From Flavobacteriales bacterium (GTDB lineage Bacteria; Bacteroidota; Bacteroidia; Flavobacteriales_D; Crocinitomicaceae), in the NCBI GenBank assembly GCA_947476955.1, contig CANJSS010000012.1:1-36392 (forward strand): a stretch of DNA of 36,392 nucleotides, in the 5' to 3' direction. The first letter of the stretch is position 1. Every line of letters begins with the position of its first letter. Of the stretch, positions 1-36,392 are shown one piece after another. The notes beneath the pieces were generated by a model. The model did no database searches. It was given only the letters and a program-made list of their open reading frames with translations, and was not told the DNA's origin. Made by a program: the position numbers and the translations under genes.

Positions 1-1062
1 ATTCATTCCGGATTATACTACAAACCGGGATCTCTCAAAGCGAAAAACTGTATTGAAGGAAGACATGAATTGGTCGCATTTGCAAAGGAACATGGAATCA
101 AACACGATATATGCGGTAAAGTTGTCGTGGCAACAGATCCTTCTGAGCTACCAAACATGGAAAAAATATTTCAAACCGGTTTGGAAAATAAAATTGAGGG
201 AATCGAATGGATCACAGCAGAACAAGTGAAAGAACACGAACCTCATGTAGAAAGTATCGGAGGAATTTGGGTGCCTTGCACTGGAATTATAGATTTTCGC
301 GCTGCTACAGAAAAAATGGTTGAATTGGCCATGGCAATTAATCCAAAAAGCGAACTGAAACTGAGCCACGAGGTTTTTTCGATAGAAAAAGGAGAAAAAT
401 TCTCCAAGATTGTAACAAATAATGGCGATTTTGAAGCAAAGTATTTAATCTTTTGTGCAGGATTGCAAGCCGATAGATTGGCAAAAAAAGATGGCGTGCA
501 GCTGAAAGAAAAGGTCGTTGGATTCAGAGGCGATTACTACGAATTGACGGAACAAGGAAAACATAAAATTAAAAATTTGATTTATCCAGTTCCAAATCCA
601 GACTTTCCCTTCTTGGGTGTTCACTTTACGCGCATGACAGATGGTGAAATTGAATGCGGACCAAATGCGGTATTTACCTTCAAACGGGAAGGATACAACA
701 AAACGGATTTCTCCTTCCGCGATACGTGGGATGCGCTAACTTACCGTGGAACTTGGCGATTATTCTTTAGTAATATGGCTTTTGGAATCAACGAATACCG
801 TCGTGCGTTTTCAAAACGTCTATTTTTAAAAACCTTGCAGCGAATGGTTCCTTCCTTAACAATGGATGATATTAAACCGGGAAGAGCTGGAGTTCGCGCT
901 TTGCTTTTGAGACAAGATGGCGATACACGCGACGATTTCAGAATCGAATACCACGGAAATTCTATTCATGTTTTGAACGCTCCTTCTCCTGCTGCAACTG
1001 CTTCACTTGCAATTGGTGGCTATATTGTGGAAGAGTCGGAAAAACACTTCAATTTAGTTTAA
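1..1062 (+). CDS. lhgO: L-2-hydroxyglutarate oxidase, 5'-truncated
   Basis: FAD-dependent oxidase that converts L-2-hydroxyglutarate to 2-oxoglutarate, a metabolite-repair and lysine-catabolism step. The reading frame is open from base 1, where it already reads IHSGLYYKPGSLKAKNC, a segment that in this family follows the N-terminal FAD-binding motif. The gene therefore starts upstream, and an internal TTG at 70 is not a start. 353 residues are present of about 400 usual for the family. The C-terminal FAD-domain signature is clear: PGRAGVRALLLRQDG followed by HVLNAPSPAATASLAIG. No defect is visible in the part seen. The next gene starts about 50 bp downstream on the same strand. The family call is firm; LhgO rather than another DAO-family oxidase rests on the overall pattern. 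Confidence 0.88.
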   Translation: MHSGLYYKPGSLKAKNCIEGRHELVAFAKEHGIKHDICGKVVVATDPSELPNMEKIFQTGLENKIEGIEWITAEQVKEHEPHVESIGGIWVPCTGIIDFRAATEKMVELAMAINPKSELKLSHEVFSIEKGEKFSKIVTNNGDFEAKYLIFCAGLQADRLAKKDGVQLKEKVVGFRGDYYELTEQGKHKIKNLIYPVPNPDFPFLGVHFTRMTDGEIECGPNAVFTFKREGYNKTDFSFRDTWDALTYRGTWRLFFSNMAFGINEYRRAFSKRLFLKTLQRMVPSLTMDDIKPGRAGVRALLLRQDGDTRDDFRIEYHGNSIHVLNAPSPAATASLAIGGYIVEESEKHFNLV

Positions 1063-1097
1063 AACGTGTTTTTTGTTTTTGTAGGGTGAATATTATC

Positions 1098-1105
1098 TAC
1101 TTTCG
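1098..1105 (+). promoter_or_regulatory. possible -7 promoter element
   Basis: TACTTTCG is one mismatch from the Bacteroidota TAnnTTTG box, with TTTG (1072-1075) 22 bp upstream. It lies 7 bp before the ATG at 1113, so the leader would be almost absent; readthrough from lhgO is equally possible. Confidence 0.3.
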
Positions 1106-1112
1106 TTCAACG

Positions 1113-2078
1113 ATGAGAAAAGGAAACCTTCTGATAATTTCTGCAACTATTCTGCTAAGTGCATGTAATTCAGGCGAAAAAATGAATGTTAGTTTAGAAA
1201 AAAGAGTAACGCTTCCTGAAATACCTTCTGCATCTGGTATTGAATTCCAAGATGGAAATTACTGGCTAATTGGCGATAATTCACCATGGTTATTTGAGTT
1301 AAACAATGCGTTTGAATTAGAAGAAAAACACCCGTTTTTTCCAATGGATAATATCGGTAAAAACGGCATAATTCCAAAAAGTAAAAAACACGATTTTGAG
1401 GCGATGACATCGCTCATCTGGGAAGGAGATTCTGCATTGTTTATTTTTGGATCTGGTTCGAAAACGACTCGTTTCAATGGCGTTCTAGTTAGATTAAAAA
1501 ATGCCGTGCATAAATCTGTTGCCCTACATAAATTTGATTTAACCGATTTTTATTCCACCATCCTCGAAAAAGCAAAATTAAAAGAAGGGGAATTGAATAT
1601 CGAGGCAGCTGCCGTATTAGGTGACTACTTGTTTTTGTTTAATCGTGGAAAAAATAAATTGATTTTTCTCAAAGTACAGCATTTTATCGATTACCTAAAC
1701 GGCACTAAAGAAAAAGTTAAAATAAAAGTAAAAACGATTGATTTGCCTGAAATTGAAGGAATTCGTGCTGGATTTTCTGGGGCGTCGGCGGATGAGAAAT
1801 TTCAACGAATTGTCTTCACTGCTTCTGTTGAAAATACTGCTGATTGGGTTGTAGATGGTCAAGTTTTGGGCAGTTTCATCGGCGTATTGAATATAAATTC
1901 TCTGAAAAATCATGCGGTGCCAAAATGTGTTTTGATTGCAAACAAACAAGAAATTTTGCGTATCAAGGTAGAATCAATAAGTCTCAAGGAATCTTCCGAA
2001 AATTCTTTTCACTGCATCGTTGTAACAGATAGCGATGGTGGAAAATCAGAATTACTTCAACTCAAAGTTCAGTTGTAA
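1113..2078 (+). CDS. lipoprotein, DUF6929-like
   Basis: Predicted lipoprotein of 321 residues with unknown function. I chose ATG 1113 over the in-frame GTG at 1086 because translation then begins directly with a lipoprotein signal, MRKGNLLIISATILLSAC, with the lipidated Cys at residue 18. The mature part carries PSASGIEF followed by IGDNSPWLF, and later HDFEAMTSL and IEAAAVLGDYLFLFNRG. These resemble the Bacteroidota DUF6929 family, which looks like a beta-propeller of the phytase/SdiA-regulated type; I recall this rather than having searched it. The 3' end overlaps the convergent mscS gene by 17 bp. No catalytic motif is recognisable. Confidence 0.7.
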   Translation: MRKGNLLIISATILLSACNSGEKMNVSLEKRVTLPEIPSASGIEFQDGNYWLIGDNSPWLFELNNAFELEEKHPFFPMDNIGKNGIIPKSKKHDFEAMTSLIWEGDSALFIFGSGSKTTRFNGVLVRLKNAVHKSVALHKFDLTDFYSTILEKAKLKEGELNIEAAAVLGDYLFLFNRGKNKLIFLKVQHFIDYLNGTKEKVKIKVKTIDLPEIEGIRAGFSGASADEKFQRIVFTASVENTADWVVDGQVLGSFIGVLNINSLKNHAVPKCVLIANKQEILRIKVESISLKESSENSFHCIVVTDSDGGKSELLQLKVQL

Positions 2079-2598
2079 AATCCTCCTTCGAATCTTCTGT
2101 TTTCATTAAAATTGTACGGTGCAAAACCAAATTGTTCGGAATTGTTACAATTTGATTTTCTTTCGTTCGAACGTGCATAAAGAAAAAGGAAATATCCTCC
2201 AATTTTCCTTCTACCGTATATTCCTTATCAAAAACTTGAATGAATTGCCCAATTCTAAGGGGATGGTTGAAAAACAAAATCAAGCTGGCGGTGATATTTG
2301 ATAAAATTGACCATTGTGCGAAAAATGCTATTCCAAGAATTGTCAAAACCGATGTAAAGAAAACAATCAATTCCTTTCTGTCGATGTTCCAGATTCCTGC
2401 TAAAATTATTCCGCCAACCAATAGAATAAATAAGTTTACTATTTTTTGAGAAATTCTTTTCCGCTGTAAATCAAATTCCAAACTACTTAGAATGCGCTTG
2501 ATAGCTTTGGTAGTAGCTAGTTTAATACTAATCATAGCGAAAATTAAAACAAGTGTTTCAATGATCTCTAGTCGAAGTGTCGTAAATATTTCATTCAT
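2062..2598 (-). CDS. small MscS-family mechanosensitive channel
   Basis: Inner-membrane channel expected to open under membrane tension and release solutes during hypo-osmotic shock. At 178 residues it is a minimal MscS protein. There are two N-terminal hydrophobic segments (about residues 9-30 and 50-70), then a pore-lining helix with the family pattern GIAFFAQWSILSNITASLI, followed by FFNHPLRIGQFIQV at the start of the beta domain and VTIPNNLVL in place of the usual VPIPN segment. The large C-terminal alpha/beta domain of E. coli MscS is missing, as in many Bacteroidota short homologues. Its last 17 bp overlap the 3' end of the convergent lipoprotein gene. Confidence 0.85.
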   Translation of the reverse strand: MNEIFTTLRLEIIETLVLIFAMISIKLATTKAIKRILSSLEFDLQRKRISQKIVNLFILLVGGIILAGIWNIDRKELIVFFTSVLTILGIAFFAQWSILSNITASLILFFNHPLRIGQFIQVFDKEYTVEGKLEDISFFFMHVRTKENQIVTIPNNLVLHRTILMKTEDSKEDFTTEL

Positions 2599-2730
2599 AA
2601 TGTTAAAATTCCCCTCTATTTTATAATAATAAGATTGTTAGACTTTTAGCTCTAAATTTTTACAACTTAAAATTAAGCTATTTTTAGCAATCTGGGTTTA
2701 TATTATCTTGTTTTAAAGTTTTTTTAGGTG

Positions 2731-3141
2731 TTAATTTTTTCCAATAAACTGGTAATCCATCCGTACACTTGAACGTTTAGTATCTAAATTTAAAATTTTA
2801 ATAAAGCAGTAGTCTGAAGTCCATTCGATGGAATTGGAAAAATTAATCTTACCTTTTTTTAAAGTTATTTGCCATGTTACTTGTTGCTTCGAAGTACCAA
2901 AGAGAACCGTGATATTTTCCTTTGTCGTGCCGATAATTTCAATTTCCAATGCTTGGATATTTTTTTGGGCGGCGTGTTTTTGAAGTTTTATATTTTGATT
3001 CGTTAAAGAAGATTCGATTTTAAGGGATTGTTTTACATTATTCCAGTATAAATCCTTCAAAAAATAGGTGTAAGAGAAAAAAAGAACAATAACCAGTAAA
3101 AAATAGGGTAGAAGTAACTTTACGAATTTCAAGTGTTTCAT
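2731..3141 (-). CDS. hypothetical protein with N-terminal membrane anchor
   Basis: 136 residues, not recognised. Residues 7-27 form one strongly hydrophobic segment (LLLPYFLLVIVLFF) preceded by positive charge, so the protein is probably a signal-anchored periplasmic or exported protein. The remainder is rich in Lys, Ile and Asn and has no Cys pattern or known motif. A perfect -7 box on the minus strand (3179-3186) sits 37 bp before the ATG, which supports a real gene. It is transcribed divergently from the small secreted-protein gene at 3278. Confidence 0.55.
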   Translation of the reverse strand: MKHLKFVKLLLPYFLLVIVLFFSYTYFLKDLYWNNVKQSLKIESSLTNQNIKLQKHAAQKNIQALEIEIIGTTKENITVLFGTSKQQVTWQITLKKGKINFSNSIEWTSDYCFIKILNLDTKRSSVRMDYQFIGKN

Positions 3142-3178
3142 AGTAAGTACGATAATGTTCTTTAAAATTCTACGCAGT

Positions 3179-3186
3179 CAAAGGTA
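3179..3186 (-). promoter_or_regulatory. -7 promoter element (TACCTTTG)
   Basis: Perfect TAnnTTTG match on the minus strand, 37 bp before the ATG of the gene at 2731-3141. Confidence 0.55.
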
Positions 3187-3251
3187 AAAAAGAAATGTAG
3201 TTTGAGAGATGATTTTTTTTAATAAAAAATACAACTTTTCAGTTTTATTTA

Positions 3252-3259
3252 GAACTTTG
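3252..3259 (+). promoter_or_regulatory. possible -7 promoter element
   Basis: GAACTTTG matches only the TTTG half of the consensus. It lies 18 bp before the ATG at 3278, a spacing like that of other promoters in the window. Confidence 0.3.
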
Positions 3260-3277
3260 CAGTATTAATTGAATTAG

Positions 3278-3628
3278 ATGAAAATTTTAATTGCTAAAAT
3301 ATTCTGTTTTTTAACAGTACTCTTAATGAGTAGCAGTATTGCATTGTCTTCGATTCTAGAAATTTCTGGAAATTCCAAAATTCAATTAACACAATCAGTA
3401 AAGGAAAAATTACAATTTACCGACGCTCACTCCATTCCAATCGTTTCTTTTGTTCTGGAAAAAGATCCTTACGAGGAGAATGATTTCTTTAAAGATATAA
3501 CGTTTGATTTTTCATTTGAAAAGGATTTCTTCTTTAGTCAGAAAAGAAGTAACGAATATTACACCTACTATTTTTTATCCGTAGCAAAGATTCCACTTTG
3601 GTTATGGATTCGCTGTATTAAAATTTGA
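3278..3628 (+). CDS. small hypothetical secreted protein
   Basis: 116 residues, not recognised. An N-terminal signal peptide is likely (residues 1-25, MKILIAKIFCFLTVLLMSSS). The middle is acidic and Phe-rich (FFKDITFDFSFEKDFFF), and the last 18 residues are hydrophobic and aromatic (VAKIPLWLWIRCI), so the C terminus may insert in or lie on a membrane. The gene stands alone between a divergent unknown gene and the dabA operon, separated from dabA by palindromes. It could be a lineage-specific gene; I see no evidence tying it to carbon uptake. Confidence 0.45.
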   Translation: MKILIAKIFCFLTVLLMSSSIALSSILEISGNSKIQLTQSVKEKLQFTDAHSIPIVSFVLEKDPYEENDFFKDITFDFSFEKDFFFSQKRSNEYYTYYFLSVAKIPLWLWIRCIKI

Positions 3629-3640
3629 TTTAATTTTTTT

Positions 3641-3659
3641 CTATTTGATTATCAAATAG
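3641..3659 (+). promoter_or_regulatory. palindrome upstream of dabA
   Basis: CTATTTGA and TCAAATAG form a perfect 8-bp inverted repeat with a 3-bp spacer. It is not followed by a T tract, so it reads as an operator rather than a terminator. It contains a T-N11-A core of the LysR type, which is only suggestive. Confidence 0.4.
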
Positions 3660-3706
3660 TTACGAATTACCGCCAGGTATTTCAATGAAAATTAAAAGAT
3701 AATTAT

Positions 3707-3725
3707 TTTGCCTTTTGCTGGCAAA
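3707..3725 (+). promoter_or_regulatory. second inverted repeat upstream of dabA
   Basis: TTTGCC and GGCAAA pair across a 7-nt loop, 72 bp before the dabA ATG. It has no T tail. It could be an operator or a leader hairpin; I found no perfect TAnnTTTG box in this interval. Confidence 0.3.
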
Positions 3726-3797
3726 GAACAGGATATGGTTACTCTTTAAATTTTTTGTATTTAAAATAAGTTGTTTCAATTAGAATCAAATTACACT

Positions 3798-6311
3798 ATG
3801 CAAAAAGAAAACAACGATTTTAATGTTCATCGGACATTAGAAGAATTAAAACATTATTTGCCTGCACAGGCACCTTTAAAAGATTTTATTCACCACAATA
3901 CATTGCATGCTTTTCAACAATCAACTTTTTTTGAAGGAATAAATGAAGCCCATGAAATCTTTGGATATAAAGTTTTGCTTTCAATCGATGCGTATCGAAA
4001 ATTATTTAAGGAAGGTAAAATTAATGAAGCTGTATTAGATAGGATTATAGAAGAAAAAGAATTTCCGCTTCAAATTTGGAAGGATAAACTTATCAAACAA
4101 CCATTTCTTGAAGAAGAAATCCCACGAATTGGACTATTAAGAGCTAATTGGAAGTCATTTTACAAGATTGACCTAGATTCATTAGTGCATCCAATTTTAT
4201 TTCGAATTATAGGGAGTTATCTCGATCAGGGCGTATCTATTTGGAATTTTCCGACAAGCGAAATGGGCTTTCTCCAATCCATCAAAGAATTGGAGCGCAA
4301 TAGCCTAGTGAGCTTCTTTAAAACTAAAAGGGTAAAGGATTTTCTGATTAACGAAAACTTCAGCTTGGAAAGTCTGCTGAAAATCGTTGTTGGAGATTCT
4401 AATCTCTACGAGCAATATATTTTTGATCAGCAATTTGCACACCCAGGATGGTCTGGAATTATCTCCGTAATTGAAGAAAATCCAACTGCTCTAATCGATT
4501 CGAAAAAAATAACATTAGAGGAGTTGATTATTTTTGAACTCCTGCTTGAAATTGATGCTTTGGATGATTATTTCGGAACAATTTGGTCGCCTCTCGGCTT
4601 AAAATTAGAAACGTTACCGGAACAACTTTTTACTCCTGTCCAACTGAAAGAATCCAGCGCAGTAAAACAAATTTGGCAGGAAGCTTTCGAATGGACGTAT
4701 TTTGATCAGGTTTTGAAAGGGTTGCAGTATCCTACCCAGATTGCAGAGCAAGCTAAAAAACCAACATTTCAAGCGCTTTTTTGTATCGATGACCGCGAAT
4801 GTTCTATCCGAAGGTATATTGAACACGAGGATGAGGCATGCCAAACATTTGGAACAGCAGGTTTTTTTAATGTGGAATTTTATTTCCAGCCAGAAAACAG
4901 TAATTTTTACACCAAAGTATGCCCTGCGCCAGTAACGCCAAAATACGTGATAAAGGAAATCGAAAATACAAGCCGGGCGAAAACAGATTTCCATTTCGAA
5001 AAACACGCACATGGTTTACTTTCGGGCTGGATATTGACACATACCTTGGGTTTTTGGTCAGCATTGCGATTGTTTTTAGCGGTATTTAAACCAACATTAA
5101 ATGCAGCATCTGTAACTTCCTTTCGCCACATGGATAAACATTCTGTTTTGTCTATTGAGAATATGAATGGGGAAGTTAACGAAAGTGGTTTGCAAATTGG
5201 TTTTACGATCGAAGAAATGGCAAATAGAGTGGAAGGATTACTGAGAAGTATCGGTTTAATTACGGATTTTGCGCCATTGATTTATGTTTTAGGACACGGA
5301 GCGAGTAGCGCGAACAATACGCATTATGCTGGATACGACTGTGGCGCATGTTCCGGTCGACCAGGTTCAGTAAATGCGCGCGTAGTTTCTCACATGGGAA
5401 ATCATCCTAAAGTCCGTCAGATTTTAAAAAGTCGCGGATTAGAGATTCCTGTTTCAACGCAGTTTATTGGCGGAATGCACGATACTTCCCGAGATGAGAT
5501 GGTATACTACGATTTAAAAGTGCTTTCAGACAGTAATTTTAAGCAGCATATTTTAAATGCTAAAAAATTTGAAGCTGCTCTTATTTCAAATGCCAAAGAG
5601 CGTTCGCGGCGTTTTGTATTGATAAATTCAAAGAAATCTGCTCTGAAAATTCACAAAAAGGTAAAACTAAGAACGGTCTCGCTATTTGAACCTCGACCAG
5701 AATTAAACCACGCAACAAACGCGCTTGCATTGGTTGGACGAAGAAATTTCTCGAAAAATATATTTCTCGATCGGAGATCTTTTCTTAATTCCTTCGATTA
5801 TTCCACAGATATGGAAGGTGATTTTTTATTGACAATTTTGAATGCTGTAGCACCAGTTTGTGGGGGAATCAATTTAGAATATTATTTCTCAAGAGTGGAT
5901 AATAATAAACTTGGTGCGGGTACAAAATTACCGCACAATGTGATGGGATTATTGGGCGTTGCAAATGGAATCGACGGAGATTTAAGAACTGGATTGCCAA
6001 GTCAGATGATTGAAGTGCATGATCCTTTGCGTCTTCTTGTTGTTGTCGAACATTTTCCTTCCGTTGTCTTGAAAACAATCCAACGAAATCCTTCTACCTA
6101 TGAATGGTTCAAAAACGATTGGGTAAAACTTGCAGCTGTAAATCCTGAAACAAAGGAAATTTATGTCTTTTCAGAAGAAAAATTTATTCCATATTTTCCT
6201 GTAAACAAAAAACTTCCTGAAGTTTCAGATGTGGAAAAATTGATCGAATCAACCCATGATAATTTACCTGTTTATATTTTAAAAGATGCGAATTATGGAA
6301 TGGTTCATTAA
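3798..6311 (+). CDS. dabA: inorganic carbon transporter subunit DabA (DUF2309)
   Basis: Carbonic-anhydrase-like subunit of the DAB complex, which couples ion flow through DabB to one-way hydration of CO2 to bicarbonate on the cytoplasmic side. The protein has 837 residues from ATG 3798; an in-frame TTG at 3771 has no support. The zinc-site residues are all present: C329 and D331 in FCIDDREC, H500 in LGHGASS, and C515 in GYDCGACSG. The H-to-C distance of 15 matches the H524/C539 pair of Halothiobacillus DabA. Other family segments include HHNTLHAF near the N terminus and GGINLEYYFSRVD near residue 690. dabB starts inside its last codons, which suggests translational coupling. Known in chemoautotrophs and also in heterotrophs. 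Confidence 0.93.
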   Translation: MQKENNDFNVHRTLEELKHYLPAQAPLKDFIHHNTLHAFQQSTFFEGINEAHEIFGYKVLLSIDAYRKLFKEGKINEAVLDRIIEEKEFPLQIWKDKLIKQPFLEEEIPRIGLLRANWKSFYKIDLDSLVHPILFRIIGSYLDQGVSIWNFPTSEMGFLQSIKELERNSLVSFFKTKRVKDFLINENFSLESLLKIVVGDSNLYEQYIFDQQFAHPGWSGIISVIEENPTALIDSKKITLEELIIFELLLEIDALDDYFGTIWSPLGLKLETLPEQLFTPVQLKESSAVKQIWQEAFEWTYFDQVLKGLQYPTQIAEQAKKPTFQALFCIDDRECSIRRYIEHEDEACQTFGTAGFFNVEFYFQPENSNFYTKVCPAPVTPKYVIKEIENTSRAKTDFHFEKHAHGLLSGWILTHTLGFWSALRLFLAVFKPTLNAASVTSFRHMDKHSVLSIENMNGEVNESGLQIGFTIEEMANRVEGLLRSIGLITDFAPLIYVLGHGASSANNTHYAGYDCGACSGRPGSVNARVVSHMGNHPKVRQILKSRGLEIPVSTQFIGGMHDTSRDEMVYYDLKVLSDSNFKQHILNAKKFEAALISNAKERSRRFVLINSKKSALKIHKKVKLRTVSLFEPRPELNHATNALALVGRRNFSKNIFLDRRSFLNSFDYSTDMEGDFLLTILNAVAPVCGGINLEYYFSRVDNNKLGAGTKLPHNVMGLLGVANGIDGDLRTGLPSQMIEVHDPLRLLVVVEHFPSVVLKTIQRNPSTYEWFKNDWVKLAAVNPETKEIYVFSEEKFIPYFPVNKKLPEVSDVEKLIESTHDNLPVYILKDANYGMVH

Positions 6312-8163
6312 TGTATTTATAGTGCTTCCGTTAATTGGATTTCTTGTGAGTCTAATTATTCCGAAGCGAAAAGAGAATCTGTTATCTCGGATTTCCTTTA
6401 CAACGGTTGGAATTCAGCTGTTTGCAGCAGTAGGTTTTATTTCCTTCTGGGTCTTTAACAATGCAAAAGTAATAAACGTCAAGGAGTTTTCTATCTTCAA
6501 AGCAAAGGACTACGATTTCTACGTAGATTTTTATTTTGATAGAATAACTGCAACTTATTTACTTTTAGGGGCTATTCTAACGTTTATTATTACCATTTAC
6601 AGCCGCTATTATTTGCACAGAGAAGAGGGTTACAAACGTTTCTTTAACGTGATTTTATTCTTTTATTTAGGATTTAATATCGTTATATTTTCTGGTAATC
6701 TTGAAACGATGTTTATCGGCTGGGAGATTTTGGGAATTTCCTCTTTTATGTTAATTGCATTCTATCGGGATAGATATCTTCCTGTGAAAAATGCCGTGAA
6801 GGTTTTCTCTATTTACCGTATCGGTGATGTGGGTGTTATTTTAGCAATGTGGTTGAGTCACCATTTATGGCATGAGAATATTTCCTTCTATAAACTTGGG
6901 AATTATGAACTGGTGCATGAACATTTAGCGAATCATTCCATGATTGGTTTTGTGATTTCTATTATGATCTTTATTTCAGCTGCAGCTAAATCTGCACAAT
7001 TTCCTTTTTGCTCATGGTTACCGCGCGCAATGGAAGGTCCAACGCCTTCAAGTGCAATATTTTATGGTTCACTTTCGGTGCATATTGGGGTGTTTCTAAT
7101 GATGAGAACATACCATTTTTGGGAACACCAGATTTCATTTAGAATTTTTGTTGGCAGTATTGGCCTAATTACAAGTTTGACAGCAACTTTTTCGGCGCGG
7201 GTGCAAGCAACAGTCAAAAGTCAAATCGCATATTCCTCGATAGCACAAATTGGTCTGATATTTATTGAAATTGCACTCGGACTCGAAACCATTGCTTTGG
7301 TTCACGTGGCTGGAAATGCATTTCTGAGAACTTACCAATTATTGGTTTCACCATCCGTGGTAAGCTACAAGATTAGAGAGCAGTTTTATAACTACATTCC
7401 TCGCCGCAAAACAATTGAGGATTCTTGGCCAAAACGATTGGAATATTCCTTATATATAATGAGTTTGAAGGAATGGAATCTGGATACGTTTATGTATAAA
7501 AATTTGTGGAATCCCTTAAAACGATTTGGTTCAAAGCTAAGTTTTTTAACCTTTAAAAATGTATTTGTGCTTTTTGCAGTGGTTTTTATTTCGGGAATAA
7601 TCCTAGCCTATAATCCAAAACTGGTCAATCCGACATGGAAGTTCTATCTACCTTTGATTTATGGGTTGTTAGGCTTGGTAATGGTGATAAAAGCATTCAC
7701 AGAAAGAGCAAGTGTTCGCCTAAGTTGGAGTTTGATTATCACCAACCATTTAAGTATTGCACTCGCAATATCTTTCAATGAACATTTTGATTTCTCACAC
7801 CATATTTGGTATCTAAGTGGCGTTCTAGTCTCTGGAATTGTAGGTTATCTATGTATTCAGCGATTGCGAAAATTAGAAAAATGGGTTAGTTTGGATCAAT
7901 TTTACGGCCATATTCAGGAACATCCAAAAATTGCGCTTGTATTTTTAATTGCATGTCTAGGAGTTGCTGGTTTCCCAATTACTCCAACGTTTATCGGAGA
8001 AGATTTGATCTTCTCACACGTGCATGAAAACCAAGTGCTTTTAGCAGCATTTATTGCATTAAGTTTAATCATCAATGGCCTTGCTGCAATTCGCATCTAT
8101 GCACGAATTTTTCTAGGTCCAGCAAGTAAAAATAAGATAGGTGCAGCAAAACGCTCAGCTTAA
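6286..8163 (+). CDS. dabB: DabB, NuoL-like membrane subunit of the DAB carbon transporter
   Basis: Polytopic inner-membrane protein of the proton-conducting NuoL/MrpA family that partners DabA and supplies the cation flux. It has 625 residues from ATG 6286; ATG 6295 (622 residues) is equally possible, and both lie within dabA (26- or 17-bp overlap). Antiporter-family features are E147 in GWEILGISSFMLIAFYRDR and K235 in AAAKSAQFPFCSWLP, followed by RAMEGPTPSSAIFYGSL. Residues 400-600 hold further membrane segments. The usual NuoL histidine region (ALIHA) reads AIFYG here. Length is near that expected for DabB and clearly different from a complex I subunit set, which is absent here. Confidence 0.9.
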   Translation: MRIMEWFINVFIVLPLIGFLVSLIIPKRKENLLSRISFTTVGIQLFAAVGFISFWVFNNAKVINVKEFSIFKAKDYDFYVDFYFDRITATYLLLGAILTFIITIYSRYYLHREEGYKRFFNVILFFYLGFNIVIFSGNLETMFIGWEILGISSFMLIAFYRDRYLPVKNAVKVFSIYRIGDVGVILAMWLSHHLWHENISFYKLGNYELVHEHLANHSMIGFVISIMIFISAAAKSAQFPFCSWLPRAMEGPTPSSAIFYGSLSVHIGVFLMMRTYHFWEHQISFRIFVGSIGLITSLTATFSARVQATVKSQIAYSSIAQIGLIFIEIALGLETIALVHVAGNAFLRTYQLLVSPSVVSYKIREQFYNYIPRRKTIEDSWPKRLEYSLYIMSLKEWNLDTFMYKNLWNPLKRFGSKLSFLTFKNVFVLFAVVFISGIILAYNPKLVNPTWKFYLPLIYGLLGLVMVIKAFTERASVRLSWSLIITNHLSIALAISFNEHFDFSHHIWYLSGVLVSGIVGYLCIQRLRKLEKWVSLDQFYGHIQEHPKIALVFLIACLGVAGFPITPTFIGEDLIFSHVHENQVLLAAFIALSLIINGLAAIRIYARIFLGPASKNKIGAAKRSA

Positions 8164-8193
8164 TTAAATTAGATTAATTTTAAATTATAAACA

Positions 8194-9849
8194 ATGAATT
8201 TGAAAAATAAAAAAAATATTCCTTTGGATGGAATTCAAGGATTAAAACAAAACTTCTCAGCAGATGCTCTATCTGGATTTTTAGTTTTTTTATTAGCATT
8301 ACCTTTAAGTTTAGGTATCGCTGGAGCGAGTGATTTTCCGCCAATTTATGGTTTAATTACCGCAATGATAGGTGGTTTGGTAGTAAGTTTTTTCGCTGGG
8401 TCGCTCTTAACGATAAAAGGTCCAGCCGCAGGATTGATAGTAATTGTTGCAGGAGCTGTGGCTGAATTAGGTCATGGCGATTCTGATCTCGGTTGGAAAT
8501 TAGCGCTTGGAGCAGTTGTAGTTGCCGGAGTTTTACAAATACTTTTTGGAATATTAAAACTCGGTTCTTTAGGTGATTTCTTTCCGCTTTCCGCTGTGCA
8601 TGGCATGCTTGCAGCTATTGGAATAATTATTATTAGTAAACAGTTACACATTCTTGTAGGAATGAATCCACTGACAGAATTAGGAAAACCAATGGTTGAG
8701 CCAGTTGAATTATTAGCGGAGTTAAAAAACACTTTTGCTAATTTTTTTAAATATAAGGATGTCGCAATTGTCGGATTAACAAGTTTAGTTATCGTTTTCG
8801 GTTGGCCAATGTTACCTGTTAAAGCACTTAAAAAAATCCCTGCTGCGTTGGTTGTATTAATTGTTGCAATTCCTCTAGCAATGTACTTGGGAATTCATAA
8901 CATAGCAGAAGTCAAAAATGAAGCTGGCGAAGTAATCAAAAAAGGGTTTGCGCCACTTTTGGAATTTAAAAAAGGTTTTGCAGATATTATTGGTGTGAAT
9001 GTAAGTTTTGATGGCTTTTCTCAAACCGGAACCTTTATTAAATTTGTAGTAATGTTTGCTCTTGTAGGAAGTCTTGAAGCTTTATTGACAATTAAAGCAA
9101 TCGATATGCTTGACCCTTTCAAAAGAAAATCAAACTCAGATAAAGATCTTATTGCTGTTGGAATTGGAAATGTTATTGCTGGAATTTTAGGCGGTTTACC
9201 AATGATTAGCGAGGTTGCAAGATCTTCTGCAAATGTTAGTAATGGAGGTAAAACCCGCTGGGCTAATTTCTTCCATGGTATTTTTATATTACTTTTCTTA
9301 TTGTTCGCTGTATATTTTAGTGATTTAATCCCCAAAGCAGCCTTGGCAGCAATGCTAATTGGAGTTGGATGGAAATTAGCGCACCCAAGAGAATTTGGCC
9401 ACATGGCGAAAATAGGGAACGATCAAATTGCAGTATTTGTTATTACAATTTTAGTTACTTTGGCGACTGACTTATTAATTGGAATTGCGGCTGGAATTTT
9501 ATTAAAATTGATACTGCACATTGGACGAGGTGTTGCTTTGAGAAGTTTATTTCACGCCAGAACTCAAGTAGATGGAAATACCGTGAAAGTAAAAGGCGCA
9601 GCAGTATTTAGTAACTTTATTCCAGTAAAAAAAGAGTTATTGAAGTTTCCATATTCATCAGATGTAATTTTTGATGTCCGTGATTGCGTTTTGGTTGACC
9701 ATTCGGTAATTGAAACTTTACACCATCTAAAAGATGATTTTGCAAGTGAAGGTGGTAGTTTGAATATTTTGGGAATAGATGAGTTTAGACCAATTTCCAA
9801 GCACAAACTTTCCGTTATTAGAAAACACAAAAACAATGCAGTAAAATGA
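8194..9849 (+). CDS. SulP-family anion transporter, probable bicarbonate importer
   Basis: SLC26/SulP transporter of 551 residues. The N-terminal part has the family pattern FLLALPLSLGIAGASDFPPIYGLITAMIGG in broken form (about residues 32-65) and the GPAAGLIVIVAGA segment near 75. About ten further hydrophobic stretches follow to residue 440. From about 460 to 540 there is a compact STAS domain (VIFDVRDCVLVDHSVIETL). SulP proteins carry sulfate, bicarbonate or other anions; position directly after dabAB, with no promoter in the 30-bp gap, favours bicarbonate (BicA-like), but substrate cannot be proved from sequence. The stop codon overlaps the next start (ATGA). Confidence 0.85.
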   Translation: MNLKNKKNIPLDGIQGLKQNFSADALSGFLVFLLALPLSLGIAGASDFPPIYGLITAMIGGLVVSFFAGSLLTIKGPAAGLIVIVAGAVAELGHGDSDLGWKLALGAVVVAGVLQILFGILKLGSLGDFFPLSAVHGMLAAIGIIIISKQLHILVGMNPLTELGKPMVEPVELLAELKNTFANFFKYKDVAIVGLTSLVIVFGWPMLPVKALKKIPAALVVLIVAIPLAMYLGIHNIAEVKNEAGEVIKKGFAPLLEFKKGFADIIGVNVSFDGFSQTGTFIKFVVMFALVGSLEALLTIKAIDMLDPFKRKSNSDKDLIAVGIGNVIAGILGGLPMISEVARSSANVSNGGKTRWANFFHGIFILLFLLFAVYFSDLIPKAALAAMLIGVGWKLAHPREFGHMAKIGNDQIAVFVITILVTLATDLLIGIAAGILLKLILHIGRGVALRSLFHARTQVDGNTVKVKGAAVFSNFIPVKKELLKFPYSSDVIFDVRDCVLVDHSVIETLHHLKDDFASEGGSLNILGIDEFRPISKHKLSVIRKHKNNAVK

Positions 9850-10595
9850 GAAAAATATTTCCAATTTTAGCATTTCTTTTTTGCTCGAACTATTTCTTTT
9901 CTCAAAAAGAAATTTCCACACAATCCCACGCTTGGGTGATGTATAATGGAAACCATAAACTTACGGAACGCTGGGGTATACATACGGAATACCAATGGCG
10001 CAGAAGTGATTTATTTGAAAATTGGCAACAATCTCTCTTGCGATTAGGAGTAGACTATTATACCAAACAAAATACCCAAATAACACTTGGCTATGGATGG
10101 ATTCATTCGTTTCAATATGGTGAACAACCTATAATTCACAGCAGTAACGAGCACAGAATTTGGGAGCAATATATCCTGAAAAATAAGATTGGAAGGGTAG
10201 AAATTCAACACCGATATAGGTTGGAACAACGTTTCATTGAAAATTGGACTAAAAATTCGGATGGTTCCTTTCTCCAAGATGGTTTTTTGTTTCGCCAGCG
10301 ATTCCGTTACAGATTTTTACTAACCGTTCCTTTATCTCGAAAAGAATTGAAAGATAACACACTTTTTCTCTCGGTTTACGACGAACCTTTTTTAGGTTTT
10401 GGAAAGGGAATCGGTAAGAATATTTTGGATCAAAATCGATTGTATGGTGCAATTGGGTGGAGATTCACTAAAAATTTCCAAGCGCAATTGGGGTATTTGA
10501 ACCAATTTATTGTAAAATCAGATGGTGTTAAAATGGAGCGAAACCATACACTTCAAATAGGCGTAACCTACAACTTGGATTTTACAAAGCACTAA
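9846..10595 (+). CDS. DUF2490-family outer-membrane beta-barrel protein
   Basis: 249 residues starting with a signal peptide (MRKIFPILAFLFCSNYFFSQ, cleavage probably after residue 20). The mature protein alternates aromatic and charged residues in short strands and contains WGIHTEYQWRRSD, RLGVDYYT and IGWRFTKNFQAQLGYLNQF, features of DUF2490 barrels. The function of DUF2490 is not known. It overlaps sulP by 4 bp, so it belongs to the Dab/SulP operon and may be an outer-membrane channel serving it; that is inference. It is the last gene before a strong terminator. Confidence 0.8.
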   Translation: MRKIFPILAFLFCSNYFFSQKEISTQSHAWVMYNGNHKLTERWGIHTEYQWRRSDLFENWQQSLLRLGVDYYTKQNTQITLGYGWIHSFQYGEQPIIHSSNEHRIWEQYILKNKIGRVEIQHRYRLEQRFIENWTKNSDGSFLQDGFLFRQRFRYRFLLTVPLSRKELKDNTLFLSVYDEPFLGFGKGIGKNILDQNRLYGAIGWRFTKNFQAQLGYLNQFIVKSDGVKMERNHTLQIGVTYNLDFTKH

Positions 10596-10617
10596 AATAA
10601 GTTTAATTAACAATAAG

Positions 10618-10650
10618 AAAGTCGGGTTGTTTTAACAGCTCGACTTTTCT
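10618..10650 (+). terminator. terminator of the dab operon
   Basis: AAAGTCG and CGACTTT enclose a further paired inner stem (including GTTGTT with AACAGC, and wobble pairs) around a 4-nt loop, 13 pairs in all, ending in a short T run. It lies 23 bp after the DUF2490 stop and directly before the next promoter. Confidence 0.8.
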
Positions 10651-10653
10651 GCT

Positions 10654-10661
10654 TATTTTTG
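10654..10661 (+). promoter_or_regulatory. -7 promoter element (TATTTTTG)
   Basis: Perfect TAnnTTTG, 18 bp before the ATG at 10680. The likely -33 region falls within the upstream terminator hairpin. Confidence 0.6.
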
Positions 10662-10679
10662 CGCAAAATAATTACACAA

Positions 10680-11282
10680 ATGACAGAAGAAATTAAAGCA
10701 GTAAGCTACTGCGTTGGGATGAGTATTGCAGGAAGCTTGATGCAGCAGGATTTAGACGGGATTTCTCCAGAGGTTTTAGCAGAAGCAATTGCCGATGCTT
10801 TCGAAGGGAAAGATCCAAAATATACGCCGGAAATGGCAAATACAATCATACAAAATTACCTACAAAATGCTGGGGAAGCTAAATTTGGCCAAAACAGAGA
10901 ATTAGGCGTAGCATTTTTGCACGAAAATAAAACGAAAAGTGGAATTCATACAACTGCTTCAGGTCTTCAGTATGAGGTTATAACTCCAGGTGATGGTGAA
11001 AAACCTTCAGCAGCAGATACGGTTTCAGTGCATTACCATGGTACGTTGATTGATGGAACAGTTTTCGATAGTTCTGTGGAACGAAATCAACCTGCAACTT
11101 TTGGTGTACACCAAGTAATTCCGGGATGGACAGAAGCTTTGCAATTAATGCCGGTCGGTTCAAAATATAGATTGTATATCCCGCAAGAATTGGCGTATGG
11201 CGCAAATCCGCACCCAGGAGGACCAATAAAACCTTTCAGTGCTTTGATCTTTGATGTTGAACTTTTAGCTATTACACAATGA
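10680..11282 (+). CDS. FKBP-type peptidyl-prolyl isomerase, FklB-like
   Basis: Prolyl cis-trans isomerase of 200 residues assisting protein folding. I start at ATG 10680; the in-frame TTG at 10659 lies inside the promoter box. Residues 1-95 form the helical dimerisation domain seen in FklB/FkpA (AVSYCVGMSIAGSL, then ISPEVLAEAIADAFEG). Residues 100-200 form the FKBP domain, with VHYHGTLIDGTVFDSS, VIPGWTEALQLMPVGSKY and IPQELAYG, covering the conserved Asp, Trp and Tyr of the binding pocket. No signal peptide is present, so it should be cytoplasmic. It overlaps the next FKBP gene by 4 bp (ATGA). Confidence 0.9.
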   Translation: MTEEIKAVSYCVGMSIAGSLMQQDLDGISPEVLAEAIADAFEGKDPKYTPEMANTIIQNYLQNAGEAKFGQNRELGVAFLHENKTKSGIHTTASGLQYEVITPGDGEKPSAADTVSVHYHGTLIDGTVFDSSVERNQPATFGVHQVIPGWTEALQLMPVGSKYRLYIPQELAYGANPHPGGPIKPFSALIFDVELLAITQ

Positions 11283-12223
11283 AAAAAATGATTTTTATTT
11301 TCCTTCCACTCCTTATAATGAGTTGTGGAAATAAAACAGAACAAGAAGAGGAGGTTGTAAATCTAGTTTCAGAGAAAGACCGACTTTCCTATGTTTTAGG
11401 TGCAATGAATGCAAAAACTATTGTTGGAACGCAAGATCCAAATATAGATCGCTTAGATATGGCAGAGGTGGCAAAAGGATTTGCTGGAAATATGAATAAC
11501 AATAAACCAATCGATTGCGAGGCTACATTAACACAGTTATTCGGCCCCAACTTTCAGGATTTTGATTCAACCTACGCTAAACAAGGCGCACAATGTCTAG
11601 GTAAATTAACGGCATACGCATTTTACCAAGATATGAAACAAATGAAAAGTCTAGAAATGATAGACTTGAAAATGGTGAATATCGGTTTCCGACATGGATT
11701 ATTGAAAAAAGACACACTTATTTCTGAGGAGAACAAACAAAAAATGATTCAAGATTTCATTAAAGTTTTAAACGTGAAGAATGGCAAGATAATGATGGAT
11801 CAAGCCAAAAAAATATCAGGCGCACAAGTATTTGATAATGGCATTGTTTTGCAGGTTATTTCCGAAGGAAAAGGTGGAAGCCCAAGTGCAACAGATGATG
11901 TTAAAGTGGAATATATTCTAACTTCTGCGACAGGAGATACAGTGCAAAGTTCGTACGAAATGAAAAAACAAAAAGGAACTACAGATGCTGTTGCATTAAA
12001 GCTTGACGGTGGCGTAATCCCGGGTTGGACGTATATTGTTCCAAAAATGAAAAAAGGCGGTAAATACCGCGTTTACATTCCTTGGCAGTTAGCGTATGGC
12101 GAGCAAATGGGACGCGAGTCCTTGTGTTTCGTAATTGAATTGGTAGATTATGCAAAAGCAGGGAGTTTTGTAAAACCAGAGCCACCGCAACAAGCTATGC
12201 CGCAGCAAGGTCAAGGATTCTAA
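11279..12223 (+). CDS. FKBP-type prolyl isomerase lipoprotein, FkpA-like
   Basis: 314-residue exported companion of the preceding isomerase. The signal MKKMIFIFLPLLIMSC has its lipidation Cys at residue 16. Residues 35-170 resemble the FkpA helical N-domain (DRLSYVLGAMNAKTI), and the FKBP domain runs from about 185 to 295 (VKVEYILTSATGDTVQSSY, GVIPGWTYIVPKM, YIPWQLAYGE). The usual FDSS motif reads VQSSY, so the catalytic Asp of the pocket is replaced and activity may be reduced. The tail is rich in Pro and Gln. It is translationally coupled to the upstream isomerase by an ATGA overlap and followed by a strong terminator. Confidence 0.88.
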   Translation: MKKMIFIFLPLLIMSCGNKTEQEEEVVNLVSEKDRLSYVLGAMNAKTIVGTQDPNIDRLDMAEVAKGFAGNMNNNKPIDCEATLTQLFGPNFQDFDSTYAKQGAQCLGKLTAYAFYQDMKQMKSLEMIDLKMVNIGFRHGLLKKDTLISEENKQKMIQDFIKVLNVKNGKIMMDQAKKISGAQVFDNGIVLQVISEGKGGSPSATDDVKVEYILTSATGDTVQSSYEMKKQKGTTDAVALKLDGGVIPGWTYIVPKMKKGGKYRVYIPWQLAYGEQMGRESLCFVIELVDYAKAGSFVKPEPPQQAMPQQGQGF

Positions 12224-12243
12224 GAAAATTCTAAATTTTTAAT

Positions 12244-12276
12244 AAAAACGGCGATCATTGATTGCCGTTTTTTTTT
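12244..12276. terminator. bidirectional hairpin terminator
   Basis: AAAACGGC and GCCGTTTT plus inner pairs (GATC with GATT, one wobble) form a 12-bp stem with a 3-nt loop. A T tract follows on the plus strand (12268-12276) and the A run before it gives a T tract on the minus strand. It sits between convergent genes ending at 12223 and 12291. Confidence 0.85.
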
Positions 12277-12290
12277 ACTAAATATTAAAT

Positions 12291-12914
12291 TTAATATTCC
12301 GATTCTTCTAATTCTTCAGTGGTTTTTGTTTTCGAATCATTGTCTTTTCGCCCAATTGGGAAATAGAATGAAATTCTATAAATCATAGGAACATATTTTA
12401 CAACTTGCCCAACTTGGTTGGTTACTTTAACAAAATAAGCTTGTCTAAATGGACTATTAACGTGGTTAACTACATCATAGTAAAGACCTACATTTAACCG
12501 CACAATTTGGTTGAATTCTTTCGAAAATCCGCCGCATATAAACAAACTTGGAATCCAGTTTTTAGAAGAATTAACAACTGTATAACTAATCGGACTTTTT
12601 AACATTTCAAATTCAAAGCCCCCAAACAAAACGTTCTTATAACGCCCATGCAAAAACATTCCACCGCCAAAAATCGTGTAGCCAAATTTTTGCCCAATAT
12701 TATTTGACCAACTTCTTTGAACTCTAAATGAAGGTCCCAAAATTAAATTTTCATTAAAACGAAGTCCGATTTTTGGACCTATACCAAAGGAACCGCCTAA
12801 AGTTGATGCGCCAACAAATCCATCTAGACCTAATTCTACCCCTTCAATCGTTTTTGTTTGTGCTGAAATTGCCAATGTTAAACTGGTGAAAATATAAATT
12901 AATAGCTTCTTCAT
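12291..12914 (-). CDS. secreted beta-barrel-like protein, unknown
   Basis: 207 residues with a signal peptide (MKKLLIYIFTSLTLAISAQ, cleavage after residue 19). The mature part is Gly- and aromatic-rich in alternating strands (GVELGLDGFVGASTLGGSF, GYTIFGGGMFLHGRY, LFICGGFSKEF), which suggests a small outer-membrane barrel. The last 25 residues are charged and acidic (KTKTTEELEESEY). I do not recognise a named family. It is the sole gene of its unit, with its own promoter and a shared terminator. Confidence 0.65.
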   Translation of the reverse strand: MKKLLIYIFTSLTLAISAQTKTIEGVELGLDGFVGASTLGGSFGIGPKIGLRFNENLILGPSFRVQRSWSNNIGQKFGYTIFGGGMFLHGRYKNVLFGGFEFEMLKSPISYTVVNSSKNWIPSLFICGGFSKEFNQIVRLNVGLYYDVVNHVNSPFRQAYFVKVTNQVGQVVKYVPMIYRISFYFPIGRKDNDSKTKTTEELEESEY

Positions 12915-12934
12915 TATTCAATTTTTTTAGACTT

Positions 12935-12942
12935 TAAAGGTA
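12935..12942 (-). promoter_or_regulatory. -7 promoter element (TACCTTTA)
   Basis: One mismatch from TAnnTTTG on the minus strand, 20 bp before the ATG of the barrel-like protein. Confidence 0.4.
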
Positions 12943-12995
12943 GAACTTTTTTCAAAAGAATCTAGCTGTTTCTTTCAAATCTGAGTGTACAAATG

Positions 12996-13003
12996 TATCT
13001 TTG
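12996..13003 (+). promoter_or_regulatory. -7 promoter element of folD (TATCTTTG)
   Basis: Perfect match, 15 bp before the folD ATG at 13019. Confidence 0.65.
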
Positions 13004-13018
13004 CAGAAAATAGCTCAG

Positions 13019-13897
13019 ATGCACATATTAGACGGAAAAGCTACGGCGGATGAAATCAGGAAGGAACTTGCAGAAGCAGTGCAGGAGCGAAAGAAAAACG
13101 GAAAAAAAATTCCGCATTTGGCAGCAATTCTTGTCGGAAATGATGGCGGTTCACTTACTTATGTTGGCGCAAAAGTCAAAGCATGTGATCAAATTGGATT
13201 TGAAAGTACACTGATTCGCTACGATGATTCTGTTCCAGAAGAAATATTACTGGCAAAAGTTTATGCTTTGAATGAGGATAGATCTATTGATGGTTTTATT
13301 GTGCAATTACCTCTTCCTCAGCACATTGATGAAATGAAAATTACTCAAGCTATTGATCCTAAAAAAGACGTCGATGGTTTTCATCCAGTTAATTTAGGAA
13401 ACATGGTACTGAATTTACCTGGATTCCTACCGGCAACTCCAGCAGGAATTTTAGAATTATTGAAGCGCAACAATATAGAAACAGAAGGCAAAAACTGCGT
13501 TATTCTTGGACGAAGCAACATTGTTGGTACGCCGCTTAGTATTATGCTTGGAAGAAATGCAAATCCTGGAAATTGCACAGTAACATTAGCGCACAGCCGA
13601 ACCAAAAACATTCGTGAAATTTGTCTATCGGCAGATATATTGATAGCTGCAATCGGACAGCCGGATTTCGTTAGAGGTGACATGGTAAAAGAAGGCGCTG
13701 TAGTTATCGATGTTGGAACTACACGTGTGGATGATCCCTCGCGTGCCAGAGGATGGCGATTGAAAGGCGATGTGAATTATGAGGAAGTTTCTAAAAAATG
13801 TTCATTTATTACGCCAGTTCCAGGTGGAGTAGGTCCAATGACTATCGCTTCCTTGATGATCAATACCTTGAAAGCAATGGAATTAAAAGGAAAATAA
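13019..13897 (+). CDS. folD: bifunctional methylene-THF dehydrogenase/cyclohydrolase
   Basis: Cytoplasmic enzyme interconverting 5,10-methylene-THF, 5,10-methenyl-THF and 10-formyl-THF with NADP+, feeding purine and formyl-methionine synthesis. The protein has 292 residues from ATG 13019 (E. coli FolD 288); the in-frame TTG at 13001 lies within the promoter box. Catalytic Y48 and K52 are in [14 protein letters not shown]. The loop [10 protein letters not shown], the [11 protein letters not shown] segment, the nucleotide-binding [17 protein letters not shown] and the C-terminal [17 protein letters not shown] are all intact. It is a single-gene unit convergent with the flavoprotein gene downstream. 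Confidence 0.97.
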
Positions 13898-13938
13898 ATT
13901 CTTTTTCTATGAACGTGATAATTTGGTTTGTTTAAATT

Positions 13939-15429
13939 TCACAATCGTTCCAAAGGTGTTTTTACGCCATCCACTAATGAATAACACGCTAATTTGTCCT
14001 TGAAAACGGAAGATTTAAAGATTGATTTATTCAACAACATTCTAACACATTCCTGAATCCCTTCTACAATTGACGGATGTGGGTGAATCAATTCGGATAG
14101 AACTTCAATTGGCATATTCAATTTCATAAGCAAACCAACTGCTTGAATAGCGGAAGATGCATGTTCTCCAACGGCGCGCATACCAAGAATGTGCATTTCT
14201 TTGTCGTTGGTTACAATTATCTTGAAAAATCCTTGCGTTTTTCGCATTGCAATTGCACGAGAAATGACAGAATAGTCTACTTTGACAACCTTTACAGGAA
14301 TATTTTTTTCAACGCATTGTTGCTCATTCAATCCAACTGCAGCCACTTCTGGATTTAAAAACATAATCGTACATATGGTTTCGTAACTTAATGTATCTAA
14401 TTTATTTCCGAACATTTTTTCGACCGCATGACGCGCTTCGATTTCTCCCATATTTACAAGCGCTATTCGCCCAGAGACATCCCCAACTGCATAAATATTG
14501 GGAATATTTGTGCGCGTGTCCTCATCACCAATGTGAATTCCTCTTTTCGATAACAAAATACCAGCATTTTCTAAACCTAAATTTTCAATATTTGGAATTC
14601 TACCAATGGATAACAATGCTTTTTCTACCCGAATAACTTCACGTTTTCCATCTGGATAAGACAATTCATATTCCACCTCACCATCGATGGTTTCCATACG
14701 TTCCAATTTCGCATTGGAGTGAATCACAACTCCTTTATTTCTAAAATTAGAAGCTACTAAATTTGAAATATCTTCATCTTCAAAGGGTAAAATACGTTCT
14801 TGCCGATCTATAATATAAACTTTTGTTTTTCCAAAATTGGAAAAAATTGTAGCGTATTCACATCCAATTACACCTGCGCCAACGATCACTAGACTTTTGG
14901 GGTAATTATCAATTTGTTCAATTCCATCGCTCGTGAGAATTGTTTTTTCATCTACTAAAATATTCGGAACTTTTCTTGGTCGGCTTCCGGTAGCAAGAAT
15001 TATATTTTCACCAGAAATAATCTTTTCTTCACCTTCATGTAAAATCTTCACCTCGTTTTTCGAAAGTAAGGTTGCATTTCCACGCTCGTAATGCAACAGT
15101 TTTTGCATGGTCTCCGTTTGCAATAATTTTATATGACACGAATATTGGAATTTACGTTCAAACATTGCTTCATCCAAAGTTTTTTTAACTTCTGTCCACG
15201 AAATCTGGTATGGAGAGCGGCCATTGGAAACAATTGTTTCATTGATACTCGCAACTCTATTGGCAATTTCCCATAGTGTTTTTGAAGACAATGCGCCATT
15301 GTAAACTCCTGCGCCACCAATTTTATCCTTTTCGATGAGACAAACATTTTTCCCAAAATCAATTGCACGCATTGCTGCAGCATATCCAGCTGGACCTCCG
15401 CCAATAATTATTAAATCAAATTTATCCAT
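13939..15429 (-). CDS. Lpd/SthA-like FAD oxidoreductase lacking redox cysteines
   Basis: 496-residue class I pyridine-nucleotide oxidoreductase. FAD motif GGGPAGYAAAMRA is at residues 10-22, ATGSRPRKVPN follows, the NAD(P) motif GAGVIGCEYATIF is followed by an acidic Asp (VYIIDRQ), which favours NAD+ binding, and the second FAD motif is NIYAVGDVSG. The C-terminal interface keeps the His/Glu segment HPHPSIVEGIQE. The usual GGTCLNxGCxPSK is GGAGVYNGALSSK (38-50): both redox Cys are replaced, by Gly41 and Ala46. It therefore cannot perform dithiol chemistry as a normal dihydrolipoyl dehydrogenase; a transhydrogenase or diaphorase role is possible. E. coli SthA keeps one of the two Cys. No lipoyl enzyme genes adjoin it. 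Confidence 0.82.
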   Translation of the reverse strand: MDKFDLIIIGGGPAGYAAAMRAIDFGKNVCLIEKDKIGGAGVYNGALSSKTLWEIANRVASINETIVSNGRSPYQISWTEVKKTLDEAMFERKFQYSCHIKLLQTETMQKLLHYERGNATLLSKNEVKILHEGEEKIISGENIILATGSRPRKVPNILVDEKTILTSDGIEQIDNYPKSLVIVGAGVIGCEYATIFSNFGKTKVYIIDRQERILPFEDEDISNLVASNFRNKGVVIHSNAKLERMETIDGEVEYELSYPDGKREVIRVEKALLSIGRIPNIENLGLENAGILLSKRGIHIGDEDTRTNIPNIYAVGDVSGRIALVNMGEIEARHAVEKMFGNKLDTLSYETICTIMFLNPEVAAVGLNEQQCVEKNIPVKVVKVDYSVISRAIAMRKTQGFFKIIVTNDKEMHILGMRAVGEHASSAIQAVGLLMKLNMPIEVLSELIHPHPSIVEGIQECVRMLLNKSIFKSSVFKDKLACYSLVDGVKTPLERL

Positions 15430-15455
15430 GTTTTCATTAAATTCGCAAGTAAATA

Positions 15456-15983
15456 TTGCAAGATACGCAAAGTTATGCGCTAAAAATACATCTTAATTTG
15501 AAACAGGAACTTCGTCAATTACTGGAAAAATCGCAAGCTGAAAAAGAAGCTTTAAAGAAGACTTTTCAAAAATTTAAACAAAAAAAAACAAAGGATTTGG
15601 ATACTGCATTCCACGTTCAACATACAAAAGTTTTTAAGAAAATTAATTGCTTGGATTGCGCAAACTGTTGTAAAACAACAAGTCCTATATTTCGGGATGT
15701 AGATATTAAAAGAATTTCAAAGCACTTGCGTTTAAAAGAAAAAGAATTTATTGAAACCTATTTGCGTTTCGACGAAGACAGTGATTACGTTTTAAAACAA
15801 TCGCCATGTTCCTTCCTCGAGAAAGATAATACCTGCAGTATATATGATTTTCGTCCTTTAGCATGTCGAGAATACCCGCACACGGATCGTAAGAATATGC
15901 ACCAAATTTTAGATCTTACCTTAAAAAATATAGAAATTTGTCCAGCTGTTGCCAAGATTGTGCAAGAAATAGAATGGAAATGA
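15456..15983 (+). CDS. YkgJ-family cysteine cluster protein
   Basis: Up to 175 residues; a small protein with a putative Zn/Fe-chelating Cys cluster. The core is CLDCANCCKTTSPIF, with CSFLEKDNTC, ACREYPHTDR and a final ICPAV, giving eight spaced Cys. The N-terminal 60 residues are charged and helical (KEALKKTFQKFKQKKTK). There is no ATG in the N-terminal region: the frame opens after a stop at 15450, and TTG 15456 or TTG 15498 are the candidates. Homologues I know begin near the second. The start lies 26 bp from the divergent flavoprotein gene, whose promoter box (15468-15475) would fall inside this frame if TTG 15456 is used. Biochemical function of the family is not settled. Confidence 0.85.
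   Translation: MQDTQSYALKIHLNLKQELRQLLEKSQAEKEALKKTFQKFKQKKTKDLDTAFHVQHTKVFKKINCLDCANCCKTTSPIFRDVDIKRISKHLRLKEKEFIETYLRFDEDSDYVLKQSPCSFLEKDNTCSIYDFRPLACREYPHTDRKNMHQILDLTLKNIEICPAVAKIVQEIEWK
15468..15475 (-). promoter_or_regulatory. -7 promoter element (TAACTTTG)
   Basis: Perfect TAnnTTTG on the minus strand, 38 bp before the ATG of the Lpd-like gene. It overlaps the 5' end of the divergent YkgJ-type frame, which argues for the later start of that gene. Confidence 0.5.
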
Positions 15984-16152
15984 AATTTTTCAATTGGTAT
16001 ATATTTAGGTTATAATTTCTGTCATTTTATTCTAAATTTTACGAAAAAAGAAAATTTTGCCGTAAATGGTAAATTGGAAGTGTGTTTTGTTCATTTCGTT
16101 CCAATTAAATCATCCTAATTTGTATATTAGTTAAATATAAGTTCACTAAGCG

Positions 16153-16728
16153 ATGAATACACAAAATAGTATTATAGTGCCGGACATTCGAAATTTATAT
16201 TTGTCATACTTGGATAAGACCACACGAGATGACAATAGTTCAATTGCCGTTAATCATTTTGGTGTTTTTTCCCAAGATTTTATCAATGGAATTGCTTCGA
16301 ATGTAGAAGAGATGATGGTGACTTTTGGGGATCAAAAGAAAATTATCAAACGTGCTTTTTCTATTCTAATTGAAGGGCTACAAAATATCCGTTTACACGC
16401 TTCGAAAGATGATTTTGGAAGGCAATTGGGTTTTTTATTTATGTTTAAAAGTAAACAATCCTATAAAATTGTTCTAGGTAATATGGTTTTAAACGATCAG
16501 GTGGGTGCTTTAGTTTCTTACCTCGAAAACATAAACCAGATGGAAAAGGAAAATCTCAAAGAAATGTACTGCAAAATACTTACAGAAGGTTATTTATATC
16601 AATCTGGTAGCGCAGGCTTAGGATTTTTATTGGTTAGAATGAAATCTGAAAATCCACTTCATTTTAGGATCGAACCAATGGATGAAAAAAAGTCGCTATT
16701 TAGTGTTGAAGTTGTATTGAATCGCTAA
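16153..16728 (+). CDS. SiaB-like protein kinase (DUF6272), HATPase-like
   Basis: 191 residues with a GHKL-like layout: an N-box-like segment LIEGLQNIRLHA with Q77-N78, and a glycine motif GSAGLGFLLVRMKS beginning at residue 152. This matches the SiaB-type kinases, which phosphorylate or bind STAS anti-sigma-antagonist proteins in partner-switching systems. No membrane segment or receiver domain is present. It stands alone: the next gene downstream is a separate small protein. A STAS protein is encoded about 6 kb away (22220). Family call is from pattern recall; kinase activity is inferred. Confidence 0.7.
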   Translation: MNTQNSIIVPDIRNLYLSYLDKTTRDDNSSIAVNHFGVFSQDFINGIASNVEEMMVTFGDQKKIIKRAFSILIEGLQNIRLHASKDDFGRQLGFLFMFKSKQSYKIVLGNMVLNDQVGALVSYLENINQMEKENLKEMYCKILTEGYLYQSGSAGLGFLLVRMKSENPLHFRIEPMDEKKSLFSVEVVLNR

Positions 16729-16864
16729 AAATTACCTTTGAAATCAACATATTTAAATTCCTTTTAAATACAAAAACCTATTAATTCTGCAGTTATTGCG
16801 CCTTCCATTTTTTACTTTTTCGAAAGAATAAAATCGAATTACTGCATTTTTAATTGAAAAAGTA

Positions 16865-16872
16865 TATCTTTG
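16865..16872 (+). promoter_or_regulatory. -7 promoter element (TATCTTTG)
   Basis: Perfect match, 22 bp before the GTG at 16895 of the small Cys-rich protein; spacing is the same as for pgm and STAS promoters in this window. Confidence 0.6.
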
Positions 16873-16894
16873 TTTGGAATTATTCTAAATAAGA

Positions 16895-17035
16895 GTGAAG
16901 CAAGAATTTTATAGCCGGCAAAATGAGTTTAAGCAAGAATTTTCATGTTTAAATTGTGCGTGCAACAAGAAAAAGGATTGTTGTAAAAAATACAAGAAAA
17001 AAGGAGTTCATTGTAAAAAATGCCCGAAGTTATAA
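16895..17035 (+). CDS. 46-residue Cys/Lys-rich small protein
   Basis: Short frame from GTG 16895 to TAA 17033-17035. Residues 1-17 are polar (KQEFYSRQNEFKQEF), followed by CLNCACNKKKDCCKKYKK and HCKKCPKL: seven Cys at 18, 21, 23, 29, 30, 40, 43 and about 14 Lys. The CCKKYKKKG/HCKKCP ending resembles small conserved Bacteroidota proteins I recall, without a known function. The Cys spacing suggests metal binding; Lys content suggests nucleic acid or membrane contact. A perfect promoter lies 22 bp upstream and the next gene starts 32 bp downstream. There is no ATG, and an upstream in-frame stop limits the start to GTG. Confidence 0.62.
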   Translation: MKQEFYSRQNEFKQEFSCLNCACNKKKDCCKKYKKKGVHCKKCPKL

Positions 17036-17055
17036 GCGATTCTTTTTTGTTTCCA

Positions 17056-17063
17056 TATATTTG
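17056..17063 (+). promoter_or_regulatory. -7 promoter element (TATATTTG), leaderless type
   Basis: Perfect match ending only 4 bp before the ATG at 17068. Transcription would start at or beside the start codon. Confidence 0.5.
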
Positions 17064-17067
17064 ATTC

Positions 17068-17592
17068 ATGCAACGCATCGTACTCTTAGTCCTCCTAATA
17101 TTCCTGGTAAAGTTTTCTTCCCTTGCTCAAAATCTTGCAACTAATGATTTAAAAAAACAGGTAGGATTAGTCTTTGGAATGAGCCGGCTGGATTTTTTTT
17201 CCGGACTTTATTATTCAAAACAACTCCGACACATACAACCATTTACTTCTTTAGAATTTGGTGTAAACCGCTCGGTTTTTCAAAAGCGAATTTTCCCAAG
17301 GATTAGTTTAGGTATGAATTATTTTTTAGTTTCCAACAAAAAATTACATTTTGGACCCTATCTTTCGCATAGTTACTCGCTGCTGAAAATCAACTCAAAT
17401 TCCAACCACTATCACCATTGGAATGAATTGTATATTGGAACAAGAATGGAACTGGGTAATAAATTACGCTTTACAAATTCCATCGCAACGGGTTGGATGA
17501 ACGAGCGATTTTATAGCCAAACTACCAAAATAGTAACGGGTGTTAATTCCTTAGGTTTCTACGCAAATATTGGATTAAGTTATGTTTGGTAG
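17068..17592 (+). CDS. secreted barrel-like protein, unknown
   Basis: 174 residues with a signal peptide (MQRIVLLVLLIFLVKFSSLAQ, cleavage probably after residue 21). The mature part has repeated aromatic strands (FSGLYYSKQLRHIQPFTS, RISLGMNYFLVSNK, HFGPYLSHSY, GFYANIGLSYVW) ending in an aromatic residue, as outer-membrane beta barrels do. No named family recognised. It overlaps the GDPD-like gene by 11 bp, so the two are co-translated in one operon with the SUI1-type gene. Confidence 0.65.
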   Translation: MQRIVLLVLLIFLVKFSSLAQNLATNDLKKQVGLVFGMSRLDFFSGLYYSKQLRHIQPFTSLEFGVNRSVFQKRIFPRISLGMNYFLVSNKKLHFGPYLSHSYSLLKINSNSNHYHHWNELYIGTRMELGNKLRFTNSIATGWMNERFYSQTTKIVTGVNSLGFYANIGLSYVW

Positions 17593-18379
17593 AACTTTGA
17601 TATTGGTATTTATTCTTTTTTCGTGTTCTAAAAAACAGGAAAATGAAACCGTTAAAATACTAGGGCATGCAGCTACCGGATTGAATATACTGAATTCCGT
17701 TTACCACGATAATTCCAAAGAAGCAGTAGAATTTGCGCTTTCTATAGAAGGTTGCAATGGTGTTGAAATCGATCTTCAACTCTCAAAAGATGGTGATTTA
17801 TGGCTTTACCACGACGAAAAACTAGAAACGGAAACAAACGGATCCGGTTGTATTTCTAGTCTTACTTCCGCAGAAATTTCTGAACTAACCTACACTTCTT
17901 TTCACACCGAACACCTAGCGAAATTAGCGTCGCTGGATTTTACGCAGTTTAAAGGAAAAGAGTTGATATTAGACCTGCGTCAATGGAATTTTTGCGATGG
18001 AACGTTTGTCGCGATTCAAAAGGTGATTGAACAACTTAACGAATTAAATCTATCGAACCCTGCTGATTTCAAGGTTATGTGCCTTGTGGAGTATACTGCC
18101 TGGATTGAACCGCTTCATTCAAATGGATTCTCAGTTTTTTTTCCGCTTTATAGCTTGGATGAATTTCCTGAAATGGAAGATCAATTCCCTCTGATTGATG
18201 GATATGTAGTGAAAAATCCAGACTGGAATGAAAATGAAATTCAAAACATAAAAAACAGTAGTAAAAAAGTTTATATTTTTGAGGTGCGTTCCCCAAAAGG
18301 AATTCGAAATGCATTTCGAAAATTACCAGATGGTTTGATAACGGATGATATTCGAAACACACTAATTGAAAAGTACTAA
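17582..18379 (+). CDS. glycerophosphodiester phosphodiesterase-like lipoprotein
   Basis: 265 residues with a short lipoprotein signal (MFGRTLILVFILFSC, Cys15). The GDPD fold is shown by GHAATG (H29), GVEIDLQLSKDG (E62, D64), WLYHDEKL (H77) and the C-terminal DGLITDDI. The E-D-H spacing matches the E44/D46/H59 pattern of the family. The normal HRG motif is HAA, so the conserved Arg is missing and classical phosphodiesterase activity is doubtful. The predicted location is the cell envelope. It overlaps its upstream neighbour by 11 bp and the next gene by 1 bp. Confidence 0.75.
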   Translation: MFGRTLILVFILFSCSKKQENETVKILGHAATGLNILNSVYHDNSKEAVEFALSIEGCNGVEIDLQLSKDGDLWLYHDEKLETETNGSGCISSLTSAEISELTYTSFHTEHLAKLASLDFTQFKGKELILDLRQWNFCDGTFVAIQKVIEQLNELNLSNPADFKVMCLVEYTAWIEPLHSNGFSVFFPLYSLDEFPEMEDQFPLIDGYVVKNPDWNENEIQNIKNSSKKVYIFEVRSPKGIRNAFRKLPDGLITDDIRNTLIEKY

Positions 18380-18723
18380 TGGCAAAGAAAAAGGAAAAAT
18401 TGAATGTTGTTTATTCTACAAATCCGGATTTCAATTACCAATTTGAAGAAGAAGAGGAAACAGAGACCTTGTCGAAAAATCAACAGAAATTATATGTTTC
18501 CATCGATAAAAAACAACGTGGCGGAAAAGAAGTGACTTTGGTTGAAGGTTATATCGGATCGGAAGAGGATTTAAAAGAATTGGGAAAATTTCTGAAAAAC
18601 AAATGCGGCGTTGGTGGGACAGTAAAAGATATGGAAATTTTAATCCAAGGAAATTTTAGAGATAAAGTGTATGATATACTAACCAAAGAGGGATATCAGG
18701 TGAAGAAAAAAGGAGGAAATTAG
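18379..18723 (+). CDS. SUI1/eIF1-like translation factor (YciH type)
   Basis: 114-residue homologue of eukaryotic eIF1, which monitors start-codon selection on the small ribosomal subunit; bacterial YciH is about 108 residues and its role is less clear. The N-terminal 40 residues are acidic and disordered-looking (QFEEEEETETL). The core has KKQRGGKEVTLVEGYIG, LGKFLKNKCGVGGTVKD and ILIQGNFRDKVYDILTKEGY, the usual basic loop and Gly-rich turn. The start overlaps the stop of the GDPD-like gene by one base (TAATG). Confidence 0.9.
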   Translation: MAKKKEKLNVVYSTNPDFNYQFEEEEETETLSKNQQKLYVSIDKKQRGGKEVTLVEGYIGSEEDLKELGKFLKNKCGVGGTVKDMEILIQGNFRDKVYDILTKEGYQVKKKGGN

Positions 18724-18805
18724 AAGTTTTAATTGAGCCTGTCGGTCTTATCGATTAGGGAGAAAGAAAGTTAGAAATTGAAATTAAATAATTAGAAACG
18801 AAAAT

Positions 18806-20365
18806 ATGAAGAGAATTTTGATTCCAGTGCTTGTTTTATCAGCACAATTTACAATTGCACAAAAAGCGCCAATGAACTGGTACTTGAATAGTCCAAAAGA
18901 GAATAAAATATTTGGAGCATCAGTGGATAATGCCTATGGCTTGTTGAAGGATAAACAACCGCAGCAGGTTATTGTCGCAGTGATTGACAGTGGCGTAGAA
19001 GTGGATCACGAAGATTTAAAAGATGTGATTTGGGTCAACGAAGATGAGATTGCTGGAAACGGAATTGACGATGACAAAAACGGTTACATTGACGATGTGC
19101 ATGGTTGGTCATTTTTAGGTGGAGTTACGGAAGATATCGATCACGAAGCAATGGAAATTGCACGCATGTATCACACCGGAAACAAGTACTTCTCGGGTAA
19201 AGACACCACCTCTTTAATTGGGGATGATTTAGCGAAATACAATGCCTTTGTTCAAGTGAAAAAAGACTTCAAAAAAGAACAAGGAACCCTGGAGCAACAA
19301 TTCGTGGGAATCAATATGCTGAACGTATACATTCAAAAAGTGAAAGCTGCATCTAATGGAGAATTTTCAAAGAAAACCAATAAAGCGTTTGTGGCAGCGG
19401 AGGAAATGGACATCAAGTTGAAAAAACGTATTGGAATGATTTTAATGATTTTTCCAGCAGATGAATTGGAAAAACAAATTGAAGGTGGCGCTGATCAAAT
19501 TGGTGGGTTAATAAAATTCAATTTGATAGATGCAGATAGTGTTCGTCGCGCGATTGTAGGGGATGATCCAAATGATTATACAAATCGTTATTATGGCTGC
19601 AACCGTTACGAAGGACCAGATGCAATGCACGGAACGCACGTTTCAGGAACAATCGCTGGTAAAAGAGGCAATGGAATTGGAATAGAAGGTATCGCTGCAA
19701 ATGCAAAAATCATGGTCTTGCGCGCTGTTCCAAATGGTGATGAACGGGATAAAGACATTGCCAATGCAATTTATTACGCCGTTGATAATGGCGCGAAAGT
19801 GATTAATATGTCGTTCGGAAAATATTACACGATAAATAAATCCGCGATCGATGCAGCAATATTATATGCAAAAAATAAAGATGTATTATTTGTGCACGCT
19901 GCAGGAAATGACGCTAAAAATAAAGATATTGAAGATTCATACCCAACACGACGTTTCACAGATGGTTCCGTTGCGTCGAACTGGATTGAAGTAGGGGCAA
20001 GTTCAAGTGAGAAAAAAGGAAAGAAATTAATTGCTGATTTCTCAAATTACGGTTCCACAACAGTCGATTTATTTGCACCAGGTGTGGATATTTATTCAAC
20101 AGTACCAGATGGGAAATACGAAGATGCATCTGGAACAAGTATGGCCTGTCCAGCAACCGCAGGTGTAGCAGCAATGATTCGTGGATATTTTCCTGAATTA
20201 ACAGCTCAACAAGTGCGCGATGTGTTGATAAAATCAGCATCACCATACAAGAAGAAAGTGGTAATTCCCGGAACAAAAAAGAAAGCAAAAATGAATCAAT
20301 TAGCAATTTCAGGTGGATTTGTGAATGCTGAAAACGCAGTAATCTATCTATTAAAAACAAAATAA
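18806..20365 (+). CDS. secreted subtilisin-like serine protease (S8)
   Basis: 519-residue exported protease with a signal peptide (MKRILIPVLVLSAQFTIAQ). The catalytic triad is intact: D61 in VAVIDSGVEVDHEDL, H278 in HGTHVSGTIAG and S445 in GTSMACPATAGVAA, with the oxyanion Asn in HAAGNDA. Between D61 and H278 there are about 215 residues, far more than the roughly 30 of plain subtilisin; the insert includes DDDKNGYIDDVHGW (calcium-like acid cluster), Lys-rich helices and KKDFKKEQGTLEQQF. No C-terminal sorting domain (Por or gliding type) is seen. It is monocistronic as far as visible, with a hairpin downstream. Confidence 0.92.
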   Translation: MKRILIPVLVLSAQFTIAQKAPMNWYLNSPKENKIFGASVDNAYGLLKDKQPQQVIVAVIDSGVEVDHEDLKDVIWVNEDEIAGNGIDDDKNGYIDDVHGWSFLGGVTEDIDHEAMEIARMYHTGNKYFSGKDTTSLIGDDLAKYNAFVQVKKDFKKEQGTLEQQFVGINMLNVYIQKVKAASNGEFSKKTNKAFVAAEEMDIKLKKRIGMILMIFPADELEKQIEGGADQIGGLIKFNLIDADSVRRAIVGDDPNDYTNRYYGCNRYEGPDAMHGTHVSGTIAGKRGNGIGIEGIAANAKIMVLRAVPNGDERDKDIANAIYYAVDNGAKVINMSFGKYYTINKSAIDAAILYAKNKDVLFVHAAGNDAKNKDIEDSYPTRRFTDGSVASNWIEVGASSSEKKGKKLIADFSNYGSTTVDLFAPGVDIYSTVPDGKYEDASGTSMACPATAGVAAMIRGYFPELTAQQVRDVLIKSASPYKKKVVIPGTKKKAKMNQLAISGGFVNAENAVIYLLKTK

Positions 20366-20382
20366 AAGTATCAAATTAAAAA

Positions 20383-20421
20383 AAACGGACTTGAAAAGAT
20401 TGTGTCATTTCAAGTCCGTTT
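20383..20421. terminator. 14-bp perfect hairpin after the protease gene
   Basis: AAACGGACTTGAAA pairs exactly with TTTCAAGTCCGTTT across an 11-nt loop. On the plus strand the tail is only TTT then CAAACC; on the minus strand the stem is followed by eight T. It therefore looks like a better terminator for minus-strand transcription, though no minus gene is seen there. It may still end the protease transcript. Confidence 0.6.
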
Positions 20422-20679
20422 CAAACCAAAATCATCAACGAACTAAATATTTGTACTTTTTATTGATCATAAACTACTGCACTTTTAAAATAGTGCTGAG
20501 GCATTCTTAAAAACTAAAACTTTTCCCGTTATCTAGTAAGCGGTTACTATCCGATTCTTAATGGAATAAATGAATTTGAATTTTGTATTTTTCGCATTCA
20601 AAAAATTCGCTTTCAACACCTTGTTAAAAAAAAAACGAAAATTTCTCATCGGCACTTAATCGTTAAATTGAAAAGAACG
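20422..20679 (+). other. intergenic region with two further hairpins
   Basis: No convincing coding frame. Two inverted repeats are present: GCACT/AGTGC at 20479-20496 and TAGTAA-GCGG-TTACTA at 20534-20549. The rest is AT-rich with runs of A and T. Together with the hairpin at 20383-20421 it may hold a small RNA or a pyrR leader; no perfect -7 box was found on the minus strand here. Confidence 0.3.
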
Positions 20680-20687
20680 TATCTTTG
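20680..20687 (+). promoter_or_regulatory. -7 promoter element of pyrR (TATCTTTG), leaderless type
   Basis: Perfect match; its last base is 5 bp before the pyrR ATG (20693), so transcript start and start codon nearly coincide. Confidence 0.6.
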
Positions 20688-20692
20688 TGAAG

Positions 20693-21241
20693 ATGGAAAA
20701 GCAAGTCATTTTAAATAAACGACATTTCGAATTAACTGTTAATCGACTTTGCTATCAGCTTATTGAATCCCATAATGATTTCTCGAATACTGTTTTAATT
20801 GGGCTACAGCCGCGTGGCGTAAATGTCGTTGCGCGCTTGAAATCGCAGTTAGAGAAAATTTTAGGAAAAGAAGTTGTATGCGGAAATCTCGATATTACCT
20901 TCTACCGCGATGATTTTCGAAGAAGAGAAAAACCATTGATTCCAAGCACAACGAATATTGATTTTGTAATTGAAAATAAAAACGTTGTCTTAGTTGACGA
21001 TGTTCTGTTTACAGGTCGAACTATTCGCGCAGGATTAGATGCTTTACTAGCCTTTGGAAGGCCAAATAAAGTGGAACTTTTAACATTGATAGACCGCCGT
21101 TTTAACAGAGACCTTCCAATTCAAGCAGATTATATTGGAGAATCAGTAGATTCTTTGAGTTCGGAGAGAGTGTCCGTTGAATGGAAAGAAATAGAAGGAG
21201 AAGATAAAGTCGTTTTGTATACACCGGAAAGCAATGAATAA
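20693..21241 (+). CDS. pyrR: PyrR, pyr regulator / uracil phosphoribosyltransferase
   Basis: 182 residues. PyrR proteins convert uracil and PRPP to UMP, and in Firmicutes bind pyr mRNA to control attenuation. The PRPP loop is VVLVDDVLFTGRTIRAGLDAL in shape (about residues 99-118), LIGLQPRG precedes it and ELLTLIDRRFNRDLPIQADYIG follows. I use ATG 20693; the upstream GTG is inside the promoter box. The mRNA seems to have no leader, so an attenuator upstream of this gene is unlikely and the UPRTase role may dominate. The 3' end overlaps pyrB by 8 bp. Confidence 0.93.
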   Translation: MEKQVILNKRHFELTVNRLCYQLIESHNDFSNTVLIGLQPRGVNVVARLKSQLEKILGKEVVCGNLDITFYRDDFRRREKPLIPSTTNIDFVIENKNVVLVDDVLFTGRTIRAGLDALLAFGRPNKVELLTLIDRRFNRDLPIQADYIGESVDSLSSERVSVEWKEIEGEDKVVLYTPESNE

Positions 21242-22163
21242 TTTAAGTGTAGATCATTTAATAGGAATCAAAGATCTGACGCGAGAAGATATCGAATTGA
21301 TATTCAGCACGGCAGATAGTTTCAAGGAGGTAATTAACCGCCCAATCAAAAAAGTTCCTTCGCTCCGGGATATTACCATTGCGAATTTATTTTTTGAAAA
21401 TTCTACACGAACCCGACTGTCATTTGAATTGGCAGAAAAAAGACTTTCAGCTGATGTAGTGAATTTCAGCGCGGCAAGTAGTTCGGTTAAAAAAGGAGAA
21501 ACGCTAATTGATACCGTAAATAACATTTTATCCATGAAAGTGGATATGGTGGTAATGCGCCATCCAAACCCAGGTGCAGCTAAGTTTTTATCGGAACGAA
21601 TTGGAGCAAAGGTTGTAAATGCTGGAGATGGAACACACGAACATCCAACTCAAGCGCTTTTAGATGCTTTTTCTATTCGGGAAAATTTGGGTTCTGTCGA
21701 AGGGAAAAAAGTGGTGATTGTTGGCGATATTTTACATTCCCGCGTAGCACTTTCAAATATTTATTGTCTGCAAAAATTAGGCGCTGAAGTTATGGTGTGC
21801 GGACCAACAACCTTAATTCCTAAATATATTAGCGAATTAGGAGTGAAAGTGGAACACAATTTAAGAAAAGCTCTCGAGTGGTGCGATGTTGCAAATATGT
21901 TGCGCATTCAACTAGAACGACAAGAAATCAAATATTTTCCGTCATTGAGAGAATATTCCATGCAATTTGGATTGAATAAAGAATTACTAGATTCTTTGCC
22001 TAAAGAAATTGTCGTTATGCATCCAGGACCTATAAATCGCGGGGTTGAAATTACCAGCGATGTTGCAGATTCGAAACAATCCATTATTTTGCAGCAGGTT
22101 GAAAATGGCGTAGCGATTAGAATGGCGGTAATTTATCTGCTTGCTTCTAAAATTGAAAGATGA
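21234..22163 (+). CDS. pyrB: aspartate carbamoyltransferase catalytic subunit
   Basis: 309-residue enzyme joining carbamoyl phosphate and aspartate, the first committed step of pyrimidine synthesis. Intact motifs are FENSTRTRLSFELAEKRL (carbamoyl-phosphate site, STRTR), GDGTHEHPTQALLDAFSI, VIVGDILHSRVALSN, ANMLRIQLERQ and HPGPINRGVEI (substrate loop). Length matches the catalytic chain (E. coli 311). No pyrI regulatory gene adjoins it, as expected for the unregulated or trimeric class. Its ATG lies inside pyrR, so the two are coupled. Confidence 0.97.
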   Translation: MNNLSVDHLIGIKDLTREDIELIFSTADSFKEVINRPIKKVPSLRDITIANLFFENSTRTRLSFELAEKRLSADVVNFSAASSSVKKGETLIDTVNNILSMKVDMVVMRHPNPGAAKFLSERIGAKVVNAGDGTHEHPTQALLDAFSIRENLGSVEGKKVVIVGDILHSRVALSNIYCLQKLGAEVMVCGPTTLIPKYISELGVKVEHNLRKALEWCDVANMLRIQLERQEIKYFPSLREYSMQFGLNKELLDSLPKEIVVMHPGPINRGVEITSDVADSKQSIILQQVENGVAIRMAVIYLLASKIER

Positions 22164-22187
22164 GAATCGAACTCAATAAAAAATAAG

Positions 22188-22195
22188 TACATTTG
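22188..22195 (+). promoter_or_regulatory. -7 promoter element (TACATTTG)
   Basis: Perfect match, 24 bp before the STAS ATG at 22220; it could drive STAS-rnz separately from pyrRB. Confidence 0.55.
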
Positions 22196-22219
22196 AAAAA
22201 ACACAATACAAACAATGCT

Positions 22220-22561
22220 ATGAACTTCGAGACTATTCAAAACAAGAATGAAGCAATTGTAAAATCAAATGTTTCTAAATTGGATGCTTCCAATGCTTCT
22301 GAACTAAAGTCTGAATTAATTTTATTGAATAAAAATGGTGTGAATAATGTCATAATGGACTTAAGCGCAACAAAATATTGCGACTCTTCCGGTTTGAGCG
22401 CAATTCTTTCAGCGAATCGACTGTGTAAAGATTCAAATGGCCGTTTTCTGCTTTGCGGTTTACAGTCAAATGTTTTTAAGTTAATCCAGATTTCTCAATT
22501 AGACCAAGTTTTATCAATTACAGTGAGCAAAGAGGAAGCACTTGAGGCGTTGCATTCGTGA
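22220..22561 (+). CDS. STAS-domain anti-sigma factor antagonist
   Basis: 113-residue single STAS domain of the SpoIIAA/RsbV type. MDLSATKYCDSSGLSAILSA contains S57 at the place of the phosphorylated Ser58 of SpoIIAA, within the conserved D-S-S-G. Strands and helices of the fold are clear from residue 10 to 110. I chose ATG 22220 since the TTG at 22193 overlaps the promoter box. It would switch partners between an anti-sigma factor or kinase and a target; none is adjacent, but a SiaB-like kinase is at 16153. Its stop overlaps the rnz GTG (GTGA). Confidence 0.88.
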   Translation: MNFETIQNKNEAIVKSNVSKLDASNASELKSELILLNKNGVNNVIMDLSATKYCDSSGLSAILSANRLCKDSNGRFLLCGLQSNVFKLIQISQLDQVLSITVSKEEALEALHS

Positions 22562-23475
22562 ATTTTGAAGTAACAATACTTGGAAGTGGCGCTGCTATTC
22601 CTACGCTTAGAAGAAATCCAACCTCCCAATATGTGGTGTGCAACGATCGGCATATTTTAATTGATTGCGGAGAAGGAACACAAATGCAACTCCGCAAATT
22701 CGGTATAAAATTCCAACGTATTTCCCATATTCTAATTTCCCACTTACACGGCGATCATTTTTTTGGTTTAGCCGGTCTCTTAAGTACGATGCACGTGTTG
22801 GGACGAGATAAAGGAGTAACCGTTTATGGCCCGGAATTACTAGAGAAATTGATCCGAAGCCAACTCGAAGCAGGCGGTGCGAGATTGGATTTTGAATTGG
22901 ATTTTGTCCCGCTGACAGGAAAGGATTCCAAATTAATTTTTGAAGATAACTTGATGGAAATCTATACGTTTCCGCTTAAGCATAGAATTCCAACGAATGG
23001 CTTTTTAATTAAAGAAAAAATAAAAGAAAGACCTTTGATCTCCGATGCGATAAAAGGATCTGGATTGAAGTTGGAGCATTTGCCACGATTGAAAAAAGGA
23101 GAAAATGTAACCCTTCAATCGGGTGAAATAATGGATTTCGAAGATTTCACTTTACCACCAAAGCCCAGCTTTTCTTATGCTTTTTGCTCCGACACATGTT
23201 ATTGGGAAACCATTGTTCCTTTTATAAAAAACGCAACTGTGTTGTACCATGAAGCGACTTTTATCGAAAGTGATTCCGAAAGAGCCAAGGCAACATTTCA
23301 CGCTACAGCAGCTCAAGCAGCAAAAATTGCATCCCAAGCAAATGTTCACAAATTACTGATCGGACATCTAAGTGCGCGCTACGATAAGCCAGATGCCCAT
23401 CTTGCAGAATCTAGTGCTATTTTCCCAAATTGCGAGGTGGTCGAAGACGGAAGAAGTTATCCAATCTCCCATTAG
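22558..23475 (+). CDS. rnz: ribonuclease Z
   Basis: 305-residue zinc endonuclease of the metallo-beta-lactamase fold that trims tRNA 3' ends. It has the metal motif HLHGDH at residues 62-67, LGSGAAIPTLRRNPTSQ at the start, CSDTCYW and VLYHEATF in the middle, and LLIGHLSARY near the C terminus holding the last metal His. The GTG start at 22558 overlaps the STAS stop by 4 bp, a coupling that makes the start well supported. No exosite truncation is seen. Confidence 0.95.
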   Translation: MNFEVTILGSGAAIPTLRRNPTSQYVVCNDRHILIDCGEGTQMQLRKFGIKFQRISHILISHLHGDHFFGLAGLLSTMHVLGRDKGVTVYGPELLEKLIRSQLEAGGARLDFELDFVPLTGKDSKLIFEDNLMEIYTFPLKHRIPTNGFLIKEKIKERPLISDAIKGSGLKLEHLPRLKKGENVTLQSGEIMDFEDFTLPPKPSFSYAFCSDTCYWETIVPFIKNATVLYHEATFIESDSERAKATFHATAAQAAKIASQANVHKLLIGHLSARYDKPDAHLAESSAIFPNCEVVEDGRSYPISH

Positions 23476-23542
23476 GTTTTTTTCAACCTTCAAACGTTCA
23501 AAAGTCGTTATAAGTTGCTGTTTAACATTGCGCTACTCTTGT

Positions 23543-23550
23543 TATTTTTG
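23543..23550 (+). promoter_or_regulatory. -7 promoter element (TATTTTTG)
   Basis: Perfect match, 25 bp before the ATG of the ParE-like gene. Confidence 0.6.
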
Positions 23551-23575
23551 TTTGTTACGGACCAATGTGAATTAG

Positions 23576-25462
23576 ATGGCTGAAAATCAATATACGGAAG
23601 ATAATATACGTTCACTGGACTGGAAGGAGCATATTCGTCTGCGTCCCGGCATGTATATTGGAAAACTAGGCGATGGCGCTGCTGCCGATGATGGAATTTA
23701 TATTCTTGTAAAAGAGGTTGTGGATAATTGTATCGATGAATTTGTCATGGGAAATGGTAAACGCGTCGATATTAAAGTGAAAGACGGTAAAGTTATTGTG
23801 CGCGATTACGGCCGTGGAATTCCATTGGGAAAAGTAATTGACTGTGTTTCCCAAATTAATACAGGTGGGAAATATGATTCTAAAGCATTTAAAAAATCGG
23901 TTGGACTTAATGGGGTAGGAACAAAAGCTGTAAATGCTCTTTCTTCTCATTTTATGGTATATTCTGTTCGCGAAGGACAAAAAAAACAAGCCACATTTGT
24001 GCGAGGAGAGTTAATCGAAGATTCTCCAATATCGCCAACGGATGAACAAAACGGAACGTACGTTGAATTTATTCCGGATGATGTTATTTTTAAGAAATAC
24101 GCTTTTAAAACTGCGTACCTAGATAAAATGATGTGGAATTATTGCTACCTAAATAGAGGTTTAGCAATGTATTACAACGGAGAAAAATTCCAATCCAAGG
24201 ATGGTTTGAAAGACTTGCTGGAAAATAATATGGATGGCGATCCGCTTTATCCAATTATTCACTTGGAAGGTGAAGATATTGAAGTTGCTTTCACACATGG
24301 AAGAACATATGGAGAGGACTATTATTCTTTCGTGAACGGACAACATACAACGCAAGGTGGAACACACCAAAGCGCTTTCAGAGAATCCGTGGCTAAAGTA
24401 ATCCGAGATTTTTACAATAAAAACTACGAAGCATCCGATATTCGCCAATCGATTGTTGCCGCAATTGCAGTAAAGGTGATTGAACCGGTATTTGAATCCC
24501 AGACCAAAACAAAGCTTGGATCACAGGAAATTGAGCCGGATGGTAAATCTATGCGGGCATTCATCAACGATTTTCTAAAAGATAAACTGGATAATTATTT
24601 ACACAGAAATCCAGATGTTGCAGAATTAATTGAACGAAAAATAAAACAATCCGAGCGGGAACGTAAAGAATTATCAGGTATACGAAAGATTGCACGCGAT
24701 CGTGCGAAAAAAGCAAATCTGCACAATAAAAAGCTACGGGATTGTCGCTCGCATTTAACGGATTTGAAAGATGAACGCCGCGAACAAACAACATTATTCA
24801 TAACTGAGGGAGATTCTGCCAGCGGATCCATCACAAAATCAAGAGATGTAAATACCCAAGCTGTTTTCTCCTTGCGTGGAAAGCCATTAAATTGCTATGG
24901 TTTAACAAAGAAGATTGTATACGAAAACGAGGAATTTAATCTGTTGCAAGCAGCGCTGGATATTGAAGAAGATATGGATAATTTGCGTTTCAATAATATT
25001 GTAATTGCAACCGATGCCGATGTGGATGGCATGCACATTCGTATGTTACTCTTGACTTTCTTCTTGCAATTTTTCCCAGATTTAGTGAAACGAAACCATG
25101 TTTATGTCCTTCAAACACCCCTTTTTAGAGTTAGGAACAAGAAAAAAACAATCTATTGTTATTCGGAGGATGAGAGACGTTCTGCAATGTTAGAATTAGG
25201 AAAAAACCCTGAAATTACACGATTCAAAGGATTGGGTGAAATCTCTCCAGACGAATTTAAACACTTCATCGGTGCAGATATTCGATTAGAGCCGGTTTTC
25301 TTATCCAAAGACGCAACAATTGATTCTATCTTGTCTTATTATATGGGAAAAAATACTCCCGAACGGCAAGATTTTATTATTGATAATTTGCGGGTAGAAA
25401 AAGATATTGTGGAAGTTTTGGAAGAAAGTGAAGATACGGATAACCTTGAAATTGCTTCGTAA
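23576..25462 (+). CDS. type IIA topoisomerase subunit B (ParE-like)
   Basis: 628-residue ATPase subunit of topoisomerase IV or a second gyrase. GHKL domain: [26 protein letters not shown] (Glu/Asn), DYGRGIP and [15 protein letters not shown] at about residues 20-125. The transducer and Toprim follow: [10 protein letters not shown] (catalytic Glu), LRGKPLN and [14 protein letters not shown] (Asp pair), then [12 protein letters not shown]. Length fits ParE rather than the longer GyrB forms. The partner subunit begins 2 bp after the stop. Bacteroidota usually carry gyrA/gyrB elsewhere, so the pair is best called topoisomerase IV. Confidence 0.93.
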
Positions 25463-25464
25463 AA

Positions 25465-28197
25465 ATGGCGGAAGACGAATTAGAAGAGCAGGATGACAAT
25501 CTCGCAAACGAGGATGACGAGAAACAGGAAAATGAAAATCCTGAGAACGATAAAAGTCCATTTGAAAGTAAATTGGTTGACGATAAAATCGTTCCTGTCG
25601 GAGGATTGTACGAAAGTTGGTTCTTGGATTATGCAAGTTATGTAATTCTAGAAAGGGCTGTTCCTTCTTTGTATGATGGATTGAAACCTGTGCAGCGCAG
25701 AATTTTGCATTCCATGAAGGAAATGGATGATGGGCGCTATAATAAAGTTGCGAATATTATCGGAAATACAATGAAATACCATCCCCATGGCGATGCTTCT
25801 ATCGGTGATGCGTTGGTGCAATTGGGACAAAAAGATTTATTGATAGATTGCCAAGGAAATTGGGGGAATACATTGACAGGCGATGGCGCTGCAGCGGCGC
25901 GTTACATTGAAGCGCGTTTATCCAAATTTGCTTCGCACGTTGCGTTTAATGCAAAAACAACCAATTGGCTTTCTTCTTACGATGGTCGAAATAAAGAACC
26001 GGATCAACTGCCAATGAAATTTCCTTTGCTTCTTGCTCAAGGCGCTGAAGGTATCGCAGTTGGGATGGCATGTAAGTTTCTTCCACATAATTTTATAGAG
26101 TTGATTGATCAGTCAATCAATCATTTGAGAGGCAAGAAAATTGAACTTTTACCAGATTTCCCAAATGGCGGAATGGCGGATTTCACGAATTACAACGATG
26201 GACTTCGTGGAGGAAAAGTGCGCGTTCGTGCAAAAATCAAAAAGGTAGACAATAAAACGCTTTTAATACATGAAATTCCATTTGGCACAACTACTGGTTC
26301 TTTAATAGAATCGGTATTAAAAGCAAATGAAAAAGGAAAGATTAAAATAAAAAAGATTGAGGATAATACATCTGCAAATGTAGAAGTAATCATTCATTTA
26401 GCTCCAGGTGTTTCGCCGGATAAAACGTTGGATGCATTGTATGCTTTTACGGATTGCGAAGTTTCCATTTCGCCAAATTCAACCATCATTGACAAGGATA
26501 CTCCTCGTTTTATGGGCGTAACAGAGATTCTAAAAGTCAATACGGATACAACCGTTCGCTTATTGAAATTGGAACTAGAAATTCGGTTGGATGAATTAGA
26601 GCGTCAATGGCATTTTTCTACTTTGGAGAAAATCTTTATCCGAGAAGAAATGTACATCGATTTCAAATTATACCATGATAGAGAAACATTGTACACGTAT
26701 TTGTTTGATCGGTTTAAAAAATTCAAGAAAGACTTCATTCGTGAGATTGTAGAGGAAGATCTACAAAAGTTGACGCAAATTCCAATGATTCGAATCACGC
26801 GCTTTGATTCGTCCAAAGCGGATGATTTATTATTGAAAATTGAAGAGGAAATGGTGCAAGTGAAAGAAAAACTTGCAAATCTTATTGAATATACGATTGA
26901 TTATTATAAAGATTTGAAAAAACGCTTCGGTGAAGGTAAAGAGCGTAAGACTGAAATTAAAATTTTTGATACAATAAATGCTTCCAAAGTAATAATTGCC
27001 AATCGAAAATTATACGTTGATTACGAGGAAGGTTTCATTGGTTATGGATTGAAAAAGACGGAGGCGATTAACGATTGTTCCGAAATTGACGATGTTATAA
27101 TTTTCTTTGCAACGGGTAAGATGATGGTAACAAAAGTTGCTGAAAAGAAATTTGTTGGTAAAGGGATTGTACATGCCGATGTATGGAAAAAAGGCGATAA
27201 AAGAACTATTTACCATTTGATTTACCAAGATGGAATTGGTGGATCCACAATGATGAAAAGGTTCTATGTTAATTCCATTACACGCGACACAGAATACGAT
27301 TTGTCCCGAGGAACAAAAGGCTCTAAAATGTTGTATTTTTCCGTGCATCCAAATGGTGAACGGGAAGTTGTTACAATTTTATTGCGACCGCGACCACATT
27401 TGAAGCGTCTGCGTTTTGATGTCGATATGGGGGAATTGTTAATCAAAGGTCGCCAGTCGGCAGGAAATCGCGTTACCAAAGAAATTGTTCAGAAAATTAC
27501 GCAAAAAGAGGTTGGCGGTTCTACGCTCGCAGCACGCAAAATTTGGTTTGACACCGTAGTCGGCAGATTAAATGACGAAGAAAGAGGAACTTTCCTAGGG
27601 TCATTTAAAGGAGAAGATAAGATTCTTACACTTTACAAAACCGGGGAATACCGCTTAACGAATTTTGACCTATCTAACCATTTTGATGAGGATATGATTC
27701 ACATTGAAAAGTGGCAACCGCACCGTGCAATTTCTGCTGTTTATTATGATGGCGAGCGCGATTTACATTTTGTGAAGCGTTTTCAGTGTGAAGTTACTTC
27801 AGATAAAAAAGTTTCTTTCATTAGCGAAGGTGAAGGTTCCTATTTGGATGTAGTTTCTACTTCTTATCGTCCTAAAATCAAAATAATTTACAATAAGTTG
27901 TTAAAGGAAACAAAAAATCTTCCGGACAACGAAATTCAATTAGCGGATTTTATTGATATCAAAGGAATGAAAGCACAGGGGAATCAATTAACAAAGTTAA
28001 AAGTCAAAGAGATTGTTGTTGTTCCTCAAGATGATAGCGAAGAGCCATGGCCAGAAGAATTAAACCAACCGGAAATCAGCGAAGTAGAAATGGACGATGA
28101 AGAGGAGGATTTAGACGAAGCGACAGATGGAACAACCGTGGAATGGGACCTTACAAAAAAAGACGATGAAGATGAAGAACAAATGAAATTGTTTTAA
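25465..28197 (+). CDS. type IIA topoisomerase subunit A (ParC-like)
   Basis: 910-residue DNA-cleaving subunit pairing with the ParE-like protein. The winged-helix domain has YASYVILERAVPSLYDGLKP in shape, then MKYHPHGDASIGDALV, and the catalytic Tyr147 in AAARYIEARLS. A long coiled coil runs at about residues 360-480 and the C-terminal third lies from about 540 in beta-rich sequence (FIGYGLKK, MLYFSVHPNGE) without clear GyrA box. Both ends are strongly acidic: about 30 residues at the start (EDELEEQDDNLANEDDE) and 40 at the end (MDDEEEDLDEATDG, KKDDEDEEQ). Spacing to parE is 2 bp, implying co-translation. Confidence 0.93.
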   Translation: MAEDELEEQDDNLANEDDEKQENENPENDKSPFESKLVDDKIVPVGGLYESWFLDYASYVILERAVPSLYDGLKPVQRRILHSMKEMDDGRYNKVANIIGNTMKYHPHGDASIGDALVQLGQKDLLIDCQGNWGNTLTGDGAAAARYIEARLSKFASHVAFNAKTTNWLSSYDGRNKEPDQLPMKFPLLLAQGAEGIAVGMACKFLPHNFIELIDQSINHLRGKKIELLPDFPNGGMADFTNYNDGLRGGKVRVRAKIKKVDNKTLLIHEIPFGTTTGSLIESVLKANEKGKIKIKKIEDNTSANVEVIIHLAPGVSPDKTLDALYAFTDCEVSISPNSTIIDKDTPRFMGVTEILKVNTDTTVRLLKLELEIRLDELERQWHFSTLEKIFIREEMYIDFKLYHDRETLYTYLFDRFKKFKKDFIREIVEEDLQKLTQIPMIRITRFDSSKADDLLLKIEEEMVQVKEKLANLIEYTIDYYKDLKKRFGEGKERKTEIKIFDTINASKVIIANRKLYVDYEEGFIGYGLKKTEAINDCSEIDDVIIFFATGKMMVTKVAEKKFVGKGIVHADVWKKGDKRTIYHLIYQDGIGGSTMMKRFYVNSITRDTEYDLSRGTKGSKMLYFSVHPNGEREVVTILLRPRPHLKRLRFDVDMGELLIKGRQSAGNRVTKEIVQKITQKEVGGSTLAARKIWFDTVVGRLNDEERGTFLGSFKGEDKILTLYKTGEYRLTNFDLSNHFDEDMIHIEKWQPHRAISAVYYDGERDLHFVKRFQCEVTSDKKVSFISEGEGSYLDVVSTSYRPKIKIIYNKLLKETKNLPDNEIQLADFIDIKGMKAQGNQLTKLKVKEIVVVPQDDSEEPWPEELNQPEISEVEMDDEEEDLDEATDGTTVEWDLTKKDDEDEEQMKLF

Positions 28198-28212
28198 CTT
28201 TAGGTAATCAAT

Positions 28213-28220
28213 TAACTTTA
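28213..28220 (+). promoter_or_regulatory. possible -7 promoter element (TAACTTTA)
   Basis: One mismatch from consensus, 10 bp before the SIMPL-protein ATG. Confidence 0.35.
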
Positions 28221-28230
28221 ATATTCCAAC

Positions 28231-28962
28231 ATGAAAAACTATATCAATACCATCATTATTGCTTGTTCTGTCATAATTGCAGGATATTTACTAGCTTCTG
28301 GATATAAAAATAGAGCGAAAGTTTCGCAAGCAATTAGCGTAACAGGATCAGGTGAGGAGAACTTCTCAAGTGATTTAATTGTTTGGCGTGCAAGTTTTTC
28401 CAAAAGAGACATGGAGCTCAAGCAAGCATATGCAGATTTGAATGAAGATCAAAAGACTATTCGGAAATATTTGACTTCCAAAGGGGTTAAATCGGATGAA
28501 ATTGTATTTGAAGCTGTAGATATTCAAAAGGATTTTAATTACGATTACGACGAAAATGGGCAGTTGAGAAATACAATTTTCAATGGATATAGTTTGTCCC
28601 AAAGTTTAAAAATTCAATCAAAAAATGTAGATGTTGTAGAAAATATTTCTCGAGAAGTCACTGAATTGATTGATGCTGGTGTGGAGTTGAATTCTTTTGC
28701 ACCAGATTATTACTATACCAAATTAGCGCAATTGAAAATTAAAATGATTGAAGCAGCAACCAAGGACGCTAAAAATCGTGCAGAGAAAATTGCAGTGAAT
28801 GCCGGAGGAGTTTTGGGAGATTTGAAAAATGCAGATATGGGAGTTTTTCAAATAACAGGAGAAAATACTCAGGAGGAATTTTCGTGGGGAGGAAACTACA
28901 ATACTTCTTCCAAGAAAAAGACAGCTAATGTTACGATTCGCTTGAAATACGAAATAAAATAG
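28231..28962 (+). CDS. SIMPL-domain (DUF541) protein
   Basis: 243 residues. An N-terminal signal or anchor helix (IIIACSVIIAGYLLA, residues 8-22) leads into a SIMPL domain: ISVTGSGEENFSSDLIVWRAS, then the VKSDEIVFEAVDIQKDF repeat region and AATKDAKNRAEKIAVNAGG near residue 185, ending in ANVTIRLKYEI. Such proteins are periplasmic or outer-membrane associated (BP26/YggE type) and are thought to relate to oxidative or envelope stress; function is not settled. It follows the topoisomerase pair by 33 bp and may share its transcript. Confidence 0.88.
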   Translation: MKNYINTIIIACSVIIAGYLLASGYKNRAKVSQAISVTGSGEENFSSDLIVWRASFSKRDMELKQAYADLNEDQKTIRKYLTSKGVKSDEIVFEAVDIQKDFNYDYDENGQLRNTIFNGYSLSQSLKIQSKNVDVVENISREVTELIDAGVELNSFAPDYYYTKLAQLKIKMIEAATKDAKNRAEKIAVNAGGVLGDLKNADMGVFQITGENTQEEFSWGGNYNTSSKKKTANVTIRLKYEIK

Positions 28963-29033
28963 TATTCTCTTATCTGTAATATTTCAATTACTTTGTAAAT
29001 AAAATCGCAAAAAATTACTTTTCAAAGAACGCA

Positions 29034-29070
29034 AAAAGAAATCAACTTGTTCAAGTGTCTTTTCTTTTTT
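29034..29070 (+). terminator. hairpin terminator before rocD
   Basis: AAAAGA and ACTTG pair with CAAGT and TCTTTT around a TT loop, with an asymmetric internal loop; the tail is T-rich (29058-29070). It lies about 70 bp after the SIMPL stop and abuts the next promoter. Confidence 0.4.
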
Positions 29071-29077
29071 ACCTTTG
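29070..29077 (+). promoter_or_regulatory. -7 promoter element of rocD (TACCTTTG)
   Basis: Perfect match. With the ATG at 29168 it gives a leader of about 85 nt, long for this window. Confidence 0.6.
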
Positions 29078-29167
29078 TTTCAGGATGATTTCTCTCCGGA
29101 TGTTGAAATGAGGAAAGGATGGATACTCTCCGCGATGAGTTTCAATCAAACATCAAAAAAGAATTTT

Positions 29168-30448
29168 ATGCACACAACAATTTCAAATTTGACATCCGAA
29201 CAATTAATTGAATTAGAAGACAAGCACGGAGCCCATAATTACCACCCACTTCCAGTCGTTTTGGCAAAAGGAAAAGGTGTTTACGTGTGGGATTTGGAAG
29301 GTAAGAAGTATTTTGACTTTCTTTCCGCTTATTCGGCTGTTAATCAAGGACATTGTCACCCAAAAATTATCGGTTCTATGATAGAACAAGCGCAAACATT
29401 GACGCTTACATCTAGAGCTTTTTATAACGATACGCTCGGTTTGTATGAAAAATACGTAACGGAATATTTTGGATTCGATAAAGTATTGCCAATGAATACT
29501 GGAGCAGAAGCAGTGGAAACGGCGATTAAATTATGTCGAAAATGGGCGTACGAGAAAAAAGGAATTCCTGAGAATGATGCTAAAATAATTGTCTGTGAAG
29601 GTAATTTTCACGGACGAACGACTACCATTATTTCTTTTTCCAATGATCCGGATGCCAATAAAAATTTTGGACCCTACACACCAGGATTTATTCGTATTCC
29701 ATATGATGATATCGAAGCATTGGAAAAAGCTTTGCAGTCTGAAAATATCGCAGGTTTCCTTGTTGAACCAATTCAAGGTGAAGCAGGTGTTTACGTTCCG
29801 CAAGAAGATTACCTGACAAAAGCAAGAGAATTGTGCACGAAACACGAAGTGCTTTTTATCGCCGATGAGGTGCAAACTGGCATCGCACGAACAGGAAGTT
29901 TATTAGCAGTTTGCGGAAATTGTTCCTGCGAAAAAAAATGTGAACAACAAAATACATACAATCGTCCAGATATTTTAATTCTTGGAAAAGCTCTATCCGG
30001 AGGCGTTTACCCAGTTTCGGCAGTTTTAGCAGATGATGAGGTAATGCTAGTTATAAAACCCGGACAACACGGTTCAACTTTTGGAGGAAATCCAATTGCA
30101 GCAAAAGTTGCAGTGGCAGCGTTAGAAGTTGTATTGGAAGAAAATCTTGCGCTGAATGCTAGACGATTAGGAGCTATATTTCGTAAGGAAATGCAACGCA
30201 TAATCTCAACTACAAATCTCGTGGTTAAAGTCCGAGGAAAAGGTTTGTTAAACGCAATAATTGTAAACGATACAGAAGACAGCAAAACGGCATGGAATTT
30301 ATGTATGGCGTTAAAAGAAAACGGATTACTAGCAAAACCAACTCATGGAAATATCATACGATTTGCACCACCATTGGTAATGACGGAAGAGGAATTGATG
30401 GAGTGTGTTGCGATTATTGAGAAAACAATCAGAGCGTTTCAAATATGA
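29168..30448 (+). CDS. rocD: ornithine--oxo-acid aminotransferase
   Basis: 426-residue PLP enzyme moving the delta-amino group of ornithine to 2-oxoglutarate, giving glutamate semialdehyde (arginine catabolism, proline supply). I prefer ATG 29168 because homologues begin shortly before [17 protein letters not shown]; upstream in-frame TTG 29075, ATG 29108 and ATG 29135 would add non-family residues. Motifs: [47 protein letters not shown] and the PLP Lys274 in [11 protein letters not shown]. Just before it, residues 249-258 form C-x2-C-x-C-x3-C ([11 protein letters not shown]), an insert found in some Bacteroidota enzymes as I recall and absent from the plain family. Confidence 0.94.
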
Positions 30449-30510
30449 TTTTTCAAAAGTAGAAAGAATGGAAGAGGTATTGGTATAACATCCTTCATAA
30501 TTTTCTATAT

Positions 30511-30524
30511 TTTCTGCGCAGAAA
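30511..30524 (+). promoter_or_regulatory. 14-bp perfect palindrome upstream of the phosphohexomutase
   Basis: TTTCTGCGCAGAAA is fully self-complementary and ends 12 bp before the -7 box at 30537, so it covers the -33 region. It suits a dimeric repressor site. Confidence 0.4.
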
Positions 30525-30536
30525 TTGGAGTTTAAC

Positions 30537-30544
30537 TATATTTG
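30537..30544 (+). promoter_or_regulatory. -7 promoter element (TATATTTG)
   Basis: Perfect match, 22 bp before the TTG start at 30567. Confidence 0.6.
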
Positions 30545-30566
30545 TTCGATTTTAAAATAATTTAAA

Positions 30567-31976
30567 TTGGCTGAAAAAATAAAATTTGGTACCGATGGTT
30601 GGAGAGCAATCATTGCACAAGAGTTTACAACGGAAAACGTTGCCCGCGTGGCTTATGCGACAGGTGTTTGGTTAAAAAATAAATACGAAAAACCATCTGT
30701 AGTTATTGGTCACGATTGCAGATTTGCTGGCGAATTATTCCAGGAAGTAGCGGTGAAAGTTTTTTTAAGTCAAGGAATCCCTGTGAAAATGTCCGTAGGG
30801 TATGTTTCTACGCCAATGATTTCACTCGCTGCAAAAAACTTTAATTGTGAAATTGGTGTGATTCTCACGGCTAGCCACAACCCGCCTTCCTACAATGGAT
30901 TTAAATTAAAAGCTTTCTTTGGCGGACCTTTAGCACCAGAACATGTGCAAGAAGTAGAAGATATTATTCCAGATATTTGTCCAATAAATTATTCTTCAAT
31001 TTCTTTAGATAGCGCTATTTCAGCAGGTCAATTAGAAATCGTGGATATCGAAACGATGTATGTTGAGCACGTTAAGAATAGTTTCGACATTGCTGCGATT
31101 GAAAATTCCGGTTTGAATTTGGTATACGACGCAATGTATGGCTCTGGACAAAATGTTTTGAAACGCATTTTGCCGAATTTACACTTTTTGCATTGTGAGC
31201 ACAATCCATCTTTTTATGGGCAGGCGCCAGAACCAATTGCAAAAAATCTGCAACAATTAGAAGCATTTATAAAAGAAAATGGCTCCGTTGATTGTGCATT
31301 GGCAACGGATGGCGATGCAGATAGAATTGGATTGTATAATGGAAAAGGAGAATTTATCGATTCGCACCATATTATTTTACTGCTGATTCACTACATGGTG
31401 AAATATAAAAAAATGTCAGGAAAAGTGGTGATAGCTTTCTCTGTAACGCCACGTGTAGAAAAAATGTGCAAGCATTATGGCCTGGAAGTTCAAACCACAA
31501 AAATTGGTTTCAAAGAAATTGCAACGATAATGGTGGAAGACGATGTCTTAATCGGTGGCGAAGAATCTGGCGGAATAGCTGTAAAAGGACATATTCCAGA
31601 GCGCGATGGTATTTGGATGGGATTAATCATTTGGGAATTTATGGCGAAATCCGGAAAAACACTAGATGAATTAATTGAGGAAGTGTACGAAATTGTAGGT
31701 GAATTTAAATTCGAACGCAACGACTTGCATATCACTGAAGATTTGAAGCAAAAAATCATAGCAAACTGCAAAGCTAATAATTACATAGCGTTTGGCGATT
31801 ACCAAGTGCAAGAGGTCAAAACAATTGACGGGTTCAAATATTTCTTCGACGATAACCGTTGGTTGATGATACGTCCTTCCGGAACAGAACCAGTTTTAAG
31901 AACCTACGCAGAAGCACCAACATTGGAAGAAGTTAGAAAAATATTGAAAGTAACAGAGGAAACGATTTGTAAATAA
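30567..31976 (+). CDS. phosphoglucomutase/phosphomannomutase family protein
   Basis: 469-residue cytoplasmic phosphohexomutase interconverting hexose 6- and 1-phosphates for glycogen, cell-wall or polysaccharide precursors; glucose, mannose or glucosamine specificity is not decided. Active-site S103 is in ILTASHNPPSYNGFK, the metal loop is ATDGDADRIG, the sugar loop GGEESGGIAVKGHIPERDG, and the phosphate loop RPSGTEPVLRTYAEA. The start is TTG 30567, which begins AEKIKFGTDGWRAIIA as in homologues; no ATG fits. It has its own promoter and a palindromic operator candidate. Confidence 0.93.
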   Translation: MAEKIKFGTDGWRAIIAQEFTTENVARVAYATGVWLKNKYEKPSVVIGHDCRFAGELFQEVAVKVFLSQGIPVKMSVGYVSTPMISLAAKNFNCEIGVILTASHNPPSYNGFKLKAFFGGPLAPEHVQEVEDIIPDICPINYSSISLDSAISAGQLEIVDIETMYVEHVKNSFDIAAIENSGLNLVYDAMYGSGQNVLKRILPNLHFLHCEHNPSFYGQAPEPIAKNLQQLEAFIKENGSVDCALATDGDADRIGLYNGKGEFIDSHHIILLLIHYMVKYKKMSGKVVIAFSVTPRVEKMCKHYGLEVQTTKIGFKEIATIMVEDDVLIGGEESGGIAVKGHIPERDGIWMGLIIWEFMAKSGKTLDELIEEVYEIVGEFKFERNDLHITEDLKQKIIANCKANNYIAFGDYQVQEVKTIDGFKYFFDDNRWLMIRPSGTEPVLRTYAEAPTLEEVRKILKVTEETICK

Positions 31977-32016
31977 TTCGTTTTTAAAATAATCTTTCTT
32001 ATGCACAAGTGTGAAA

Positions 32017-33150
32017 TTAATGCATTTGTAACCAACGCATTAAGAATTTGTCATAGACTTCGTAATATGGTTTTTCAAGGGAAGAATTATAAAAAATCAT
32101 TTCTTTGTTCAATAGCGATTGTAAGCCACGCGTAACGAGTGATGGTGTTCCTAATTTATGCTCTTGAATGAAGTCTTTTGCAGTTGGATGCTCTAATTTT
32201 TCAGCTTTAGCAATAGCTTTCAATAATTTCCATTGTGCATCCGTTAACAAATTTCGGTATTGGTAAAAAACGGGTTCACTTACTTTTAGAATATGCAATG
32301 CGGACAAGTAGGCATCATCCAAGGTGTTATTCTTTTTATTTCTAGCAAATAAAACGTTACAAAAATATTGGGTATAAAAAGTATGCAACTTAGTCCATTT
32401 GCAAATAAAAGCAATGCATTCCAAACTTATCGTTTTTTTATTTTCCTCGAATTTCCTGAGAATGAATTCGGAATAAAGATCTTCTGGGATATTATCCAAT
32501 TGCATTGTTGAGCAACTTGCAAAAAAAGGCCGTTTGCTAGAGTTAAATATTTCGTGCATCATCTTTTGATTGCTGCCGCAGAATATGAAAGATGTGTTTT
32601 TCATTTGTTGTATGTAGGTGCGTAAAATGGATTCAATATTTTTTTCTGGGTATTCTAAAATTTGTTGAAATTCATCAATAGCTAAAACAACTTTCATATT
32701 TTGATTATCCAAAAACTGAAATAACGAATGAATCGTTTGTTGTTGCTGTGTAGGATTAGCAATATCAAAACTTAGGGTTGGGTTGCCAGAAAGCTCATCA
32801 AAGCGAATAGTAGGCCTAAATTGCTGAACAAAGGCTAACACTTGCTTACTAAATTGTTTGTTTTTTGGAAATTTTGAATAGATAGCTGTTGCCAGTTGGT
32901 TAATAAAATCAGCTAAATTTTGAGTGGAAAGTATGTCTATATAGATACAAATTGTATCTTTATTTTGTGATAATTCGTTAAAAAAATGCAAAATTAACCC
33001 AGTTTTACCCATTCTTCGGACGGCAAATAAGGTTATGTTTGTTCCATTTTTGGCAAATTCTATCAGTTGCTGTGTTTCTTTTTCTCGATCGCAAAAATGA
33101 GCTGGGTCTTTGTATACAGCTGTTATAAATGGGTTTAATTCCTTTATCAT
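32017..33150 (-). CDS. AAA/archaeal-type ATPase with C-terminal winged helix
   Basis: 377-residue NTPase of the ATPase_2 (archaeal ATPase/STAND-like) class. The N terminus NPFITAVYKDPAHFCDREKE leads to a P-loop AVRRMGKTGL (residues 43-52; Lys49, Thr50) and a Walker B VVLAIDEFQQI, followed by a sensor segment FIFCGSN. From about 285 the sequence is helical and ends in a winged-helix-like part (TPSLVTRGLQSLLNKEMIFY). No nuclease or membrane domain is fused and no partner gene adjoins. Roles of such proteins are varied (regulation, defence, mobile-element maintenance); none is shown here. The upstream repeat array may be its own control region. Confidence 0.82.
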   Translation of the reverse strand: MIKELNPFITAVYKDPAHFCDREKETQQLIEFAKNGTNITLFAVRRMGKTGLILHFFNELSQNKDTICIYIDILSTQNLADFINQLATAIYSKFPKNKQFSKQVLAFVQQFRPTIRFDELSGNPTLSFDIANPTQQQQTIHSLFQFLDNQNMKVVLAIDEFQQILEYPEKNIESILRTYIQQMKNTSFIFCGSNQKMMHEIFNSSKRPFFASCSTMQLDNIPEDLYSEFILRKFEENKKTISLECIAFICKWTKLHTFYTQYFCNVLFARNKKNNTLDDAYLSALHILKVSEPVFYQYRNLLTDAQWKLLKAIAKAEKLEHPTAKDFIQEHKLGTPSLVTRGLQSLLNKEMIFYNSSLEKPYYEVYDKFLMRWLQMH

Positions 33151-33201
33151 GTTGATTATTTAAGGTTTTACATTTTTTGATAATTTCTAAACTAATTCCC
33201 T

Positions 33202-33209
33202 CAAAGATA
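33202..33209 (-). promoter_or_regulatory. -7 promoter element of the ATPase gene (TATCTTTG)
   Basis: Perfect match on the minus strand, 51 bp before the ATG at 33150. The 14-bp repeats lie 29-85 bp upstream of it. Confidence 0.6.
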
Positions 33210-33238
33210 CTTATTATTCTCTGTTTACTTCAATAAAT

Positions 33239-33294
33239 TTACACAAAATGTATTACACAAAATATATTACACAAAATGTATTATACAAAATGTA
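33239..33294. repeat. four tandem 14-bp repeats upstream of the ATPase gene
   Basis: Units at 33239, 33253, 33267 and 33281, all of type TTACACAAAATGTA; units 1 and 3 are identical and units 2 and 4 each differ at one base. Each unit holds TACA-N5-TGTA, a small inverted repeat. There are no spacers, so it is not a CRISPR. The array ends just upstream of the -33 region and reads as operator or iteron sites. Confidence 0.85.
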
Positions 33295-33510
33295 TAAAAA
33301 TGGTTAAATAAATTAGAACAAATTTATAAGATTTAGAGGCAAATAAAGAAATCAATTTAATCGTATGATTTTTAAGTTGAAGTTTCCTTCGGATGGGTGT
33401 TTGACTGATTTTCAATAAAGGTAAATACAATCAATATTCATTTCTTTTGATGGAAGTAAATAAGTAGGGATAAGGGATGTGGTTTTCGATTCTAGTGGTA
33501 TTTTTTTAGA
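33295..33510. other. intergenic region without visible genes
   Basis: Rest of the 360-bp gap between the two minus-strand genes. AT-rich; no supported frame, promoter or hairpin terminator was found. Confidence 0.4.
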
Positions 33511-34134
33511 TCAATGCCAACCAAAACGATTTAGTTTATTTTTCAATTGTTCAATCGAAGATTTAGAAATTTCTAGCTCTGTTTCTAGTGCGGAAACAAT
33601 TTTCACATCTTTAAGTTGTGTTATTTTAGCTAATTCCCCAATTTCATTTACCAAAAACAGATGCGCGGCTTGATCCGCTGTTTCAGTATCTAGCGTTTGA
33701 ATGTTTTTAGCTTCTAACCATAATGTGATCTTTCCACCTCCTGCTTGAGTTGCAACAAATTCCCAGTCGTTTGCATCAATTTCAATCTCATCCATATGCT
33801 CGTTGTACACAAAGAATATCCGATTCCAGTTTTTTGCAGGTTTACTAGCGTGAAATTCCCAATCTAAATGCGTCGGTGCATCTTCCATTATGCGTTGGCT
33901 AATTTCCAGTAGTTCACTATCGCCATTGGGAGAAATAGTTAAAAACCACGTATTTTCATCATTCAATCCAAGATCCCAAGTAAATAGACCAAGATCTAAA
34001 ATATAATTGTTCATTTGCTCTACAACCGTTGCACGATCTTTCGCTGATTCGTTCTGAATACTATTTTGAATGAAGGAATTATTCTGCACAAACCAACGCC
34101 AAAAGGCTTCAATTTTATCGTATTCTTCTTTCAT
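33511..34134 (-). CDS. hypothetical cytoplasmic protein
   Basis: 207 residues, not recognised. No signal peptide or membrane segment. The N-terminal half has EAFWRWFVQNNSFIQNSI and WFLTISPNGDSELLEIS followed by DWEFHASKPAKNWNRIF, rich in Trp and acidic residues; the pattern is like small Bacteroidota proteins of unknown function that may contact other proteins. Residues 168-205 form a likely coiled coil (EIGELAKITQLKDVKIV, LEISKSSIEQLKNKLN). A near-consensus promoter lies 48 bp upstream of the ATG. It is transcribed in the same direction as the ATPase, but the promoter found between them argues against one operon. Confidence 0.6.
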   Translation of the reverse strand: MKEEYDKIEAFWRWFVQNNSFIQNSIQNESAKDRATVVEQMNNYILDLGLFTWDLGLNDENTWFLTISPNGDSELLEISQRIMEDAPTHLDWEFHASKPAKNWNRIFFVYNEHMDEIEIDANDWEFVATQAGGGKITLWLEAKNIQTLDTETADQAAHLFLVNEIGELAKITQLKDVKIVSALETELEISKSSIEQLKNKLNRFGWH

Positions 34135-34182
34135 ACTTTAGCTTGTGGTGAATGAATAGATATTTTTTCACTTATTTTTTCT

Positions 34183-34190
34183 CGAAGATA
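34183..34190 (-). promoter_or_regulatory. possible -7 promoter element (TATCTTCG)
   Basis: One mismatch from consensus on the minus strand, 48 bp before the ATG at 34134. Confidence 0.4.
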
Positions 34191-34220
34191 CATAAAAGCA
34201 AACTTTCAGAACTAATAAAA

Positions 34221-34261
34221 ATCGTAAAACATACCATACTTATGCATGTCTTATTTACGAT
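34221..34261. promoter_or_regulatory. inverted repeat between two minus-strand genes
   Basis: ATCGTAAA and TTTACGAT are exact 8-bp arms with ACAT/ATGT pairing inside. It lies upstream of the possible promoter at 34183 and downstream of the tolC stop; no T tract adjoins, so an operator is more likely than a terminator. Confidence 0.35.
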
Positions 34262-34327
34262 AAATTCACCAAAGAAATTAAGGTCATTTATTCCGGATTA
34301 ATTAAAACACTTTAGCGAGGGTTTTCA

Positions 34328-35704
34328 CTAATTCCCCAATAATCCTAAAATATATTTTTCGGAAAGTGCAGATTTTTGTGTTTTTGCTAAATACTCGATG
34401 TATTTCATTTTTGCAGAAATGTAATTAATTTCCCTAGCATTTACAATAAAAAGGGAGCTTTCACCTCCTTCGAAGAGTTGGCGTTCTGAAGCTGCCAAGT
34501 TTAAATAGCGTTCAGCCATTGTGTTGCTTGTTTGCGATTGCAAAACGTTGTTGTTCCATTCGTTTCTAATCTGGAGTTGTTTTGTAGCAAGGTCCCGTTG
34601 TTTTTTATCCATTTCCAAATGCGTATTTTCTAAAAAGAGACGTGTAATGGCTAAAGAAGATCGTTCTTTTCGAAGTAAAATAGGCATGGAAAATGTCGCT
34701 CCCCATTTGTAATTGGTAAATGAAAATTGAGTGGAAATGAGATTTTGTGGTGTTTGTAATAAATTATAATTCACATTGAATTGCGGTTTCAGCTGCTCAA
34801 TTTTTAACTTTCGCTCTAGTTCTAAATCGCGAATTTTAAGATTGTAAAGTGTTAAAATTGGATGCAAGCTTAAACTTTCCGCAATCGCCAAAGAGCTAGG
34901 CTTCGATATCTGTAGCATTTCTGCCGAAATAAAAGGGTCCAATAGTAATGGAAGTGTGCCTTTTTCCCACAGATAGTTTTCAATTTGCAAACGCACATTT
35001 TTTACCGAAAGCATTCTTTCATTGATTTCAAGTTCGCGTAATATCAAAACTGCGGATGCTTCCAAAGTATCCATTTCTGGACGTTCACCCAATGCTGCAT
35101 TTATTTTCACTTGTTCTAAGCGTGTTTTTGCAAGTATATAAACTTCTTGTGCTAAGGCAAGTTGCGCCTCTTGTTCTTGCCAAATTATAAAATGTTGTCC
35201 AGCTTCGTAAAGTAAGTCATTCAGAGCAAGCTGTTTTTGAATATTGGATTGATCAAATGCAACTGCTGCTCGCTTTAATTGTGTTCGCTGTGCATCCGTA
35301 AACATTCCGCGCCCTATTGGAACATCAATACCAAGATACGTTAATCCTTCGGTAGGAACGCGATTTTCAGGATTCAAAAAGCTACCGCTATTCCAATCTC
35401 CCATCACTTTTAAATTCCATCCGATGCGCGTTGGAATTTTTATTCCTGAAGAAAGTATGCTGTAATAAGTCGATCCATCGTAATATTTCTGGTCAATGCC
35501 GCCAATGGCAACTGGATCAAAATTTCCTTTAGATAAACGAACTACTTGTTCAGCTCTCAGTACATCATTCGATGCTATTAACGCAACAGGATGATTTTCT
35601 TTAATATGTTGCAAAAAATCAACTAGACGAAGTGTTTTTAAGGTGTCCTGCGACCACGAAATGGAATTCAAGAACACGGAAATTAAAAGAATTATGTAAT
35701 GCAT
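34328..35704 (-). CDS. TolC-family outer-membrane efflux protein
   Basis: 458 residues with a signal peptide (MHYIILLISVFLNSISWSQ). TolC-type proteins form trimeric outer-membrane channels that accept substrates from a HlyD adaptor and an inner-membrane pump. The two alpha-helical halves are visible: LLYEAGQHFIIWQEQEAQLA, then LEQVKINAALGERPEMDTLEASAV around residue 200 in shape, repeated near 350-440 with RNEWNNNVLQSQTSNTMA and FEGGESSLFIVNARE. The latter Gly-Glu-Ser-Ser turn is typical. The start codon shares one base with the stop of the HlyD gene (TAATG), so they are one operon. Confidence 0.92.
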   Translation of the reverse strand: MHYIILLISVFLNSISWSQDTLKTLRLVDFLQHIKENHPVALIASNDVLRAEQVVRLSKGNFDPVAIGGIDQKYYDGSTYYSILSSGIKIPTRIGWNLKVMGDWNSGSFLNPENRVPTEGLTYLGIDVPIGRGMFTDAQRTQLKRAAVAFDQSNIQKQLALNDLLYEAGQHFIIWQEQEAQLALAQEVYILAKTRLEQVKINAALGERPEMDTLEASAVLILRELEINERMLSVKNVRLQIENYLWEKGTLPLLLDPFISAEMLQISKPSSLAIAESLSLHPILTLYNLKIRDLELERKLKIEQLKPQFNVNYNLLQTPQNLISTQFSFTNYKWGATFSMPILLRKERSSLAITRLFLENTHLEMDKKQRDLATKQLQIRNEWNNNVLQSQTSNTMAERYLNLAASERQLFEGGESSLFIVNAREINYISAKMKYIEYLAKTQKSALSEKYILGLLGN

Positions 35705-36392
35705 TATATTTTTGTATTAATGGATTCTTTGGTTTTAATGGTATAATAATCAGGTGGAAAACCATTTATTTTTCGCCAAAGTTCATACCAAATTGGCACG
35801 TCTTTCAAAATTGCCATCGTTTCAACAGCAACGCCCATTCTTAGCCCAATTGGCCAGGTGTAATCTTTTGGATCTGGTTTTATTAAAATACGGTATTTTC
35901 CATTTTCACTTACATAATTATCAATTGCGGAAATTGTACCACCATACGTTCCATGACTAACATTTGGCCAACCTGAAAAGACAATCGCTGGCCATCCGTC
36001 GAATTGTAAACGAACTGAATTCCCAACGTGTAAAAGCGGCAAATCCATTGGTGAGACATAGGTTTCTACTGCATAATCAGATAGATTTGGAACAATGCTT
36101 ACCAAGGGCATTCCTTCCTGAATGATTTCGCCAATTCCATTTTTAAAAATTTGGGAAATAAAACCATCTTGGGGCGCAGTAATGAAATAATATCCAGATC
36201 TCAAGATGTAATTCGTCGCTTCATTCTGCATTTTAGAAACGCTCGCTTCTACATCGTATAAATTGGACATCGCACTCGCTTTGTCGGATTCACTTTTCGC
36301 TATCTTATCGCGGTAGTCTGCATCAATTGAATTTATGTTAGTCTGTTTATTGAGTAATTCATTGCGGGATGTCAGTAACTTATTTTCTAAGC
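35704..36392 (-). CDS. HlyD-family membrane fusion protein, 5'-truncated
   Basis: Periplasmic adaptor linking an inner-membrane transporter to TolC. The frame stays open to the window edge; an internal ATG at 36270 is not the start, because the upstream codons give a continuous coiled coil (LENKLLTSRNELLN, then YRDKIAKSESDKASA). 228 whole residues are visible. Next come the lipoyl half YYFITAPQDGFISQI and GEIIQEGMPLVSIVP, then the barrel VSPMDLPLLHVGNSVRLQF and a C-terminal GLRMGVAVETMAIL. No C-terminal membrane helix is seen; the membrane anchor would be in the missing N-terminal part. The type fits peptide or bacteriocin exporters; the ABC transporter is not in the window. Confidence 0.88.
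   Translation of the reverse strand, partial: LENKLLTSRNELLNKQTNINSIDADYRDKIAKSESDKASAMSNLYDVEASVSKMQNEATNYILRSGYYFITAPQDGFISQIFKNGIGEIIQEGMPLVSIVPNLSDYAVETYVSPMDLPLLHVGNSVRLQFDGWPAIVFSGWPNVSHGTYGGTISAIDNYVSENGKYRILIKPDPKDYTWPIGLRMGVAVETMAILKDVPIWYELWRKINGFPPDYYTIKTKESINTKI

Follow-up and report, generated by a model that had tools for sequence, protein, structure and literature searches.

The window, a 36,392-nucleotide stretch of DNA from a Flavobacteriales bacterium, carries five genes that we interpret, with a probability of roughly 60%, as an inorganic-carbon uptake operon consisting of a DabA-DabB hydrase, a SulP transporter, a DUF2490 channel and a leader that gates expression. Such an operon probably draws CO2 and bicarbonate across the entire cell envelope. 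An ion gradient would drive DabA-DabB to hydrate cytoplasmic CO2 to bicarbonate, SulP would import bicarbonate across the inner membrane, and the DUF2490 barrel would be an outer-membrane channel admitting the anion to the periplasm. By analogy with CutF and cutO, translation and export of the leader may control whether dabA is expressed. We observed gene content and order, recurrence of the arrangement, conservation of the active site, the exchange of two porin-like barrels at a single position and the recurrence of the leader family; substrates, flux direction, coupling ion and leader mechanism are inferred. The DAB pump is known; the outer-membrane partner and the leader switch are less explored. 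If the interpretation is correct, some heterotrophic Bacteroidota rely for their bicarbonate on pump, transporter and outer-membrane channel instead of carbonic anhydrase.

Organization of the operon and the set of loci

The following features, all on the forward (+) strand, make up the operon:

3278..3628, +, leader gene, 116 aa (family model A2; homologues precede dabA, SulP and RND genes)
3629..3797, +, leader-dabA spacer with predicted hairpins (folding z -2.2 and -2.7 in two folding analyses)
3798..6311, +, dabA, class I ('clade C'; PF10070, 703 bits; match to DabA2 9rd0_A, E 2.2e-56)
6286..8163, +, dabB, NuoL-like subunit (PF00361 Proton_antipo_M, 140 bits)
8194..9849, +, sulP, anion transporter (PF00916 Sulfate_transp, 213 bits; closest PDB sequence 6ki1, E 6.3e-22)
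9846..10595, +, DUF2490 outer-membrane beta-barrel (PF10677, 175 bits; seven invariant Arg in an 18-row alignment)
10617..10648, +, terminator-like hairpin of 14 pairs

We took ATG 3798 as the dabA start; the open reading frame as called opens instead at a TTG, 3771. dabA and dabB overlap by 26 nt, or by 17 nt if the second dabB ATG (6295) is the start, 30 nt separate dabB from sulP, and sulP overlaps the DUF2490 gene by 4 nt. Open reading frames, Pfam matches and the hairpin at 10617-10648 thus bear out the preliminary description, which had placed a dabA-dabB-SulP-DUF2490 operon with overlaps, a 30-nt gap and a single terminator at 3798-10595. The four genes stand as claimed, but the operon was incomplete, as the same-strand frame at 3278-3628 upstream of dabA had been missed. 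The DabB class differences and the apparent absence of carbonic anhydrase had not been picked up either.

For comparison we used 84 class I dabA loci, obtained from 117 by removing 5 copies and then, for short context, 28 of the remaining 112. The 80 named loci were the listed matches most like the window operon, so frequencies among these 80 are biased. Six of 144 loci are unclassed (L002, L005, L009, L031, L086 and L121), and L004 is outside every locus table because the gene caller overlooked its dabA.

A conserved Zn site and a divergent DabB

The residues that relate the two subunits to the solved DAB2 map as follows:

4782..4796, +, dabA codons C329, D331, R333 (Zn ligand and Asp-Arg dyad)
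5295..5342, +, dabA codons H500 to C515 (Zn ligands)
6724..6726, +, dabB E147 (DabB2 I151; Glu in 35/35 class I, 0/21 class II)
7063..7065, +, dabB Y260 (DabB2 H260; Tyr in 35/35 class I, His in 21/21 class II)
7315..7329, +, dabB N344 and R348 (DabB2 H343, K347; 35/35 class I, 0/21 class II)

DabA residues C329, D331, R333, H500 and C515 align on C351, D353, R355, H524 and C539 of DabA2, and the four named previously (C329, D331, H500 and C515) lie where they had been placed. Zn ligands and dyad are invariant in all 37 class I and all 23 class II proteins. C518, near the Zn ligand C515, is invariant as well in the class I/II alignment. Together with an adjoining NuoL/Mrp-like DabB encoded by an overlapping gene, the Zn site and dyad are features by which a DAB is recognized. 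According to the available text on DAB2 of Halothiobacillus neapolitanus (PDB 9rd0; PMC13144422), Zn ligands, Asp-Arg dyad, a NuoL-like DabB and a two-subunit core are common to both systems, whereas SulP, barrel and leader, present in the window, are absent from that text. DabB2 (9rd0_B) is among the PDB matches of the window DabB (E 1.8e-27), ranking below NuoL chains.

DabB departs from DAB2 more strongly. The preliminary description had credited DabB with the antiporter Glu and Lys. Both E147 and K235 are indeed present, but E147 is no hallmark of DAB: the solved DabB2 has Ile151 at this place, as given in the part of PMC13144422 that describes it, and Glu occurs in none of the 21 class II proteins. 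Overall, I151, H260, H343 and K347 of DAB2 are replaced by Glu, Tyr, Asn and Arg in 35/35 class I proteins and in 0/21 of class II. Among the DAB2 proton-path positions, the window DabB retains the equivalents S256, K311, S317 and H340, while Y260, N344 and R348 are changed. In addition, the class I DabA finger is 14 alignment columns shorter than that of DAB2, and alignment to the DAB2 DabA reveals no acidic residue in the window protein at the place of E444. Y260, N344, R348 and the missing E444 equivalent rule out assignment to the DAB2 subtype and leave membership in the DabA family (703 bits) unaffected.

In DAB2, H260, H343 and K347 are each required by alanine test (PMC13144422, available text). 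Since all three are replaced and 13 of the 35 class I proteins carry Ala at the S316 position, coupling may differ from DAB2. It might be argued that class I DabAB is not a proton-driven CO2 hydrase of the DAB2 kind but is coupled, for example, to sodium or acts as a bicarbonate symporter, in line with the Na+/HCO3- symport proposed for MpsAB in the available part of PMC13144422. The four DabB replacements and the shorter finger are consistent with this, yet the Zn site and dyad are invariant and the K310, H339 and K235 equivalents are kept in class I DabB, and we regard such coupling as rather improbable. Given the residue changes in DabB, comparison with DAB2 offers a test of whether protons, sodium or something else is coupled.

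Linkage of SulP with dabA

SulP is encoded within six genes of dabA in 68 of the 84 class I loci with full context and is absent in 16; in the taxonomy-drawn G-set it is found in 28 of 31. Around class II dabA genes, SulP, DUF2490 and the porin family c7 (see below) occur in 0/21 loci. With 135 bits against the curated BicA cut-off of 880 (NCBIfam equivalog), the window protein is a SulP and not a BicA equivalog. The PDB names its best match, 6ki1, a 'low affinity sulfate transporter'; we take this structure to be Synechocystis BicA.

It is conceivable that the SulP substrate is sulfate or a different anion and that the operon serves anion or pH homeostasis more broadly. This would agree with the low BicA score, although the protein also falls under the NCBIfam cut-offs for sulfate permease and DauA. 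SulP proteins are moreover present in at least 145 of 150 genomes of the order, and the leader family precedes RND efflux genes too. Against it speak the match to 6ki1, a SulP gene followed by a Pro_CA gene at locus L198, and the recurrent pairing of SulP with a CO2 hydrase family, so that we consider a role outside carbon uptake fairly unlikely. Long SulP forms turned out not to be SulP-carbonic-anhydrase fusions in the three scanned (L047, L024 and L060), in which PF00484 was not found.

The linkage itself is not new. The available text of the COGNAT paper (PMC5700660) describes 'clade C' ybcC-nuoL operons with COG0659 (SulP) nearby, and the window operon belongs here, with dabA upstream of dabB and a sulfate-permease gene near. 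That text is without the outer-membrane slot, the leader gene and the residue differences seen here. In open-licence PubMed Central we found no relevant paper on DAB-SulP of Bacteroidota or on leaders of this kind.

Two barrels share one slot

DUF2490 is near dabA in 28 of the 84 class I loci and the OprP-like porin c7 in 21, never both (0/84); these are strict counts, one weak label having been removed from each of 29 and 22. The probability of such exclusion would be 4e-5 were the loci independent, which they are not. Directly adjacent and on the same strand, DUF2490 occurs in 27/84 loci, the porin in 20/84 and neither in 37/84. The loci with no adjacent barrel, like the 16 without SulP, weigh against the interpretation. 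Of the Flavobacterium class I loci, L142 and L145 have DUF2490 and L128 has c7. In a quick DabA tree, which carries long-branch warnings, the barrel label changes at least 11 times among barrel-bearing rows. The preliminary description had made its reading depend on recurrent linkage of DUF2490 with dabA, and the linkage recurs; its envelope-spanning inorganic-carbon uptake unit finds support in the recurrence of SulP and of the mutually exclusive barrels, and is partly supported overall.

The window DUF2490 protein scores above the Pfam gathering threshold (29.8), and its AlphaFold2 model (pLDDT 88.1) is closest in fold to PcoB (Z 15.0), followed by NanC (14.2) and KdgM (13.5). NanC and KdgM (PDB 2wjr, 4fqe), which pass anions, are near the model in fold and size, with identity of 11-12%. 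Against an anion channel speak the rank of PcoB, a copper transporter, and the Z of about 13 that autotransporter barrels reach as well. Among PDB sequences the only DUF2490 match is OmpT (E 0.34). c7, which is absent from the window, has no Pfam match and no PDB sequence relative at E 5; its nearest fold is OprP (Foldseek E 1.3e-12), with 12-13% identity to OprP/OprO porins (PDB 2o4v, 4rjw). DUF2490 is listed as TC 1.B.81, function not established, in the available text of PMC4827864.

DUF2490 could also be a general outer-membrane channel or a passenger on a shared transcript, with only dabA-dabB (and SulP) engaged in carbon uptake. The family is indeed widespread (at least 143 of 150 genomes from the order), it occupies the dab site on its own in six genomes where no DabA match was found, and 26 of 40 copies, hand-picked as high-scoring rows, have other neighbours. 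In favour of a part in carbon uptake, DUF2490 lies directly before beta-carbonic anhydrase in two of these 40 loci and after bestrophin in one. The direct adjacency, the slot shared with an OprP-like porin and its repeated switches argue against a mere passenger, as does retention of DUF2490 beside SulP across several gene orders (L025, L080, L084, L087 and L103); we judge the passenger explanation to be on the unlikely side. The solo copies rule out DUF2490 as an obligate DAB subunit.

Of the two roles suggested previously, passing bicarbonate or stabilizing the complex, we favour the former, since two unrelated porin-like folds occupy one slot and DUF2490 stands alone at six dab sites. If bicarbonate passage is correct, DUF2490 gains a testable job and the outer membrane enters inorganic-carbon uptake.

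Carbonic anhydrase content

Searches with PF00194 and PF00484 revealed no alpha- or beta-carbonic anhydrase in the bacterium's own genome; given this, the dab unit would be the likely bicarbonate source for carboxylases. PF00484 is missing in 10 of 28 good class I genomes versus 12 of 87 genomes without dabA (p 0.024, not tree-corrected). On the other side, of the 36 genomes in the order that carry dabA, 25 encode a beta-carbonic anhydrase as well; negatives among these carriers are those missing from the full set of positives.

The leader gene

The 116-aa product of the gene upstream of dabA has a hydrophobic signal-like start, an acidic middle and the C-terminal tail KIPLWLWIRCIKI. This overlooked small protein is probably exported and may serve as the switch of the operon. 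It matches no Pfam or NCBIfam model, and family model A2, the leader itself included, finds one place only in this genome. The family (~120 aa) evolves fast. A hydrophobic start with an acidic box characterizes 93% of 96 members, compared with 4% among 379 control ORFs. The tail model (E<1e-3) recovers 23 of the 75 held-out sequences that are not copies, but a single one of 755 other small ORFs. On the other hand, 19 of the 84 class I loci have no leader by the definition used here. As candidates were chosen among upstream ORFs, the upstream position is partly by construction.

The closest analogue is CutF of cutFOG (PMC9973294), a small exported protein that likewise has a signal sequence and a conserved C-terminal tail, and whose gene lies upstream on the same strand ahead of a structured spacer. 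Of the CutF-like features, the window leader has a length below 150 aa, a hydrophobic start and same-strand dabA 169 nt downstream (limit 1000 nt). It differs from CutF in its acidic box and in lacking a Cys/His metal motif, PP in the last 15 residues (a single Pro is present) and a predicted hiding stem; the likeness is one of layout. Because PP and the metal site are absent, we did not file it as CutF-like. PP is found within the last 20 residues in 16 of 91 family members.

The spacers are only moderately more structured than controls, which are structured too (mean folding z -2.16 for 88 members versus -1.32 for 130 controls, p 4.6e-5). Predicted pairing of the downstream start with the leader end is found, for gaps of 30-150 nt, in 23% of 81 members compared with 8% of 156 controls, and for all gaps in 23% of 93 compared with 10% of 220; the window dabA start has no predicted pairing with the leader 3' end (0.09). 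Transcription attenuation in the spacer was rejected, terminator-like hairpins being about as frequent in members (12% of 93) as in controls (8% of 220).

We tentatively propose that the family might represent exported, length-constrained nascent-chain sensors of Bacteroidota, outside the metal-binding CutF-like set, which control genes for transport driven by ion gradients (DAB, SulP, SulP-carbonic anhydrase and RND efflux). The window leader could then match bicarbonate supply to a signal from outside the cytoplasm, such as pH, carbonate, proton-motive force or the rate of export, with tail-slowed translation opening dabA. If true, exported nascent-chain sensing would extend from copper to inorganic carbon and efflux.

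It might instead be supposed that the small gene encodes a periplasmic accessory protein or chaperone, which we find somewhat doubtful. Its product is conserved and probably exported, DAB1 of Halothiobacillus includes a further small membrane protein (PMC13144422, available text), no stem is predicted to hide the window dabA start, and the gene is not always first, since of 100 members that have a neighbour upstream, 25 follow a same-strand gene within 100 nt. Yet members precede not only dabA, SulP and RND-efflux genes but also those for a CitMHS transporter and a TonB receptor, which makes one subunit unlikely. Moreover, conservation is found mainly in the tail, the signal-like start and the acidic box, at similar spacing; the distance from the hydrophobic segment to the C-terminus is 96 residues (IQR 91.5-100, n=91).

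The operon and its genome

The genes considered here lie on the forward strand of the window:
3278-3628 (+), leader ORF
3798-6311 (+), dabA
6286-8163 (+), dabB
8194-9849 (+), sulP
9846-10595 (+), DUF2490 gene

ORF, Pfam and hairpin searches located the four genes from dabA to DUF2490, with their overlaps, gap and terminator, as the preliminary description had placed them. Along the operon, dabA and dabB overlap by 26 nt, dabB and sulP are 30 nt apart, and sulP and the DUF2490 gene overlap by 4 nt; a 14-pair terminator-like hairpin closes the 3' end. Matches to DabA, Proton_antipo_M, Sulfate_transp and DUF2490 are all far above the Pfam cut-offs. The host genome, a 2.7-Mb draft that is 95.5% complete, has one DabA match and, among the matches listed, one SulP and four DUF2490. 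Likewise among the matches listed, the closest relatives of this DabA come from Crocinitomicaceae and Flavobacteriales assemblies, at no more than 73% identity. The operon is a variant of the known DAB operon type, and the parts that merit testing are the channel slot, the altered DabB residues and the leader.

Two FKBP-type isomerases are encoded downstream (10680-11282 and 11279-12223); the first exceeds the NCBIfam BamJ cut-off (115 versus 100 bits), and a similar pair follows the operon of L047, a comparison locus from another genome. A short MscS-like protein (2062-2598, minus strand, 178 aa) matches the beta-domain in Pfam.

Two classes of DAB loci

DabA is present in 30 of 395 genomes sampled across the phylum and in 36 of 150 genomes of the order. 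The dab loci display two gene orders: dabA followed by a dabB of about 622 aa (class I, the window type), and a shorter dabB followed by dabA (class II), the latter often adjoining a divergent gene that is LysR-like by eye. PMC5700660 (COGNAT, 2017) reports such a two-way split, with SulP for the first kind, and the SulP link is therefore not new. The earlier reading of the operon as an envelope-spanning inorganic-carbon uptake unit was broadly correct but partly published before, and also incomplete, as it missed the leader gene.

Alignment with the solved DabA2 (PDB 9rd0) maps the zinc ligands and the Asp-Arg dyad to C329, H500, C515, D331 and R333 of the window DabA. The zinc site is invariant in the aligned columns of both classes (37/37 and 23/23). 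At the positions of I151, H260, H343 and K347 in DAB2, the solved DabA2-DabB2 complex, class I DabB has Glu, Tyr, Asn and Arg (35/35 proteins, aligned columns). Class II DabB retains His, His and Lys at the last three positions in 21/21, and Glu occupies the I151 position in 0/21. According to PMC13144422, DAB2 function falls with alanine at H260, H343 or K347, or with Glu at I151. In class I the DabA finger is shorter by 14 alignment columns and has no equivalent of Glu444, which is also missing in part of class II. Taken together, class I represents a DAB whose DabB path is altered and whose coupling to protons may have changed. A class I pair also occurs outside Bacteroidota, at L131, in a record named Azotobacter chroococcum.

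SulP and the outer-membrane slot

We collected 117 class I loci (112 unique), 84 of which have full context. Under strict labelling, 68 of the 84 have SulP no more than six genes away; within that distance DUF2490 occurs in 28 (directly adjacent on the same strand in 27) and c7, an OprP-like porin of about 450 aa, in 21 (directly adjacent on the same strand in 20). DUF2490 and c7 never occurred together in these 84 loci, and none of the three was found in 21 class II loci. Among the 31 loci that were sampled taxonomically and not by similarity, 28 have SulP, 12 have DUF2490 and 6 have c7. Gene order varies, with SulP and the barrel before dabA, after it or divergent, and a quick DabA tree contains at least 11 changes between the DUF2490 and c7 labels.

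DUF2490 is confidently modelled as a barrel (pLDDT 88.1), closest to PcoB (Z 15.0), NanC (14.2) and KdgM (13.5), and seven Arg are invariant across 18 sequences. NanC and KdgM carry anions. The c7 model (pLDDT 79.8) is closest to the phosphate porin OprP. The occupation of one slot by two unrelated porin-like folds argues for solute passage, most simply of bicarbonate, as its job. PcoB is a copper transporter, so the substrate of DUF2490 does not follow from its fold alone.

At least 143 of the 150 genomes of the order carry DUF2490, a spread that counts against a dedicated role. We picked 40 high-scoring copies by hand outside the listed dabA locations, and six of them stand alone at the site occupied by the dab operon in sister genomes (L148, L153, L154, L162, L164 and L168), reflecting either dab loss or insertion beside an older DUF2490. 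Four adjoin dabB or SulP pieces and one is a gene away from SulP. Two lie immediately upstream of a Pro_CA gene with a lipoprotein-like start, another is immediately downstream of a bestrophin, and the remaining 26 are flanked by other genes.

Carbonic anhydrase

A search for PF00484 (beta) and PF00194 (alpha) carbonic anhydrases found neither in the window's genome; the absence is not certain because the genome is 95.5% complete. It fits DAB as the bicarbonate source there. When the genomes of the order are restricted to those with completeness of 90% or more and contamination of 5% or less, PF00484 is missing from 10 of 28 class I carriers versus 12 of 87 genomes without dabA (p 0.024, kinship ignored) and from 0 of 4 class II genomes. 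Two of the 30 class I genomes searched for PF00194 have a match. Most dabA carriers, however, have both DAB and PF00484.

A putative leader gene

The product of the 3278-3628 ORF is a 116-residue protein with a hydrophobic start, an acidic central part and, as its tail, KIPLWLWIRCIKI. A leader-type small ORF on the same strand directly precedes dabA in 53 of the 84 loci and SulP in 12 more; six loci have one before each, and 19 have none by the definition used. A tail model trained on 31 such ORFs matched 23 of 75 held-out non-copies versus 1 of 755 other small ORFs, the single match lying upstream of dabA in L021. The hydrophobic start and acidic box occur in 93% of 96 members versus 4% of 379 control ORFs. 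Despite 18% mean column identity, the distance from hydrophobic segment to C-terminus is 96 residues (IQR 91.5-100, n=91). Of 13 leader pairs compared, the closer ones differ at synonymous sites yet keep the last 15 residues almost intact; between the window leader and those of L047 and L101, only 7 of 15 tail residues are identical. The leader need not come first: for the 100 members that have an upstream neighbour, this neighbour is on the opposite strand in 44 and is a same-strand gene no more than 100 nt away in 25.

The layout resembles that of CutF-like proteins. As described in PMC9973294, Rhodobacter CutF is a small exported protein whose sensing of copper during export allows a stem before cutO to open. 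The CutF-like set there, gathered by a signal and PP filter, includes Bacteroidota, has Cys/His sites and often precedes RND genes. Unlike these proteins, the window leader has neither a metal site nor PP (present in 16 of 91 family members), so we did not file it as CutF-like. Leader-family spacers are more structured than controls, and at gaps of 30-150 nt predicted pairing between the leader end and the next start is found in 23% of members against 8% of controls. Since this pairing was not predicted in the window, a CutF-type mechanism, suggested by analogy, is put forward as a hypothesis.

Searching 150 genomes yielded 19 leader places (E up to 4e-4). Nine precede dabA, some being rows of the model itself; ten lie directly upstream of MFP-RND (six), SulP, a CitMHS transporter, a TonB receptor and a Band_7 gene. 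Because one family precedes such different transporters, it is unlikely that the leader protein is a subunit of each. The loci with MFP-RND efflux genes directly downstream are L187, L188, L189, L190, L194 and L195 (Pfam run for L187, L188 and L194).

The tail of HYC_CC_PP proteins (NF047658), which in L128 stand ahead of a TonB receptor, is weakly similar to that of the dab leader (E 0.02-0.8); HYC_CC_PP-like proteins with such a weakly similar tail, before a TonB-receptor-like gene, are at L128:5263-5727, L142:5365-5775 and L029:14012-14419. In L082, L083, L139, L043, L193 and L198, SulP is preceded by a second form of small protein, whose ends are rich in proline (PPP or PP). L198 also has a Pro_CA gene after SulP, and near L043 a 752-aa frame on the same contig has a Pro_CA match, perhaps representing a SulP-carbonic anhydrase fusion.
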